Below, one piece after another: positions 1-64,000 of a stretch of 64,000 nt of DNA. How positions within the stretch are numbered: position 1 is the stretch's first letter; the number at the start of each line of letters is the position of its first letter. The translations under genes and the position numbers were made by a program. Origin of the DNA: Rhizobium sp. SEMIA4064 (GTDB lineage: Bacteria > Pseudomonadota > Alphaproteobacteria > Rhizobiales > Rhizobiaceae); assembly GCF_003025035.1 (NCBI RefSeq), contig NZ_PYJN01000001.1:187501-251500 (forward strand), in the 5' to 3' direction. The notes under the pieces are model-generated. The model did no database searches. It saw nothing but the letters and a program-made list of their open reading frames with translations, and was not told the origin of the DNA.

Positions 1-1936
<1,936 letters not shown>

Positions 1937-2140
1937 TTCCCATTGCTCATGCTCATCAGACGAACGTAAACGTTCATCTGCAATGAGTTTTGTCCTCACG
2001 CATGTACGGGTCTTCGACCCTATGCTGCGGACGGCGCGCCGGACTGCCGGCGACGCGCTCTGCGCTTGCGGACTTTGTCCGAAAACGCATCCAACGACGT
2101 GTTTAAAAAATCCAGCTTCTCATTCAAAGTTGCGCTTTGC
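1937..2140 (+). other. 23S-5S internal transcribed spacer
   Basis: About 200 bases between the large and 5S rRNA genes. It holds short GC-rich inverted segments around 2030-2075 that could be processing stems for the rRNA precursor. No tRNA or credible coding frame was seen in it. Confidence 0.7.
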
Positions 2141-2260
2141 CGACCTGGTGGTTATGGCGGGGTGGCTGCACCCGTTCCCTTTCCGAACACGGCCGTGAAA
2201 CGCCCCTGCGCCCATGGTACTTCGTCTTAAGACGCGGGAGAGTAGGTCGCTGCCAGGTCT
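2141..2260 (+). rRNA. rrf: 5S ribosomal RNA
   Basis: A 120-base 5S gene. The 5' strand GACCTGG (2142-2148) pairs with CCAGGTC (2253-2259) to close the molecule. The internal segments CCCGTTCCCTTTCCGAAC and GGGAGAGTAGGTCGCTGCC are the standard 5S loops. It follows the 23S gene on the same strand and precedes tRNA-fMet, the usual rhizobial rrn order. Confidence 0.96.
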
Positions 2261-2346
2261 GCCAATCGCAACTTCCGAGCAAACCCAATAGGGTTTGTCC
2301 GATTACAATCTTCTCTGATCAACAAACGGCCTAGCCGTGTTACAAT

Positions 2347-2366
2347 AGGCCGCTAACAAGCGGCCT
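2347..2366 (+). repeat. Perfect 8-bp hairpin in the 5S-tRNA spacer
   Basis: AGGCCGCT, loop AACA, AGCGGCCT, followed by only a few T residues. It could be a weak terminator or, more likely given the tRNA downstream on the same strand, an RNase processing stem in the rrn precursor. Confidence 0.5.
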
Positions 2367-2453
2367 TTGTCGCTTCTGGAAATACGACTTCGAGACCCAA
2401 ATACAGTTGTCTCGAAAACAGGTGTGCTCCAAAAGGTGCCCACCTAACACGGA

Positions 2454-2557
2454 CAAATCCTCCGGATTTGCTCGGATGACGCAAGCCGTAAGGCTTGCTG
2501 CGTCGAGACGAACTGCAAAGCAGTTCGCTCGAGGGCGGACAAACCGCAAGCGGTTTG
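2454..2557 (+). repeat. Array of four perfect small hairpins upstream of tRNA-fMet
   Basis: Four consecutive stems with unrelated arm sequences: CAAATCC-TCC-GGATTTG (2454-2470), GCAAGCC-GTAA-GGCTTGC (2481-2498), CGAACTGC-AAA-GCAGTTCG (2509-2527) and CAAACCGC-AA-GCGGTTTG (2540-2557). The third is extended by TCGAG/CTCGA with one bulged A. Short related linkers such as GCTCGGATG recur at 2470 and 2557. The layout looks like a precursor-RNA structure between 5S and the initiator tRNA, or an expanded palindromic repeat. Arms are exact, so the folding is directly visible; the function is inference. Confidence 0.7.
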
Positions 2558-2566
2558 CTCGGATGG

Positions 2567-2645
<79 letters not shown>

Positions 2646-2687
2646 CCAGCTTCCTTCCACACAACAAAGCCGCCAAAGATCACACAC

Positions 2688-2715
2688 AAAGCCCCACACG
2701 GGGCTTTCTGCGTTT
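2688..2715 (+). terminator. Rho-independent terminator of the rrn operon
   Basis: AAAGCCCC, loop ACAC, GGGGCTTT forms a perfect 8-bp stem, followed after five bases by a T run (GTTTTT). It stands 45 bases after tRNA-fMet, as expected for the end of the rrn transcript. Confidence 0.85.
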
Positions 2716-3023
2716 TTAGGATGCCGTCGCGGCGACGATATCAAATGGCCCTCGCCAACATAAAGACGCGCATACAGCCCAGACACCCAGCGCGCAGTCA
2801 GGCTGCTTGCCCGTCTGGCAAACCCAGCCAATACCTAGAGGCGCCGCCTCGAGTTCGTTTCGGCCAAGATTGCCAATCATCCGATATAGCCAACCTACAC
2901 TTTGGCATCGTGTGGCCAATGCTTCCGTTCGATAGGCTCGCGCGCCGGCTTGGCGCATTCTCCCCGGCATTGGTCACGACCACTGCAAGAGCAATTTCTA
3001 AATCGGAAATCGGGAGACTGGAC
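2716..3023. other. Gene-free stretch after the rrn terminator
   Basis: About 300 bases. An open frame continues upstream from the next gene to 2721, but its sequence shows no domain and it begins inside the terminator tail, so I do not treat it as coding. The last 30 bases include GGGAGACTGG, the probable ribosome site of the next gene. No other signal was recognised. Confidence 0.5.
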
Positions 3024-3785
3024 ATGAAAATCGTTATTATCGGTGGCACAGGCCTTATCGGTTCAAAGACGGCGGAGCGGCTGCGCAAGAAGGGTCACGA
3101 AGTGATCGCTGCCTCGCCGAATACCGGGGTGAATACCATCACCGGAGAGGGATTGGCGGCAGCTCTTGCCGGCGCACAGGTCGTACTTGACCTGGCGAAT
3201 TCGCCATCCTTCGAGGATAAGGCCGTCCTGGAGTTTTTCGAAACCTCCGGCCGAAACCTGCTTGCCGCGGAAAAAGCCGCCGGGGTGAAGCACCATATCG
3301 CGCTCTCGGTCGTCGGCACTGAGCGCCTGCCGAAAAGCGGCTATTTGCGCGCCAAGATGGCCCAAGAGAATTTGATCAGGGCTTCCAAGATCCCCTATAC
3401 CATCGTTCACTCGACGCAGTTCTTCGAGTTCTTGGGCGGGATCGCTCAATCGGCAACGGTCGGCGACACCGTGCACCTGCCGGCCGTCAATTTTCAGCCC
3501 ATCGCCTCGGACGATGTTGCTGATGTCATGGCGGATGTGGCGCTGGCCCCGCCGGTGAACGGTATCGTCTATATTGCCGGGCCTGAACGTGGGCGCTTCA
3601 CCGACATTGTCGGGCGGTTCCTGAAAGCGAGCAACGATCAGCGCAAGGTCGTAGGGGATCCGCACGCGCTCTATTTTGGTACGGAGTTGGATGACGGTTC
3701 GCTCGTTCCTCGGGAAGGGGACAAGCCACGCATAGGCGCTGTCCGTTTCGACACTTGGTTCAGCCAATCTGCCCGCAAGAACTGA
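3024..3785 (+). CDS. NmrA-like SDR-family NAD(P)-binding oxidoreductase
   Basis: A 253-residue atypical short-chain dehydrogenase of the NmrA/complex I NDUFA9-like type. The N terminus MKIVIIGGTGLIGS carries the GxxGxxG dinucleotide motif, and the pattern of strands fits a Rossmann fold. A YLRAKMAQE segment near residue 110 stands at the place of the YxxxK pair, and HSTQFFEFLGG follows as in other NmrA relatives. Start chosen at ATG 3024 because the Rossmann motif begins at residue 6 and GGGAG lies just upstream; the frame continues further upstream without homology. A secreted cupin gene follows 73 bases later on the same strand. Substrate is unknown; such proteins may be redox sensors or small-molecule reductases. 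Confidence 0.85.
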   Translation: MKIVIIGGTGLIGSKTAERLRKKGHEVIAASPNTGVNTITGEGLAAALAGAQVVLDLANSPSFEDKAVLEFFETSGRNLLAAEKAAGVKHHIALSVVGTERLPKSGYLRAKMAQENLIRASKIPYTIVHSTQFFEFLGGIAQSATVGDTVHLPAVNFQPIASDDVADVMADVALAPPVNGIVYIAGPERGRFTDIVGRFLKASNDQRKVVGDPHALYFGTELDDGSLVPREGDKPRIGAVRFDTWFSQSARKN

Positions 3786-3858
3786 CAATCAGGATTGCCG
3801 AGGCCTGGTTGGTCGCCAGGCCGTCCGCTCTCCTCCATTCTCAAATTGGAGATTTCAC

Positions 3859-4260
3859 ATGATCAGGATATTCCTTGGTGCGCTGGCGCTGGCCGCCGCT
3901 TCCGTGACCACAGCAAACGCCCATGGCGACTCGGCCAAACTCGTCTACGAGCATGCGCTGCCGAACGTTCCCGGCAAGAGTATCAAAGCCGTGCTCGTCG
4001 AATATGAACCGGGCGGCACTTCGCCTGCTCATACGCATCCAGCCTCCGCTTTCATCTACGCAACGGTCCTTGAGGGATCGATCCGAAGCAAGGTCAATGA
4101 CGGACCGGTAAAGGTCTATCGTGCCGGCGAAAGCTTTTCAGAGTTCCCGGGCGATCATCACGGTATCAGCGAGAATGGTAGCAAGACGAAGCCTGCTCGC
4201 CTGCTTGCCGTGTTCGTTGTCGACACCAACGAGACCAACCTGACGACCTACGAGAAATGA
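3859..4260 (+). CDS. Secreted cupin-domain protein
   Basis: A 133-residue protein with a signal peptide (MIRIFLGALALAAASVTTANA) followed by one RmlC-type cupin fold. The metal-binding pattern is visible as HTHPASAFIYATVLEG (two histidines of motif 1) and GDHHGISENGS (motif 2). Conserved GGTSPAH precedes motif 1. It probably acts in the periplasm and may bind a metal or small organic ligand. It follows the SDR gene and may be co-transcribed with it. The biochemical role is not known from sequence. Confidence 0.85.
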   Translation: MIRIFLGALALAAASVTTANAHGDSAKLVYEHALPNVPGKSIKAVLVEYEPGGTSPAHTHPASAFIYATVLEGSIRSKVNDGPVKVYRAGESFSEFPGDHHGISENGSKTKPARLLAVFVVDTNETNLTTYEK

Positions 4261-4466
4261 GTTCGATCATCTCGCGGCAAGCCTCCCACTAACATTTGCC
4301 GCATCTCGAAGTGGCGTCGCGTCGCGGCGTCACTTCGATCGAGCTCTTCGGCTATGGGGATCGGCGGCCTGCGGCGAATGAGGGCAGGCATTGAATTCGG
4401 CAGCCGAAGCCGCGAGCGAAACATCTATTGCCCCGGCAGTCGGCCGTTGGGCACCGACAGGAGGCG

Positions 4467-4904
4467 ATGATGCGCATCGAACGGCTCTACACAATGACAT
4501 CGGCTCGCCTGATGGTGATCGATATCAACGCCACGCTGCAGGCTGCCGCTCTTTCGCTTTCCAATCCTGGGATAGGATTGGCCGTCGTCAGCGGCGAGAA
4601 CGGGAAAGCAACCGGCGTGCTCAGCAAGTCCGACCTTATTCGCCACCTTACGGATCGAGAGCCGGAGGCCTCGGTGGTGACGCTCATGAGCAGGAATATC
4701 GTCTCCTGCGATCCCAATGATGAGCTCCTGGCTGTCTGGCAGATCATGGTGGTGCAGCGTCTTCAAAACATGCCGGTACTCGGTACGGATTCGAAGCCTC
4801 TTGGCGTTCTCGATATCCGCGATGCGATGAAGGTGCTCTTTGAACAGGAACAGCTCCAGGAGCATATGCTGGCGGATTACATAGCGGGAACGGGCTACAG
4901 GTAA
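4467..4904 (+). CDS. Two-CBS-domain protein
   Basis: About 145 residues made almost entirely of a CBS pair (Bateman module). CBS1 includes GLAVVSGENGKATGVLSKSD and CBS2 includes RLQNMPVLGTDSKPLGVLDI, each with the typical strand-G-V/I-L-S/T-D ending. Such modules bind adenine nucleotides and regulate partner proteins. AGGAGG at 4459-4464 sits only two bases before ATG 4467 and five before ATG 4470, so the second ATG may be the true start. A longer frame upstream lacks homology. The next gene encodes a channel with its own nucleotide-binding domain, so the two may work together. Confidence 0.88.
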   Translation: MMRIERLYTMTSARLMVIDINATLQAAALSLSNPGIGLAVVSGENGKATGVLSKSDLIRHLTDREPEASVVTLMSRNIVSCDPNDELLAVWQIMVVQRLQNMPVLGTDSKPLGVLDIRDAMKVLFEQEQLQEHMLADYIAGTGYR

Positions 4905-4968
4905 GTGGCAACGGCCTGAGATCGGCCTCTCGATATTCAATCATTATCAATGTTGCCGCCGCCGAGAG

Positions 4969-6471
4969 ATGATCATCATGCTGCAGGCATATCTTGACGG
5001 ACTCGCGCGCGCTTCTCTGGCATGGCTGATCATTCTCGAGCTGGCTGGAATAGTCGTATGGCACTTGATCCCGCGTTGGCGGGCGAACCTCCGGCTTGTC
5101 GTAGAGATTGCCTTCTTTGCCGCGATGACCGCCGTTCTTGTCTACAGCGATATCTCGCCCAGCCGGTTTCAAGGTTACGGTCTTGAAGATGCTCATGCCT
5201 TTGTCGTCATCATGGCGAAGCTGCTGTGGTGGCTTCATCTCGCATGGGCCATCATCGGCTTCGTACGCATTTATCTGGTTCTCGAAGGCAAGCCACGCGA
5301 AGCTCACCTTCTGCAGGATATCGTCGTCGGGCTGGTCTACCTTTGTGTCACGTTGTCCGCTCTGGCCTTCGTGTTTGGCATTCCGATCGGAACGCTGGTC
5401 GCCACGTCCGGCGTGATTGCAATCGTCCTTGGTTTGGCACTCCAAAACACCCTGGGGGATGTTTTCTCGGGCATCGCTCTCACGCTCGGCCGCAGCTACT
5501 CCTTGGGCGACTGGATTCTGCTTGCGGACGGGACGGAAGGGCGTGTCATTGCCAGCACATGGCGGTCGACGCAGGTTCTGACCGGAGCGAACAATGTCGT
5601 CGCTCTGCCCAACAGCGTGCTTGCCAAGCTCGGACTGACGAATATCAGCCAGCCCGATGAAACGCATCTCCTCAAAATGACGGTGCGAGTCGCGCCGACG
5701 CGAATGCCCTCCATCGTCGAGGACGTTATGCACGCGGTCTTGGCCGGCTGTAACTCGATCGTTAGGGAGCCGCCCCCGCAGGTAGCGCTGAAGAACTTGG
5801 ATGCCGTTGCCCTGGAAGTTGAGCTGCAGTTCTCGGTAAAGAACCCATCGCTGCGGACGAAAGCCCGAAATGAAGTGATGGACCTGTTTTATCGCCACTG
5901 CAAATCCGCCGGATTACTGCTGGCGATGCCACCATCAGCTATCGCGCTGATGACCGAACCGCCCACGGAAGAGCGCGCCAAGCCGCCCGAGATCACGCCG
6001 CTTGCCCTCATTGAAGCGATTCCCATTTTCGTTGGCCTGACGGGGTCCGAGAAGGAGCTCCTCGCCGGATCATGTGCGGTCCGCGAATATCAGAAGAATG
6101 ATGTCATCGTTCATCAGGGAGAAATGCTGGCTTCCATGATGATCATCCGCGCCGGCATCGTCGCAATGCGTCATGGCGAGCAGGAACAGAGACGGCTGTC
6201 GCCAGGGGATTTCTTCGGCGAGAGCGGTTTGCTCGCGGGAATGGGCGAAGTCTGCACGCTGCAGGCGCTCACGCGCGTCACTGTCTACGAAATCGATCAG
6301 CAGAGTTTTGCGCCCCTGCTCGACGCGCGCCCGGCCATGGCGGAGGAAATAGCCGCAAGACTTTCCGCCCGCGCCGATCACGTTCGCCATCTGCCCCTCT
6401 CGACAAAGGGGGGAGAGGAACGGAGCGCCCGCGCCTTCCTGAAGGCGATGCGGACGATCTTCCGCAGCTAG
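4969..6471 (+). CDS. MscS-family channel with C-terminal cyclic-nucleotide-binding domain
   Basis: A 500-residue inner-membrane protein. Residues 1-170 contain about five hydrophobic segments, the last being the pore helix region GVIAIVLGLALQNTLGDVFS. The MscS beta domain follows (SYSLGDWILLADGTEGRV, then ALPNSVLAKLGLTNIS). After a linker near residue 325, residues 345-460 form a CRP-like nucleotide-binding fold with IVHQGEMLASMMIIRAG and SPGDFFGESGLLAG. This is the architecture of bacterial cyclic-nucleotide-gated MscS relatives, in which mechanical gating is often weak and ligand control has been proposed. Start taken at ATG 4969; ATG 4978 is an in-frame alternative. It lies 64 bases after the CBS gene. 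Confidence 0.9.
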   Translation: MIIMLQAYLDGLARASLAWLIILELAGIVVWHLIPRWRANLRLVVEIAFFAAMTAVLVYSDISPSRFQGYGLEDAHAFVVIMAKLLWWLHLAWAIIGFVRIYLVLEGKPREAHLLQDIVVGLVYLCVTLSALAFVFGIPIGTLVATSGVIAIVLGLALQNTLGDVFSGIALTLGRSYSLGDWILLADGTEGRVIASTWRSTQVLTGANNVVALPNSVLAKLGLTNISQPDETHLLKMTVRVAPTRMPSIVEDVMHAVLAGCNSIVREPPPQVALKNLDAVALEVELQFSVKNPSLRTKARNEVMDLFYRHCKSAGLLLAMPPSAIALMTEPPTEERAKPPEITPLALIEAIPIFVGLTGSEKELLAGSCAVREYQKNDVIVHQGEMLASMMIIRAGIVAMRHGEQEQRRLSPGDFFGESGLLAGMGEVCTLQALTRVTVYEIDQQSFAPLLDARPAMAEEIAARLSARADHVRHLPLSTKGGEERSARAFLKAMRTIFRS

Positions 6472-6587
6472 CAATTATTGCGCCGCTATTGGCGACGGGG
6501 TGTGCAACGAAAAGTCGCCCTTGCAGGGCCACCGGCATGTGTGGCGGCTTCCTGGGCTGGCTTGGCTGTTCTCTCTATGCCCAGCCC

Positions 6588-6833
6588 TTATCGCGTGCCG
6601 GTCAATTTGGAGAATGGTGGAAGTCCGGCTCTTTTACCGAGACTCGGCTCTTTCCCTCTGAATCTGATGAGGATTTCCTCGCCGTCCACGGAGGCCCGTG
6701 TTCTCTCAAGATCTTCCCGTTCGGCGGCAGCCTGATTCCAATGTTCCTGATCGCGGCCGTCGGGACGGCCAGCTTCTTCCCACAAAGAATATGCACGTTT
6801 TTTGATCCACTCATGTGCCTGTTCAGTCGGCAT
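6588..6833 (-). CDS. DUF2934 domain mini-protein
   Basis: An 81-residue protein. Residues 4-37 match the DUF2934 pattern, with IKKRAYSLWEEAGRPDGRDQ followed by EHWNQAAAE: a short helical motif common in small rhizobial proteins. The C-terminal half is basic and low in recognisable features. GGAGGAG lies seven to thirteen bases before ATG 6833 on the minus strand, supporting the start. It is transcribed opposite to the neighbouring MscS gene. The function of DUF2934 is unknown; several family members are stress-induced in rhizobia, which fits a possible ECF-type promoter upstream. Confidence 0.75.
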   Translation of the reverse strand: MPTEQAHEWIKKRAYSLWEEAGRPDGRDQEHWNQAAAEREDLERTRASVDGEEILIRFRGKEPSLGKRAGLPPFSKLTGTR

Positions 6834-6902
6834 TATGGTCTCCTCCAGATCAAGGAACGTTTTTAGGAAATTTTTGTCTCGATGAATGTGTGCCGGCGGA
6901 CG

Positions 6903-6968
6903 CCAACATTTTGTGGGAATTTTCAGGCGCCCTCGACCACGGACGGAAAACCAACATTTGAAGGGAAT
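6903..6968. repeat. Pair of 18-bp direct repeats, 48 bp apart
   Basis: CCAACATTTTGTGGGAAT at 6903-6920 and CCAACATTTGAAGGGAAT at 6951-6968 agree at 15 of 18 positions. They lie in the leader/promoter area of the DUF2934 gene and could be binding sites for a regulator. No known operator was recognised. Confidence 0.55.
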
Positions 6969-6973
6969 GTTCC
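6949..6973 (-). promoter_or_regulatory. Possible EcfG-type (general stress response) promoter
   Basis: On the minus strand GGAAC (6973-6969) is followed after 16 bases by GGTT (6952-6949), close to the alphaproteobacterial EcfG/RpoE2 consensus GGAAC-N16/17-CGTT. It would start a transcript about 110 bases before the DUF2934 start codon. One base of the -10 differs, so this is tentative. Confidence 0.35.
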
Positions 6974-7258
6974 CGGCTTCTGATAAAAATTATAGGCGCC
7001 GCGGATCGGCGCATCAGAAACGCTCGCTAAGCTCCCTCGTGGGGACGATGACAAGCATGGTGGAGGCCTCGATCGGTGTCTTCACGCTGTTCGAATGCGC
7101 GAGGTTTCCGCGATCACTACCGCCAAGCTCTTGACGCTCGAAGGATGCTTCACAATTATCCATTTAGTTACTAGCGTCGCGCTTGGTTCGTGTCTCCAAG
7201 GGACATCGCGTTGGCGAAGCTGACATATTGATATCCCTGGAACCAAGCGGAGGAGGCG

Positions 7259-8098
7259 ATGGTTACCGCCATTGATGTCAAAGCCGCAAGAATGTCGCTG
7301 GCATTTTCGACACTGGGCTGTGCGGAGTTGGAACTGGACGAGGTGCTCGCTCTGGCAGCACGCCACGGCCTCGACGCGATCGAAATTCGCGCGCTCGGCG
7401 GCATGATCGATCTGCCGTCCTATTTTGCCGAACGCTTCGGCACTCCGGCCGGCCTTGTCCATGCCCTGGAGCGTTCCCCGGTGGCCGTTTGCGCGCTGAA
7501 CACATCGATGCGTCTCGTTGGCGCTACGCCGCAAGCGAAGGAAGAGTTCCTGCGCTATCTTCCATGGGCCGAAGCGGCCGGCATAAAGGCGCTGCGCGTT
7601 TTCGATGGCGGCAGCACCGGCGATACCGGCGAACTGTCCGAGGCACTGTCGACGCTGGAATGGTGGCGCGAGACCGCCAGCCGCGAGGGTTTTGCCGCCG
7701 ATATCATGGTGGAGACACACGACTTTCTGGCGCACCCGGACGCGCTCGGCCGTTTTCTGGAAGCGGCACCCGATTGCGCCCTGCTCTGGGACACGCATCA
7801 CACCTGGCGCAAAGGCGGACAAGATCCTGCGGAGACCTGGAAGCAAGTACGCCAGAACGTCAGGCATCTGCATGTGAAGGATAGCATCTCGAAGGCGAGC
7901 GGAAAGCTGCCATATACCTACGCGCTCCCGGGCGCCGGCGAGTTTCCTATGCCGGCGCTGCTCTCCGCATTGGCTGCCGATTGCTATGATGGCGTCATGA
8001 GTCTCGAATGGGAGCGGCTGTGGCATGCAGATCTTGCGCCGCTCGATCATGCCTTGCGGGAGGCAAGGCAAGCGAACTGGTGGCCGCAGCCCGATTAA
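7259..8098 (+). CDS. Sugar phosphate isomerase/epimerase family protein (xylose isomerase-like TIM barrel)
   Basis: A 279-residue protein of the AP endonuclease 2/xylose isomerase-like TIM barrel fold. Typical pieces are MSLAFSTLGCAELELDEVLA at the first strand, ARHGLDAIEIR at the second, and the metal-ligand positions in IMVETHDFLAHP (Glu), CALLWDTHHTWRKGG (Asp, His), VRHLHVKD (His) and VMSLEWER (Glu). These fit a divalent-metal isomerase or epimerase acting on a sugar or inositol derivative. A good ribosome site (GGAGGAGG) precedes ATG 7259. It appears to be a single-gene unit with no transporter next to it, so the substrate cannot be assigned. Confidence 0.85.
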   Translation: MVTAIDVKAARMSLAFSTLGCAELELDEVLALAARHGLDAIEIRALGGMIDLPSYFAERFGTPAGLVHALERSPVAVCALNTSMRLVGATPQAKEEFLRYLPWAEAAGIKALRVFDGGSTGDTGELSEALSTLEWWRETASREGFAADIMVETHDFLAHPDALGRFLEAAPDCALLWDTHHTWRKGGQDPAETWKQVRQNVRHLHVKDSISKASGKLPYTYALPGAGEFPMPALLSALAADCYDGVMSLEWERLWHADLAPLDHALREARQANWWPQPD

Positions 8099-8514
8099 AG
8101 CGGCCCCAGAGGTGATTCGCTGGTATTTGTTGCGGGCCCCGCCGGAAGAACTTACGTGCCCGACGCATCCCTCAATATAGCGCCCAATGGTTTGTGGCCG
8201 GAGATTGTTGCCGCTCGCTTCGGCAATAATTGAATTAGTAACTCAAAAAAATCGCATCAATTGAATGTTTGATGATACTAGTTTACATATTAGGAATATA
8301 TTGATTCTAAATATGCTGTCGCCTTGACGCGACATATTCTGCTTGCGGAAGGGAAACTCTAGTTACCTTGAGTTAGAGGGCGTCTCACAGATGGAAAAGG
8401 CGGCTTTTGGGCACCAGAAATCCCATGCTCCCAGCCTGTTTGCGTCATTTTCACACGTCGGCCTTTCTTTCCAAATTTCGGTTTGCTGCTCATCTTGCAG
8501 CCGTTGGAGGCTTG
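8099..8514. other. AT-rich leader region of the EAL gene
   Basis: About 415 bases, clearly more AT-rich than its surroundings between 8220 and 8320. It includes an inverted repeat GTCGC-N5-GCGAC-like element at 8317-8334 (TGTCGC, CTTGAC, GCGACA). The reading frame of the EAL protein stays open back to 8407 but without homology. Promoter elements are probably here; I cannot assign a sigma factor. Confidence 0.45.
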
Positions 8515-9303
8515 ATGAGCGGTAGAGGAAACCGGACTGACAAGGGGCATAATGCCCTGATTTTGAAGGCAATCGCCAAGGGCGGCCTGAGCTTTGTCGT
8601 ACAGCCGATCCATGACGTCAAAAACATCGAAGAGATTCTTTATGCCGAGTGCCTGGCGCGCGTAACGGATGCCGAAGGCGTCGTTCACACAGCTGGCGCC
8701 TTCGTGCCGCAGTTGGAACGATTGGTCGGCCGCTTCGACCTCGATTTCCGTATGCTGGACATGATTCTGGCGGCCTTGACGGCGGATACGACACTGACAC
8801 TCGGCTGCAATCTATCCGCAGCCACGTTGTCGGCGCCGGATCAATTTGCCGATATCTTCAGCCGAATCAGCCAACAGCCCGAACTCGCCTCCCGGCTTAT
8901 CGTTGAAATTACCGAGACTTATCCGCCGGTCGGTGCCGCCATCGAACGATTGAAAATGATACGTGCACTCGGTTGCCGCATCGCGATCGACGATTTTGGC
9001 ACCGGCTTTGCGACGCCAGCGCACCTGCTGCAGGTCTCGGCCGATATCATCAAAGTCGATGCGTCTTTTGTCCGCGATATCAGGCCAGGCCCGGATGGCC
9101 GCGACAGCCTCTATCATCTGGTCGGCTTTGCATCCTGCCTTGCTCCCATGGTCATTGTCGAGGGAATCGAAACCGAGGCGCAATTGGAGGCGGCGCGCAC
9201 GAGCGGCGCGACGCATGTGCAAGGTTTTCTTCTGTCCAGGCCCGTGGCGCTTCAGCAGCTTCCACAGACCAAGGGCAAATTCGGCCTGCGGGAGGTTGGA
9301 TGA
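8515..9303 (+). CDS. EAL-domain cyclic-di-GMP phosphodiesterase
   Basis: A stand-alone EAL domain of 262 residues without GGDEF or sensory domain. The signature EAL is ECL here (YAECLARV), keeping the catalytic Glu. Other active-site elements are present: the Asn of GCNLSAATL, the Glu of VEITET, the DDFGTG loop, Lys in IIKVD, and EGIETEAQLEAA followed by THVQGFLLSRP. It is therefore probably able to bind and hydrolyse c-di-GMP, though the Cys replacement should be tested. ATG 8515 is chosen because TTGGAGG lies four bases before it and homology begins soon after; an upstream in-frame start at 8407 gives an unrelated extension. The next two genes also look regulatory. Confidence 0.88.
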   Translation: MSGRGNRTDKGHNALILKAIAKGGLSFVVQPIHDVKNIEEILYAECLARVTDAEGVVHTAGAFVPQLERLVGRFDLDFRMLDMILAALTADTTLTLGCNLSAATLSAPDQFADIFSRISQQPELASRLIVEITETYPPVGAAIERLKMIRALGCRIAIDDFGTGFATPAHLLQVSADIIKVDASFVRDIRPGPDGRDSLYHLVGFASCLAPMVIVEGIETEAQLEAARTSGATHVQGFLLSRPVALQQLPQTKGKFGLREVG

Positions 9304-9421
9304 ATATTCCATCCCTCGTCCCACAAAACTGCGCGGCAAAACGAACCGACGGCTTGGAGTTCATCGGCGGGAAAAGCGGCTTGCCTGCCTTTCTTTCCGC
9401 CTCAATCGCGGAGGTGACGGT

Positions 9422-10042
9422 ATGATCAAATATCCTTCCTTCCATCGGGATTATGATGTCTCCGCTGCCTCCACAGCACAGGATGTGCAGGCGCAAGTGC
9501 GGCTTAATCTGCTGTTCGAGGAGTTGCAGGGCCTGTTCCCCGGCGCTTCCTACATTGGTAGCGGATTGCCGTTCGCCCTTGTGGGCGGAGAGGACCCGCA
9601 TATCGTCATTCGCAACGTGTTGGGAGATGTCTCCGGACGGGTCACGATCGACGCCGAAAACGGCCTTTATGTCTTTTGTGAACTCGACCGTGCCGCCGGC
9701 ATCGTGCTGGCGACGGCGAGCGAAGAGCGGCTGATCGATGAGATCGTCGCACATCTCTCCGCCTGCGATGACAGCCTGGCGCCGCACACGGTGAACACCG
9801 CCGTCGGTGTTCTCGTCGGCCAGACCGTGGAGGATGTCGAGCGCAGGCTGATCCTTCAGACCCTGCGTCACTGCAACGGCAATCCAACCTATGCCGCCTT
9901 CATGCTCGGCATTCCCCTTATCGTCCTATGTACCAAGCTGGCCACCTATTTTGCCGATCCTGCAAAGGACTTTGCAGACGCCGCAGAGGATTTTGCAGAT
10001 GCGGCCGGCCATGCCGAGCCCGTGGAGAAAGACCGACAATGA
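9422..10042 (+). CDS. Protein of unknown function with Fis-like C-terminal helix-turn-helix
   Basis: A 206-residue protein preceded by GGAGGTGACGGT. Residues 1-125 form a compact unrecognised domain rich in alternating strands. Residues 130-175 resemble the Fis/NtrC-type DNA-binding helices: VEDVERRLILQTLRHCNGNP leads to TYAAFMLGIPLIVLCTKLATY, but the second helix departs from the usual LRRK pattern. The tail contains a short degenerate repeat (FADPAKDFADAAEDFADAA). It sits between an EAL protein and a MucR-like regulator. It could be a DNA-binding regulator or a protein that kept the fold only. No firm function is offered. Confidence 0.7.
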   Translation: MIKYPSFHRDYDVSAASTAQDVQAQVRLNLLFEELQGLFPGASYIGSGLPFALVGGEDPHIVIRNVLGDVSGRVTIDAENGLYVFCELDRAAGIVLATASEERLIDEIVAHLSACDDSLAPHTVNTAVGVLVGQTVEDVERRLILQTLRHCNGNPTYAAFMLGIPLIVLCTKLATYFADPAKDFADAAEDFADAAGHAEPVEKDRQ

Positions 10043-10105
10043 GCAGGCGTCCTCATCCAGGGATGCCGAAGATGCCGCAAACCAAAACCTGTGGAGTTTG
10101 AACCA

Positions 10106-10633
10106 ATGCAAGATTCACGAATGGGTTTGTACATGAAGCAATCACGCGAGGCGGCTCACACCAGGCCACACGAGATCCGGGAAACGATGATGGACGCTTT
10201 CAGCAGCAGAAGAGACCAGCCCCAGCCGCAAATGCATGTTCTGTTTGATGGCTGTGTGAAGATTGTTTCGGCCTATGTCAGCCACAATCCCATTCTTGTC
10301 GGCAACCTTCCGAAGTTGATCGCGGATGTGCATGAAGCGTTGCAGGCTTTGGATGGATCCGCGCCTCCGCTGGAGCAAACCAGGCCGGTTCCCGCCGTCG
10401 ATCTCAAGAAGTCGGTGACGAACGACTACATCATCTGCCTTGAAGATGGAAAACGCTTCAAGACGCTCAAACGGCACCTGCGCGTCCACTACGGCATGAC
10501 GCCTGAGGAATATCGGGCAAAATGGGGTCTTGCTCCCAACTATCCGATGGTCGCCCAGAACTATGCGAACCGCCGTTCGGAACTCGCCAAACTCTCCGGC
10601 CTCGGCGCCAACGGTAACAAGCCGCAAGAATAA
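10106..10633 (+). CDS. MucR/Ros-family regulator with Cys-to-Asp zinc-finger variant
   Basis: About 175 residues. The central part aligns with the Ros/MucR single zinc finger: IICLEDGKRFKTLKRHLRVH, then MTPEEYRAKWGLAPNYPMVA, which is the family hallmark. The N-terminal oligomerisation region (FDGCVKIVSAYVSHNPILVG) also matches MucR. The classic C-x2-C is C-x2-D here (CLED), with both histidines kept (HLRVH); Asp-coordinated or zinc-free relatives have been described in Mesorhizobium. An extra N-terminal stretch of about 30 residues makes it longer than typical MucR (about 140). ATG 10106 is preferred (GGAG nine bases upstream); a GTG at 10091 and an ATG at 10190 are alternatives. Likely a nucleoid-associated repressor of surface polysaccharide or motility genes. 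Confidence 0.85.
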   Translation: MQDSRMGLYMKQSREAAHTRPHEIRETMMDAFSSRRDQPQPQMHVLFDGCVKIVSAYVSHNPILVGNLPKLIADVHEALQALDGSAPPLEQTRPVPAVDLKKSVTNDYIICLEDGKRFKTLKRHLRVHYGMTPEEYRAKWGLAPNYPMVAQNYANRRSELAKLSGLGANGNKPQE

Positions 10634-10657
10634 TGGCGCCCTTGGGGAAGGGCGCCA
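10634..10657. terminator. Bidirectional hairpin between convergent genes
   Basis: TGGCGCCCTT, loop GGGG, AAGGGCGCCA: a perfect 10-bp stem that starts right at the MucR-like stop codon. T runs are weak on both sides. A second smaller hairpin (GCCGGC/GCCGGC) follows at 10677-10697. Both lie between the convergent MucR-like and pit genes. Confidence 0.6.
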
Positions 10658-10717
10658 TCAACCTCCAGCGATATTTGCCGGCTAAACGACAGCCGGCTCG
10701 ATAACTTGTGACGCCAG

Positions 10718-12319
10718 TTAGAAGACCTGGCGAAGCACGATGAAGAGCACGAAGGCAAGCGCGATCGAGGCCGGCAGGGTCAAGATCCAGGCCATCAGCA
10801 TGTTGCGAACGGTGGACCATTGCAGGCCCGAACCGTTGGCGGCCATGGTGCCGGCGACGCCGGAGGATAGGACGTGCGTCGTCGAAACCGGCAGGCCGAG
10901 ATGGTCGGCCGCACCGATCGTCAGCATGGCGACGACTTCGGCGGCTGCACCCTGGCCATACGTCAGGTGGGTCTTGCCGATCTTTTCGCCGACGGTGACG
11001 ACGATGCGCTTCCAGCCGACCATGGTGCCAAGGCCGAGTGCCAGCGCCACGGCAACCTTCACCCAAAGCGGGATGAACTTGGTCGCGTGATCGACGGCGG
11101 CGTGATAGTTGGTCACGGCTTTCAGGTCGTCGGCGCTCATCGGCAGCAGCTTCTGCTTGTCGATCAGCTTCAGCGATTCACCGATCAGATAGATGTCGTT
11201 ACGAACGTTGCCGACGAGGCCGTTCGGCAACTTTTCGACGCTCGGATAAGCGGCGATCTCGACGCTCGTGGCGTGGATATAGGCCTGCAGTGCCGGGGTG
11301 GTTGCGTCCGTCCAGGTCTTGCTCTTCACGGCATCGCTGACGACAGCCTTCGGGTCCGCAGGCGTGGCAACGCCGGGCTTCACATACTTGCCGAGGACAG
11401 TTTCGACCTGCGTCGAGGCTGCCTTGTAGGCATCGAGGTAGTTGATATCGGGTGTCCGGTTCAGCGCGAAAGCGGTCGGTACGAGGCCGATGAGGATGAG
11501 CATGATCAGACCCATGCCCTTCTGGCCGTCATTCGAACCGTGGGCGAAGCTGACGCCGGTGCAGGTGAAGATCAGCAGAACGCGAATCCACAGCGGAGGC
11601 GGCGCATTGCCCTTCGGCGCTTCATAGAGGTCCTTGTTGCGGATCAGAACTTTGGAAACCAGCAACAACAGCGCAGCGAGGCAGAAACCGATGATCGGCG
11701 ACAGCAGCAGCGACAAGCCGACATTGCTTGCCTGCGACCAGTCGACACCGCTCGTGGCGGAACCGGCAGGGGCGAGGAACTGATTGGCAAGACCGACGCC
11801 GATGATGGAGCCGACGAGCGTGTGCGAGCTCGATGCCGGCAAGCCGAGATACCAGGTGCCGAGATTCCATACGATGGCGGCGGTCAACAGGGCGAAGACC
11901 ATGGCGAGGCCGGAGCCGGAGCCGACCTGCAGGATCAGTTCGACGGGCAACAGCGCCAGGATGCCGAAGGCGACGGCACCGGAAGAGGTCAGCACGCCGA
12001 GGAAATTGAAGAAGCCCGACCAGATAACGGCAAACTCAGCCGGCAGCGAGCGGGTGTAGATGACGGTTGCGACCGCATTGGCGGTGTCATGGAAACCGTT
12101 GACGAATTCGAAGCCGAGCGCGATCAGCAGCGCCAATCCGAGCAGGATCCACGGAACCGCGGCAGCATTGGCAAGATCGCTGCCAAGGGCATAGCCAACA
12201 TAGGCAAGGCCGCCAAGTACAACGATGCCGAAGATCGGCAGAAACCATTTAGCGGAACCGCCCGCGCCGTGAATAGGGTGATTGCTACCCTCAGTATTGC
12301 TTGAAACGACGTCGACCAT
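10718..12319 (-). CDS. pit: PiT-family inorganic phosphate transporter
   Basis: A 533-residue inner-membrane transporter. Both copies of the PiT signature are visible: FVNGFHDTANAVATVIYTRS in the N-terminal half and FAHGSNDGQKGMGLI in the C-terminal half, with about ten hydrophobic segments. A roughly 100-residue hydrophilic loop separates the halves. The family moves metal-phosphate complexes with protons and is typically the low-affinity phosphate system. ATG 12319 (protein MVDVVSS) is chosen since AGGAG lies six bases upstream; the frame extends upstream without homology. No PhoU-like DUF47 partner gene lies next to it, unlike the orfA-pit pair known in Sinorhizobium. Confidence 0.92.
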   Translation of the reverse strand: MVDVVSSNTEGSNHPIHGAGGSAKWFLPIFGIVVLGGLAYVGYALGSDLANAAAVPWILLGLALLIALGFEFVNGFHDTANAVATVIYTRSLPAEFAVIWSGFFNFLGVLTSSGAVAFGILALLPVELILQVGSGSGLAMVFALLTAAIVWNLGTWYLGLPASSSHTLVGSIIGVGLANQFLAPAGSATSGVDWSQASNVGLSLLLSPIIGFCLAALLLLVSKVLIRNKDLYEAPKGNAPPPLWIRVLLIFTCTGVSFAHGSNDGQKGMGLIMLILIGLVPTAFALNRTPDINYLDAYKAASTQVETVLGKYVKPGVATPADPKAVVSDAVKSKTWTDATTPALQAYIHATSVEIAAYPSVEKLPNGLVGNVRNDIYLIGESLKLIDKQKLLPMSADDLKAVTNYHAAVDHATKFIPLWVKVAVALALGLGTMVGWKRIVVTVGEKIGKTHLTYGQGAAAEVVAMLTIGAADHLGLPVSTTHVLSSGVAGTMAANGSGLQWSTVRNMLMAWILTLPASIALAFVLFIVLRQVF

Positions 12320-12594
12320 CTCAAACTCCTTTATGACAAATAAAGTTGACCATTTAAGCGCGGTTGATGAACCTCTAATGACGCATAAAGAGATACTTAT
12401 GCGGGTCATGGTTGTATCGTGCTTGCTCGCCGGCAGATGCGTTTCGCGTTAAGCGAAAGCTTATGGAAGGATCATCTCAACTTAACGTTCAACGTCTTGA
12501 TTTCGCCGCGAAAATGCCTTTTTCGGTTCACCCGGCGTTCAGACGGCAGGGGTTTAAATCCGCTTGCAAGGGACTTGAAGAGAGGATCATCACG

Positions 12595-12903
12595 ATGAGA
12601 TTGTCCGTGATTGCCGTTGCTGCCGTCCTCGGCAGCCTTGTCGTATCTTCGGCAGAAGCGATGCCTATCGCTGCCGTTGGAACCGTAGCTAAAGCGCCGG
12701 TCGTAAACGTCGATTATGCCTGCGGCCGTGGCTGGCACTTGACGCCTCGCGGCGCATGCCGGCCGAACCGCTATGGACCGCCGCGCGGCTATGGCTGGGG
12801 ATATTACAGAGCGCCACCGCCGCGCTGGGGTTGGTATGGCCATCGCCCCTATTATCGTGACGGCTGGGACGGTGGTTGGCGGGGCCGGCCGCGGGATTGG
12901 TGA
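12595..12903 (+). CDS. Small secreted Gly/Tyr/Arg-rich protein (GCG_CRPN-like)
   Basis: A 102-residue exported protein. The signal peptide runs to about SSAEA (residue 22). The mature part has ACGRGWHLTPRGACRPNRYG, which matches the two-cysteine G-W-H...G-x-C-R-P-N pattern placed before Gly/Tyr/Trp-rich tails in many rhizobial proteins; the tail here is rich in Gly, Tyr, Trp, Arg and Pro. GAGAGG stands upstream of ATG 12595. The longer frame to 12412 lacks a signal sequence. Probably periplasmic or cell-surface; function unknown. It is divergent from pit. Confidence 0.75.
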   Translation: MRLSVIAVAAVLGSLVVSSAEAMPIAAVGTVAKAPVVNVDYACGRGWHLTPRGACRPNRYGPPRGYGWGYYRAPPPRWGWYGHRPYYRDGWDGGWRGRPRDW

Positions 12904-12946
12904 AATCAGACACGTCGCCGTCCGGTGACGGCGGGTGCCGTCTACT

Positions 12947-13047
12947 AGAGCGGGGCAGCGATTCATGGAATCGCTTTTCCGCTCTATCTCTTTGTTTTTA
13001 CGCATTCCAGACGGAAAACCGTTTCGCACGTTTCCTGGAATGCGCTA
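12947..13047. repeat. Palindromic intergenic repeat, copy 1
   Basis: Two adjacent hairpins. The first has nested stems AGAGCGG/CCGCTCT and AGCGATTC/GAATCGCT (12947-12985). The second pairs CGCATTCCAG (13001-13010) with CTGGAATGCG (13035-13044) around ACGGAAAACCG. The second hairpin is similar, in opposite orientation, to the element at 53811-53880. It covers the stop codon of the minus-strand gene that ends at 13045. It is probably a dispersed rhizobial palindromic repeat and may also terminate transcription. Confidence 0.7.
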
Positions 13048-13680
13048 GTCGGCAACGACCGGCTTTATCCGCAGGAGCCGCGCGGTCCACCACAGCGCGG
13101 TCACTGCCGTCATCAGTGCCAGCATCGTCGCGGCAAGGCTTTTGCCGTGCAGAAAGATGCCGGCGAGCTGCGGCCGGACAAGGTCGGCCGTGTTGAAGCC
13201 CTCGCCACTGAAACGGCAGAGAACAAGCGATAGATTGTTGCGTACAAGCACGCCGTCGATTTCGGAGATGAGATCGCTGGCGGCCGCTTTTTCATCCTTC
13301 ATCGTGCGCATCTGCAGCAGCGCCATCTTGGCCGCGGCGAGATAGGCATGCGAGCATTCGTTAAAGGGGCTGTCCTCATCCGCGACGCTTCCCGGCATGA
13401 CGCCCCAAAGGCAATAGGCGCGCTGAATCTGTGCGAAGTTCAACACGCGACGGAACGCCTCGTCGGTGTCGGATGCCGATGAGGCAAGCGCAACGATACG
13501 CCCGTAGTAGGGGGCGATCACAGCCATCTCACCATGGCTCAGACTTGGTATAGGAATGCCCGCTTGGCTTCCCGACGAACCACCGGTATGCGCCTTCGCC
13601 TCTATTGGCAGGCTCAGGATGCAGATCAGGTAAAAGACCGACAATAGAATGGCTGGTTTCAGCAAGTGAGTCCCACGCAT
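13045..13680 (-). CDS. Unknown exported/membrane-anchored protein in the cobalt-uptake operon
   Basis: A 211-residue protein that I do not recognise. It starts with a hydrophobic signal (LLKPAILLSVFYLICILSLP), has an HTGGSSGS stretch right after, a mostly helical middle with four cysteines (CLWG, NECSH, LCRF), and ends with a hydrophobic segment near residues 178-200 and a basic tail. This suggests a periplasmic domain held by a C-terminal membrane helix. It follows cbtA by 34 bases on the same strand, so it should be under the same cobalamin riboswitch. ATG 13713, one base after the cbtA stop codon, is an alternative start. A role in cobalt handling is inference from position only. Confidence 0.65.
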   Translation of the reverse strand: MRGTHLLKPAILLSVFYLICILSLPIEAKAHTGGSSGSQAGIPIPSLSHGEMAVIAPYYGRIVALASSASDTDEAFRRVLNFAQIQRAYCLWGVMPGSVADEDSPFNECSHAYLAAAKMALLQMRTMKDEKAAASDLISEIDGVLVRNNLSLVLCRFSGEGFNTADLVRPQLAGIFLHGKSLAATMLALMTAVTALWWTARLLRIKPVVAD

Positions 13681-13714
13681 GAAGACATGCGGGGGACATA
13701 TCAGGCTTGCCATT

Positions 13715-14455
13715 TCAGGCCCGGCGCATGGCCGTGCGGCCGTTGCGAACCTGCGGCAGATCGCGTTCGGCCCATGCCCCGAAGGCGAGGCCAAGCGTCG
13801 TCCATAGGATCGCGTGCATGCCGAGCGAAGAGATCCGGAATCGCCAGAGCACGACGGCGGAAAACTGCTCCGGCACCTCGTTGATCGCCGGCAGCAGGTA
13901 TTGCACCAGGCCGATGAACACGATGTAGGCGATGCCGGCGAAGATCGCGCCGTTCCATGATCCGTAGCGCGCCGCCAACTGACGGGCGAGGGATACCGCG
14001 GCAACCATGGCGACGATGGAGGCCACGATCATCACGAAGAACAGCTCGGTCCTGGCGCCGATCGTATCCGGAGTGCCGATTGCCGGCGGATTGGCCGGAT
14101 ATTTGATGTCGGGAACCAACGAAATGGCGATAAAGGCGGCGATAGCCAGCAGGGCGGCAGTGCCGCGCGCGCCAAAGGGGCTGACACGGCCGTAGACATA
14201 GGCGAAGACCAGGGCAAAAAGCCCGCCGACCGCTGCGGCATAGATGATGATGCCGGTAAAGAGACCGAGGCCCGCCTGCGTGGCGCGGCTGACGATCTCC
14301 GGTTCCGGCATTTCACCTGCCGCCTGGGCAGCCTGCTCCTCAAACGCGATCGCTCGATCGACGAGCGGCTCGCCGAACGTATGCGCGAAGGCGAAAATGA
14401 GAATGCCAGCAAGCACTCCGACCAGCATGCCGCGGAGCAAAAGGCGTCCAACCAT
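13715..14455 (-). CDS. cbtA: CbtA cobalt transporter subunit
   Basis: A 246-residue membrane protein with five to six hydrophobic segments. The N terminus MVGRLLLRGMLVGVLAGILI and the segment FAHTFGEPLVDRAI, with the His and acidic residues, are typical of CbtA. Family knowledge: CbtA and CbtB are predicted partners in B12-regulated cobalt uptake, identified through their riboswitches. The gene begins 12 bases after the cbtB stop codon and is followed by the unknown gene at 13680. A cobalamin riboswitch lies before cbtB. Confidence 0.9.
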   Translation of the reverse strand: MVGRLLLRGMLVGVLAGILIFAFAHTFGEPLVDRAIAFEEQAAQAAGEMPEPEIVSRATQAGLGLFTGIIIYAAAVGGLFALVFAYVYGRVSPFGARGTAALLAIAAFIAISLVPDIKYPANPPAIGTPDTIGARTELFFVMIVASIVAMVAAVSLARQLAARYGSWNGAIFAGIAYIVFIGLVQYLLPAINEVPEQFSAVVLWRFRISSLGMHAILWTTLGLAFGAWAERDLPQVRNGRTAMRRA

Positions 14456-14467
14456 GAGCGTTACCCC

Positions 14468-14677
14468 TTAGTGGCAGGGGAAGCCGAGCAGGTGGCGCGC
14501 GTCATGCACGAATTCGTGCACGTAGGATCCGGAGAACAGCGCCGTCGCGCCTTCTTCTGCGCCGATGAAATAGATCGCCAGCATGAGGAGAAGCCCGGCA
14601 AAGATCGCCCAGGGCAGGATTTCGCCAGCCGGGATCGGAGTCGGGATTGCGGTCGGTGCGAATGTGGTGTCAGACAT
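14468..14677 (-). CDS. cbtB: CbtB cobalt transporter subunit
   Basis: A 69-residue protein with one transmembrane helix (ILPWAIFAGLLLMLAIYFIG) and the diagnostic His-rich end VHEFVHDARHLLGFPCH, thought to bind cobalt. The size matches the family (60-70 residues). ATG 14677 is chosen because AGGGA lies nearby upstream and the family begins at this point; the upstream open frame runs through the riboswitch and is not coding. First gene of the cbtBA operon. Confidence 0.92.
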   Translation of the reverse strand: MSDTTFAPTAIPTPIPAGEILPWAIFAGLLLMLAIYFIGAEEGATALFSGSYVHEFVHDARHLLGFPCH

Positions 14678-14727
14678 TGTATTCCCTTTTTTGAATAACG
14701 CGTTCCATTTGCGGAAGGGTTTTTTAC

Positions 14728-14830
14728 GGGAAGGGTCTGGCTCTCTAGGGGCGGTATCCGCCCTTCGATTACAGTGGCGCGACCGCGCCGGGATTGCACC
14801 GGCTTCCACACCCGTAACACTAAGTTTATA
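14728..14830 (-). promoter_or_regulatory. Cobalamin (adenosylcobalamin) riboswitch
   Basis: Reading the minus strand from about 14830, the conserved core appears in order: GGGTGTGGAAGCC, then GCCGGTGCAATCCCGGC, then GCGCGGTCGCGCCACTGT, and finally AGAGCCAGACCC, which corresponds to the B12-box region. It lies about 50 bases before cbtB. A CCCTTCC segment at about 14715-14722 could pair with the AAGGGA ribosome site, so control of translation is plausible. High B12 would shut off cobalt uptake. Confidence 0.9.
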
Positions 14831-14906
14831 TCTGGCAGCAAAGATAGTTGTCAATCAAACGCCATCGCGATGCGAAATCGCGACAAGGATGGAGTTATCG
14901 AGCTGT

Positions 14907-15470
14907 ATGAAAGGGCGTCTGAGCTGGATTTGTCACGGGCCGACCCGCGCCAATCGTGAGGGACGCTTTCCCGGCGACGAGCCGCTGGAGGCAAAAGCGC
15001 TCGAGCGTATTCAACTGCCGTCCGGGCTCGCAACGGTCGACCGGGCGTGGACGAGCCCGGCGCTGCGGGCTCGGCAGACGGCTGCGGCTTGCGGGCTCGA
15101 CGTCAGGGAGGAGCTGTCTTTCCGGGAGTGCGACTACGGGCGCTGGCAGGGCAGGCCGATCACCGAACTGCATGAGAGCGATCCGGAAGCGCTGACGCAG
15201 TGGATGCTGGATTTCGATGCGGCGCCGCATGGTGGCGAGCCCTTGTCCGCCGTGCTCGCCCGCGTCGGAGATTGGATGAAGACCCACATCGGCGATGGCG
15301 GTCACACCGTCGTCGTTACGCATGCGACCATCATTCGCGCCGCCATTCTCCATGTGCTGCAAGCGCCGCCTGCGGCGTTCTGGACCATCGACATCGAGCC
15401 GCTCGGCATCGTGGAGATGACCAGCGATGGCCGCCGCTGGCAGCTTCGTTTTCCGAATGCTGCAAGATAG
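14907..15470 (+). CDS. Histidine phosphatase family protein (CobC/PGM-like) with CHG in place of RHG
   Basis: About 187 residues of the phosphoglycerate mutase-like superfamily. The catalytic region reads ICHGPTRANREGRFPGDEPL, so the phosphohistidine is kept but the preceding Arg is Cys. Other elements are normal: SPALRARQTAAACG, FRECDYGRWQGRPI with the acid, and the second His in VVVTHATIIRAAI. Length and context resemble alpha-ribazole phosphatase (CobC). It is divergent from the B12-riboswitch-controlled cbt genes, which makes a cobalamin-related role attractive but unproven. Start is uncertain: ATG 14907 is used, ATG 14889 is in frame. The 3' end lies four bases from the convergent SURF1 gene. 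Confidence 0.8.
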   Translation: MKGRLSWICHGPTRANREGRFPGDEPLEAKALERIQLPSGLATVDRAWTSPALRARQTAAACGLDVREELSFRECDYGRWQGRPITELHESDPEALTQWMLDFDAAPHGGEPLSAVLARVGDWMKTHIGDGGHTVVVTHATIIRAAILHVLQAPPAAFWTIDIEPLGIVEMTSDGRRWQLRFPNAAR

Positions 15471-15474
15471 CGCT

Positions 15475-16254
15475 CTAGTGGCGCGCCTTCCCCCGCTGCC
15501 CCTCGAAATAGACGAGATAGGCGGCAAGGCCTGATGTCATCACGGCAAGCCCGTACCAGGTGATGGCGTAGACGAGATGATTGTTGGGGAAGACGATCTG
15601 CGTCAGGCCGCCGACCGGTAGGTCGTCTGGATTCTTCGTGTCGTCCGCATCGATGAAATAGGGTGCGACGTTCTGGAGGCCCCGCGCCGCGGCGATCGCC
15701 GTGACGTCGCGGGAATACCAGCGCTCTTCCGCCGGCACGTTGGAGCGCAGCAGCGTGCCCTTCGGCTCGTTGATCCGCAGCAGGCCGGTAACGGTCGTCT
15801 CGCCGGCCAGCTCGCCTGCGGGGCGGGTGTTCGGATTGCGCTTGTCACTCGGTACGAAACCGCGATTGACGATGATAATCGTACCATCGGCCTCTTTCAT
15901 CGGCGTCAGCACCCAGTAACCCGCACCGAGCGCGGTCGAGGCATAGACCTGCGCTTCCTTGTCGTTGAGGAAGGTGCCGGTTGCCTGGACATGCTTGTAT
16001 TCATAGCCGGCGGCATCGATCGTGGGCCATTCCGCCGGACCGGGGGCGGCGACGGGCGGCGCATGCACGCGGGCATCGACGCGGGCGATCAGATCCAGCT
16101 TCCAGGACAGCCGCTTCACCTGCCATGTGCCGAGCGCAATGAGCGCCGCAGTCAACAGCAGAAGCAGGATCACCCAGATGGCAAGCGTGAGCGCGGAGCG
16201 CGGCTTTTCGGAAAGGGAGGGGGGGGGGATGTCGGTCAAGGCGCAAAACTCCAT
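15475..16254 (-). CDS. SURF1-family oxidase assembly protein
   Basis: About 259 residues. An N-terminal transmembrane helix (ALTLAIWVILLLLLTAALIA) is followed by GTWQVKRLSWKLDLI, the SURF1 signature, then a periplasmic domain with IIIVNRGFVPSDKRNP and a C-terminal helix starting at NNHLVYAITWYGLA. SURF1 proteins help heme insertion into heme-copper oxidases; a quinol-oxidase-specific form is known in Paracoccus. It follows cyoD on the same strand, so it probably serves the bo3 oxidase. Two starts are possible: ATG 16254, or TTG 16239 which has GGAG nine bases upstream. A run of ten C residues lies in codons just after the start. Confidence 0.9.
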   Translation of the reverse strand: MEFCALTDIPPPSLSEKPRSALTLAIWVILLLLLTAALIALGTWQVKRLSWKLDLIARVDARVHAPPVAAPGPAEWPTIDAAGYEYKHVQATGTFLNDKEAQVYASTALGAGYWVLTPMKEADGTIIIVNRGFVPSDKRNPNTRPAGELAGETTVTGLLRINEPKGTLLRSNVPAEERWYSRDVTAIAAARGLQNVAPYFIDADDTKNPDDLPVGGLTQIVFPNNHLVYAITWYGLAVMTSGLAAYLVYFEGQRGKARH

Positions 16255-16337
16255 CGGAGGCGCGGCGCAGTCGTCCGGCGAATATCTGGCGCCGGGAATG
16301 GCGGCGGGCATCCGTCGGGACGCCCGCCGCTCGATCG

Positions 16338-16751
16338 TTATGGCAGGTTGCGCATCATGTCGGGCGACATGGTCATCATGTTCGAATTCAGGTGGTGCAT
16401 GACCCAGAGCGAGCCGGAGAGCGCAATGATCACCAGCACGATGGTGAAGATCAGCGCCATCATGTTCCAGCCGCCTTCCGACTTGGTGTTCATGTGCAGG
16501 AAGTAGATCATGTGCACGATGATCTGGATGGCGCCGAGGATCATGATCAACACCGCGGTGACGGCCGGATCGGAGAAGACCTTGGCCATGACCAGCCAGA
16601 AGGGAATGGCTGTCAGGATGACGGAGAGGATGAACCCCGTCATGTAGCTCTTGAATGTGCCGTGGCCGGCCTCGTGGCCGCCATGGCCGTGATCGTGACC
16701 ATGACCGTGGGCGTCAGCGGAATGATGCGAAGGATTGGCGTTCGAGCTCAT
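16338..16751 (-). CDS. cyoD: Cytochrome bo3 ubiquinol oxidase subunit IV
   Basis: A 137-residue protein with three membrane helices, matching the CyoD/COX4 family ([20 protein letters not shown], then [14 protein letters not shown]). The first 32 residues are unusually rich in His and Gly (repeated [15 protein letters not shown]), longer than in E. coli CyoD, and may bind metal. The start codon overlaps the cyoC stop codon by ATGA. It is the last of the four oxidase subunit genes, followed by SURF1. Confidence 0.94.
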
Positions 16752-17377
16752 CCGAGAACTCCCATGAGGTAGACGAAGGAAAACACGCCGATCCAGACGA
16801 CGTCGAGGAAGTGCCAGAACATCGACAGGCACATCAGACGGCGCTTGTTTTCGACGATCAGCCCCCGGCGGCTTGTCTGTATCATCAGCGTGATCAGCCA
16901 GACGATACCGGTGGTGACGTGCAGGCCGTGCGTGCCGACCAGCGTGAAGAAGGCGGAGAGGAAGGCGCTGCGCTGCGGGCCGGCGCCTTCCAGGATCAGG
17001 TGATAGAATTCGTTGAGTTCGAAATAGATGAAGGCAGCACCGAAGAGGCCGGTGATCGCCAGCCACAACAGCGTTCCCGACTTGTTGTCTTTTTCCATCA
17101 TCAGCATGGCAAAGCCGTAGGTGATGGAGGAGAGCAGCAGCATCGTCGTGTTGAGAGCGACGACCGGCAGCTCGAACAGGTCAGCCGGCGACGGGCCGGC
17201 CGCATAGTTGCGGCCAAGCACGGCATAGGTCGCAAAGAGCACTGCGAAGATCAGGCAGTCGCTCATGATGTAGATCCAGAAGCCCAGCATCGTGCTGCCT
17301 TCGGGATGATGCTCTTCCTTCAGGTAGAAGGCGGGCGTTTCGCCGTCTTTCAGAGCTGGTGCGCTATGGGTCGTCAT
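16748..17377 (-). CDS. cyoC: Cytochrome bo3 ubiquinol oxidase subunit III
   Basis: A 209-residue five-helix protein of the COX3 family. Conserved stretches include [20 protein letters not shown] near residue 30, [20 protein letters not shown], and [19 protein letters not shown] at the end. The length equals that of E. coli CyoC (204). It starts six bases after the cyoB stop codon and overlaps cyoD by four bases. Subunit III stabilises the oxidase complex in the inner membrane. Confidence 0.95.
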
Positions 17378-17382
17378 GGGTC

Positions 17383-19386
17383 TTATACCTGTCCTGCGAG
17401 CTGCTTCGTACGCTCGTTCTCGGTCTTCACGACCTGATCGGCGGGGATGTAGAAGTCGCGCTTATAGTTGAAGGTATGGCCGATCGTAATGGCGATCATT
17501 GCGACGAAGGTGATGGCGGCAAGCCACCACATGTACCAGATCATGCCGAATGCGAAGGCGATGGAGAGAACGCCGAGGATGACGCCCGTGCCGGTATTCT
17601 TCGGCATGTGGATCGGGATGAAACCCTCCGTCGGACGCTGATAGCCACGGTTCTTCATGTCCCACCACGCGTCGTGATCGTAGACGATCGGCGTGAAGGC
17701 GAAGTTGTAGGCCGGCGGCGGCGACGAGGTGGACCATTCCAGCGTACGGCCGCCCCAGGGGTCGCCGGTATGATCGCGAAGTTCTTCGCGCTTCATGAAG
17801 CTGACGCCGAGCTGGATGAGGAAGCAGGCGATGCCGATGGCGATCAGTCCGGCGCCGAAGGCCGCGATGATGAACCAGATCTGCAGCGACGGATCGTCGA
17901 ACTGGCTTACGCGGCGGGTGACGCCCATCAGGCCGAGGATGTAGAGCGGCATGAAAGCGAACCAGAAGCCGATCTGCCAGAACCAGAAGCTCATCTTGCC
18001 CCAGAAGGGATCGAGCTTGAAGCCGAAGGCCTTCGGGAACCAGTAGTTGACACCCGCGAACATGCCGAAGAGCACGCCGCCGATGATCACGTTATGGAAG
18101 TGGGCGATCAGGAACAGCGAGTTGTGCAGCACGAAGTCGGCCGGCGGAACCGCAAGCATGACGCCGGTCATGCCGCCGATGGTGAAGGTCACCATGAAGC
18201 CGACGGTCCACAGCATCGGCGGCTCGTAGCGAATGCGGCCGTGGTACATCGTGAACAGCCAGTTGAAGAGCTTCGCACCCGTCGGGATCGAGATGATCAT
18301 CGTGGTGATGCCGAAGAAGGAATTGACGCTGGCGCCCGAGCCCATCGTGAAGAAGTGGTGCAGCCAGACGAGGTAGGAGAGGATCATGATCACGCAGGTG
18401 GCGTAGACCATCGAGGCGTAGCCGAAGAGGCGCTTGCCGCAGAAGGTGGCCACGACTTCCGAGAAGACGCCGAAGGCCGGCAGGACCAGGATGTAGACTT
18501 CCGGGTGACCCCAGATCCAGATGAGGTTGACATACATCATCGGATTGCCGCCGAGGTCGTTCGTGAAGAAGTTCGTACCGGCGTAGCGATCGAGGGTAAG
18601 CAGAGCGAGCGTGGCGGTCAGGATCGGGAAGCTCGCAACGATCAGGATGTTGGTGCAGAGCGACGTCCAGGTGAAGACCGGCATTTTCGTGAAGGTCATG
18701 CCCGGCGCGCGCATCTTGACGATAGTGGCGATCAGGTTGATGCCCGAAAGCGTCGTACCGATACCCGCGACCTGCAGGCCCCAGATGTAATAATCGACGC
18801 CGACGTCAGGACTGTAGGCGATGCCGGAGAGCGGCGGATAGGCCAGCCAGCCGGTCTTTGCGAATTCGCCGATGAAGAGCGAGATCATGATGACGATCGC
18901 GCCTGCCGTTGTCATCCAGAACGAGAAGTTGTTCAGGAACGGGAAGGAGACGTCGCGTGCGCCGATCTGCAGCGGCACGACGAGGTTCATCAGGCCGGTG
19001 ACGAAGGGCATCGCCACGAAGAAGATCATGATGACGCCGTGGGCGGTGAAGATCTGGTCGTAGTGATGCGGCGGCAGGTAGCCCTCGGAACCGTTGAAGG
19101 CGATCGCCTGCTGCAAACGCATCAGCAGCGCGTCGGAAAAGCCGCGCAGCAGCATGATCAAAGCCAGCACCACATACATGATGCCGATCTTCTTGTGGTC
19201 GATGCTGGTGAACCATTCCTTCCAGAGGAAGCCCCAGAGGCGGAAATAGGTGAGCAGGCCGAGCACGGCGATGCCGCCGATGGCGACGCCGATGAAGGTC
19301 GCGACGAGGATCGGCTCGTGATAGGGGATCGAATCGAGCGTCAGCCGACCGAAGATGAATTTATAGAGGTCCGGGTTGGAAAACAT
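17383..19386 (-). CDS. cyoB: Cytochrome bo3 ubiquinol oxidase subunit I
   Basis: A 667-residue heme-copper oxidase core subunit. All metal ligands are visible: [11 protein letters not shown] for low-spin heme, [10 protein letters not shown] with the CuB His and the cross-linked Tyr, WLHHFFTMG for the CuB pair, and [12 protein letters not shown] for the high-spin and low-spin heme histidines. The D-channel Asp is in [10 protein letters not shown] and the K-channel Lys in [10 protein letters not shown]. It oxidises ubiquinol, reduces O2 to water and pumps protons. Length and order match E. coli CyoB (663). Central gene of the cyoABCD operon. Confidence 0.97.
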
Positions 19387-19432
19387 GGATTGCCTCTGTC
19401 CTTATAAATGTCTTGTTACTGAGCGCACGGGA

Positions 19433-20590
19433 TCAATTGCTCGGCTGCTGTGCCGGCGTTGACGAACCGGCGGTCGGTGTAGCGCTGGACGAACCGGCTG
19501 AAGCGCCGTTGCCCATCTGCATATTGCCCATGTCCATGCCCTGCATGGAGGCGTCGCCGTGCTGCATCTCGTGAGCTGTGGTGTCGCTTGCCTTTACCGG
19601 CGTGACCTCACCGGCATCCGCACCGCGGTTGTCGTAGATCAAGCGCTCGCGGTTTTCCTGGCTGTCCTTGCCGGCGCCGCCCTTGGCATCGATATGCATC
19701 ATCTCGCCCATGCACATCTTGCTGGGATCGGCGCACATATTGAGGATGGCGTCATAGAGACCGTCGTCGACCGAATTGAAGTAGCGCACCGGCTCTCTTT
19801 CGCTCGGCTTGGCGAGCGCCAGATATTCCGTGCGGCCGAGGGCCGTGCCCTGGCTCTTCACCTTCTGGACCCATCGGTCGAAGTCGGCTTGGCTAAAGCC
19901 ATGGAATTTGAAGCGCATATGCGAGAAGCCGGCGCCGCTGTAGTTGGCGGACAGACCCTGATATTCGCCGGGGTGGTTGATGACGGCATGCAGCTTCGTT
20001 TCCATGCCCGGCATGGCGTAGATCTGGCCCGCAAGTGCCGGGATGAAGAACGAGTTCATCACCGAGGAGGCCGTGATCTTGAAATTGATGGGTGCATCCA
20101 CCGGCGCGGCCAGTTCGTTGACCGTGGCAATGCCGAGATCGGGGTAGAAGAACAGCCATTTCCAATCGAGCGCCACGACTTCGACATTCACGGCCCTCGT
20201 GGTGGTCGTTACGGGCTTGCCGGCGTTGACGCGATCGAGCGGCCGATAGGGATCGAGCTGATGGGTGCTGATCCAGGTCACCGCGCCGAGCGCAATGATG
20301 ATGGCCAGCGGCGCCGACCAGATCACCAGTTCGAGGCGGGTCGAATGATGCCATTCCGGATCATAGACCGACGTCGCGTTCGACTGGCGATATCTCCAGG
20401 CAAACAACAGGGTAAGGAAAATCACCGGGACGATGATCAGCAGCATCAGGACGGTAGAGACGACGATAAGGTCGCGTTGCTGCACGGCGATGTCGCCGGA
20501 GGGAGCCATTACCACCATATTGCAGCCCGAGAGCAGCAGGGTGAGCGGCAGGACGGATAACAGGCTGAAAATCTTCGATAGTCTTGGCAC
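19433..20590 (-). CDS. cyoA: Cytochrome bo3 ubiquinol oxidase subunit II
   Basis: A 385-residue lipoprotein (lipobox LLLSGCN at residues 19-25) with two transmembrane helices and a cupredoxin domain. As in other quinol oxidases, the CuA ligands are absent (VMNSFFIPALAGQIYAMPGM). The E. coli protein has 315 residues; here about 60 extra C-terminal residues are rich in Met, His, Gly and Ser (ATAHEMQHG-like run, then MQGMDMGNMQMGNG) and may bind copper. It is the first gene of the operon, with a 46-base gap to cyoB. The 397-base upstream region is shared with a divergent MFS gene. Confidence 0.95.
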   Translation of the reverse strand: MPRLSKIFSLLSVLPLTLLLSGCNMVVMAPSGDIAVQQRDLIVVSTVLMLLIIVPVIFLTLLFAWRYRQSNATSVYDPEWHHSTRLELVIWSAPLAIIIALGAVTWISTHQLDPYRPLDRVNAGKPVTTTTRAVNVEVVALDWKWLFFYPDLGIATVNELAAPVDAPINFKITASSVMNSFFIPALAGQIYAMPGMETKLHAVINHPGEYQGLSANYSGAGFSHMRFKFHGFSQADFDRWVQKVKSQGTALGRTEYLALAKPSEREPVRYFNSVDDGLYDAILNMCADPSKMCMGEMMHIDAKGGAGKDSQENRERLIYDNRGADAGEVTPVKASDTTAHEMQHGDASMQGMDMGNMQMGNGASAGSSSATPTAGSSTPAQQPSN

Positions 20591-20987
20591 GTCTCAAAGC
20601 TCTTTTTGTTATTGACCGTACCGCGACTAAAGGACGGCGGTCATGAACGGTATGAGGTGTTTCGTCGCACCGCAGCAAGCTTGGGTGCAATGCGGGATCG
20701 ACTGCAAACGTCACCTATCGGGAAAATCCTGAGAAATCCAGAAGGTTTTCCAACGACCGGTTGCCTTTGTCGCGGCTAATATACCGAGATCGGCGGATAT
20801 GGCTACCGGTGGCGGCACGCCAACCCGGCATTGTCTTGGCAAAAAGGTCCGAATTCGGCCGGATCCAATCGCTAATTCGCGAATTATTCCATGCACGATA
20901 CTTGATAAGTTCGTAAGTTTGATAAAACATCTTATCTCGACGCGACTTCGTGGAGGAATTCGCGTCCGGAGAGGGAGGCTCCCGTAT
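20591..20987. other. Divergent promoter region of cyoA and the MFS gene
   Basis: About 400 bases. The part at 20860-20945 is AT-rich and holds GATAAG (20905) and CTTATC (20931) as an inverted pair around a second GATAA. GGGAGG at 20973-20978 is the ribosome site of the MFS gene. I could not match any known operator or sigma-factor site with confidence. Confidence 0.45.
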
Positions 20988-22325
20988 ATGGTCAGCGCCA
21001 CGCATGAATCATTAAATCCAACGTCCGCCGGTTTGGAACGCGATGCTCGCAATATGCATGCTCGCGGTACTGTCGACCCCGGCAGTATTGCCATCGGCGT
21101 GATCATCGGTCGCACGTCCGAGTTTTTCGATTTCTTCGTTTACGCCATCGCATCCGTCCTGGTCTTCCCGAAGCTGATCTTCCCCTTCGCGGATCCCCTG
21201 CACGGCACGCTGCTTTCCTTCCTGGTTTTTTCGCTCGCCTTCATCGCCCGCCCGGTCGGTTCGTTTATCTTCATGGCGATCGACCGCACCTATGGCCGCG
21301 GCGTCAAGCTGACGATCGCGATGATTCTGTTGGGCGGGTCCACGGCGTCGATGAGCTTCCTGCCTGGCTACCACGAAGTCGGCGTCTATGCGATCGTCCT
21401 GCTTGCCGCCTTGCGTATCGCTCAGGGCCTCGCGCTCGGTGGCGCCTGGGACGGTCTTGCCTCGCTGCTGGCGCTCAACGCGCCGGCCAACCGTCGTGGC
21501 TGGTATGCGATGATCCCGCAGCTCGGCGCGCCGACCGGCTTCATGCTGGCAAGCGCTCTGTTCGCATATTTCGTGGCAAACCTCTCGACGGTGGATTTCC
21601 TGGACTACGGCTGGCGCTACCCCTTCTTCTGCGCCTTCATGGTCAACGTCGTGGCGCTGTTCGCCCGGCTCCGTCTGGTTGCTACACCGGAATTCGGTGC
21701 GTTGCTGGAGCGCCATGAGCTGGAGCCGGTCAGGATGACGGAGCTTCTGCGTGTGCATGGCCGCGACGTGCTGATCGGCGCTTTCGTGCCGCTGGCAAGC
21801 TTCGCGACCTTCCATCTGGTCACGGTCTTCCCGCTTGGTTGGGTAACACTTTATAGCGCGCAAACCCCCGGTTCGTTCCTGTTGGTGGAGTTCCTCGGCG
21901 CGATCTGCGGTATCGCCGCAATCGTCAGTTCCGGCCTGCTCGCCGACCGTATCGGCCGCCGCAATCAGCTTGCCGTTGGTGCCGTGTTGATCGCGGCCTT
22001 TGCTTTCGTCGCACCCTGGCTGCTCGATGGCGGTGTCACCGGCCGCCATGTCTACGTGGTGGTCGGCTTCACGCTGCTCGGCCTCTCCTTCGGCCAGGCC
22101 GCCGGCGCCAGCGCCTCGCGTTTCAGCCGGAACTATCGCTATAGCGGTTCGGCATTGACCTCGGACCTCTCCTGGCTGATCGGTGCCGGCTTTGCGCCCT
22201 TCGTCGCGCTTGCCCTCTCCAGCCAGTTCGGTCTGGTCTATACCAGCCTCTACCTGCTCTCCGGCGTGGTTTGCACGCTGGTTGCGATCTTCTTTAGCAA
22301 AACGCTGGAAACGCGCGACAACTGA
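20988..22325 (+). CDS. MFS transporter, metabolite:H+ symporter type
   Basis: A 445-residue protein with about twelve membrane segments. It resembles the metabolite:proton symporter group (ShiA/ProP/citrate-type): GRTSEFFDFFVYAIASVLVF at helix 1, FIARPVGSFIFMAIDRTYGR with the RP-G...D-GR motif, and AALRIAQGLALGGAWDG in helix 4. ADRIGRRNQLAVG repeats the motif in the second half. Substrate may be a carboxylate or betaine-like compound; sequence alone cannot tell. ATG 20988 is chosen with GGGAGG about ten bases upstream. It is divergent from cyoA and ends before a strong terminator. Confidence 0.87.
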   Translation: MVSATHESLNPTSAGLERDARNMHARGTVDPGSIAIGVIIGRTSEFFDFFVYAIASVLVFPKLIFPFADPLHGTLLSFLVFSLAFIARPVGSFIFMAIDRTYGRGVKLTIAMILLGGSTASMSFLPGYHEVGVYAIVLLAALRIAQGLALGGAWDGLASLLALNAPANRRGWYAMIPQLGAPTGFMLASALFAYFVANLSTVDFLDYGWRYPFFCAFMVNVVALFARLRLVATPEFGALLERHELEPVRMTELLRVHGRDVLIGAFVPLASFATFHLVTVFPLGWVTLYSAQTPGSFLLVEFLGAICGIAAIVSSGLLADRIGRRNQLAVGAVLIAAFAFVAPWLLDGGVTGRHVYVVVGFTLLGLSFGQAAGASASRFSRNYRYSGSALTSDLSWLIGAGFAPFVALALSSQFGLVYTSLYLLSGVVCTLVAIFFSKTLETRDN

Positions 22326-22345
22326 TCGAACCTTTGGAACATTGA

Positions 22346-22378
22346 AAGCCGCGGCGTGAAAGCGCCGCGGCTTTTTCT
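22346..22378 (+). terminator. Rho-independent terminator after the MFS gene
   Basis: AAGCCGCGGCG pairs with CGCCGCGGCTT around a short GAAA-containing loop, then TTTTTCTTTT. It begins about 20 bases after the MFS stop codon. Confidence 0.92.
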
Positions 22379-22589
22379 TTTGATAAGACCGTGTGCATCG
22401 TCGATGCGATCGAAACCACCTACGTTCCGCGCCTGGCTGGACCTCGCCGACAAGCGATCCCTTAAATCTTGACTCCCTTTTCAAACTTTTGTGATAAAAA
22501 AGGACACACTGAAACTTGAAAACGATAGTCAAGAAAAATATAGGCTACCGCACCACCGTCACGGACGGGTTTCAAGCGAGAGGACGCCT

Positions 22590-23606
22590 ATGACTTTTTC
22601 CTTTACCCATCTCACCAGCGCCTTAGCGCTTGCCGCAGGTCTTGCGGTTGCGCCGCTGATGGCCAATGCCGCCGAATCCGAAGGCATCGTCGTCTATAAT
22701 GCGCAGCACGAGGCGTTGACGCAGGCTTGGGCAGATGGCTTCACCAAGGAAACCGGCATCAAGGTGACGATCCGCAATGGCAGCGACATGCAGTTCGCCA
22801 ACCAGATCGTCGAGGAAGGTGCGGCATCTCCCGCCGACATATTCCTGACGGAAAATTCTCCCGGCATGGCACTGGTCGATGCCAGCAAGCTCTTTGCGCC
22901 CGTAGATGCCGATACGCTGGCGCAGGTGCCGGAAACCTTCAAGGCGGCGGATGGCGATTGGGTCGGCGTTGCCGCCCGTTCCACGGTTTTCGCCTACGAC
23001 AAGACCAAGCTCAAGGAAAGCGATCTGCCGAAGTCGCTGCTCGACCTCGCCGATCCCGCCTGGAAGGGCCGTTGGGGTGCATCGCCGGCCGGTGCCGACT
23101 TCCAGGCGATCGTCAGTGCGCTTCTTGAACTGAAGGGCGAGGACGTCACCAAGTCCTGGCTGAAGGCTTTGAAGGCAAACGCGACCCCCTACAAGGGCAA
23201 CAGCGTTGCCATGAAGGCCGTCAACGCTGGCGAAATCCAGGGCGCGGTCATCTATCACTATTACTGGTTCGGCGATCAGGCGAAGACGGGCGAAAACAGC
23301 AAGAACGTCACGCTGCATTACTTCAAGAACCAGGATCCGGGCGCCTTCGTCAGCATTTCCGGCGGCGGCGTTCTCGCCTCCAGCCAACACAAGAAGGAAG
23401 CTCAGGCGTTCCTGAAGTGGATCACCGGCAAGGGCGGTCAGGCCGTTCTGCGCGACGGCGATTCCTATGAATATGCCGTCGGCAATGGCGCTCAGTCGAA
23501 CCCGAAGCTGGTGCCGCTCTCCGATCTGCAGGCGCCCAAGGTCGAGCCTTCCAAGCTGAACAGCAAGAAGGTCACCGAACTCATGACCGAAGCCGGTTTG
23601 ATCTAA
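22590..23606 (+). CDS. Ferric iron ABC transporter substrate-binding protein (FbpA-type)
   Basis: A 338-residue periplasmic binding protein. The signal peptide ends near PLMANA (residue 27), followed by ESEGIVVYNAQHEALTQAWA, the typical start of FbpA/SfuA/HitA proteins. The paired tyrosines that hold Fe(III) are visible in GAVIYHYYWFGDQ, and a further tyrosine in SYEYAVGNG. ATG 22590 begins the signal peptide; a weak GAGAGGA lies upstream. The permease and ATPase genes follow. Iron control is expected, but no clear RirA or Irr box was seen. Confidence 0.9.
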   Translation: MTFSFTHLTSALALAAGLAVAPLMANAAESEGIVVYNAQHEALTQAWADGFTKETGIKVTIRNGSDMQFANQIVEEGAASPADIFLTENSPGMALVDASKLFAPVDADTLAQVPETFKAADGDWVGVAARSTVFAYDKTKLKESDLPKSLLDLADPAWKGRWGASPAGADFQAIVSALLELKGEDVTKSWLKALKANATPYKGNSVAMKAVNAGEIQGAVIYHYYWFGDQAKTGENSKNVTLHYFKNQDPGAFVSISGGGVLASSQHKKEAQAFLKWITGKGGQAVLRDGDSYEYAVGNGAQSNPKLVPLSDLQAPKVEPSKLNSKKVTELMTEAGLI

Positions 23607-23620
23607 GTCCTTGCATCCGG

Positions 23621-23698
23621 TCCGCATGCCCTGCTAGGGGCATGCGGATGGCCATTCGGCCATTTCGATCCCGGCAATCGCCTTTGGTGGCGATTGCC
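23621..23698 (+). repeat. Tandem intercistronic hairpins between binding protein and permease genes
   Basis: TCCGCATGCCC/GGGCATGCGGA (23621-23648, 11 bp) and GGCAATCGCC/GGCGATTGCC (23673-23698, 10 bp) with a small TGGCCATTCGGCCA hairpin between. No T run follows. Such stems often protect the upstream mRNA and lower downstream expression, which suits an abundant binding protein. Confidence 0.75.
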
Positions 23699-23731
23699 TT
23701 CCTATTTCAGGGCGTGAAAGGCAGCTAAGGC

Positions 23732-25333
23732 TTGCTGCAGAAGAACACATATGCCGCGCCGGCCGCTCAGGCCGCTGCCATGCGATTGCCCCCGTTGACC
23801 GCTGCGTCCGGTGGCCGTGTTCCGCACGCTTCTGTCATCGCCCTTGCATCCGTCGTCGCGCTTTTGAGCCTTGTGCCGCTCGGCTTCATCGTCTGGGTCA
23901 CGGTCGATACCGGCTGGAGCGAAGCCATCGCGCTCATTTTCCGCAGCCGCGTCGGTGAATTGCTGACCAATACGGTCCTTCTCGAAGTCTGTACCATCCC
24001 GCTCTGCATCATGCTTGCCGTCACGCTCGCCTGGCTGACCGAGCGTACGAATATCCCGGGTGCCCGCATCTGGTCGTGGCTGGCGGTCGCGCCGCTTGCC
24101 GTGCCCGCTTTCGTGCACAGCTATGCCTGGGTCAGCCTGTTGCCGGGCATGCGTGGGCTCTGGAGCGGCGTGCTGGTATCGGTGCTTGCCTATTATCCCT
24201 TCCTCTATCTGCCGGTGGCTGCACAGTTGCGCCGTCTCGATCCGGCGATCGAGGATGCCGCCGCCTCGCTCGGCCTCGGTCCCTGGCGCGTCTTCTTCCG
24301 GGCGATCCTGCCGCAGCTTCGCCTTGCCATCTGCGGCGGCTCGCTGCTGATCGGCCTGCATCTGCTGGCGGAATACGGTCTCTATGTGATGATCCGCTTC
24401 GACACCTTTTCGACGGCGATCGTCGATCAGTTCCAATCCGCCTACAACAGCCCGGCCGCCAATATGCTCGGCGGGGTTCTCGTTTTCTGCTGCCTGCTGC
24501 TGCTCGGCATCGAGGTTTTGGTGCGCGGCAACGAGCGTTACGCCCGTGTCGGCTCCGGCGCAGCTCGCCCGGCGGACCGTCGCCGTCTCGGCTGGCTCGT
24601 CATCCCGGCCATCGCACTGCCGCTGGCAGCGGCCGTGCTGACGCTTGGCGTGCCGTTCGTGACGCTGGCGCGCTGGCTTTATCTTGGCGGCGCCGGCATC
24701 TGGCGGATGGATACGGTCGGCTCGGCCTTGCTGCAGACGATCGCGCTTGCCGTTGCCGGCGGCTTGCTGGCCACCATCGCCGCCGCTCCCATGGCCTGGC
24801 TCTCGGTGCGCGCGCCGAGCCGGCTGCAGCGCATTCTTGAAGCCTGCCACTATTATGTCGGCTCGCTGCCGGGCGTCGTGGTGGCGCTAGCGCTGGTGTC
24901 GATCACTGTGCGGCTGGTATTGCCGCTCTATCAGACCTTTGCGACACTGCTGCTCGCCTATGTCCTGCTGTTCCTGCCGCGCGCATTGGTGGGCTTGCGC
25001 TCCAGCATAGCTCAGGCACCGGTCGAGCTCGAACGCGCCGCCATGGCGTTGGGACGCACGCCAAGCCAGGCTGTGCGGCAAATCACCATGCGCCTTGCCG
25101 CGCCTGGTTTTGCGGCGAGCGTCGCCCTTGCCGCTCTCGGCATCACCAACGAATTGACGGCGACGCTAATGCTGTCGCCCAACGGCACGGAGACGTTGGC
25201 GACGAAATTCTGGTCGCTCACCAGCGAGATCGACTATGTCTCCGCCGCGCCCTATGCCTTCATGATGGTGGTGCTGTCGCTGCCGCTCACCCTTCTTCTC
25301 TATGCACAATCCAAGCGGACGGCCGGACAATGA
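23732..25333 (+). CDS. Ferric iron ABC transporter permease (fused, FbpB-type)
   Basis: A 533-residue inner-membrane protein with two homologous halves and about twelve helices. Each half has the EAA loop: [20 protein letters not shown] in the first and [20 protein letters not shown] in the second. This double-permease layout is typical of SfuB/FbpB. The frame opens with TTG 23732 (AAAGG about ten bases upstream); ATG 23780 is a safer-looking but poorly preceded alternative. The stop codon overlaps the ATPase start by ATGA. Confidence 0.9.
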
Positions 25334-26388
25334 CCTTTCTGGCGATTAAAAACATCGGCAAGCACTATGGCCCGGTGCACGCGCTTGACGACATCGGCCT
25401 CACGGTCGCTGCAGGCAGCCGCACTGCAGTTGTCGGCCCTTCCGGTTCCGGCAAGACGACTCTGCTGCGCATCATCGCCGGCTTCGAGACCCCGGATACC
25501 GGCCAGGTGCTGCTGGAAGGACATCTGCTGGCGGATGGGCCGGCCGTCATACCCGCGCATCGCCGCGGCATCGGCATCGTTTCGCAGGACGGCGCGTTGT
25601 TTCCGCATTTGAGCGTGGCAGAGAATATCGGCTTCGGCATGGAGCGCGGACAAGCAAACCGCGCCGAGCAGATCAACGCGTTGATCGACATGGTGGAGCT
25701 CGATCGCGGCATGCTCGATCGCCGCCCGCACCAGCTCTCCGGCGGCCAGCAGCAGCGCGTGGCACTTGCCCGCGCGCTCGGCCGCAAGCCGAGGCTGATG
25801 TTGCTGGACGAACCGTTTTCTGCGCTCGACACGGGCTTGCGCGAAAACATGCGCAAGGCAGTTGCCCGCGTCCTACAGAATGCAGGCATCACCACGATCC
25901 TGGTAACGCACGATCAGGCGGAAGCGCTCTCCTTCGCCGATCAGGTGGCGGTGCTGCGCGAGGGGAAATTGGTGCAGGCTGGAACGCCGCAAACGCTCTA
26001 TCTCAATCCCCGCGACCGCGAGACGGCCACCTTCCTCGGCGACGCCATCCTGTTGCCGGCCGAACTGGGCGATGGTTTCGCCGATTGCGCGCTTGGCCGC
26101 ATCCAGACGGACGCAAACGGCCGGCGGGGACGGGCGGAAATCATGCTGCGCCCCGAGCAGTTGCGGTTCAGCATGATCGACGGCACTGCCTCCGATGCCG
26201 TATGTGCTGGCAATGTCATCGATGTCGAATTCGGCGGCGCGGTCTGCACGGTGACGCTTGCTCTTGCCAATGTCGCAGGCGTTTCACCGCTCACCATCAA
26301 AAGCTCGAGCGTCGGCCTGCCGGAGATCGGCAGCACCGTGCACGTCAGCGTGCTCGGCAAGGCGCATGTCTTCGATGCGGTAGGCTGA
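25330..26388 (+). CDS. Ferric iron ABC transporter ATP-binding protein (FbpC-type)
   Basis: A 352-residue ABC ATPase. Walker A is GPSGSGKTT, the Q-loop is in [20 protein letters not shown], the signature is [15 protein letters not shown], Walker B is [12 protein letters not shown], and the switch His is in [15 protein letters not shown]-terminal TOBE-like regulatory domain covers about residues 240-350 ([11 protein letters not shown]). The FPHL Q-loop wording is common in FbpC/SfuC. Third gene of the iron uptake operon, overlapping the permease by four bases. Confidence 0.9.
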
Positions 26389-26431
26389 AAGCCTCTTTCC
26401 GGTTGAAACCGCTGGCCCCTTCGTAAAAACA

Positions 26432-26546
26432 CCTTCGCCCCAGCGGGGAGAAGGCCGAGCGAAGCTCGGGTTGAGGGGCGTTGCACCGTTAGGGTTGCCC
26501 TTCGCAGGTCCTCGTCCCTCATCCACCCTCCTGAGCTTGTCGAAGG
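26432..26546. repeat. REP-like palindromes between convergent genes
   Basis: It includes CCTTC-GCCCC/GGGG-AGAAGG (26432-26453), CCGAGC-GAA-GCTCGG (26454-26468) and CCTGAGCTTGTCGAAGG (26530-26546). The first is related to the perfect hairpins at 53000-53119 and the last occurs inverted at 39689-39705. These are dispersed intergenic repeats of rhizobia. The element lies between the convergent iron ATPase and adenine deaminase genes. Confidence 0.75.
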
Positions 26547-26556
26547 GCGGCACCTT

Positions 26557-28350
26557 CTACCCAAGGCGAGAAGGCAGCACCGGCGTCTCCAACACCCGCC
26601 CCGTCACTACATCCGCAATCCCGCGATCCGTCTGGTGCGGCCCGATGTTGCAAGCGAGCGTCGCGCCGAAGCAGGCTTTGAAGACGAGGTAAGGCGGCCG
26701 CCATTTGGTGATCTTTTCCATCGCCTTGCGGATGGCACGGAAGGCGAGGGCGGTTTCTTCGAGGGGCATTGCGGTCACCAGCCCGGATAGGGGTAGGGGC
26801 AGCAGCATGTCGACTTGACCATTCGAAACAACGGCCATTCCGCCGCCGGCGGCGATGACGGCGTTGGCGGCAACCGTCATGTCCCTGACATTGCCGCCGA
26901 AAACCGTGAGATTGTGGCTGTCGTGCGAGACCGTTGTGCAGAAGGCACCGCGCCATTCGCCCCAGCCGGTCAGAAAACCGACGCGCGGTCGTCCGTCCGC
27001 CTTGCCGTGACGATGAACGACGGCGATCATCGTGGTCCCCGCAGGCGGCACGACGAATCCGTCCACGACATCGGCCTCTGCCTCGCCCCATTGCGTGAAG
27101 CGCGGCTGGTCGATCGTTGCAAGACGCACCCGATCGCCGGCGGCCGATACACGAAAATCGTCTTCGCTGAGAGGCGCGAGTTTGACCGAATTCTGGAGCG
27201 GCGTGGTATCGAGATGAGCGATCCTGCCGATGATCTTGCCAGCCTCGGCAACGATCCTGCCGTTGGCAATCACCTGCTTCGCCTTGAAAGCGTGAAGGTC
27301 TTCGAAAATGGCGATGTCGGCGCGGCGGCCGGCGGCGATCAGACCGAGATCGTTGCGGCCAAGCCGCATGGCGGCGTTCAACGTCGCGGCCCTCAATGCC
27401 CATTCGGGCTTCAGCCCGTCGCGCACCAGACGCCGGACGACATCGTCCAAGCCGCCGTCAAAATGCAGTTCGTCCGGAAAAACGTCGTCGGTACAGAGGG
27501 TCACCGTCTGCGGCATGAAGCCGAGATTGTTGATGACCTGGACGAATTGCTTGAGCAGGTGGTCGTGCGAGCCGCGCAGCTCGATCGTCATGCCGGCGGA
27601 GAGCTTGGAGAGCAGATCGGCGCCGGAGGTCAGCTCATGGTCTGAGGTGACGCCTGCCGCCATGAAAGCATTGAGATCGGCGCCTTCCAGCCCGCGGGCA
27701 TGGCCGCAGACGAGCTTGCCGGATTGCAGCCCGGCATTGACGATCGCGCTTGTGCGCAGATCGCCGTCTATGACGCCACGCATGGTCATGACCTCGGCAA
27801 CGCCGGCGATTTCGGGCCAGGCCAGCATGCCGGCCATGGCGGAAGCATCGAAATCGGCGCCCGCCAGCTCCAGCCCGGGCGCGGAGGGCACACAGGAAGG
27901 GGCAAGCGGGATCACCCGGAGCGGCAGCGACCGTGTCGCCTCGATCGCCCAGCGCACGCCGCCGAGGCCATGCACATTGCCGAACTCATGCGGGTCCCAG
28001 ACGACACTCGTCACCCCATGCGGCAACACGGCTTCGGCATAGGCCGCCGGCGTCACCATCGAGCTTTCGATATGCATGTGCGTGTCGATCAGGCCGGGAG
28101 AGAGAAAGGCACCGCTGGCGTCGATCGTCCTGATGGCGTCCGTGCGGCCGCCCGGCGCATGCACGCTCGCGATCAGCGCGCCGACGATGCCGATATCGGC
28201 GGCCCGGATTTGGCCGGTCACCATGTCGACGAGCTGGCCGCCTGTTATCAGCAGGTCGAAAGGCGTATCGCCACGAGCGACCTCGACGGCACGAAGCCGC
28301 AGCTCATGTGCATTGAGATCGGCGGGCTCGCTTGGAGAATGTCGGATCAT
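26557..28350 (-). CDS. ade: Adenine deaminase
   Basis: A 597-residue amidohydrolase-superfamily enzyme that converts adenine to hypoxanthine and ammonia in the cytoplasm. It shows FLSPGLIDTHMHIESSMVTP (metal-binding HxH), VVWDPHEFGNVHG, VCGHARGLEGADLNAFMAAG, TSDHELTSG and TLCTDDVFPDELHFDG, all as in bacterial Ade; the C-terminal domain with GFLTGWGEWRG also fits. The start overlaps the stop of the nucleoside hydrolase gene by ATGA. Being last in an operon with a transporter and a nucleoside hydrolase, it is likely the final step of a purine salvage route. Confidence 0.93.
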   Translation of the reverse strand: MIRHSPSEPADLNAHELRLRAVEVARGDTPFDLLITGGQLVDMVTGQIRAADIGIVGALIASVHAPGGRTDAIRTIDASGAFLSPGLIDTHMHIESSMVTPAAYAEAVLPHGVTSVVWDPHEFGNVHGLGGVRWAIEATRSLPLRVIPLAPSCVPSAPGLELAGADFDASAMAGMLAWPEIAGVAEVMTMRGVIDGDLRTSAIVNAGLQSGKLVCGHARGLEGADLNAFMAAGVTSDHELTSGADLLSKLSAGMTIELRGSHDHLLKQFVQVINNLGFMPQTVTLCTDDVFPDELHFDGGLDDVVRRLVRDGLKPEWALRAATLNAAMRLGRNDLGLIAAGRRADIAIFEDLHAFKAKQVIANGRIVAEAGKIIGRIAHLDTTPLQNSVKLAPLSEDDFRVSAAGDRVRLATIDQPRFTQWGEAEADVVDGFVVPPAGTTMIAVVHRHGKADGRPRVGFLTGWGEWRGAFCTTVSHDSHNLTVFGGNVRDMTVAANAVIAAGGGMAVVSNGQVDMLLPLPLSGLVTAMPLEETALAFRAIRKAMEKITKWRPPYLVFKACFGATLACNIGPHQTDRGIADVVTGRVLETPVLPSRLG

Positions 28351-29270
28351 CGGCGTGCCTCGTTGATCAGCGCGCCGAAAATGATGACGCGCGCCATGTC
28401 GGCGTCGATCTCGGCGGCAAAATAAGCATTGAACTCCGCATGTGACGCGCGTGTCTCGACGACGGTGCGCCCGCGGGTGTGCCGCCCCTGCAGCTCGACG
28501 TCGATCCGGGCATGCTGAAGCGTGGCGATGTCGGGAGCGACGAAAATAGCGGCAGCGGTCGGATCATAGATCGCCATGGCGGGACGGCCGCGGCTGATGC
28601 CGATATTGACGTAGCCGCCCAGGAGATCGCCAAGCAACTCGGCGTTCTTGCCGGCGGCCTGGCGCACAAGGTCGACATCGTCAGGCCGCGCCAGCACCTT
28701 GCGGCAGACGTCGAGATCGATCATTCGCAGCGGCAGGTGATGGGCTAGCACGATGGCAAGCGCTTCAGGATCGGCATAGGCATTGAATTCGGCGGAGGCC
28801 GTGTGGTTACCGGAGGTCACGCCGCCGCCCATCCAGGTGAGTTCGTCGATGCGGGCGGCAAGATCGGGCCGGGCGAGCGCCAAGGCAGCGATATTGGTGA
28901 GCGGCCCGAGCGCCAAAATTCGTTTCGGCTCCGTGTCGCGCTCCAGCCAGCCACAGAGGGCGGCGAAGGCATCGCTTACCGGCAATTCATTCGCCGGCGG
29001 CAAGCTTTTGCCCATGGTCGGCATGCCGCTTTGTCCGAGAATGCGTTGCGCTGTTTCCAGCTTGCAAAGCACCGGCAATTTGCGGCCCGTGTGGATCGGA
29101 AATTCCCAGCCGAAAGCTGCGGCGGCACTGGCGGCGTTGTGGCGCACCTGCGCTAGCGGCGCATTGCCGCTCACCAGCGAAACGCCGTCGATCACGAGGC
29201 TCGAATGCGCCACCACCAGAATGGCGGCGATATCGTCGAACCCCATATCGGTATCGATCCAGATCCCCAT
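28347..29270 (-). CDS. Nucleoside hydrolase (inosine-uridine preferring family)
   Basis: About 307 residues. The calcium-binding N terminus is IDTDMGFDDIAAI, a small change from the usual DTDPGxDD. Further family pieces are LVSGNAPLAQVRHNA, RILALGPLTNIAALALARPD, WMGGGVTSGNHTASAEFNAY with ADPEA, and the late IYDPTAAAI. It would cleave the N-glycosidic bond of a ribonucleoside to base plus ribose. ATG 29270 is preferred; TTG 29291 would give seven more residues and overlap the ATPase gene. The base released may be adenine, used by the next gene. Confidence 0.9.
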   Translation of the reverse strand: MGIWIDTDMGFDDIAAILVVAHSSLVIDGVSLVSGNAPLAQVRHNAASAAAAFGWEFPIHTGRKLPVLCKLETAQRILGQSGMPTMGKSLPPANELPVSDAFAALCGWLERDTEPKRILALGPLTNIAALALARPDLAARIDELTWMGGGVTSGNHTASAEFNAYADPEALAIVLAHHLPLRMIDLDVCRKVLARPDDVDLVRQAAGKNAELLGDLLGGYVNIGISRGRPAMAIYDPTAAAIFVAPDIATLQHARIDVELQGRHTRGRTVVETRASHAEFNAYFAAEIDADMARVIIFGALINEARR

Positions 29271-29274
29271 GGCC

Positions 29275-30303
29275 CTATCCGTGTTTTGCAAGCGAAGCTG
29301 CTGCTGCGACCGGCAGGTCGAAGGCGAGCTCGCTGCCCATGGCGTGAACGGCCGCGGCCGCGTCCACTTCGGCTTTGATAGGCCCGAGCGGCGTATCGAG
29401 CAGATATTCGCGGCTGTCGCCGGCGAAAGACGTGCCGCGCACGGTGCCCCTGAAAGGACCTGAGCCCAGGGTTACCGCACGCGGCCGCCAGGCCAGGCCC
29501 GCCGCAGACGATGGCGCGGGGGACGAAAGCGTAACGGCGCCGTTCGCCGTCTTCAGCCTGCCGTTCTCCAGCGCAAAGACATTCTCGAAGCCGACGAAAT
29601 CGGCAACGAAGGCCGAAACCGGCCGGTTATAGATATCCTCCGGCGAGCCGATCTGCTCGATGGCGCCGTTCAGCATGACGACGATGCGGTCGGCGAGCGC
29701 CAGCGCCTCCACCTGATCGTGGGTGACGAAAATCATCGTCACGCCGGTTTCCTTCTGCACCCGTTGCAGCTCGGTGCGCATTTCCAGGCGCAGGCGGGCG
29801 TCGAGATTCGACAGCGGCTCGTCGAGCAGCAGCACCTTCGGCTCCATCACCATCGATCGCGCCAGTGCCACGCGCTGCTGCTGGCCGCCGGACAATTGGC
29901 CGGGCTTGCGGCCGGAGAAGCTGGTAAGACCCACGGATTTCAAACCGGCACCGACACGGGCGTCGAGATCATTGCCGCGCATACCCTTGAGACGTAGGCC
30001 GAAGGCGACGTTTTCATAGACGGTGAGATGCGGAAACAGCGCGTAGGATTGAAAGACCAATCCGACGGCGCGCCTATTGGCGGAGACGCGGGTGATATCG
30101 GCGCCATCGAGCTTGATCTTGCCGGACACGGGCGCGAGCAACCCGGCAATTGCCCGCATCGTCGTCGTCTTGCCGCAGCCGGAGGGGCCGAGCAGGGCCA
30201 CAAGTTCGCCTTTGCCGATCGACAGGGTGAGGTCATTGACCGCGACCGTGTCGCCATAGGCGAGCGTCAGCCTGTCCAGCGTAAGGTAGGAGGGGTCAGA
30301 CAT
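29275..30303 (-). CDS. ABC transporter ATP-binding protein (PotA-like)
   Basis: A 342-residue ATPase with Walker A GPSGCGKTT, Q-loop VFQSYALFPHLTVYENVAFG, signature [15 protein letters not shown], Walker B VLLLDEPLSNLD and switch VTHDQVEAL. The C-terminal region carries a TOBE-type regulatory domain. It belongs to the polyamine/opine/phosphonate/iron type. It overlaps the permease gene upstream by eight bases. It energises the importer encoded with it. Confidence 0.92.
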   Translation of the reverse strand: MSDPSYLTLDRLTLAYGDTVAVNDLTLSIGKGELVALLGPSGCGKTTTMRAIAGLLAPVSGKIKLDGADITRVSANRRAVGLVFQSYALFPHLTVYENVAFGLRLKGMRGNDLDARVGAGLKSVGLTSFSGRKPGQLSGGQQQRVALARSMVMEPKVLLLDEPLSNLDARLRLEMRTELQRVQKETGVTMIFVTHDQVEALALADRIVVMLNGAIEQIGSPEDIYNRPVSAFVADFVGFENVFALENGRLKTANGAVTLSSPAPSSAAGLAWRPRAVTLGSGPFRGTVRGTSFAGDSREYLLDTPLGPIKAEVDAAAAVHAMGSELAFDLPVAAAASLAKHG

Positions 30304-31075
30304 AGCGGGAAAATCCTAGGAAGCGCTCGGCAAGGAAGACGATGCCGATGGAAAGGAAGGCAAGCAGCGCCGACAAGGCCGCGACGGAAGGGTCGTAGGT
30401 CGTTTCCATATAGCCCAGCATGTCGATCGGCAGCGTCTGTATGCCTGGCTTGGCGAGAAACAGCGATACCGGCACCTGATTGAAGCTGGTGACGAAGCCG
30501 AGGATGAAGGCGGCGAGCACGCCGCTGCGAATATTCGGCAGCACCACGCGAAAGAAGGCGCCGAGCCGCGACGAACCGAGGAGCACCGCCGCCTCTTCCA
30601 TATCGGAGCGCAGATTGTTGAGGCTGGCCGAGACCACACGCACGGCATAGGGAAGCACCAGTGCCGTATGCGCGAAGAATAGCGCCAGCGTGATATCGAA
30701 GGAGAAGGGCACGACGAGGTAGCGCAGGATCGCCAGACCTACGATGATCCCCGGCACGATGATCGGCAGGGAGACCATCGTGCGGATCGTCTCGCCGCCC
30801 GGCAGCCTGTATCGCGACAGTGCGTAAGCCGCCGGAATGCCGAGGATCAGCGCGAAAAGCGTGCCGCCGATCGCCAGAAACATCGACATGGCGAAGCTTT
30901 CGCGGAAACTGTCGATGGTGAAGACCTTTGCCACCCAACGCAGCGACAGGCCCTGCGGCGGAAAGGCCAGCGTTTCGCCGCCGGAAAGAGATGCCGCCAC
31001 GATGATGACAAAGGGGCCGATGAGGAAGATCAGCAGCAAGAAGAGGACGAGCGGAGAAAACAGACGCCGCATCAT
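30296..31075 (-). CDS. ABC transporter permease (PotC-like)
   Basis: A 259-residue inner-membrane permease with about six helices. The EAA loop is DMEEAAVLLGSSRLGAFFRV followed by VLPNIRSGVLAAF. It pairs with the permease encoded just upstream (overlap of four bases). The PotC-like placement is after the PotB-like gene. Confidence 0.9.
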   Translation of the reverse strand: MMRRLFSPLVLFLLLIFLIGPFVIIVAASLSGGETLAFPPQGLSLRWVAKVFTIDSFRESFAMSMFLAIGGTLFALILGIPAAYALSRYRLPGGETIRTMVSLPIIVPGIIVGLAILRYLVVPFSFDITLALFFAHTALVLPYAVRVVSASLNNLRSDMEEAAVLLGSSRLGAFFRVVLPNIRSGVLAAFILGFVTSFNQVPVSLFLAKPGIQTLPIDMLGYMETTYDPSVAALSALLAFLSIGIVFLAERFLGFSRYV

Positions 31076-31902
31076 GCCCGGTTCCTCGCGGTGGCGAGCC
31101 GCTTCAGCACCAGATTGGCGCCGAAACTCATGACGATGAGGATGAAGGCGATAACGCTGGCCGAAACATAGTCGTTGGAGACCGAGATGCGCTGATAGAG
31201 CAGCGTCTCCAGCATCAGCACTTTCGAGCCGCCAAGAATAGCCGGCGTGATATAGGCCGTCAGCGAGCCGGTGAAGACCAGCGTGCCGCCAATCACCAAT
31301 CCCTCGCGCGTCAGCGGCAGCACCACTTTCCAGAACACCTGGAACCAGTTGGCGCCAAGGACGCGCGCGGCCGGAATGGCATCCTTCGGCATGTTCTCGA
31401 GCGCGCTGATCAGCGACAGGATCATCAACGGCAGGAAGAGCTGCAGAAGGCCGATGAAGACGGCGGTCTCGCTGAACAGCAGGCGCAGCGGCTCATCGCT
31501 CAAGCCGAGGCCCTGAACGGCCCGGTTGACGATGCCGGTACGCCCGAGAATGACGATCCAGGCATAGGTGCGCGCCACCGGCGAGATCATCAGCGGCAAG
31601 ACGACGAGACCAACCAGACGGCCCTTGCCCTTCGGCGGCAGGTTGACGATAGCGAAGGCGCTGGCATAACCGATGACGGCGGAAACAGCCGTGACCTCGA
31701 CGCCGAGCCGGAGCGTGCGCAGGAAGACCGTCTGGTTCAGCGCCTCCGAAAAGAAGCCGGTATAGGCCGAAAGAGTCCAGCCGCTGGTGGGGATATGAAA
31801 GCCTTCCGAGAGCAGAATCAGCACCGGCGCGAGGAAAACCACTGCGACGAAGACCGCCGCAGGCAGGGCAAGCGCCAGAGCTTCGGCCCTATTCTGGAAC
31901 AT
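31072..31902 (-). CDS. ABC transporter permease (PotB-like)
   Basis: A 276-residue permease. Five to six hydrophobic segments and the EAA loop region MPKDAIPAARVLGANWFQVF with VVLPLTREGLVIGG are visible. First of the two permease genes of the operon, 74 bases after the binding-protein gene, with a strong hairpin in the gap. Substrate specificity rests with the binding protein. Confidence 0.9.
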   Translation of the reverse strand: MFQNRAEALALALPAAVFVAVVFLAPVLILLSEGFHIPTSGWTLSAYTGFFSEALNQTVFLRTLRLGVEVTAVSAVIGYASAFAIVNLPPKGKGRLVGLVVLPLMISPVARTYAWIVILGRTGIVNRAVQGLGLSDEPLRLLFSETAVFIGLLQLFLPLMILSLISALENMPKDAIPAARVLGANWFQVFWKVVLPLTREGLVIGGTLVFTGSLTAYITPAILGGSKVLMLETLLYQRISVSNDYVSASVIAFILIVMSFGANLVLKRLATARNRA

Positions 31903-31934
31903 TAAGGCTAACCTTCATGAAAATGGGGAAGACG

Positions 31935-31962
31935 GATATCCCGATGCTGCATTCGGGATATC
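31935..31962 (-). repeat. Intercistronic 10-bp hairpin after the binding-protein gene
   Basis: GATATCCCGA and TCGGGATATC form a perfect 10-bp stem with an 8-base loop, located between the binding-protein stop and the permease start. No T run follows, so it more likely stabilises or attenuates the mRNA than terminates it. Confidence 0.75.
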
Positions 31963-31976
31963 GTTTCGACATGGCC

Positions 31977-33002
31977 TTATTGGCCAACCCTGTTATTCCA
32001 TTCCTTGACCCAGTCATCGCGCTGGTCGAGAGCGACCGCTGACGGGATCAGCTTCAGGCTTTTTGCCGTGTCTTCACCATAGGTCAGGTTTTTGGCGACA
32101 TCGTCGGGTAGCTTCACGTCCTTGTTCGCCGGGCTGTCGATGAGTTTCGTGGCGAGCGCCGTCTGCACCTCCGTCGAGATCCAGAAATCCATGAACTGCA
32201 AAGCGAGATCCCGGTTCTCCGAGCCCTTGGTGACGACCATGACATTCATGCCGCCGGTCTGGCCTTCCTTCGGCGTTGCCCAGGCGACGGGCACGTCGAG
32301 CTTGGTGAAGCCCGCCCAGGAGAAGCGTCCGATCGGCGCGGCCCAGATTTCTTCCTGCTGCATCAGTTGCACGAGCTGCGAGGATTTTTCGTAGAAGGTG
32401 ACGATATCGCTCTTGTGTTCGCCGATGGCGGCGATTGGGGCAGCGAGGTCGGGCGTATCCTTGCCAAGCGCGAGGCCCAGCATGTAGAGCGCCGGCGGAC
32501 CCTGGTTGGTCGTAACGTTCGGCCATGCGACATGGCCGACATAGTCCGGCTTCAGAAGATCGGCCCAGGAATCGATCTTCATCTTGTCCAAGCGATAGGC
32601 GATCGAGGTGGCATAGAACGTATAGCCGACGCTCATGCCGTCGCCGTTCGGGTCTTTGGCGAGGTCGTAGAGCTTGTTGAAGTTGCTGAGCTTCGAGGTA
32701 TCGATCTTGTCGATCAGGCCGGCACGGGACGCCTGCAGCGCGTCCGCCATGGAGATTACGGCCATGTCGACAACCGGATTGGCCTTGTTTTCCTGCATCT
32801 TCGCCAGGCGCTCGACGCTGTTTCCGGTCTCGACCACCAGCTTGCAGTCGCATTTGGCTTCGAAGGGATCGTAGACGAGCTTCTTGTAGTCGTCCTGGGC
32901 GAAGGCATAGACGGAAATGGTGAGCGTGCGTTCCTGTGCCTGTACGCCGAGCGATGAAAGAGCAAGCAAGGTGGTGGCCGAAGCCAGGAGCAATCGTTTC
33001 AT
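31977..33002 (-). CDS. ABC transporter substrate-binding protein (PotD-like)
   Basis: A 341-residue periplasmic protein. The signal peptide ends near LGVQA (residue 22). RTLTISVYAFAQDDYKKLVY and the KYDPFEAKC-type start (VYDPFEAKCDC) resemble the PotD/AfuA group 1 binding proteins; AYRLDKMKIDSWADLLKPDY is a typical mid segment. Polyamine-binding residues cannot be recognised with certainty. Given the nucleoside hydrolase and adenine deaminase downstream, its ligand may be a purine nucleoside or related compound; this is inference. Its start overlaps the lacI-type gene by four bases. Confidence 0.87.
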   Translation of the reverse strand: MKRLLLASATTLLALSSLGVQAQERTLTISVYAFAQDDYKKLVYDPFEAKCDCKLVVETGNSVERLAKMQENKANPVVDMAVISMADALQASRAGLIDKIDTSKLSNFNKLYDLAKDPNGDGMSVGYTFYATSIAYRLDKMKIDSWADLLKPDYVGHVAWPNVTTNQGPPALYMLGLALGKDTPDLAAPIAAIGEHKSDIVTFYEKSSQLVQLMQQEEIWAAPIGRFSWAGFTKLDVPVAWATPKEGQTGGMNVMVVTKGSENRDLALQFMDFWISTEVQTALATKLIDSPANKDVKLPDDVAKNLTYGEDTAKSLKLIPSAVALDQRDDWVKEWNNRVGQ

Positions 33003-34093
33003 GTCAGGAGCTCTCCCGCTGAAAGGTTTGTGCTTGCCAGCCCGAGCGGACCGGAAGATTGACGGACGACAAGCTGCATTGGCACGCGGGATTTCTCCGC
33101 CGTGACAAGCCGGTTGACGTGCAGCGGCTCGTCCGCGGACGCTTCGCGCGGTCTCCCCTTTTTGATCGGTTCGCCATTTTGGATGGCGCTGACCAGTGCG
33201 GTGATCGCGATCTCGGCAATCGCCGCGATGTCCATGCGTATCGTGGTGAGCGCGGGTGTCACGACCGGCGACCAGATGAGATCGTCGAAGCCGGTGACGC
33301 TGGCGCTGTCCGGAACGGCGATGCCGGCCCGTTGCAGTTCGGTGAGCGCGCGCAAGGCATGCAGGTCGGAAACGGCGGCAAAGGCCGTAAAGCCCTGCTG
33401 CACCTTGTCCGCCAATCCCAGCAGGCAGCCAGGCCCGTCCTGTTCCTCCAGCTTTTCGATCCAGAGGACCTCGGTCTTTATCGTGGCGTCGAGGGCGGAT
33501 TTGAAGCCGCCGATGCGGTCGTTCTGTACGCTGGAGGCGCTGCTTCCGCCGATCAACAGAATCTTGCGGTGCCCGAGATTGCGCAGATGACTGGCGATTT
33601 CACGACCGCCCTGCCAGTGGTCGGCGGAAACCGTGTTGCCCGGCGTCGAGGGCGTATCGATGACGGCCACGGGACAGCCGGCATCGGCAATGCGGGTGCC
33701 GCGCCGCGGCACGATCACCATGCCGTCGACGCCGCGTTCCACCAGCCGGTGGATCGCCTCGGTCTGCGTGCCGACGTCACCGCGCGAATCGGCAATCAGC
33801 ACACCATAGCCGGCGATGGCGGCGGCATGTTCGATTGCCTGGGCGATCTGCGGAAAGAGTGGATTGGAGATATCGGGCAGAACCAGCCCAAGAACGCCGC
33901 TGCGCCCGGTCCTCAGCGCCCGGCCAGCCTGGCTTGGCACATAACCGAGCGTGGCCGCCGTGGCGCGGATGCGCTCCACCAGTTCAGCCGAGACTCGCCC
34001 CTTGCCGGAAAGGGCATTGGACACCGTGGCAACGGAGACGCCGAGCGAGGCGGCGATCCTGCTGAGATTGGGGCCGGGGCGCGCGGTTGCCAT
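32999..34093 (-). CDS. LacI-family transcriptional regulator
   Basis: A 364-residue repressor-type protein. The N-terminal helix-turn-helix is SRIAASLGVSVATVSNALSG followed by GYVPSQAGRALRTGRSG, the LacI hinge. The periplasmic-binding-protein-like ligand domain follows (LGLVLPDISNPLFPQIAQAI; LIGGSSASSVQNDR; VTGFDDLIWSPVVTP). In this family purine or sugar effectors are common, PurR being a LacI member. It is the first gene of the operon with the importer and purine enzymes, 28 bases after a palindromic operator, so autoregulation is likely. Confidence 0.93.
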   Translation of the reverse strand: MATARPGPNLSRIAASLGVSVATVSNALSGKGRVSAELVERIRATAATLGYVPSQAGRALRTGRSGVLGLVLPDISNPLFPQIAQAIEHAAAIAGYGVLIADSRGDVGTQTEAIHRLVERGVDGMVIVPRRGTRIADAGCPVAVIDTPSTPGNTVSADHWQGGREIASHLRNLGHRKILLIGGSSASSVQNDRIGGFKSALDATIKTEVLWIEKLEEQDGPGCLLGLADKVQQGFTAFAAVSDLHALRALTELQRAGIAVPDSASVTGFDDLIWSPVVTPALTTIRMDIAAIAEIAITALVSAIQNGEPIKKGRPREASADEPLHVNRLVTAEKSRVPMQLVVRQSSGPLGLASTNLSAGELLT

Positions 34094-34121
34094 CTGGTCG
34101 GTGCACCATGGGGACGTCGGG

Positions 34122-34139
34122 TGATTAATCGTTTAATCA
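34122..34139. promoter_or_regulatory. LacI-type operator
   Basis: TGATTAATCGTTTAATCA is an 18-bp palindrome with central CG and a single mismatched pair, the usual form of LacI-family operators. It sits 28 bases before the regulator's start codon, upstream of the whole transporter/purine operon. Confidence 0.8.
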
Positions 34140-34290
34140 AACGCCTATAGAAATTGGCGGCTTTTGTCGAATCCAAATTGAGGCGGGTAGGTTGCAATCT
34201 TATTGCCGGCCACGGTGGCGGCACGCTGCGACGGAAGGCGAAAATGAAGGGGAGGACGCGCGATCTCGCTCGCGCGTCCTCGTTTGAAAC

Positions 34291-35679
34291 TCAAGCGGCG
34301 AGCGCGTCGAGGATGCGGACCCAGGAGCGGATGCCCTTGTGATAGGATTTCAGCTCGTATTTCTCGTTCGGCGAATGGATGCGATCGTCGGCGAGGCCGA
34401 AACCGACCAGCAGGGATTCCATGCCAAGCATCTTCTGGAAGTCTCCGACGATCGGGATCGATCCGCCCATGCCGATAACGATAGCCGGCTTCGGCCACTC
34501 GCTGGAAAGAGCGTGCTTTGCTTTGGTCAGTACCGGCGAATCGTAGGACAGTTGGATTGCCGGCGAGGCGCCATGGGCATGGAACTCCACCGAGCAATCG
34601 GCTGGAACCTTCGAGCGGACGTAAGCGCGGAAACTATCGCGGATTGCATCTGGGTTCTGCTGCCCTACGAGGCGGAACGATACCTTCGCCGACGCCTTGG
34701 CGGCGATCACGGTCTTGAAGCCGGCGCCGGTATAGCCGCCCGTGATGCCGTTGACCTCAGCCGTCGGTCGCGCCCAGGTGAGTTCCATCACCGAACGGCC
34801 TTTTTCGCCGGAGGGTATGGAGAGGCCGACTTCGCCGAGGAATTTTTCCGTCGTCATGCCGAGCGTTTCCCAGGAGGCCTTGATGTTGCCCGGCGTCTCT
34901 TCGACGCCGTCATAGAAGCCGTCGAGCGTGACGCGGCCGGTCTCGTCATGCAGGCCGGCGAGAATGTCGGTGAGGATGTGGATCGGGTTGGCGGCCGCGC
35001 CGCCGAACATGCCGGAATGCAGGTCGCGATCGGCGGCATTGATGATGATTTCTTCGCCGACGAGGCCGCGCAGGCCTGCCGAGATCGCCGGCGTATCGCC
35101 ATCCCACATGCCGGTGTCGCAGACCAGCGCATAGTCCGCCTTCAGCTCGGCGGCGTTCTCTTCGAGGAACGGCTTCAGCGACGGGGAGCCGGATTCCTCT
35201 TCGCCTTCGAACAGGATGGTGATGCGGACCGGAAGCGCACCCTTGATTTCCTTGTAAGCGCGGACGGCTTCGACAAAGGTCATCAACTGGCCCTTGTCAT
35301 CAGAGGTGCCGCGGCCAGTCAGGATCTTGCGGCCTTCGCCCATATCCTTGACGGCAGGCGCGAAGGGATCGCTCTCCCAAAGCTCGATCGGATCGACCGG
35401 CTGCACGTCATAGTGACCGTAGAACAGCACATGCGGCGCATCGGCGCTCGCTGCATCATGATGGGCAACGACCATCGGATGACCCGGCGTGTCGCGCACG
35501 GAGGCGGTGAAGCCGAGCGAGGTCAGGTAGGCGACCAGCCATTCCGCCGCCTTGTGGCACTCCGCCTTGAAGGCCGGATCGGTCGAGATGGATTTGATAC
35601 GCAGCAGTTCGAACAGATTGTCGAGACTGGACGGAAGGTTCTGATCCGCACGGTCGAGAACGGGCGATACATCGGTCAT
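34291..35679 (-). CDS. M20-family metallopeptidase (dipeptidase)
   Basis: A 462-residue enzyme. Zinc ligands are visible in VLFYGHYDVQPVDP (His, Asp), GRGTSDDKGQLM (bridging Asp), FEGEEESGSPSL (catalytic Glu and ligand Glu) and ALVCDTGMWDGDTP. The dimerisation domain lies between about residues 200 and 340 (GGYTGAGFKTVIAAKASAKV). It fits the M20 dipeptidase group (carnosinase-like), cytoplasmic, acting on dipeptides or N-acyl amino acids. It appears monocistronic, starting at ATG 35679, with no close neighbour on the minus strand. Confidence 0.9.
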   Translation of the reverse strand: MTDVSPVLDRADQNLPSSLDNLFELLRIKSISTDPAFKAECHKAAEWLVAYLTSLGFTASVRDTPGHPMVVAHHDAASADAPHVLFYGHYDVQPVDPIELWESDPFAPAVKDMGEGRKILTGRGTSDDKGQLMTFVEAVRAYKEIKGALPVRITILFEGEEESGSPSLKPFLEENAAELKADYALVCDTGMWDGDTPAISAGLRGLVGEEIIINAADRDLHSGMFGGAAANPIHILTDILAGLHDETGRVTLDGFYDGVEETPGNIKASWETLGMTTEKFLGEVGLSIPSGEKGRSVMELTWARPTAEVNGITGGYTGAGFKTVIAAKASAKVSFRLVGQQNPDAIRDSFRAYVRSKVPADCSVEFHAHGASPAIQLSYDSPVLTKAKHALSSEWPKPAIVIGMGGSIPIVGDFQKMLGMESLLVGFGLADDRIHSPNEKYELKSYHKGIRSWVRILDALAA

Positions 35680-35792
35680 ATCCGACTCCTTACGTGAAAA
35701 TTGGCCGGACGATAGACCAAAGCCAGTTCGGTTTCGAGGCAGGAAAATCGAAAATTTCCGAATGCACGGTCAGTTGAACGAGACGCGCGGTG

Positions 35793-36224
35793 CTAGAGAT
35801 GCTTGGCGTTTTCCAGGATGCGCCTGATATATTCGAGCAGCAGTTCGCGCTCGAAGGTGCGGAAGCCTCGAAACAGCTCCTTGTCCGCAGCCATAGCGGC
35901 TTGCACGGCTTCCGTCTGCATGGCGGCAGCTTTGCCGGTCAGGAACACCAGTTGCGCGCGTTTGTCGGATGGATGCGGCCGGCGCTCCACCAGCCCATCG
36001 CGTTCCATGCGCGACAGGGTATTGGCCATCGTCGCCTGCTCGATGTCGACGCGCTCCAGCAATTGCTTCTGGGTCAGCCCGTCTTCGGACCACAATTCCA
36101 GCAGGATCGGAAATTGGCCGGGGGAAAAACCAAGCCCCGCCGCCCGTTGTTGCAACGAGCGGGCAAATCCCTTCGCCATCTGATTGGCAAGGTAGGCCGC
36201 AGAGTCCATGCGATTAAATCCCAT
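35793..36224 (-). CDS. MarR-family transcriptional regulator
   Basis: About 143 residues. The winged helix is clear: GFSPGQFPILLELWSEDGLT, then QKQLLERVDIEQATMANTLS, then RMERDGLVERRPHPSDKRAQ and the wing strand LVFLTGKAA. ATG 36224 or ATG 36209 (MDSAAYLA) may be the start; the frame upstream overlaps the small-RNA region and lacks homology. It lies next to the sRNA and polA, as does the corresponding MarR-type gene in Sinorhizobium. Targets unknown. Confidence 0.9.
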   Translation of the reverse strand: MGFNRMDSAAYLANQMAKGFARSLQQRAAGLGFSPGQFPILLELWSEDGLTQKQLLERVDIEQATMANTLSRMERDGLVERRPHPSDKRAQLVFLTGKAAAMQTEAVQAAMAADKELFRGFRTFERELLLEYIRRILENAKHL

Positions 36225-36345
36225 GATTGCAAGTATGCCCGTATTTTGGAGCAAAACAATCATCAAATCTTGGGTGAAATGTGTCTGATGCAGGCCAAAT
36301 TCTGGTGATATTTGGCGGGTTGTTTTACTGACTATGTGAATGAAA

Positions 36346-36498
36346 TCTAATAGAAAAGCCGCCATGGTCTGGAGGTGGGACCATGGCGGCTTCAAAGGGG
36401 GGACAAAGGCCCGGAGAGGGGGATAGGCCTTTGTCCAAGTCTGACATGGCGGGGGACAGGCCGGTTGCCAGACCCTCGGCGTAATCAATCGCCGGTGA
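36346..36498 (-). ncRNA. ecpR1: EcpR1-type trans-acting small RNA (candidate)
   Basis: Minus-strand RNA of about 150 bases with three stem-loops. SL1 pairs GTCTGGCA with TGTCAGAC (36439-36473, one mismatch). SL2 pairs GGACAAAGGCC with GGCCTTTGTCC (36401-36436) and has a C-rich loop, TATCCCCCTCTCCG. SL3 is a terminator of 14 bp, AAGCCGCCATGGTC with GACCATGGCGGCTT (36356-36392), with loop CCACCTCCA and a TTTTC tail. C-rich loops can pair with ribosome sites. From memory, the rhizobial sRNA EcpR1, which modulates dnaA and gcrA mRNAs, lies between polA and a regulator gene, the same setting as here. The 5' end is inferred from the promoter. Confidence 0.7.
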
Positions 36499-36503
36499 GT
36501 ATG

Positions 36504-36532
36504 AAATGAGGCTCTAAATATGGTTTTTCAAG
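36504..36532 (-). promoter_or_regulatory. RpoH-like promoter of the small RNA
   Basis: On the minus strand CTTGAA (36532-36527) is followed after 15 bases by CCTCATTT (36511-36504), resembling the alphaproteobacterial RpoH pattern CTTGAA-N15/17-CCATNT. It would start transcription near 36498. Stress control of the sRNA would follow. Confidence 0.5.
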
Positions 36533-36656
36533 GGAATCCGCAGATTAGATTGATTAAAAATTGGTAACGTTTGAGTGAGAAATTTAGCCTGTCCGCAGAC
36601 CGCTTGATTGGAACTTTATATGGACGTTGGAGGTGCGCCACGCTATCCATGCTTCC

Positions 36657-39600
36657 ATGAAAAAAGGTGATCATCTCTTCCTCGTCGACGGCTCCGGTTT
36701 CATTTTCCGGGCCTTTCATGCCCTGCCGCCGCTGACGCGCAAATCCGATGGATTACCGGTCGGCGCCGTCTCCGGTTTCTGCAATATGCTGTGGAAGCTG
36801 CTGACCTCGGCGCGCGATACCTCGGTCGGCGTTACGCCGACACACTTTGCCGTCATCTTTGACTATTCCTCGAAGACATTCCGCAAGGATATCTACGACG
36901 CCTACAAGGCAAACCGCTCGGCACCGCCGGAGGAGCTGATCCCGCAGTTCGGGCTCATCCGCCAGGCGACGCGCGCCTTCAACCTGCCTTGCATCGAGAC
37001 CGACGGCTTCGAGGCGGACGACATCATCGCCACCTACGCCCGCCAAGCCGAGGCGGCCGGCGCCGACGTCACCATCATTTCCTCCGACAAGGATCTGATG
37101 CAGCTCGTCACCCCCATGGTCCACATGTATGACAGCATGAAGGACAAGCAGATCGGCATCCCCGATGTCATCGAGAAGTGGGGCGTGCCGCCGGAAAAGA
37201 TGATCGACCTGCAGGCCATGACCGGCGATTCCGTCGACAACGTGCCCGGCATTCCCGGCATCGGCCCGAAGACGGCGGCGCAGCTTCTGGAAGAGTTCGG
37301 CGATCTCGACACGCTGCTTGCCCGCGCCGGCGAAATCAAGCAGCAGAAGCGCCGTGAAAACATCGTCGCCAATGCCGAGCTGGCCCGAATTTCCCGGCAG
37401 TTGGTGACGCTCAGGACCGATGTGCCGCTGGAGCTGCCGCTCGATGATTTGGTGCTGGAATCCCAGGACGGCCCGAAACTGATCGGCTTCCTGAAGGCGA
37501 TGGAGTTCACCTCGCTCACGCGCCGTGTCGCCGATGCCTGCGATTGCGATGCGGCTGCGATCGAACCATCCGAGGTCAAGGTCGAGCGGGGCGACACTGC
37601 CCATGGCCCCGACCTCGATGTCGCTAAAAATGTCGATCTTGTTGCTGGCGGCGAGGTGGCTGCCGAAGGTGCCTCCGTGCCGGCGCCGGTGGTCAAGGCG
37701 CGTATGGCGTCTGAAAGTGCCTCAGAGCCCCGCGAACTCGCCAAGGCACGGGCGGCAAGCTTTGCCACCGCGCCGATCGATCATTCCACCTATGTCACCA
37801 TCCGCGACGTCGCTACTCTGGACCAGTGGATAGCGAACGCGCGCGAAACCGGCATCGTCGCCTTCGATACGGAGACGACGTCGCTCGACGCCATGCAGGC
37901 CGAAATCGTCGGTTTTTCGCTGGCGATCGCCGATAATCGCAACGATCCTTCCGGTACGGTCATCCGCGCCGCTTACGTGCCGCTCGGCCACAAGAACGGC
38001 GTCGGCGATCTGCTCGGCGGCGGATTGGTGGATAATCAGATCTCGTTGCGCGATGCGCTTCCGCGGCTGAAGAATCTGCTTGAAGACACCTCCGTCCTCA
38101 AGATCGCGCAGAACCTGAAATACGACTACCTGCTGATGAAGCGCTATGGCATCGAGCTCAAGGCCTTCGACGACACGATGCTTCTGTCCTACGTGCTCGA
38201 TGGTGGCGCCAATGCCACGCATGGCATGGATAGCCTGTCGGAGCGCTGGCTCGGCCACAAGCCGATCGCCTACAAGGATGTCACCGGCAGCGGCAGATCC
38301 AACATCACCTTCGATCTCGTCGATATCGACCGGGCCACGGCCTACGCCGCAGAAGATGCCGATGTGACGCTGCGGCTCTGGCTGGTGCTGAAGCCGCGGC
38401 TGTCCGCCGAAAAGCTCACCAGCGTCTATGAGCGTCTGGAACGGCCGCTGGTGCCGGTTCTCGCCCATATGGAGGAGCGCGGCATGACCATCGACCGGCA
38501 AATCCTGTCGCGCCTTTCCGGCGAGCTGGCGCAGGGTGCCGCCGCCCTCGAGGATGAGATTTACACGTTGGCCGGCGAGCGCTTCAACATCGGTTCGCCG
38601 AAACAGCTCGGCGACATTCTCTTCGGCAAGATGGGCCTAGCCGGCGGCAACAAAACCAAGACCGGGCAATGGTCGACCTCGGCGCAAGTGCTGGAAGACA
38701 TGGCGGCCGCCGGCTTCGAACTGCCGCGCAAGATCGTCGACTGGCGCCAGCTCACCAAGCTGAAATCCACCTATACCGACGCGCTGCCGGGCTATGTCCA
38801 TCCCGAGACCAAACGGGTCCATACCTCCTATTCGCTGGCCTCGACCACGACCGGGCGCTTGTCCTCCTCCGAGCCGAACCTGCAGAATATTCCGGTTCGC
38901 ACGGCCGAAGGTCGCAAGATCCGCACGGCTTTCATTTCGACGCCAGGTCACAAGCTGATCTCGGCCGACTATAGTCAGATCGAACTGCGCGTGCTGGCGC
39001 ATGTCGCCAATATCCCGCAACTCGAACAGGCCTTCGCCGACGGCGTCGATATTCACGCCATGACGGCCTCGGAAATGTTCAGCGTGCCGATCGAGGGCAT
39101 GCCGAGCGAAGTGCGCCGCCGCGCCAAGGCGATCAATTTCGGCATCATCTACGGCATTTCCGCCTTCGGCCTCGCCAACCAATTGTCGATCGAACGTTCG
39201 GAAGCCGGCGATTACATCAAGCGGTATTTCGAACGCTTCCCCGGCATCCGCGATTATATGGAAAGCACCAAGGCGGCAGCGCGCGACAAGGGCTATGTCG
39301 AGACCATCTTCGGCCGCCGCGTGCATTTTCCGGAAATCCGCTCCTCCAATCCGTCCGTGCGCGCCTTCAACGAACGCGCCTCGATCAATGCGCCGATCCA
39401 GGGTTCAGCGGCCGACGTCATCCGCCGCGCCATGATCAAGATGGAGCCGGCACTTGCGGCCGCCGGCCTCGACGATCGCGTGCGCATGCTGCTGCAGGTG
39501 CATGACGAACTGATCTTCGAAGTCGAAGACGCCGATGTCGAGCGTTCGACGCCGATCATCGTCTCGGTCATGGAAAATGCCGCCATGCCGGCGGTCGATA

Positions 39601-39659
39601 TGTCCGTGCCGTTGAAGGTCGACGCGCGCGCGGCTCACAATTGGGACGAAGCGCATTGA
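36657..39659 (+). CDS. polA: DNA polymerase I
   Basis: A 1000-residue three-domain polymerase. Residues 1-290 are the 5'-3' exonuclease (DGSGFIFRAFH, ETDGFEADDIIATYA, GDSVDNVPGIPGIGPKTA). The 3'-5' proofreading domain is intact, with Exo I FDTETTSLD, Exo II LKYDYLLMKRYG and Exo III YAAEDADVT. The polymerase domain has SADYSQIELRVLAH (motif A), RRRAKAINFGIIYGIS (motif B) and LQVHDELIFE (motif C). An Ala/Glu/Val-rich linker of roughly 70 residues between the two exonuclease domains explains the length excess over E. coli (928). ATG 36657 begins the family homology; GTG 36633 is an in-frame option without better support. Confidence 0.97.
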   Translation: MKKGDHLFLVDGSGFIFRAFHALPPLTRKSDGLPVGAVSGFCNMLWKLLTSARDTSVGVTPTHFAVIFDYSSKTFRKDIYDAYKANRSAPPEELIPQFGLIRQATRAFNLPCIETDGFEADDIIATYARQAEAAGADVTIISSDKDLMQLVTPMVHMYDSMKDKQIGIPDVIEKWGVPPEKMIDLQAMTGDSVDNVPGIPGIGPKTAAQLLEEFGDLDTLLARAGEIKQQKRRENIVANAELARISRQLVTLRTDVPLELPLDDLVLESQDGPKLIGFLKAMEFTSLTRRVADACDCDAAAIEPSEVKVERGDTAHGPDLDVAKNVDLVAGGEVAAEGASVPAPVVKARMASESASEPRELAKARAASFATAPIDHSTYVTIRDVATLDQWIANARETGIVAFDTETTSLDAMQAEIVGFSLAIADNRNDPSGTVIRAAYVPLGHKNGVGDLLGGGLVDNQISLRDALPRLKNLLEDTSVLKIAQNLKYDYLLMKRYGIELKAFDDTMLLSYVLDGGANATHGMDSLSERWLGHKPIAYKDVTGSGRSNITFDLVDIDRATAYAAEDADVTLRLWLVLKPRLSAEKLTSVYERLERPLVPVLAHMEERGMTIDRQILSRLSGELAQGAAALEDEIYTLAGERFNIGSPKQLGDILFGKMGLAGGNKTKTGQWSTSAQVLEDMAAAGFELPRKIVDWRQLTKLKSTYTDALPGYVHPETKRVHTSYSLASTTTGRLSSSEPNLQNIPVRTAEGRKIRTAFISTPGHKLISADYSQIELRVLAHVANIPQLEQAFADGVDIHAMTASEMFSVPIEGMPSEVRRRAKAINFGIIYGISAFGLANQLSIERSEAGDYIKRYFERFPGIRDYMESTKAAARDKGYVETIFGRRVHFPEIRSSNPSVRAFNERASINAPIQGSAADVIRRAMIKMEPALAAAGLDDRVRMLLQVHDELIFEVEDADVERSTPIIVSVMENAAMPAVDMSVPLKVDARAAHNWDEAH

Positions 39660-39688
39660 GCGGTGGGTTGGAAACGGTCTATCCCGCC

Positions 39689-39705
39689 CCTTCGACAAGC
39701 TCAGG
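39689..39705. repeat. Dispersed 17-bp repeat, inverted copy
   Basis: CCTTCGACAAGCTCAGG is the exact reverse complement of the element at 26530-26546. It lies between polA and phnN, which are convergent. Confidence 0.75.
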
Positions 39706-39756
39706 AGGGCGAGATAGGCCCTTTGCGTATGCCTCGTCTTCTTCGGCTCCGGCCGC

Positions 39757-40362
39757 TTACTTCCCAATCAGCGCTTCCAGCACCGAAATGATAGCACGCT
39801 CGGCCTCTTCGAGCGTGCTGCTATTATCGATATCGGCTATGTCATAGCTGCCCTGAACGGTCAGCGAGCTTCTTTCCAGCCGCTTCAGCACATCCTCACG
39901 GCTCTCGCGGCCTCGTGCCATCAGCCGCTCGGCCAATACCTCGCGCCGCGCCGTGACGTTGATGACCTTAAGCCGTGGAAAGGCGGTCTGGAAACGGTCG
40001 AGTACGGAGCGCGAACCATTGGCGATGACGAGATGGCCGAGGGCTAGCTCATCGCGGACCGCTGCCGGAATACCATATTTCAAGCCGTGCGCTTCCCAGG
40101 AGATGGCGAACGCGCCGGCGCGCTGCATGGCGTCGAAATCGGCATCCGAGACGCTTTTGTGATCCTCGTTGCCAGCATCGCCTTCGCGGGTGATGACGCG
40201 GCGGACGAAATGGACATCCGGCCGGCCGGCGAAATACCGGGCGGCGAGATTCATCAGCGTATCCTTGCCGGCACCGCTCGGCCCGACGACGACGGCGAGC
40301 GTGCCCGCGGTCGCATAGGCCAGGCCAAGATTAGCCGGCTTTATGTTGGCCTCGACCGTCAT
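39757..40362 (-). CDS. phnN: Ribose 1,5-bisphosphate phosphokinase
   Basis: A 201-residue guanylate-kinase-like P-loop enzyme. The Walker A is VVVGPSGAGKDTLMNLAAR, followed by FVRRVITREGDAGNEDHKSV and FAISWEAHGLKYGIP, which match PhnN rather than Gmk. It makes PRPP from ribose 1,5-bisphosphate and ATP, the last step that returns C-P lyase products to nucleotide metabolism. It overlaps the phnM stop codon by ATGA. Last gene of the phnC-phnN unit. Confidence 0.93.
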   Translation of the reverse strand: MTVEANIKPANLGLAYATAGTLAVVVGPSGAGKDTLMNLAARYFAGRPDVHFVRRVITREGDAGNEDHKSVSDADFDAMQRAGAFAISWEAHGLKYGIPAAVRDELALGHLVIANGSRSVLDRFQTAFPRLKVINVTARREVLAERLMARGRESREDVLKRLERSSLTVQGSYDIADIDNSSTLEEAERAIISVLEALIGK

Positions 40363-41498
40363 GCGACACGTCGTCCTTCTCGCCAGACCGAGCGCGTCAC
40401 CGGCACGCCATGATCGCGGCGGACACGCACGAGATCGGCGCGCAGGCCTTCGGCGATGCGGCCACGGTCGTTCAGGCTGACAGTCTTTGCCGGGGTGGCG
40501 GTCACCATGGCGATCGCTTGCGGCAGCGAAATGCTCTCGATCTCGTCGGCAAGGATGAAGGGAGCATGCAGCAGGCTGAGCGGCACATAATCGGACGACA
40601 GTACGTCGAGCACGCCGAGTTCGGCGAGATCGCGGGCGGCGATATTGCCGGAATGCGACTTGCCGCGAACGATGTTCGGCGCGCCCATCAGCACGCTCAT
40701 GCCGGCACCATGCGACGCCTTGGCGGCGTCAACGCTGGTCGGGAACTCAGCCAGGCGAACGCCGTAATTGATGGCTTCGTCGACATGGGCGAGTGTCGCG
40801 TCGTCATGGCTGGCGATGGTGATACCGCGCTCGGCGCAAACCTTGGAGATGACATCGCGATGCGGCGTTGCGTATTTGGCCGATTCTTCCTGGCGCTTGG
40901 CAACGAAACGGGCAAAGGCCTCGTCGCTCAAGCCGCGCTTCTTCTGATAGTAGAAGATGTATTGGTCCATGGTCTGGAACTGGCGCTGGCCCGGCGCGTG
41001 GTCCATCAGCGAAACCAGACGGACATAGGGGTCCTTCTCGAAATCCTGGAAATGATCGAGGACGTTGTCGGCGGAGACTTCGCAGCGCAGATGGATCAGG
41101 TGTTCGGCGCGCAGCCGGTCCTCGCGCTCTGCCGCCTGAATGGCATCGGCCATGTCGCGCATCTCGCCGCGCTCGAAACCGCCGTCTTCATCTGAGCCCA
41201 TGCGCAGGCAGTCGAATACTGTCGTGATGCCGGAGGTGACGATCTGGGCGTCATGCGCCTGGATGGCCGCTGTCTTGTTCCAGCGCACGCCGGGGCGCGG
41301 CGAATAATGGGCCTCCAGATGGTCCGTATGCAGCTCGACCAGGCCCGGGATCAGATAGTCGCCCTCGAAATCCTCGCCGATAGCAGACTTGCCCTCGGAA
41401 ATGCCGGCAATGCGACCGTCACGGATCAGCACGGAGCCTTCGACGATTTTGTCTTCGAGGACGATGCGGGCGTTGGAAAGGACGGTTTCTTTGGTCAT
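40359..41498 (-). CDS. phnM: Alpha-D-ribose 1-methylphosphonate 5-triphosphate diphosphatase
   Basis: A 379-residue amidohydrolase-fold enzyme. Metal ligands are seen in LIPGLVELHTDHLEAHYSPR (HxH-like), the conserved TRPGVRWNKT-type stretch PGVRWNKTAAIQAHDAQIVT, ASHDDATLAHVDEA and SSDYVPLSLLHAPF. It removes pyrophosphate from the ribosyl methylphosphonate triphosphate to give the substrate of PhnJ. It lies 16 bases after the DUF1045 gene and overlaps phnN. Confidence 0.95.
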   Translation of the reverse strand: MTKETVLSNARIVLEDKIVEGSVLIRDGRIAGISEGKSAIGEDFEGDYLIPGLVELHTDHLEAHYSPRPGVRWNKTAAIQAHDAQIVTSGITTVFDCLRMGSDEDGGFERGEMRDMADAIQAAEREDRLRAEHLIHLRCEVSADNVLDHFQDFEKDPYVRLVSLMDHAPGQRQFQTMDQYIFYYQKKRGLSDEAFARFVAKRQEESAKYATPHRDVISKVCAERGITIASHDDATLAHVDEAINYGVRLAEFPTSVDAAKASHGAGMSVLMGAPNIVRGKSHSGNIAARDLAELGVLDVLSSDYVPLSLLHAPFILADEIESISLPQAIAMVTATPAKTVSLNDRGRIAEGLRADLVRVRRDHGVPVTRSVWREGRRVA

Positions 41499-41514
41499 GT
41501 CAGGTCTTTCGCTA

Positions 41515-42201
41515 TTAGGCGCCGGAAAGCGGCAGCCAGGAACGGACGGTAAAGGGGGCGCCGCGCTCTTCTTCGATGAAGACGGCGAGGCCGGAAACGG
41601 CGAGTGCCTTGCCTATATAGTCGGCGAAGCGCTCGCGCAGGACTTCTTGCATGTCGGCTTGACGTTCGGTTGGGACGCGCCCGGTCAACGTCATATGGAA
41701 ACGGAATTCGTCATTGACGTAGGGATAGCCCCAGCGCAGCAGATTGGCGCGCTGCGGTTCTGTCAGGCCTTCCGGCTTGCGCCGGGCGATGTCGTGATCC
41801 GAAAGCGGTGCGCGGAATGGTTCGAAAGTCTTGACCACACGCGAGGCAAAATCCCGCAGCGGCTGGTAAAGCGAGCCGGGCACGAGCGCGAAGAAATGAC
41901 CGAGCTGGCCGAGCACCAGTTCCGGAATGGTGAAAGCCTTGGTGCGCGCGGCGAACTCGGCGGCGACATCGAGAAGATCGCACTCGGTCACCGAGCCGGC
42001 AAGCTCGAATGGCGCTTTCAGCGTGGCGTGAAAGCCGTAGCGGCGCGGATCGGCGGTCAGTTCGGCATGGCCTTCCGGCACGGGACCCATGGCCTTGTCG
42101 GAAAAGATGTCATCGGAAAATGCATCGCGGCCCAGCCAGAGAGCGGCAAGCGCGGTCAACGGATCGTCTTTGGGCGGCGTGAAATAGAGAGCATAGCGCA
42201 A
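41515..42201 (-). CDS. DUF1045 phosphonate-metabolism protein, 2H phosphoesterase-like
   Basis: A 228-residue protein of the phn-associated DUF1045 family. Two H-x-T motifs are present, GFHATLKAPF and FRFHMTLTGR, the hallmark of 2H phosphoesterases that act on cyclic phosphates. The family begins RYALYFTPP, and the codon before it is TTG 42201 with AGGA eight bases upstream, so a TTG start is favoured; no in-frame ATG is suitable. The locus lacks phnP, whose product opens the cyclic ribose phosphate made by PhnJ, so this protein is a candidate for that step. That role is inference. Confidence 0.85.
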   Translation of the reverse strand: MRYALYFTPPKDDPLTALAALWLGRDAFSDDIFSDKAMGPVPEGHAELTADPRRYGFHATLKAPFELAGSVTECDLLDVAAEFAARTKAFTIPELVLGQLGHFFALVPGSLYQPLRDFASRVVKTFEPFRAPLSDHDIARRKPEGLTEPQRANLLRWGYPYVNDEFRFHMTLTGRVPTERQADMQEVLRERFADYIGKALAVSGLAVFIEEERGAPFTVRSWLPLSGA

Positions 42202-42389
42202 GGCTGCGTTCCTTGGAAAAATCGGCTGCGCACGACACTGTTGGGTGATTTGCGACAAACCGCAAGAGCAGCAAGGCAGCAGCGGCTCGAATCCGGCTAA
42301 AGCGAACTCAAGCAATGTTGTCTTGCCGACCTGCGCTACCGGATTCCCGTGACAAAATGATGATGCGCTGCGATTTTTCCGAAGGCTTT

Positions 42390-43739
42390 CTACCTGCCGT
42401 TTTGCGTGCCCATCAGGCGCGAGCGTAGCGCATTGGAAGCGGCGTCGAACAGGAAGACGACGATGAGGATCAAGAGCACCATATAGGCAACGTTTTCCCA
42501 ATTGGCATTGGTGCGCATGGCCTCCCAAAGCTTCAGGCCGATGCCGCCGGCACCCACTGCGCCGATGATCGTGGCGCCGCGCACATTAGATTCCCATTGG
42601 TACAGAGTCTGGCTGACGATGACGGGAACGATCTGCGGCATGATCCCGTAGCGATGCACGAGAACCGTCGAGGAGCCCGTCGATTTGACGCCTTCGCGCG
42701 GCTTGTTGTCGATGTTCTCCAGCCCTTCGGAATAGAGCTTGCCGAGGGTGCCGGTCTCCGTCAGGAAGATCGCGCCGCTGCCGGCGAGCGGGCCGGGGCC
42801 GAAGGCGCGGGTCAGGAAAAGCGCCCAGATCAGCATGTCGACCGAACGCAGGAAATCGAAGAAGCGCTTCAATATCTGATTGACCAGCCGGTTCGGCGTG
42901 ATGTTGCGCGCCGCCATGAAGGCCAGCGGGAAAGCGGCGAGCGAACCGAGCAGCGTGCCGAGGAAGGCCATGACGATCGTCTGGAACAACTTGGTCCAGA
43001 CATCGCCATGCTGCCATGCGCCATTGTTCCAGATATTGTCGAATGCCAGCGAGAGATTGGACTGGTCCGGCTCCAGTCGCGGCCCGGAAACGATCAGGCT
43101 GATGACTTCGCTCGCCGGCTTATCGAAGAAGGGCGAGTGCGTATCGAAGACAAAATTTGCCCAGCCGATGAAGCGCTTGCGGATCTTCACGCGGTCGGTG
43201 GAAATGCTGACGTCGCCGGCAAAGCCCATATTGGCGAGGATATTGTCGTCATAAACCGTGATCCATGACGGCAGTGGCTCCGAGCCGAGGACCTTCGGCG
43301 CAGCGCCGGTGAAGTCGATCGGAACAGTGACGCCATGTGCGGTCAGGATCGCTTGCGTCTTGGTAACCGTCACGCTGCGGCTGCTGCCGCTGACGGAGAC
43401 GGTCAGGCTGCCGTCAGGATTGTTCGTCACCCAATCCGGATGTGGATCGTCGCCGAGCGGCGAAAAACGCGGATATTTGACGCTGATCTTGTCACCGGAA
43501 ACGCGGAACTCCGGCTGCACGTCGTAGCTGACCCATTCACTCAGATAGATACCGACGCGTTCCCAATGTGCTTCCGCGACGATCTTCGGCAGGTCGAAGA
43601 ACCAGACGGCGTAGATGCCGTAAAGGATCACGCCGAGAAAGATCATCAGCGCGCCGAAACGCTGGCGGAACGATCGGTGCAGGATTTCCGGATAGCGGGC
43701 TTCGATTTCCTGCATGCGGCCGGCGTCGATGACGGACAT
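42390..43739 (-). CDS. phnE: Phosphonate ABC transporter permease, second copy
   Basis: A 449-residue permease. The N-terminal helix GALMIFLGVILYGIYAVWFF is followed by a hydrophilic, probably periplasmic insert of about 180 residues, then the PhnE core with FLGTLLGSLAAFPLAFMAAR, FLRSVDMLIWALFLTRAFGP and the coupling region NIDNKPREGVKSTGSS. It is much longer than E. coli PhnE (259) because of the insert. ATG 43739 starts the family homology, eight bases after the first phnE gene. The two permeases likely form a heterodimer. Confidence 0.9.
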   Translation of the reverse strand: MSVIDAGRMQEIEARYPEILHRSFRQRFGALMIFLGVILYGIYAVWFFDLPKIVAEAHWERVGIYLSEWVSYDVQPEFRVSGDKISVKYPRFSPLGDDPHPDWVTNNPDGSLTVSVSGSSRSVTVTKTQAILTAHGVTVPIDFTGAAPKVLGSEPLPSWITVYDDNILANMGFAGDVSISTDRVKIRKRFIGWANFVFDTHSPFFDKPASEVISLIVSGPRLEPDQSNLSLAFDNIWNNGAWQHGDVWTKLFQTIVMAFLGTLLGSLAAFPLAFMAARNITPNRLVNQILKRFFDFLRSVDMLIWALFLTRAFGPGPLAGSGAIFLTETGTLGKLYSEGLENIDNKPREGVKSTGSSTVLVHRYGIMPQIVPVIVSQTLYQWESNVRGATIIGAVGAGGIGLKLWEAMRTNANWENVAYMVLLILIVVFLFDAASNALRSRLMGTQNGR

Positions 43740-43747
43740 AGGCAACC

Positions 43748-44728
43748 TCAGTGTTGCAGAAGGAAGGCATGTTCGCCGACGAGACGGCGACGGAGCCATG
43801 CGGAAAATTGGTCGACGGCGATGATCGTGACGAAAAGCAGCAGCACGAGTGCCACCGTCTTGGCGCCAAAACCGCGCGAGATCGAAAGCTTCAGCTCCTC
43901 GCCGATACCGCCGCCGCCGACGGCGCCGATGATGGTGGAAGCGCGAACGTTGATCTCCAGGCGCAGCAGCACGTAGGACATAAAATTCGGCAGAACCTGC
44001 GGCAGCGCGGCGAAGCGAACGCGCTCCGTCCAACTCGCGCCGACCGCCTTCATGCCCTCGTCCGGCTTCATGTCGATATTCTCGATCACCTCATAGAAGA
44101 GCTTGCCGAGCGCGCCGATCGTATGCAGGCCGACGGCGATGATGGCAGCGATCGGGCCGATCGACAGGATCGCCGAAAACAGGCCGGCGATGACGATCTC
44201 GGGAAAGGCGCGCAGCAATTCCATGAAGCGTTTGGTCACCAGACGAACCGGATGCGACGGCGACATGTTGCGCGCAGCAAAGAAGCTGAGGGGCAGGGCG
44301 ACGACAAAGCCGATGAGGGTGGAAACCAGCGCCACGTTGATCGTGATGATCATCAGCTCGAAATATTCAGGGATATAGAAATCGCCCCAGACATAGACGC
44401 GGCCTAGCGGGAAATTGAATTCCTCGCCGCCGACGCCGTTTGCGCCGTTGGGGCTCGGCAGGTCGAAGAGCGCACGATAGACGTCGGACCAATCCTTGGG
44501 GATGAGCCAGCTCAGGAAATCGAAAAGATGCGGCAGGCGGTCGAAGAAATGGCCGGCATTGCTCTCGTCGGCAAAGCGGACGGAGCTCACGAAGGCGGTG
44601 ATCAGGATCAGCAGGCCAATGCCGGTATAGAGGCGGCGGCGAGCCACCATCCTGCTCCAGGCGTCGCCGATGTCCTTGGCGCTCTGAGGCGCACCTTGCA
44701 TCTGTAGCTGAGTATCGGCAACCGTCAT
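43748..44728 (-). CDS. phnE: Phosphonate ABC transporter permease, first copy
   Basis: A 326-residue permease. After the first helix near residue 40 and a periplasmic loop, the core shows STLIGFVVALPLSFFAARNM, MELLRAFPEIVIAGLFSAIL and the cytoplasmic EAA-like NIDMKPDEGMKAVGASWTER. Rhizobia usually carry two phnE genes side by side, as here. It follows phnD after 65 bases that contain a GC-rich hairpin. Confidence 0.93.
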   Translation of the reverse strand: MTVADTQLQMQGAPQSAKDIGDAWSRMVARRRLYTGIGLLILITAFVSSVRFADESNAGHFFDRLPHLFDFLSWLIPKDWSDVYRALFDLPSPNGANGVGGEEFNFPLGRVYVWGDFYIPEYFELMIITINVALVSTLIGFVVALPLSFFAARNMSPSHPVRLVTKRFMELLRAFPEIVIAGLFSAILSIGPIAAIIAVGLHTIGALGKLFYEVIENIDMKPDEGMKAVGASWTERVRFAALPQVLPNFMSYVLLRLEINVRASTIIGAVGGGGIGEELKLSISRGFGAKTVALVLLLFVTIIAVDQFSAWLRRRLVGEHAFLLQH

Positions 44729-44754
44729 GAAATCCTGCCCTTGTGATAGGAAAA

Positions 44755-44776
44755 GGGCGGCCGTCGCCGGCCGCCC
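44755..44776 (-). repeat. Intercistronic hairpin between phnD and phnE
   Basis: GGGCGGCCG and CGGCCGCCC form a 9-bp all-GC stem around TCGC. No T run follows on the minus strand. Like the hairpins after two other binding-protein genes in this window, it may set higher expression of the binding protein. Confidence 0.75.
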
Positions 44777-44793
44777 CGCAGTCTGGATAGGGA

Positions 44794-45699
44794 TCAGCCG
44801 CCGATGGCAGCCTTACGAACTTCGACAACGGCCTTGTAGAAGTCCGGGTTGACCTTGACGTAACCCTTGAAGTCGCCGCCTTCGATTGCCGAGAAGCACT
44901 TGGCGTCGGTGGTCGGGAGCTTCAGGAAGAAGTCGGTCAGCTTGGCCTGCCATTCGGTGCCGAGAGCGTTGCGAACGACGAGCGGGCCGTTCGGGATTAG
45001 CGGCGAGCGCCAGACTTCGACGAGCTTGTTCGGATCGACGGCGCCCTTGTCGACTTCCTTGCGGAAGGTACCGGAGGTGTAGCCGTCCTTGAAATCGCCG
45101 AGGCCCGAAGAGTCGTCAACGGCAACGTCGACCTTGCCGTCATAGGCGGCGAGCAGGTTGTTCTCGTGACCGCCGTTGAACTGGGTGGAAGCGAAGAACT
45201 TGTCGTTCGGCATGCCGGTGGTCTTCGGAATCTGCGTCAGCGGAACGAGGTAGCCCGAGGTGGAGTCCGGGTCGGCGTAGCCGAGCTTCTTGCCCTTGGC
45301 GTCGGCGATCGTCTTGATGCCGGAGGACTTCAGGGCGAGACCGATCGAGTAATAGCCGGTCGAGCCGTCCGTCTGCTGCGTGGTCAGGATCGGGGTAACG
45401 GCCTTCGGGTCCTTGATGTAGGTGGCTGCATAGCCGGAAGCACCAAGTTCAGCGAAGTCGAGCGTGCCGCCGAGCAGGCCCTGGATGACGCCGTCATAGT
45501 CGGCAGCCGGGAACAGCGATACCTTCTCGAAACCGAACTCCTTCTTCAGGTGGTCGGAGAGGCAGGCATAGTTGCGCAGGCGGTCGGCTTCGTTTTCGCC
45601 ACCGAGAATACCAACGCGGAATTCCTTGATGTCCTGAGCGGCAGCGCCGCCAGCGAGCGCGAGAAGCGCCGTGGCTGCGAGAAGGGTCTTCTTCAACAT
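44794..45699 (-). CDS. phnD: Phosphonate ABC transporter substrate-binding protein
   Basis: A 301-residue periplasmic protein with a signal peptide ending near GGAAA (residue 20). It matches the PhnD/SsuA type: EFRVGILGGENEADRLRNYA, VSLFPAADYDGVIQGLLGGT, then LDFAELGASGYAATYIKDPK, where Tyr and Ser hold the phosphonate group in relatives. GYADPDSTSGYLVPLTQI is the conserved central segment. It lies between phnC and the phnE genes. Confidence 0.94.
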   Translation of the reverse strand: MLKKTLLAATALLALAGGAAAQDIKEFRVGILGGENEADRLRNYACLSDHLKKEFGFEKVSLFPAADYDGVIQGLLGGTLDFAELGASGYAATYIKDPKAVTPILTTQQTDGSTGYYSIGLALKSSGIKTIADAKGKKLGYADPDSTSGYLVPLTQIPKTTGMPNDKFFASTQFNGGHENNLLAAYDGKVDVAVDDSSGLGDFKDGYTSGTFRKEVDKGAVDPNKLVEVWRSPLIPNGPLVVRNALGTEWQAKLTDFFLKLPTTDAKCFSAIEGGDFKGYVKVNPDFYKAVVEVRKAAIGG

Positions 45700-45791
45700 G
45701 GGTTCGTCTCCTGATTAACCGGTGTCCCCGGATGTCTTCGGTCTAGAAGAAATGCGCCCTTGACGTGGGCCTTCGATCGCGGCCGGCTCCC

Positions 45792-46646
45792 TCAGAGACC
45801 GGCCAGTGCCAGCGGTTGCGGGCCGGCAGATGCATTTGCCGCGCCTTGCGCGGGCTGATCGGAAAGATTGATGGCGGTCGACGTCATCGTCTCGTCGACA
45901 CCGGCGCCATCTTTGTCGGTGCCGTAGATTTCCTTGACGGCGGCGGCCGTCAGATCGGCCGGCTTGCCGTCGAACACCACGCGGCCGGCCGCCATGCCGA
46001 CGATGCGTTCGCAGTAGTTGCGCGCGGTATCCAGCGTGTGCAGGTTGGTGATGACGGTGATACCCTCGCGCTCATTGATATCGCGCAGCGCATCCATGAC
46101 GATCTTGGCGTTCAGCGGATCAAGCGAGGCGATCGGCTCGTCGGCAAGCATCATTTTCGGCTGCTGCATCAGGGCGCGGGCGATGGCGACGCGCTGCTGC
46201 TGGCCACCCGACAGCGTGCCGGCCATCTGCAACGCGGTCTGTTCGATGCCGAGGCGTTCAAGCGCCGCGATGGCTTCGATACGCTCTTCGCGGCTGAAGA
46301 TGGACAACAGGCTGAGCGTCGTCGAGCGCTGGTTCAGGCGGCCGAGCATGACGTTGGTAAGCACGTCGAGGCGGGGAACCAGGTTGAACTGCTGGAAGAT
46401 CATGGCGCAATCGCGCTGCCAGTTGCGCAACGCCCGGCCGCGCAGCTTGGAAACTTCGATGCCGGCGAAATGAATGGAGCCCGAGCTCGGATCGGCAAGG
46501 CGGTTGATCATGCGCAGCAGCGTGGACTTGCCGGCGCCTGAGCGGCCGATGATGCCGACCATCTGTCCTTGCGGAATGTCCAGCGTCACGGAATCGACAG
46601 CGAGCTTGTTTCCGAACCGGCGCGAAACATTCTTCAGCTCAAACAT
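45792..46646 (-). CDS. phnC: Phosphonate ABC transporter ATP-binding protein
   Basis: A 284-residue ABC ATPase with Walker [11 protein letters not shown]-loop [20 protein letters not shown] (a PhnC-type wording), signature [15 protein letters not shown], Walker [13 protein letters not shown] and switch [10 protein letters not shown]. The C-terminal 30 residues are an Ala/Pro/Gln-rich tail of unknown use. ATG 46646 starts the homology. It is the first gene of the phnCDEE-DUF1045-phnM-phnN unit, with a possible Pho box upstream. Confidence 0.94.
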
Positions 46647-46805
46647 GAGGCCTTCCCTTTCGCGGCTGTCCGGCTCCGCAACAAACGTTGACGTTGGCGC
46701 AGCGGAAACCTGTTGGACGAGCGCATGGGCTTTCGCTTCGAAAAGCCTCGAGACCGCCATACGCTGAGCATAGGCAACGCATTAGTCCCCGTTCGTGAAG
46801 CTCCA

Positions 46806-46823
46806 ATGTCAGATTTGTGTAAC
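46806..46823 (-). promoter_or_regulatory. Possible Pho box upstream of phnC
   Basis: On the minus strand GTTACACAAATCTGACAT matches 13 of 18 positions of the PhoB consensus CTGTCATAAATCTGTCAT, with the second half strongest. It overlaps a perfect TGTAAC-N4-GTTACA palindrome (46818-46833). Located about 160 bases before the phnC start. Confidence 0.45.
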
Positions 46824-46870
46824 TGCTGTTACAATCCCCGCCGTTTGCGCCCTCCCGTAACGGCATGCAA

Positions 46871-46900
46871 AAGCCCGAAAACCGCAGGGTTTTCGGGCTT
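46871..46900 (-). terminator. Terminator after the phnG-L/acetyltransferase unit
   Basis: AAGCCCGAAAACC pairs with GGTTTTCGGGCTT around a four-base loop, followed by TTTTG on the minus strand. It lies 36 bases after the acetyltransferase stop codon and before the phnC promoter region, so it separates two phn transcription units. Confidence 0.88.
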
Positions 46901-46935
46901 CGGAGAGGATTCTAGCAAGGATTGTGCCGCGGGCG

Positions 46936-47553
46936 TCAGGCGCCGTAGCGGATCAGGAAGTCCTCGGCCGCAAGGGCGCGGAAATCGTCAAGCGCAGTAC
47001 GCAATGTGGTGTGATCCCAGTCCCACCAGGCAAGCTTGTCCATGCGCTCGCCGACAGCTTCGGTGAAGCGCTGGCGGATGAGCTTGGCCGGCACGCCGCC
47101 GACGATCGTATAGGGCGCAACATCCTTGGAGACGACCGCACCGGCGCCAATGACCGCACCGTTACCGACGGTGACGCCCGGCAGGATGGTGGCGCCATGG
47201 CCGATCCAGACGTCATGGCCGATGGTTACGCGGTTGTCGCGCCGCCAGGTGAAGAAATCCGTCTCCATATCGGCATCCGGCCAATAGTCGGCGGCGCGAT
47301 AGGTGAAGTGATGCAACGTCGCCCGCCAGGTCGGATGGTTGGTGGCGTTGATGCGCACAGCCGCGGCAATGTTGACGAACTTGCCGATCGTCGCACACCA
47401 GACCGCGCCGTCCTGCATGATGTAGGAATAGTCGCCGATCTCGGTTTCATCGATGCGGCAGCGGTCGGAGACTTCGGTGTAGCGGCCGAGCGTCGAATTG
47501 CTGACGCTGGCCGAGGGGCTGATGAAGGGCGTTTCGCCCAATTGGCGGCTCAT
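46936..47553 (-). CDS. Hexapeptide-repeat acetyltransferase of the phosphonate locus
   Basis: A 205-residue left-handed beta-helix acyltransferase. Hexapeptide repeats are visible from about residue 15 and again in [20 protein letters not shown] followed by [40 protein letters not shown] between the repeats is typical of the phn-linked subgroup of the chloramphenicol/virginiamycin acetyltransferase family. It overlaps phnL by four bases. It may acetylate aminoalkylphosphonates as PhnO does elsewhere, but this is not established here. Confidence 0.9.
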
Positions 47554-48257
47554 GCGGCGGACTTTCTGGGCGAAAATTGCGACACATCGAGAACGCGGCT
47601 GCCAACGGCCTCGCGCACTTCCTCGTCATGGAAGATGCCGAGGAGGGCGACGCCGGCCTTTTTCTTCTTTTCGATCATGTCGACGACGGCAGCACGGTTT
47701 CTCGCGTCGAGAGAGGCGGTCGGCTCATCGAGCAGCAGAATGGCATGATCGGTGATGAAGCCACGGGCGATATTGACGCGCTGCTGTTCGCCGCCGGAGA
47801 AGGTGGCGGGCGGCAATTGCCAAAGCTCTTCCGGCAGGTTGAGCTGCGCCAGCAGGCTGCCTGCTCTTTCGCGGGCGGTCTCGGCACTTGCGCCACGCGC
47901 CAGCAGCGGCTCGGCAACCACGTCGATGGCAGCAACGCGCGGTACGGTGCGCAGGAACTGGCTGACATAGCCCATGGTATGGCGGCGGACTTCCAGCACG
48001 GTGCGCGGATCGGCGGCGGCGAGATCGACGATCCTTTCCTTATGCATCACCAGGATCTGGCCGCTATCGACGGCGTAGTTGCCGTAGATCATTTTCAGCA
48101 GCGAGCTCTTGCCGATGCCGGAAGGGCCGCCGAGAACCACGCATTCGCCCGATGCGACCGAGAAGGAGACGTCGGCGACGACCGGCAGGCGGATGCCGTC
48201 GCGCAGGTGCATGGTAAAGCTCTTGAAGACTTCGGAAACGACGAGGGGAGTGGCCAT
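47550..48257 (-). CDS. phnL: C-P lyase subunit PhnL
   Basis: A 235-residue ABC-ATPase-like protein. Walker A is [10 protein letters not shown], the Q-loop [15 protein letters not shown], the signature [15 protein letters not shown] and Walker [14 protein letters not shown]. The sequence begins [20 protein letters not shown], as in PhnL. It is not a transporter ATPase but part of the C-P lyase machinery, working with PhnGHIJ. ATG 48257 starts the homology, four bases after the phnK stop codon. Confidence 0.94.
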
Positions 48258-48261
48258 GGCT

Positions 48262-49038
48262 TTAAACCTGCAGGATCGAGGAGACGAGCAGTTGCGTATA
48301 GGGCTCGCGCGGATCGTCGAGCACGCGGTCGGTAAGACCATGCTCGATCACCACCCCGTCCTTCATCACGATCATGCGGTGCGACAGCAGGCGGGCAACG
48401 GCGAGGTCGTGCGTGACGATGATGGCCGACAGGCCGAGATCGTTGACGAGGCCGCGTACGAGATCGAGCAGGCGGGCCTGAACCGATACGTCGAGGCCAC
48501 CGGTCGGCTCGTCCATGAACACCAGCCGCGGGCCGGTCACCAGGTTGCGGGCGATCTGCAAGCGCTGGCGCATGCCGCCCGAGAAGGCGCGCGGTTGATC
48601 GTCGATACGGTCAGCGTCGATTTCCACGCGTTCCAGCCAGTCGATGGCCGTATTGCGGATATTGCTGTAGTGCCGGTTACCGATCGCCATCAGCCGCTCG
48701 CCGACATTGGCGCCGGCCGAAACGGTCATGCGCAGGCCGTCGGCCGGGTTCTGGTGCACGAAGCCCCAGTCGGTGCGCATCAGGAAGCGCCGTTCGGCCT
48801 CGTTCATGCGGAAGAGTTCGCGATAGGTCTCGTCGCGCATATGGTACTCGACGCTGCCGGTGGTCGGCCGCAGCCGGGTCGAAATGCAGTTGAGCAGCGT
48901 CGTCTTGCCGGAGCCGGATTCGCCGACGATCGCCAGCACTTCACCGGGCCAGAGATCGAAGGATACATTGCGGCAACCGATGCGGCTGCCATAGAATTTC
49001 GAGATATCCTTGACCTTGAGGAGTGGCGTGTCGCTCAT
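48262..49038 (-). CDS. phnK: C-P lyase subunit PhnK
   Basis: A 258-residue ABC-ATPase-like protein that docks on the PhnGHIJ core. Walker A is GESGSGKTT, a PhnK-specific insertion includes ERRFLMRTDWGFVHQNPADG, the signature is FSGGMRQRLQIARNL, Walker B RLVFMDEPTGGLD and the His switch IIVTHDLAVARLL. Overlaps the phnJ stop codon by four bases. Confidence 0.95.
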   Translation of the reverse strand: MSDTPLLKVKDISKFYGSRIGCRNVSFDLWPGEVLAIVGESGSGKTTLLNCISTRLRPTTGSVEYHMRDETYRELFRMNEAERRFLMRTDWGFVHQNPADGLRMTVSAGANVGERLMAIGNRHYSNIRNTAIDWLERVEIDADRIDDQPRAFSGGMRQRLQIARNLVTGPRLVFMDEPTGGLDVSVQARLLDLVRGLVNDLGLSAIIVTHDLAVARLLSHRMIVMKDGVVIEHGLTDRVLDDPREPYTQLLVSSILQV

Positions 49039-49916
49039 TCGGCGGCCTCCTGGTTGGGTGCCAGCATGGTGCCGATATGGCCATGGGCGCGGCGGTCTTC
49101 GCAGAAATCGGTGTCGGAGCAGACAAACATCCGCCCGCCCTTGTCGTCGAGGATCACTTCGTCGAGATAGACCTGCTCGGCACCGCAGAGAGCACAGGGC
49201 TTATCGAAACGCTGCACTTCGAAGGGATGATCCTCGAAATCGAGGCTGACGACTTCGGTATAGGGCGGCACGGCATAGATACGCTTTTCGCGGCCGGCGC
49301 CGAAGAGCTGCAGCGCATCCGACATGTGCATCTTCGGATTGTCGAATTTCGGCGTCGGCGAGGGGTCCATCACGTAACGGCCGGCCACCTTCACCGGGTA
49401 GGCATAGGTGGTGGCGATGCGGCCGTTGCGGGCGATGTCTTCGTAGAGCTTCACATGCATGAGGCCGTATTCCTCGAGCGCATGCATCTTACGGGTCTCG
49501 GTCTCGCGCGGCTCCAGGAAACGCAGCGGTTCGGGGATCGGCACCTGATAGACCAGCACCTGGTTGGGTCCAAGCTTGCCTTCCGGGATACGGTGGCGCG
49601 TCTGGATGATGGTTGCCTCGTCCGTGCGGGTGGTGACGGCGACGTCAGCCACCTTCTGGAAGAAGGCGCGGATAGAGACGGCGTTGGTCGTGTCGTCGGC
49701 GCCTTGGTCGATGACCTTGAGCACATCGTCCGGCCCGATGATCGCGGCGGTCAATTGCACGCCGCCCGTGCCCCAGCCATAGGGCATCGGCATTTCGCGC
49801 GAGGCGAACGGCACCTGATAACCGGGAATGGCGATCGCCTTCAGGATGGCGCGGCGGATCATCCGCTTGGTCTGTTCGTCGAGATAGGCGAAGTTATAGG
49901 TGGCGAGTTCGGTCAT
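49035..49916 (-). CDS. phnJ: Alpha-D-ribose 1-methylphosphonate 5-phosphate C-P lyase
   Basis: A 293-residue radical-SAM C-P lyase. The essential cysteines follow the family spacing C-x2-C-x21-C-x5-C: CALC near residue 241 and CSDTDFC near residue 266. The Gly that forms a glycyl radical in the family is likely in the early GWGTGGVQLTAAIIG segment. It splits the carbon-phosphorus bond, giving methane (from methylphosphonate) and a cyclic ribose phosphate. It overlaps phnI and phnK by ATGA. Confidence 0.97.
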   Translation of the reverse strand: MTELATYNFAYLDEQTKRMIRRAILKAIAIPGYQVPFASREMPMPYGWGTGGVQLTAAIIGPDDVLKVIDQGADDTTNAVSIRAFFQKVADVAVTTRTDEATIIQTRHRIPEGKLGPNQVLVYQVPIPEPLRFLEPRETETRKMHALEEYGLMHVKLYEDIARNGRIATTYAYPVKVAGRYVMDPSPTPKFDNPKMHMSDALQLFGAGREKRIYAVPPYTEVVSLDFEDHPFEVQRFDKPCALCGAEQVYLDEVILDDKGGRMFVCSDTDFCEDRRAHGHIGTMLAPNQEAAE

Positions 49917-51022
49917 TCGGCAGCCTCCGTCATCGGGTCCTTGCCTGCATTCTGTGCATTCTCGAAGTCGCGGCGCATGCGGCGCACCAGGTCGAGTTCG
50001 GCCTGGAAGTCGACATAGTGCGGCAGCTTCAGATGTTCGACGAAGCCGGTCGCCTGCACGTTGTCGGAATGGGAGATGACGAATTCCTCGTCCTGGGCCG
50101 GTGCGACGATATCCTCGCCGAGTTCATCGGCGCGGAGCGCCCGGTCGACCAGCGACATCGCCATGGCCTTGCGTTCGCTTTGGCCAAAAACCAGGCCATA
50201 GCCGCGGGTAAACTGCGGCGGTGCCTTGGCCGAACCCTTGAACTGGTTGACCATCTGGCATTCGGTCACCTGAATGCTACCCAATGACACGGCAAAACCG
50301 AGTTCCGGCACATCCAATTCGACCTCCACTTCGCCGATGCGGATTTCGCCGGTGAAGGGGTGGGTGCGGCCATAGCCGCGCTGGGTCGAATAGCCGAGCG
50401 CCAATAGGAAGCCTTCATCGCCGCGGGCGAGCGCCTGCAGGCGCAGATCGCGGGTCATCGGGAATTCCATCGGTTCGCGCGTCAGGTCGCCGGTTTCGTG
50501 GTCGATCGGCATGTCGCCGTCGCCTTCGATCAGCCCTTCCTGGCTCAGAATTTCCGAGACGCGCATCACGCGGCCTTCTTCCGCCGGCCGCTGCATCGGC
50601 TCGTCCACCGGCATATCCGTGAGCAGGCTCGGGTCGAGCAGGCGGTGCGTATAGTCGAAAGTGGGACCGAGAAGCTGGCCGCCGGGCAGGTCCTTGTAGG
50701 TGGCGGAGATGCGGCGTTCGATCTTCATCGCCGAGGTATCCAGCGGCTTGGAATAGCCGAAGCGCGGCAGCGTGGTGCGGTAGGCGCGCAGCAGGAAAAT
50801 CGCTTCGATCATGTCGCCGCGCGCCTGGCGAACGGCAAGGGCGGCGAGCGTGCGGTCGTAAAGCGAGGCTTCGGCCATGACGCGGTCGACGGCGAGCGCC
50901 AGTTGCGCGACGATCTGGTCGATGCCGATGGCAGGCAGCGAACGATCGCCGCGGCGACGATCGGCGAGCAGCCGGTGAGCATTGGCGATGGCGGCTTCGC
51001 CGCCTTTAACGGCAACATACAT
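49913..51022 (-). CDS. phnI: C-P lyase subunit PhnI
   Basis: A 369-residue protein. Recognisable PhnI stretches are MYVAVKGGEAAIANAHRLLA at the start, EASLYDRTLAALAVRQARGD, LPRFGYSKPLDTSAMKIERR, LALGYSTQRGYGRTHPFTGE and NVQATGFVEHLKLPHYVDFQ. It is the nucleosidase-type subunit that, with PhnG, H and L, links phosphonate to ATP-derived ribose. It begins three bases after phnH stops and overlaps phnJ. Confidence 0.96.
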   Translation of the reverse strand: MYVAVKGGEAAIANAHRLLADRRRGDRSLPAIGIDQIVAQLALAVDRVMAEASLYDRTLAALAVRQARGDMIEAIFLLRAYRTTLPRFGYSKPLDTSAMKIERRISATYKDLPGGQLLGPTFDYTHRLLDPSLLTDMPVDEPMQRPAEEGRVMRVSEILSQEGLIEGDGDMPIDHETGDLTREPMEFPMTRDLRLQALARGDEGFLLALGYSTQRGYGRTHPFTGEIRIGEVEVELDVPELGFAVSLGSIQVTECQMVNQFKGSAKAPPQFTRGYGLVFGQSERKAMAMSLVDRALRADELGEDIVAPAQDEEFVISHSDNVQATGFVEHLKLPHYVDFQAELDLVRRMRRDFENAQNAGKDPMTEAAE

Positions 51023-51025
51023 GCG

Positions 51026-51655
51026 TCACATCTCCGTCGCGATGATCTTGGTGGTGCGCGGCAGGCAAAGGAATTGCCGTTCCGCCGTCAGAACGAGATC
51101 GACGCCGCGCGGGAAAAGCGCGCGATTGTCGTTCCAGATGCGCGGAAAAGTATCGGGCAGGCCGATCGGAGCGATCATGCGGATACCGGCGATGCCGGGG
51201 CCTGAGAGCGCCAGTTCCTTGCCGCCCTCAAGGGCTGCGATTTCTAAAACCAGTGTCGTCGAACGGTCGGGATATTCCTGCGTGCCGACGGCGAACTGGT
51301 TGAAGGAGGCGAGCGCCATGCCGGCCTCGACGAAGGCAAAGCGTGCCTCGATCTTTTCCGGTGTCACCGGCGTGCCGGTGTGGAAGCTGAGCCAGGCGGG
51401 CATGGCCGATTTGGCAAGACCGCTCGACAGCCAGACCGGCGTGTCATGGTCGCACAGCGCCAGGCTGATCGCGCCGGCTGCAATGCCGAGCTGGGCGGGC
51501 GGAGCGATGTCGGAGGTAACGGTCTGGATGATGCCCGGCCGTGCCATGGCATCCATCATCATCTTGAAGACGCTCTGCGCGTCGAACACCGGATCGGTAA
51601 AACCGCCGGTCAGCGCCTCGTTGCCGGCGATCATGGAGGTGGTGGAAGGGCTCAT
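51026..51655 (-). CDS. phnH: C-P lyase subunit PhnH
   Basis: A 209-residue protein with the PhnH pattern: LTGGFTDPVFDAQSVFKMMM near the start, MARPGIIQTV, then ALSLCDHDTP-like ISLALCDHDTPVWLS and LSGPGIAGIRMIAPIGLPDT. PhnH resembles PLP-enzyme folds but has no cofactor. It is part of the PhnGHIJ core. Its start overlaps the phnG stop by four bases. Confidence 0.95.
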   Translation of the reverse strand: MSPSTTSMIAGNEALTGGFTDPVFDAQSVFKMMMDAMARPGIIQTVTSDIAPPAQLGIAAGAISLALCDHDTPVWLSSGLAKSAMPAWLSFHTGTPVTPEKIEARFAFVEAGMALASFNQFAVGTQEYPDRSTTLVLEIAALEGGKELALSGPGIAGIRMIAPIGLPDTFPRIWNDNRALFPRGVDLVLTAERQFLCLPRTTKIIATEM

Positions 51656-52131
51656 TTGTCTTCTCCGCGGACCATGGTGAAGAAATCGACGCGGGTGGCG
51701 GCCGTTTCCTCGGCACGTTTGCGGTCATATTCGGCAATCCGATCGGTAACCGGCAGCAGGATCGCCTTCTCCACGAATTCCTTGGTGGCGGGCTGATGCC
51801 AGAGTGCATCGAAGATTGCTGCAAGCCGCACCTTGTCGCGGTCGGTGCCGAGAGCATGCGCGTGGCCGATCGCACCGGAGCCGAGCTTGACGGTGGCGCG
51901 CGTCACGGTAACCTCGCCGAGATTAAAGGGTGAACCGCCGCCACCGATGCGCCCGCGCACCATGACGAGCCCGGTTTCCGGACCTCGTACAGGCTGGACC
52001 ACCGGTTTGTCGGGCAGTGCCTCCCAGGCCGCGTCAAGCTCGTCGCGTTCGGCCCGCGCCAACAGATCGGCGGCGCGCTTGCGTTCCCGCCGCTCCTGCG
52101 CCGCCGCCTCTTGTCTCTGTGCTGAATTCAT
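51652..52131 (-). CDS. phnG: C-P lyase subunit PhnG
   Basis: A 159-residue protein. The PhnG pieces are RKRAADLLARAERDELDAAW, VQPVRGPETGLVMVRGRIGG, FNLGEVTVTRATVKLGSGAI and GHAHALGTDRDKVRLAAIFD. ATG 52131 is favoured because GAGG lies eight bases upstream; an upstream in-frame ATG (at 52170) would overlap the operator. First gene of the phnGHIJKL unit, divergent from phnF. Confidence 0.95.
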   Translation of the reverse strand: MNSAQRQEAAAQERRERKRAADLLARAERDELDAAWEALPDKPVVQPVRGPETGLVMVRGRIGGGGSPFNLGEVTVTRATVKLGSGAIGHAHALGTDRDKVRLAAIFDALWHQPATKEFVEKAILLPVTDRIAEYDRKRAEETAATRVDFFTMVRGEDK

Positions 52132-52147
52132 CGCGTCATCCTCAAAA

Positions 52148-52165
52148 TGTCTATTGATATAGACA
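52148..52165. promoter_or_regulatory. Probable PhnF operator
   Basis: TGTCTATTGATATAGACA is an inverted repeat (TGTCTAT-N4-ATAGACA) between the divergent phnG and phnF genes, 17 bases before the phnG start. Its shape fits operators of GntR/HutC-family regulators, and PhnF of mycobacteria is known to bind a related TATAGAC-containing palindrome. Confidence 0.7.
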
Positions 52166-52232
52166 ACCATACAAGGTAGTTTTATATTTATTGGCGAGAC
52201 GTGACAAGCGTGTGACATTAGCAGCAGGCGAC

Positions 52233-52967
52233 ATGGCGGGGCAGAAGGTACAAAGACAGACGGGCGTAGCGCTCTGGCGGCAGATTGCTGACCGGATTCG
52301 CACTTCGATCAATCACGGCGATTTCGATGAAGCAGGCATGGTGCCGCCGGAAACGGCGCTGGCGCTGCAGTTCGGGGTCAACCGCCACACGATACGAAGC
52401 GCACTTGCGGCACTGGCGCAGGAAGGGATCGTCAGGGCCGTGCAGGGGCGCGGCACACTGATCGAGCGCAAGGAGCGCCTGAGCTTCCCGATTTCGAGGC
52501 GGACGCGATTTTCACAAGGGATTGGCGATCAGGTGCGCGAGACCCGCAGCGTCCTTCTTGCGACCAGCGAAGAGCCTGCGAGTACGGAATTGGCGCGGCA
52601 GCTCAAGATCAAGATCGGCACCCGGCTGGTGCGCCTGGAAACGCTCGGTCAGGCGGATCATCGTCCGGTTTCGCGCGCCACAAGCTGGTTTCCGGCGGAT
52701 CGCTTCGGCGCCATTGCCGAGATTTATCGGACGACCGGATCGATCACCAAGGCGTTTCGCGAGCTTGGCGTACCGGATTATGTGCGTGTCGTCACCGAGA
52801 TCACCGCGACCCATGCCGACGAAGGCGATCTGGCCGACCTGCAACTATCCCCGGGCGCCATCGTGCTGGTCGCCCAGGCGCTCAATGCGGATCTCGACAA
52901 TATCCCTGTGCAATATTCGATCTCCCGCTTCGCCGCCGACAGAGTGCGGTTCACCGTTGAGAATTGA
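52233..52967 (+). CDS. phnF: PhnF, GntR/HutC-family regulator of phosphonate genes
   Basis: A 244-residue regulator. The N-terminal winged helix is WRQIADRIRTSINHGDFDEA with MVPPETALALQFGVNRHTIR and GRGTLIERKERLSF; the C-terminal UTRA ligand domain includes RLVRLETLGQADHRPVSRAT and VTEITATHADEGDLADLQLS. ATG 52233 is chosen; TTG 52191 would add 14 residues. It is divergent from phnG across a palindromic operator, so it likely represses the phn unit and itself. Confidence 0.92.
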   Translation: MAGQKVQRQTGVALWRQIADRIRTSINHGDFDEAGMVPPETALALQFGVNRHTIRSALAALAQEGIVRAVQGRGTLIERKERLSFPISRRTRFSQGIGDQVRETRSVLLATSEEPASTELARQLKIKIGTRLVRLETLGQADHRPVSRATSWFPADRFGAIAEIYRTTGSITKAFRELGVPDYVRVVTEITATHADEGDLADLQLSPGAIVLVAQALNADLDNIPVQYSISRFAADRVRFTVEN

Positions 52968-52999
52968 GGGTGGGCTAGCCCCTCATTCGACCTGTCGGC

Positions 53000-53119
53000 C
53001 CCCTTCTCCCCGCAAGCGGGGAGAAGGGGATGGGCGCGCGCCCCACAGCCTTCCCTCTACTAACCTGTCGAGACGAGGGTACAAAGGTCGTCCCCTTTCC
53101 CCGTAAAACGGGGAGAGGG
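53000..53119. repeat. Pair of REP-like hairpins between phnF and gpmA
   Basis: CCCCTTCTCCCCGC-AA-GCGGGGAGAAGGGG is read at 53000-53029 as a perfect 14-bp stem (arms only quoted). A related stem CCCTTTCCCCGT/ACGGGGAGAGGG lies at 53093-53119 with one G-T pair. A CCCTCATTC-type flank before and GGGTGAGGGG after suggest one composite repeat. It separates two convergent genes and could end both transcripts. Confidence 0.8.
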
Positions 53120-53156
53120 CTAGGGTGAGGGGCTTTCAGGCGTTATTTGGTTACGC

Positions 53157-53792
53157 TCAATGCGCGCCGGACATGTCGCCGAGCACTTCCTTGGAAGCGA
53201 CGGTGGAGTCGGCGTTGAGCTTGTAGACCATCGGCACGCCGGTCGCGAGGTTGAGCGACAGGATCTGTTCCTTGCTGAGCCGGTCGAGGACCATCACCAG
53301 CGAACGCAGCGAGTTGCCGTGGGCGGCGACCAGTACCTTTTGGCCGGCGAGCACGCGCGGCAGGATTTCCGTGAGGTAATAGGGCCAGACACGGGCGCCG
53401 GTGTCGCGCAGGCTTTCGCCGCCGGGCGGCGGGACGTCGTAGGAGCGGCGCCAGACATGCACCTGCTCTTCGCCCCACTTGGCGCGGGCATCGTCCTTGT
53501 TCAGGCCCGAAAGATCGCCGTAGTCGCGCTCGTTCAGCGCCTGATCCTTGATGGTTTCGAGACCGGGCTGGCCGACTTCATCGAGGATGATCTTCAGCGT
53601 GTGCTGGGCACGCGTCAGCGCCGAGGTGAAGGCGACATCGTACTTGATGCCGTAATCGGCGAGCGCCTTGCCACCGGTCCTGGCTTCTTGGATGCCGAGT
53701 TCGGTGAGGTCGGGGTCCTTCCAGCCGGTAAAAAGATTCTTCAAATTCCAGTCGCTCTGCCCATGGCGAACGAGGACGAGAGTACCGCTCAT
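53157..53792 (-). CDS. gpmA: 2,3-bisphosphoglycerate-dependent phosphoglycerate mutase
   Basis: A 211-residue glycolytic enzyme interconverting 2- and 3-phosphoglycerate. The catalytic motif [20 protein letters not shown], the [20 protein letters not shown] loop, and [20 protein letters not shown] with the second His are all present. It is the short alphaproteobacterial form (E. coli has 250). AAGGAGGAATATTTC before ATG 53792 is a strong ribosome site. It lies downstream of dapB on the same strand, with a palindromic repeat in the gap. Confidence 0.95.
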
Positions 53793-53810
53793 GAAATATT
53801 CCTCCTTGAT

Positions 53811-53880
53811 AGAGCAATTCCAGGAAAAGTGCGTGGCGGTTTTCCGTGCGGAATTGCGTGAGAACAAAAGGCTGGAGCGG
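53811..53880. repeat. Palindromic intergenic repeat, copy 2
   Basis: GCAATTCC (53814-53821) pairs with GGAATTGC (53850-53857) around CGGTTTTCCG. Read on the minus strand it parallels the hairpin at 13001-13047 (shared ACGGAAAACCG, CGCAC and TTTCCTGGAAT). It sits just upstream of the gpmA ribosome site. Confidence 0.7.
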
Positions 53881-53900
53881 TTCACCACTCCAGGATGGGA

Positions 53901-54725
53901 TCAGCGTGTGGAAAGCCCGAGGACGTCGAGCATGGAATAAAGGCCGGGTTTCTTGTCGCGCGCCCAGAGCGCGGCCTGAAGCGCGCCGCGGGCAAACAGC
54001 GAGCGGTCACCGGCGCTGTGGGACAATGTCAGGCGTTCGCCTTCGCCGGCGAAGATGACGGAATGGTCGCCGATGACGGCGCCGCCGCGCAGCGTGGCGA
54101 AACCGATGGTGCCGACTGGCCGCGGACCGGTATGGCCGTCGCGCACGCGCACGGAATGATCGTCGAGATCGATGCCGCGGCCCTTCGCCGCCGCCTGGCC
54201 GAGCAGCAACGCGGTGCCGGAGGGGGCGTCGACCTTGTGCTTGTGATGCATCTCCAGCACTTCGATGTCCCAATCTGCCGGCGGAAGCGCTCGCGCCGCC
54301 TGCTCGACAAGGACGCTCAAGAGGTTGATGCCGAGGCCCATATTGCCCGATTTGACGATGCGAGCGTGGCGGGAAGCAGCCTTGAACTTGGCTTCGTCTT
54401 CCGCCGAGCAGCCGGTCGTGCCGATGATGTGGACGACGCGCGCCTGGGCGGCGAGGCCTGCGAAGGTGACGCTGGTGGCCGGTGTGGTGAAGTCGATCAC
54501 GCCTTCGGCATGCAGGAAGGCTGAAAGCGGATCGTCGGTGACGGGAATGCCGATCGGCCCCAGCCCGGCAATTTCGCCGGCATCCTTGCCGATGAAGGCG
54601 GAACCGGGACGGGCGACCGCGGCGTGCAGGGTAACACCTTCCGTGGCGTGGATGAGGCGGATCAGGGCTTGGCCCATACGTCCGGCTGCGCCCACCACCA
54701 CCAGCTTCATCGCATCATCGGTCAT
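53901..54725 (-). CDS. dapB: 4-hydroxy-tetrahydrodipicolinate reductase
   Basis: A 274-residue lysine/diaminopimelate pathway enzyme. The NAD(P) motif is [17 protein letters not shown], then [24 protein letters not shown], and the DapB signature [19 protein letters not shown] with the catalytic His and Lys. ATG 54725 gives [11 protein letters not shown] 54710 is an alternative. It lies 15 bases after the exporter gene on the same strand. Confidence 0.95.
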
Positions 54726-54740
54726 GTCTTCTCAATCGTC

Positions 54741-56570
54741 TTATTTGCGGGAAGTGCCGGAAACGGCCGGCCGCTGGAGGTTGTTGAGGCGAGCGTAAAG
54801 GCCATTGTCGGCGGTCGCAAGCGTCTCGTGGTTGCCCTCTTCGACGACGCGCCCGTTCTGCATGACAATGATCTTTTCCGCCCGCACGACCGTCGACAGG
54901 CGATGGGCGATGACGACGACGGTGCGGCCGCTCATGGCTTCGTCCAGCGCCTTCTGCACGGCTGCTTCCGATTCGGTATCGAGCGCGGAGGTTGCTTCGT
55001 CCAAAAGCAGGATCGGCGCGTTGCGTACCAGCGCGCGGGCGATCGACAGGCGCTGGCGCTGGCCGCCGGAAAGCGTCACGCCATTCTCGCCGACCGGCGT
55101 GTCATAGCCTTGCGGCTGGGCCAGGATGAAATCATGGGCATAGGCGAGCCGGGCTGCTTCCTCGACTTCGGCATTCGTCGCCTCCGGACGGCCATAACGG
55201 ATGTTGTCGCGGATCGTGCCTTCGAAAAGGTAGGGCTGCTGCGAGACATAGGCGGTCTGCTCGCGCAATGATTGCTTCGTGACATGGGCGATGTCCTGCC
55301 CATCGATGAAGATGCTGCCGGCCTTGGGATCGTAGAAGCGCGGGATGAGATTGATGACGGTGGACTTGCCGGCGCCGGAGGGGCCGACCAATGCCGTCGT
55401 CTCGCCGCCCTCGGCAACGAAACTCACGCCGTTCAGAACCGCCTCGTCACCATAGGCGAAGTCAACGTCACGAAACTCGATACGGGCCTGGGTGACAGTG
55501 AGTGGCTTGGCGTCGATCAGGTCGCGCTGGCGCGGCTCCATGTCGAGCAATTCGTAGATCATGCGCGCATTGACGACGGCCCGCTCTAGCTGCACCTGCA
55601 ATTTGGCTAGACGGCGGGCCGGATCATAGGCGAGCAGCAGCGACACGATGAACGAAAACACCGCACCTGGCGGGACGTTTTCATAGATCGAACGATAGGC
55701 GGCATAGGCAAACACACCGGCCACGGCAAAGCCGGCGACCGTTTCGATCAGCGGGCCGTTACGCTCGGAAATACGGGCAATGCGGTTTTGTCGGTTTTCA
55801 GCCGCCGTAATCAGCTTATCGACTTTGCGTTCGAGTTCGCGCTCCATCGTGAAGGCTTTGACGATGGAAACCCCTTGAATAGTCTCCTGCATCGCGCCGA
55901 GCACACGGCTGTTGAGAATGACCGCCTCGCGCGTAACGGCGCGCAGGCGTCTTGAGATGTGGCGCAAGGCCAGAAACACAGGCGGCGCAATGACGAAGAA
56001 CAGGAGGCTGAGTAGCGGGTCCTGATAGACCATATTGGCCAGCAGAAAGACAAATGACAAAAAGTCACGCGCGGTCGATGTGATGATAAGGTTCATCACA
56101 TCGCGGATACCGGAAACGTTCTGACTCACTCGCGCCGCAATCTGAGCCGAACGGGCTTCGCTGAAGAAGCCAACCGACAATGTCATCAAATGTGCATAGA
56201 GGCGCCTTTGATAACGGGCAATGATGTCATTGCCAATTTTAGACAGAATGACCGATTGAAAATAACCAGCAAAACCACGGGCCACAAACGCGGCCAATAT
56301 CGCAAAGCAAATCAGCCACATAACCTCGGCGCGGCGCTCGTAAAAAGCTCCGTTCACGATCGGTCTCATGACGGCGGCCATCGTCGCCGTAGACGCTGCG
56401 ACGACAACGAGGCAAAATATTGCGATCGAGTAGCCCCAGATATGGTCGCGACCGTTTTCAGCAATGATACGCTTCAGCACAGCGGCGATCGTCTCACTGT
56501 CGATATCGGTTTTTTTGGTGTCAGGTGACTTCAAATATCGGCTTCCTGTCTCAAACCAAGCGAGCCGCAT
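54741..56570 (-). CDS. ABC exporter, fused membrane and ATPase domains (MsbA-like)
   Basis: A 609-residue half-transporter. About six helices span residues 45-340 (GYSIAIFCLVVVAASTATMA; FCAYAAYRS-type segment VAGVFAYAAYRS). The ATPase has Walker A GPSGAGKST, Q-loop YVSQQPYLFEGTIRDNIRYG, signature LSGGQRQRLSIARAL, Walker B ILLLDEATSALD and switch IAHRLSTV. The pattern is of lipid/multidrug exporters such as MsbA; whether it flips lipid A precursors here is not shown. ATG 56570 is the first in-frame start; a shorter start is possible. It may be co-transcribed with dapB. Confidence 0.9.
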   Translation of the reverse strand: MRLAWFETGSRYLKSPDTKKTDIDSETIAAVLKRIIAENGRDHIWGYSIAIFCLVVVAASTATMAAVMRPIVNGAFYERRAEVMWLICFAILAAFVARGFAGYFQSVILSKIGNDIIARYQRRLYAHLMTLSVGFFSEARSAQIAARVSQNVSGIRDVMNLIITSTARDFLSFVFLLANMVYQDPLLSLLFFVIAPPVFLALRHISRRLRAVTREAVILNSRVLGAMQETIQGVSIVKAFTMERELERKVDKLITAAENRQNRIARISERNGPLIETVAGFAVAGVFAYAAYRSIYENVPPGAVFSFIVSLLLAYDPARRLAKLQVQLERAVVNARMIYELLDMEPRQRDLIDAKPLTVTQARIEFRDVDFAYGDEAVLNGVSFVAEGGETTALVGPSGAGKSTVINLIPRFYDPKAGSIFIDGQDIAHVTKQSLREQTAYVSQQPYLFEGTIRDNIRYGRPEATNAEVEEAARLAYAHDFILAQPQGYDTPVGENGVTLSGGQRQRLSIARALVRNAPILLLDEATSALDTESEAAVQKALDEAMSGRTVVVIAHRLSTVVRAEKIIVMQNGRVVEEGNHETLATADNGLYARLNNLQRPAVSGTSRK

Positions 56571-56749
56571 ATGGCACGAGCTTTCGCGGGTCTATAAAGA
56601 GTTGGGACGACTTTGGCTAGATATGGCCTGTTGCACTGGTTAAAGCGGGTCATGGAGCCAAGCTCATTATAAGGGAAGGCAGCGCCTTCAAAAAGGCGTC
56701 GCGTGGTCGTGAGCGATCCCCTCGACGACCGCCGCCGAAGCCCACTTGA

Positions 56750-57775
56750 TCAACGCCGCCAGCGGCGGCCGTCCGTCGCCAGGCCGAAATTGGCCGGCAT
56801 GCGGGCGTAGGCCGAAAGGCCGGCGAGTGCGGCCAGTGGATGGGTGACCACATGCGTCGGGATCGTTTTCAGCAGCGCGGAATGCGGCGCCTTATCCTCG
56901 AAGGCGGCGCGGAATTCCGGCTTCTGCAGCGCCGGCAGGATCTTTTGCGAGATGCCGCCGGAAAGGTAGACGCCACCGCGCGCCATGAAGACCAGCGCGA
57001 TATCGCCCGCGACACGACCGAGATAGGTGACGAACAGCGTCACGGTTTCTTCAGCCTGGGCGTTGGTGCCGGCAAGCGCATGGGTGGTGATATCAGCCGG
57101 TTGCGTCAGCACGGGCTCGATGCCGTCTGCCTTGCAGATCGCGTTGTAAAGATATTGCAGGCCGCGGCCGCAGAGGACCTGCTCGGCGGAGATACGGCCC
57201 TCGATGGGCTCCAGGTGCGGCCAGATCTGAAGATCGCGCGCGTTGCGCGGCCCGAGATCGATATGGCCGCCTTCGCCGGGCACCGGGATCCAGGCATGTT
57301 GGGCATGTATAAGCCCGGCAACGCCAAGGCCGGTGCCAGGCCCGAGTACGGCACGCGAGGCGATCATGCCTTCGGAGGTTTCGCCGATGGTCTCGCGATG
57401 CTCCTCGGAGACACCGGCTATCGCCAGAGCCTGTGCCTCGAAATCATTGATGATCAGCACATCCTCGAGACCGAGATTGGCGATCATCGTCTTCGGCCGG
57501 ATCACCCAGTCGCAATTGGTCAGCGGAATTTCGTCGCCACGAACCGGCGCCGCAACGGCAAGGATCGCCGAACGCGGCTGCACCGCCGTCTTGTCGAGGA
57601 CGCCCTGCTGGATCGCCTCGTCGATTGTTTTGAAATCGGCGGTATGCACGTTCGGGAAATGCTTCGGCTCGGCATAGACATCGACGAGGATCGAAAAGCG
57701 TGCGTTGGTTCCCCCGATATCGCCGATCAGAATAGGAAAGGGCAGGGGGGCTTCGCTGTGATTGAGCTTGGGCAT
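56750..57775 (-). CDS. glk: Glucokinase
   Basis: A 341-residue ROK-unrelated, E. coli-type glucokinase. The phosphate-binding [19 protein letters not shown], the sugar site [11 protein letters not shown] and [15 protein letters not shown], the ATP-binding [14 protein letters not shown] and [14 protein letters not shown] with zinc-free catalytic region, and [14 protein letters not shown] are all clear. It phosphorylates glucose for the Entner-Doudoroff route used by rhizobia. It starts 31 bases after mgsA on the same strand. Confidence 0.95.
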
Positions 57776-57806
57776 GGCCAGGTCCGTGGTCTGCCGCCGA
57801 GGCGGA

Positions 57807-58184
57807 TTAATGGTTCAGTGTTTTGATCAGTCGTTCTGCGGTGGCTTCGTTGAGAGCCATGGGAATGTCGTAGAGAACGGCAAGCCGCGTCAACGCTTTC
57901 ACGTCGACATCATGCGGCACAGGGGTCAGCGGGTCGATGAAGAAAACAAGCAGATCGATATCGCCGGTGGCGATCATGGCGCCGATCTGCTGATCGCCGC
58001 CGAGCGGACCGCTCTTCATGCGGGTGACCGTAAGGCCAGGGCAGGCATCGAGCACCCGGCCGCCGGTCGTGCCCGTGGCAACGATATGCCAATTGGAAAG
58101 CGCATCCTGATTGCGGCGGGCAAATTCCGCCATTGCATCCTTCTTCTGATCATGCGCGATCAGCGCGATGCATTTGCCGGCCAT
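57807..58184 (-). CDS. mgsA: Methylglyoxal synthase
   Basis: A 125-residue enzyme turning dihydroxyacetone phosphate into methylglyoxal plus phosphate. The family core is [15 protein letters not shown] with His, [30 protein letters not shown] with the catalytic Asp near it in [14 protein letters not shown], and [11 protein letters not shown] with the proton-transfer His. It is somewhat shorter than E. coli MgsA (152). It precedes glk and is likely co-transcribed with it. Confidence 0.94.
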
Positions 58185-58277
58185 GAAGCTCCCGTTCCGC
58201 TCAGGACCTAGTGCCCAAGACTTTTAATCGATTTATCTGCCTTCTATACCAAGAGACAAGCCTTTGAAAGACGGGTC

Positions 58278-58297
58278 GAACCGGTCGAAACCGGTTC
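58278..58297 (-). terminator. Hairpin after mepA
   Basis: GAACCGGT, loop of four, ACCGGTTC: a perfect 8-bp stem seven bases past the mepA stop codon, followed on the minus strand by a modest T-rich stretch (CTTTC). Probably a weak terminator. Confidence 0.5.
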
Positions 58298-58304
58298 AGC
58301 CGCT

Positions 58305-59351
58305 TTACTGCTGCGGGACGCTGCCGGGCGGGGTGTTGCCCGTATCGGCGCTGGAAACCGGCATCGCACCGGTCGTGGCGCTGGCCGCAGCAGCCTTGGT
58401 GCCGAAGGTAGCGGCGCGGGCCGAGGCGACGGAAGGTGCATCCAGCACGGCCCGGCAGGACTTTGGCAGATCGGAAACCATGACTTCGCGCGGCTTTGCC
58501 GGCGGCTTCTCGGTGGGCTTCGGCTTTGCCCAGGGCGCCGGTGTGAACCACCAGGCGAGCGACTTGTCGCAGCCGTCGCCAGCCGCCACAGGTGCCTGCG
58601 GCTTGCAGTTGGCCGAGCCTGCGGGGCAGCGGATGCGGATATGGAAATGCGAGTCATGGCCATATTCGGGGCGCAGCTTGCCGAGATAGGTTCGGTCGCC
58701 GGTCCACGTGTCGCACATCTTCTTCTTGATCGCCGGATTGACGAAGATGCGTTCGACTTCGGGGTAGCTCGCGGCGCGCATCAGGAGGCGGGCATGCTCC
58801 GGTGTCCAGACCTTGTCGTTGATCGTCAGGAACTTGTCCTTCGCCAGCATGCTGGTGAAGGGCAAGGTTTCGCGCTCGGCCGCTGTCAGCGTGTGCGACG
58901 GCATTGGCGTCAGCCAGACGTCGGCATCGAGGCCGATCTGATGCGAGGCATGACCGTTGAACATCGGGCCGCCGCGTGGCTGCGAGATATCGCCCACCAG
59001 AATGCCCGGCCATCCGTCATATTTGGCGGCGTCGCGCGACAGGCGCTCGAGGAGTGTGATCATTTCCGGTCGGCCCCAGCGGCGGTTGCGCGACGGGCGC
59101 ATCGCCTCCCAGGTCGGCCCGTCGGTCGGCAGCGCCACGGCGCCGGAAAGGCAGCCCTTGGCATAAAAGCCGATCGATTGCGGCGGTCCCTGCGTCGGCA
59201 GCGTTACGGCGCCGAAGATCGCCTTGGCGCTGCCGGGCGTCGGGGTTGCCTGTTGCGCCAGCGCATCGCCGCTGATGAGGCCCGCGCCGATCGTGGCGGC
59301 GAGGGAAAGTTTGCTGACCAAATTGAAGGTCCGAACCAGGACAGAAATCAT
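58305..59351 (-). CDS. mepA: Penicillin-insensitive murein endopeptidase
   Basis: A 348-residue periplasmic LAS-type metallopeptidase that cuts the D-Ala-mDAP cross-links of peptidoglycan. The signal peptide ends near GDALA (residue 32). Zinc ligands are in FNGHASHQIGLDADVWLTPM (His, Asp) and GHDSHFHIRIRCP (His pair). Paired cysteines are spread through the protein (KGCLSG, KKMCDTW, RIRCPAGSANC, DGCDKSL). A Pro/Lys/Ala-rich C-terminal extension of about 70 residues is longer than in E. coli MepA (274). Confidence 0.93.
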   Translation of the reverse strand: MISVLVRTFNLVSKLSLAATIGAGLISGDALAQQATPTPGSAKAIFGAVTLPTQGPPQSIGFYAKGCLSGAVALPTDGPTWEAMRPSRNRRWGRPEMITLLERLSRDAAKYDGWPGILVGDISQPRGGPMFNGHASHQIGLDADVWLTPMPSHTLTAAERETLPFTSMLAKDKFLTINDKVWTPEHARLLMRAASYPEVERIFVNPAIKKKMCDTWTGDRTYLGKLRPEYGHDSHFHIRIRCPAGSANCKPQAPVAAGDGCDKSLAWWFTPAPWAKPKPTEKPPAKPREVMVSDLPKSCRAVLDAPSVASARAATFGTKAAAASATTGAMPVSSADTGNTPPGSVPQQ

Positions 59352-59495
59352 GTGGTTCCCTAAGAAGCTGCCGGCAATGGCCGAGGTGATTTGCGCGCGA
59401 ATCTACCTTGAAAAGCAATTTTGGTGAATCCGTGTTTTATCGCTCGAGCCTAATGAGCGGCCGCAAATTGCCCGCTCGGACCGCTAAGTACATGA

Positions 59496-60065
59496 TCAGC
59501 CAGCCAGAATTTCCGCCGTCTTGCGGATGCGCGATAGCCGCGGCAAGACCTTGGTGCAGGCGAAATCCTGCATTTCCTGCGAAAGGGTCGTCACCGCATC
59601 TTCGGCGACGATGATGGAATAATTGGCCGCATAGCCGTCGCGAACGGTGGATTCGACGCCGAAATTGGTGGCGACGCCGGTAAGGATCAGTGTTTTGATG
59701 CCGCGGCGGCGCAGTTGCAGATCGAGTTCGGTGCCGTAAAAGGCGCTCCAGTGGCGCTTGACGATGGCGATGTCGGGTGTCAGCGCTGCGATCTCGGCGG
59801 GTACGGCGAGAGCTGCGGGCGGTAAACCTCCCTCTGGAAAGCTGAAGGTTTCATCCACGGGCTGGTTGACAGCATCGACATAGTTTGCGGAAAATCCAAC
59901 GGTCACAAAGACTGTGGTGCCGCCGTCGGCTTTCAATTTTTTGGCGATGGCGGCGGTATTCTCGACGACCTGTTGCGCAGAGTGGGGTGCGAGCGGGCGG
60001 CTGAGAACTAGGCCCTGCAGATCGATGGAGACAAGTGCGGTGGTTTGGGGATCGTAAAGAGGCAT
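59496..60065 (-). CDS. Isochorismatase-like cysteine-hydrolase family protein lacking the cysteine
   Basis: A 189-residue protein. The fold markers are ALVSIDLQGLVL with the catalytic-site Asp, AIVKRHWSAFYGTELDLQLR with the Lys, and ILTGVATNFGVESTVRDGYA where the usual nucleophilic Cys is Gly. True isochorismatases and proteins such as YecD also lack the Cys, so it may be a non-nicotinamidase hydrolase. ATG 60065 starts the homology; the frame upstream runs into the divergent tetR promoter. Likely the target of the adjacent TetR regulator. Confidence 0.87.
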   Translation of the reverse strand: MPLYDPQTTALVSIDLQGLVLSRPLAPHSAQQVVENTAAIAKKLKADGGTTVFVTVGFSANYVDAVNQPVDETFSFPEGGLPPAALAVPAEIAALTPDIAIVKRHWSAFYGTELDLQLRRRGIKTLILTGVATNFGVESTVRDGYAANYSIIVAEDAVTTLSQEMQDFACTKVLPRLSRIRKTAEILAG

Positions 60066-60085
60066 CAGGGGGCTCCGGGGAAATA

Positions 60086-60125
60086 TGAGGTTATCCTCAC
60101 AATGACAAATATGAGGGAATCCTCG
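60086..60125. promoter_or_regulatory. Two tandem palindromic operator-like sites
   Basis: TGAGG-TTAT-CCTCA (60086-60099) and TGAGG-GAAT-CCTCG (60112-60125), centred 26 bp apart and each preceded by AAATA. They lie in the 36-bp gap between the divergent hydrolase and tetR starts, the second overlapping the first tetR codons. They are probable binding sites of the TetR protein. Confidence 0.75.
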
Positions 60126-60737
60126 CAAAAATCAAGCGCGGAACCGCAAACGCGTATTCCGAAGCGCCGCCGCGGCCATGATCGCGTTGCCGTGCTTCTG
60201 GAAGCGGCCGCAAAAATCTTCGTTCAAAAGGGCTATGATGCTGCGACGATGACGGAGATCGCCGCAGAAGCGCACTCGTCGATCGGCTCGCTCTATCAGT
60301 TCTTCCCGACCAAGCCGCTGCTTGCCGAAGCGCTGCATATCGATCGGCTGGAGCGGCTGAAGGCGGTGCTTCAGGACATCGCGGAAAAGAGCGGCGGCCT
60401 TTCGGCGGCCGATAGCGGGGAGGCAATCTTCGACAGGCTGGGCGCTTTCATCGAGGAGTTTCCGGAATTTCCGGTGGTTGCCGCCCGCCGCGACGTGCCG
60501 AAGGACCGAAAGATGCGTTCGCGGGCGGAGCTGAAGGAGCTGATTTCCGCCATCCTGCGGCGAGCCGAGCCGCCGATCACGGATGATGTCGCCTTGATGT
60601 CGGCGATCGTTCTCGAACTGCTGCGCATCGCCGTCGTCGCCGCCAACGAGCCGGAAACGGCAGGCGACCGGCGTCTCGTCCACGAGTTTCGCCTGATGCT
60701 GCGCAAACGCCTTGAAGAAGCTGCGGCAAAAGCCTGA
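60102..60737 (+). CDS. TetR-family transcriptional regulator
   Basis: A 211-residue regulator. The N-terminal helix-turn-helix is RVAVLLEAAAKIFVQKGYDA, then ATMTEIAAEAHSSIGSLYQF and FPTKPLLAEAL, a full TetR match. The C-terminal ligand/dimer domain is helical and unassigned. ATG 60102 or ATG 60111 can start it; both leave an Arg/Lys-rich stretch (RIPKRRRGHDR) before the HTH. It is divergent from the isochorismatase-like gene and probably represses it and itself. Confidence 0.92.
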   Translation: MTNMRESSQKSSAEPQTRIPKRRRGHDRVAVLLEAAAKIFVQKGYDAATMTEIAAEAHSSIGSLYQFFPTKPLLAEALHIDRLERLKAVLQDIAEKSGGLSAADSGEAIFDRLGAFIEEFPEFPVVAARRDVPKDRKMRSRAELKELISAILRRAEPPITDDVALMSAIVLELLRIAVVAANEPETAGDRRLVHEFRLMLRKRLEEAAAKA

Positions 60738-60847
60738 TTTCGCGGAATGGCAGTCGGCGGGTTTGTGAACAGATGAGCAATTCCGTCCTGCTTTTCGCCC
60801 TCATTTGGCCTATGCTTGATTCCCATCAAATCATCAGAGGATCATGA

Positions 60848-62686
60848 ATGGCATTGTCGCGGTTGAAAGCAGGCTTGGTTGCTTCTCTTTTCTGCCTGCT
60901 AGTCTTGCCGGCGCCCTCCAACGCCGACGAGTTACAGTTCCGTATTGGCACCGCCATTCTCGGTGATCTGAAATACCAGCCCGGCTTCAAGCATTTCGAC
61001 TATGTCAATCCGGACGCACCGAAGGGCGGCGAGCTGAAGCTTTCGAGCAACGGTACGTTCGATACGCTCAATCCCGTTTTGCTGAAGGGTAACCCCGCAG
61101 CGGGGCTCAGCCTGGTATTTGATACCCTGATGAAGTCGGCCGACGACGAAGTCTTCTCTTCGTATGGATTGCTTGCAGAAGGCGTGTCCTATCCGGAAGA
61201 TGTCTCGAGCGCCACGTTCCGTCTGCGGGCTGAGGCCAAATGGGCCGACGGGACACCGGTCACCCCCGACGATGTCGTCTTCAGCTTCGAAAAATCGAAG
61301 GAACTCAATCCGTTCCTGACGAGCTACTATTCACATGTGACGCGTGCCGAAAAAACCGGCGACCGTGACATCACCTTCTCTTTCGACCAGAAGAACAACC
61401 GCGAACTGCCCTCCATTCTCGGACAGCTTCTGATCGTGCCGAAACATTGGTGGGAAGCAACGGGTCCCGATGGCAAGCCACGCGACATCACGCGTACGAC
61501 GCTGGAGCCGCTCATGGGCTCCGGGCCATATAAGATCGTGTCGGTGTCGCCGGGATCTACCATCCGCTATGAACTCCGTGACGACTATTGGGGCAAGAAC
61601 CTCTCCGTCAATGTTGGCGAGAACAACTTCGGAGCCATCTCGTATGCCTACTACGGCGACGACGATGTGGAATTTGAGGGTTTTCGTGGCGGCAATGTCG
61701 ATTTCTGGCAGGATAACAGCGCCAGCCGTTGGGTAACGGGCTATGACTTCCCGGCCGCCAAGGATGGCCGCATCAAGCGGGAAGATTTGCCCAATCCGCT
61801 GCGCGCGACCGGCGTGATGCAGGCGCTGGTTCCGAACATGCGCCGCGATCAGTTCAAGGACCAGCGGGTACGCGAAGCGCTCAACTACGCCTTTGATTTC
61901 GAGGAGATCAACCGCACGGTCGCTTATGGTGTATATCACCGTGACGACAGCTATTTCTTCGGCACCAAACTCGCTTCCTCCGGTCTGCCCCAGGGGGAAG
62001 AGCTGAATATTCTGAACGAGATCAAGGACAAGGTGCCGCCCGAGGTCTTTACGACACCCTACAGCAATCCCGTAGGTGGCGATCAGCAGAAGTCTCGCGA
62101 CAATCTTCGTAAGGCAATCGCGCTTCTCAAGGATGCCGGCTATGTGATCAAGGGCAACCAGATGGTCAATGCCAAGACCGGGCAGCCCTTTTCCATCGAG
62201 ATCCTTCTCGGCAGCCCATTTGTTGAAAAATGGGTGCTGCCCTATACGCAGAACCTCAAGAAGATTGGCATCGACGCGCGCGTACGCACCGTCGATTCCT
62301 CGCAATACATCAATCGTGTCCGCAGTTTCGACTATGACATGATCTGGAATGTGTGGGCCCAGACCCTCAATCCCGGAAACGAGCAGACGGATTTCTGGGG
62401 TTCTGCCTCAGTTAACCGTCCAGGTTCTCGAAATTATGCGGGCATAGCCGATCCCGGTGTCGATGCACTGATCACCAAGGCCATCTTTGCCAAGGATGTC
62501 GCCGAAAAGGAGGCGTCGGCGAGGGCGCTCGACCGTGTTCTGCTCGCCCATCACTACGTCGTTCCGCTGTTCTATGCCACCAGCTTCCACATCGCCTATT
62601 GGGACAAGTTCGAACATCCGGCCAATCTGCCGGAATATTCGATGGGCTTTCCCGAGACATGGTGGTCGAAGAACGCCGGCAAATGA
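60848..62686 (+). CDS. yejA: Peptide ABC transporter substrate-binding protein (YejA-type)
   Basis: A 612-residue SBP_bac_5 family periplasmic protein. The signal peptide ends near APSNA (residue 26). GDLKYQPGFKHFDYVNPDAP followed by KGGELKLSSNGTFDTLNPVL is characteristic of YejA and its relatives; FRLRAEAKWADGTPVTPDDV and MGSGPYKIVSVSPG are general family motifs, and SVNRPGSRNYAGIADPGVDA is near the end. In E. coli, YejABEF imports oligopeptides including microcin C. AGAGGATCATGA precedes ATG 60848. Permease genes yejB and yejE follow. Confidence 0.92.
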   Translation: MALSRLKAGLVASLFCLLVLPAPSNADELQFRIGTAILGDLKYQPGFKHFDYVNPDAPKGGELKLSSNGTFDTLNPVLLKGNPAAGLSLVFDTLMKSADDEVFSSYGLLAEGVSYPEDVSSATFRLRAEAKWADGTPVTPDDVVFSFEKSKELNPFLTSYYSHVTRAEKTGDRDITFSFDQKNNRELPSILGQLLIVPKHWWEATGPDGKPRDITRTTLEPLMGSGPYKIVSVSPGSTIRYELRDDYWGKNLSVNVGENNFGAISYAYYGDDDVEFEGFRGGNVDFWQDNSASRWVTGYDFPAAKDGRIKREDLPNPLRATGVMQALVPNMRRDQFKDQRVREALNYAFDFEEINRTVAYGVYHRDDSYFFGTKLASSGLPQGEELNILNEIKDKVPPEVFTTPYSNPVGGDQQKSRDNLRKAIALLKDAGYVIKGNQMVNAKTGQPFSIEILLGSPFVEKWVLPYTQNLKKIGIDARVRTVDSSQYINRVRSFDYDMIWNVWAQTLNPGNEQTDFWGSASVNRPGSRNYAGIADPGVDALITKAIFAKDVAEKEASARALDRVLLAHHYVVPLFYATSFHIAYWDKFEHPANLPEYSMGFPETWWSKNAGK

Positions 62687-62857
62687 GCGGCTCTTGCAAT
62701 GACGGGCATGCTGGCTCCAAATGCCCCATGCCGATTCGGCAATTTCAGCCTGAAATGACTGCGCCGGCTCTATTCGGCGGAAGGGAACAAACGACTTGAA
62801 CGACGGATGGATTGAGGCGGGAGCAGGCATATTCCTCGATGAGGGAGTGACGGGCTG

Positions 62858-63949
62858 ATGGGTGCCTATATCCTCAGACGTCTGCTGCTGATGATCCCGA
62901 CCATCATCGGCATCATGGCGATCTCGTTTACCATCGTGCAGTTCGCGCCCGGCGGTCCTGTCGAGCAGGTGATCGCGCAGTTGACCGGCCAGGGCGACAA
63001 CGCCAATGGCCGTCTTTCCGGCGGTACCGATCTGCTCGGCCAGCAGAACGTCGACGACAGCAGCTCGAAATATCGCGGCGCGCAGGGGCTCGATCCGGAG
63101 CTGATCGCCAAGCTCGACAAGCAGTTCGGCTTCGACAAGCCGCCGCTTACGCGCTTCGGGCAGATGATGTGGAATTATATCCGCTTCGATTTCGGCGAAA
63201 GCTTCTTCCGCAATACCACGGTGATCGATCTCATCGGCCAGAAGCTTCCCGTGTCGATTTCGCTCGGCATCTGGATCCTGATCTTCTCCTACGCCATCTC
63301 CATCCCGCTCGGCATCCGCAAGGCGATACAGGATGGATCGACCTTCGATGTCTGGACGTCCGGTGTCATCATCATCGGCTATGCAGTTCCGAGTTTCCTC
63401 TTCGGCATCATGCTGATCGTGCTTTTCGCCGGTGGCTCCTTCTTCGATTGGTTTCCGCTGCGTGGCCTCGTCTCCGATAATTTCGCCGATCTTACGTGGT
63501 GGCAGAAGATCATCGATTATCTCTGGCACCTCGTGCTGCCATTGATCTCGCTGTCGCTCGCCGCCTTCGCCACGACGACGCTTCTCACCAAGAATTCCTT
63601 CATCGAGGAGATCAAGAAGCAATATGTCATCACGGCCCGCGCCAAAGGGCTGAGCGAGCGGCGGGTGCTCTATGGCCATGTCTTCCGCAATGCCATGCTC
63701 ATCGTCATCGCCGGTTTCCCCGGTGCCTTCATTTCCGCCTTCTTCACCGGTTCGCTGTTGATCGAGAATATCTTCTCGCTCGATGGCCTCGGCCGCCTCA
63801 GCTATCTCTCCGTCGTCCAGCGTGACTATCCGATCGTGTTCGCAACGCTCTATATCTTCTCGCTGCTTGGCTTGTTCGTCGGCCTGATCTCGGACCTGAT
63901 CTATACTTGGATCGACCCCCGCATCGATTTCGAGCGGAGGGATGTCTGA
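62858..63949 (+). CDS. yejB: Peptide ABC transporter permease (YejB-type)
   Basis: A 363-residue inner-membrane permease of the DppB type. It starts [20 protein letters not shown], has [20 protein letters not shown], then a YejB-specific hydrophilic insert (residues about 45-90), and the EAA loop [20 protein letters not shown]. About six helices. It lies 171 bases after yejA; its stop codon overlaps the yejE start by one base (TGATG). Confidence 0.94.
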
Positions 63950-64000
63950 TGGACGCAGCGACCAACTCGACGGCCCCGGCAGTAGTAAAGCCGCCGCGCA
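63949..64000 (+). CDS. yejE: Peptide ABC transporter permease (YejE-type), N-terminal fragment
   Basis: Only 17 codons ([17 protein letters not shown]) lie inside the window. The start ATG 63949 shares its A with the yejB TGA stop codon. The position directly after yejB predicts yejE, but the visible residues alone are not diagnostic. Confidence 0.7.
   Translation, partial: MDAATNSTAPAVVKPPR

Follow-up and report, generated by a model that had tools for sequence, protein, structure and literature searches.

The region between a marR gene and polA in Rhizobium sp. SEMIA4064 raises the question of whether it encodes a small RNA (sRNA) and, if so, which one. The window examined here is a 64,000-nucleotide stretch of DNA, and a sequence-only reading of it had described an EcpR1-like cell-cycle sRNA on the minus strand. 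Our analysis supports an sRNA of the trans type between marR and polA that stands alone and has its own intrinsic terminator. On sequence comparison, we consider it close to certain that this locus truly encodes a small regulatory RNA and that the RNA is the catalogued, already known rhizobial αr7 (Smr7C/sra03/SmelC023).

Identity and genomic setting

When the full window is scanned with Rfam, the ar7 model (RF02342) matches positions 36353–36497 of the minus strand. The match spans the full model (positions 1–145 of 145), with a score of 119.4 bits (cut-off 60; E = 7.4e-23). When positions 36300–36640 were scanned permissively at E ≤ 10, ar7 was the sole family to exceed its own cut-off. A standard family scan is thus sufficient to identify αr7. 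The transcript is predicted to be ∼144 nt long, running from 36497 to 36354. The coordinates of the locus are collected in Table 1.

Table 1. Features of the αr7 locus and its neighbors
Feature	Positions	Strand	Basis
MarR-type regulator gene, downstream of αr7	35793..36224	− (αr7 strand)	Pfam MarR 1.3e-15
αr7 sRNA gene (RF02342), orthologue of S. meliloti Smr7C/sra03/SmelC023	36353..36497	−	Rfam; covariation (80 loci including the window's)
Intrinsic terminator: hairpin with a 14-bp stem and an additional G-U pair, loop CCACCUCCA, then UUUU	36354..36393	−	MFE; 10/11 pairs changed on both sides among relatives
Hairpin 2, loop AUCCCCCUCUCC at 36424–36413	36401..36436	−	MFE; 8/9 main-helix pairs changed on both sides among relatives
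Hairpin 1, loop CUGUCCCCC at 36459–36451	36437..36475	−	MFE; stem covaries
Small variable 5′ hairpin	36477..36494	−	MFE; missing from 80-locus consensus structure
Promoter: CTTGAA 36532–36527, N15, CCTCATTT 36511–36504; 6 nt from there to 36497	36504..36532	−	Sequence; conserved in relatives
polA, divergent from αr7; listed ORF begins at TTG	36627..39659	+	Pfam DNA_pol_A 1.7e-154

The neighborhood is also that of αr7. The divergent polA ORF lies next to the RNA, as is characteristic of the family, although the true polA start may be further inside the listed frame. On the other side, the terminator ends ∼129 nt ahead of the start of marR, which is encoded on the same strand. The polA/MarR setting has been described for the S. 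meliloti RNAs sra03 (PMC2245857), SmrC7 (PMC2780559; PMC2573895) and SmelC023 (PMC3927594), three names that are equated in PMC2873474. For sra03, the flanks are given as polA and SMc02851, and the RNA as ∼120 nt with three hairpins (PMC2245857). Beyond the full-length covariance match, the window RNA shares with this family (S. meliloti Smr7C = sra03 = SmelC023 = sm13; R. etli ReC06) its hairpins, C-rich loops, terminator, polA/MarR flanks and RpoH/σ70-type promoter, whereas stem and 5′ hairpin sequences differ between genomes.

As the sequence-only reading had stated, the minus strand has no complete protein gene ahead of the terminator. A mechanical ORF listing does contain a TTG frame that starts at 36488 and crosses αr7 into marR. 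However, the marR frame extends over the entire RNA, allowing for 20 nt of leeway, at just 6 of the 22 loci where the two are linked, and we therefore take the frame through αr7 to be a product of chance.

A related family, αr14/NfeR1 (RF02344), resembles αr7 in having three hairpins, C-rich loops and variable stems (PMC7143759). Its model scores 42.9 bits at 36353–36477 of the minus strand (E = 7.8e-7) versus a cut-off of 58.8, and the family differs further in the CCUCCUCCC-type loops seen in relatives. Three separate αr14 matches above cut-off are present in this genome. With a limit of E ≤ 0.01, αr14 likewise matched 4 of 20 other αr7 loci, each time under the cut-off. We also observed weak second αr7 matches that fall on αr14 genes at two loci (L106 and L107, with two copies each) and one that partly overlaps αr14 at another (L108).

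Secondary structure and conservation

Three stable stem-loops had been noticed on the minus strand, the last a 14-bp terminator, and folding recovers all of them together with a small 5′ hairpin. Positions 36340–36500 of this strand fold at −72.8 kcal/mol, compared with an average of −45 (sd 3.65) among 200 shuffled sequences, none of which folds as well (z = −7.6). The two C-rich loops that had been pointed out, CUGUCCCCC and AUCCCCCUCUCC, are both present in this fold. A pattern built on the two loops matches the window once, and 100 shuffles gave no match.

To define the distribution of the RNA, 121 genomes of the family were sampled. These yielded 104 loci, 80 over the ar7 cut-off and 24 under it, with a second weak match in four genomes. 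At E ≤ 0.001 ar7 is found in 100 of the 121 genomes, and in 80 it exceeds the cut-off. Under stricter filters, an order-wide sample gave ar7 in 6 of 199 genomes, all from the window's own family. At least 118 stretches of a named collection carry the two-loop pattern. The 80 matches listed come from Rhizobium, Sinorhizobium/Ensifer, Agrobacterium, Mesorhizobium, Shinella and a few differently labelled metagenome bins, and Rhizobium mayense is the closest named relative among them (90.3% over 3.87 kb). When ∼1–1.5 kb on each side of the 104 loci was inspected, a divergent upstream polA was seen in 86 (69/80 over and 17/24 under the cut-off) and a downstream MarR gene like that of the window in 22 (20/80 and 2/24).

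To assess covariation, the 80 loci above cut-off, the window's included, were put into one plain alignment. The consensus holds 29 pairs, and in 25 of these both partners differ in at least one sequence while still pairing; 96.8% of cells are paired. None of 500 shuffles scores as high on all five covariation measures, and sliding the partners leaves only 5–13 pairs. Hairpins 1 and 2 and the terminator are therefore strongly supported by covariation relative to both shuffled and slid controls, and the expected conservation of the three stems in related genomes is borne out.

The loops behave differently from the stems on which they sit. Loop 1 carries GUCCCCCG, which does not change in any of the 80 rows even though the stems do, and which is found in 96 of the 104 loci. 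The loop 2 sequence CCCCCTCTCC is found in 79. The locus thus has the conserved loops, covarying stems and terminator typical of αr7. Conserved loops on covarying stems were described earlier for 29 relatives, as was the variability of the 5′ domain (PMC3927594). Separately, one locus (L020) has a second, weak αr7-like match (positions 1230–1372, 34.8 bits) between the αr7 gene and polA, just upstream of αr7, which is possibly a tandem copy.

EcpR1 is encoded elsewhere in this genome

The name EcpR1 does not hold for this locus. Within 36300–36640, the EcpR1 family model (RF02500) has no match at E ≤ 10; the covariance search that had been suggested against the EcpR1 and αr families places the RNA in αr7 and not in EcpR1. 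The genuine ecpR1 of this genome is on another contig, at C5:259229–259338 (positions 4230–4339 of L110), where RF02500 scores 106.6 bits. A genome search for the EcpR1 loop UCCGCCGCAUCU leads to the same place. Its neighbors there are pleD and rpmG (ribosomal protein L33), as named from their translations. The RF02500 match on C5 and the ar7 match in the window indicate that both RNAs occur in this genome, in different places.

The S. meliloti EcpR1 (RF02500; SmelC291 = sra33 = SmrC10) lies between divK-pleD and rpmG, and its loop UCCGCCGCAUCU pairs with gcrA and dnaA (PMC4414408). Both it and αr7 are rhizobial sRNAs that combine a conserved loop with a terminator. EcpR1 differs in its pleD/rpmG locus, in the UCCGCCGCAUCU loop, in having two hairpins and in possessing its own copy in this genome. 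The window locus, by comparison, lies between marR and polA and displays the loops CUGUCCCCC and AUCCCCCUCUCC. EcpR1 membership is thus rejected. The polA/MarR setting that had been likened to that of ecpR1 belongs instead to sra03/SmrC7/SmelC023, and the sequence-only reading appears to have merged two RNAs.

This genome's gcrA leader carries ATGCGGCGGA, the complement of the EcpR1 loop. Judging from this leader, the known EcpR1 circuit, which belongs to the C5 locus, looks intact here.

Promoter and regulation

The promoter that had been proposed, CTTGAA-N15-CCTCATTT, is present as written. It is RpoH-like, at the right distance from the predicted RNA start, and conserved in relatives. If a 17-nt spacing is assumed, the −10 element of the window is TCATTT (36509–36504). 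The corresponding motif of relatives is CCTTGAA-NN-GCCACNTT-N7-CCAAAT or close variants (equivalent to a CTTGAA-N17-CCAAAT-like promoter). CTTGA[AT] occurs within 60 nt upstream in 90 of 104 loci, and in 65 it starts 35 nt before the model start. The fuller motif CTTGAW-N16-18-YMANNT is found within 60 nt upstream in 53/80 loci over the cut-off and 4/24 under it, versus 0/1120 and 0/336 control windows, respectively.

Published predictions for this promoter diverge. The RpoH promoters of R. etli follow cTTGaa-N16-CgATaT (PMC4167512), and both RpoD and RpoH1/2 motifs have been predicted for SmelC023 (PMC7143759). In contrast, the smr genes were predicted to have σ70 promoters only, with no reliable alternative-sigma site reported (del Val 2007; PMC2780559), and promoter prediction for sra03 is reported to have given none (Ulve 2007; PMC2245857). 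A further caution is that σ70 and RpoH motifs overlap, such that many RpoH predictions may be false (PMC3616915).

Transcription and RACE-mapped 5′ ends have been published for αr7 relatives. In S. meliloti, SmrC7 is described as an autonomous transcription unit with a primary RNA of 148–150 nt and a processed form of 106 nt, and its level rises ∼13-fold in nodules (PMC2780559). ReC06 is the R. etli relative of SmelC023 (PMC3927594), and it is raised by heat shock (PMC4167512). The conservation of the motif, the published RpoH predictions and the heat response of ReC06, weighed against the contrary predictions, make heat control of the window αr7 likely.

Several other features were observed upstream of αr7 genes. 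The spacer between the −35 and −10 elements holds the conserved GCCACNTT in relatives, with the version ACCATATT in the window (36517–36524, minus strand), which is unusual for a spacer. TTGTAAT is present further upstream in many loci. CcrM-type sites (GANTC) occur within −45 to +5 in 39 of 80 loci, compared with 115 of 1200 control windows. When these 39 sites were mapped relative to the −35 element, 32 were found to share one place (CTTGAATC or CTTGATTC, mostly CTTGAATC), and 28 of the 32 belong to loci with one type of hairpin 2. Common descent may therefore explain the GANTC excess.

Candidate targets and loop pairing

A cell-cycle role had been proposed, along with dnaA and gcrA as objects of target comparison. 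Pairing was evaluated at the starts of gcrA and zapA in 30 genomes and of dnaA in 29 of the 30, one locus (L308, genome G064) being dropped for having no start. Duplex energies were ranked against a background of 398/399 predicted genes with predicted starts, from this genome only and amounting to about a tenth of it. No conserved αr7 site was supported at any of the three genes in these 29–30 genomes, and neither the cell-cycle role nor the two named targets gain support.

Of the three, dnaA gave the most striking single value. In this genome, GGCGGGGGA, a 9-nt complement of loop 1, stands ahead of the third in-frame dnaA ATG, and the duplex energy is in the background's best 0.8%. The two upstream starts are ordinary, with 46% of the background as good or better. 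Moreover, the later ATG is missing in one genome (G054), and GGCGGGGG is found in 4 of 30 dnaA upstream stretches (one of which, L314, is shortened by a contig end). As an αr7 target dnaA is thus rejected, since it stands out only at an internal ATG that some genomes lack. The choice of dnaA start bears on any sRNA target claim. In the dnaA locus of this genome (L295), in-frame upstream ATGs, which are common in relatives, were noted, and the later ATG is preceded by GGCGGGGGAAAAAGGAG.

For gcrA, pairing with loop 1 is in the best 7% of the background in this genome (−19.8) and reaches −20.4 in a genome of the same genus (G029). Energies span −6.5 to −20.4 over the 30 genomes and are weak in many, and gcrA is rejected on this wide range and on its modest rank here. 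Pairing of sra03 with the 5′ region of the smc03977-zapA operon had been predicted, with speculation about a cell-division target (Ulve 2007; PMC2245857). At zapA's own start, as distinct from that of the upstream SMc03977, 30% of the background equals or surpasses the loop 1 energy in this genome, and zapA is rejected as well.

Genome-wide counts were similarly unrevealing. Exact 10-nt complements numbered 6 versus 6 for a reversed-pattern control with loop 1, and 6 versus 3 with loop 2 (the gene itself counted), which is not clearly higher. On inspection, none of the ten complements besides αr7 itself is a convincing ribosome-binding site. At three places (L348, L349 and L350), GGAGAGGGGG lies within palindrome-like CCCCG...GGGGAGAGGG stretches that resemble dispersed repeats.

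The loops had also been credited with an anti-ribosome-site character, and this description holds only in part. Per 8 nt, hexamers complementary to loop 1 number 6 at ribosome-binding positions versus 1.7–1.8 elsewhere in the same genes, and those complementary to loop 2 number 13 versus 2.9–4.0. However, shuffled loops are as high at ribosome-binding positions in 93 of 200 cases for loop 1 and 143 of 200 for loop 2, giving no excess over composition in the 398 genes. The terminator loop does better than both (11 of 200 shuffles as high). The anti-ribosome-site wording is therefore weaker than it looks, because loops 1 and 2 perform no better than shuffled loops.

Possible modes of action

Most likely, αr7 is a stress-activated, trans-acting RNA that acts via its C-rich loops. 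In such a scheme, σ70 and/or RpoH holoenzymes would initiate at ∼36497 during stress or within the host, yielding an RNA of ∼144 nt that would end at the hairpin spanning 36393–36354. Two rigid hairpins would present the conserved loops, GUCCCCC and AUCCCCCUCUCC, which would pair with G-rich stretches of putative target mRNAs and thereby alter their translation or stability. We lean toward trans-acting base pairing through these loops, with some reservation.

The main rival explanation is that the conserved loops bind a protein, either as a decoy or with a chaperone as partner, rather than mRNAs. The invariance of loop 1 in a changing stem is arguably stricter than generic anti-ribosome-site pairing would need, and the failure of both loops to surpass shuffled versions at ribosome-binding positions is consistent with this explanation. 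Against this, a multi-target seed would likewise be invariant, and the null loop result covers 398 genes with predicted starts, about a tenth of the genome. We know of no αr7-binding protein, which also counts against it. In S. meliloti, Hfq co-immunoprecipitates are reported to give no SmrC7 signal, and the authors consider binding to be absent or weak (PMC2848018), a result that favors the protein-binding explanation. On balance, protein binding seems unlikely, even though it deserves more weight than any other alternative. A related proposal, which we hold more doubtful, is that αr7 is not a generic anti-ribosome-site regulator at all. Loop 1, which is invariant, and loop 2, which is strongly conserved, would then be devoted to a conserved protein partner or to a handful of fixed targets. 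A dedicated stress promoter would control the RNA, and the conserved spacer motif of this promoter (GCCACNTT in relatives) may bind a specific regulator.

Two further explanations would deprive αr7 of a separate identity. Were it a leader or an attenuator for marR, which lies downstream, the shared strand, the ∼129 nt between terminator and marR start, and the marR frame that is open through the RNA here would be readily understood. Yet the RNA persists across loci of which only about one in five (22/104) has a window-like MarR gene downstream, and the published description as an autonomous unit (PMC2780559) also speaks against a leader, which makes it highly improbable. Were it EcpR1 or an EcpR1 paralogue repressing dnaA and gcrA via a GC-rich loop, one would expect the general design that the two RNAs indeed share (stem-loops, a C-rich loop and a terminator), and the GGCGGGGGA complement at dnaA and the gcrA ranking would have an explanation. 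The lack of an RF02500 match, the true ecpR1 elsewhere, the dissimilar loops, the ordinary upstream dnaA starts, the later ATG absent from G054 and the variable gcrA energies leave this idea scarcely credible.

Implications

Base pairing by αr7 through its C-rich loops remains the favored model, and the correct name redirects follow-up that would otherwise be aimed at the wrong RNA. αr7 is widely conserved in rhizobia, and published data show induction in nodules and, for a relative, by heat. The near-fixed loops and promoter across the loci examined make αr7 function testable.
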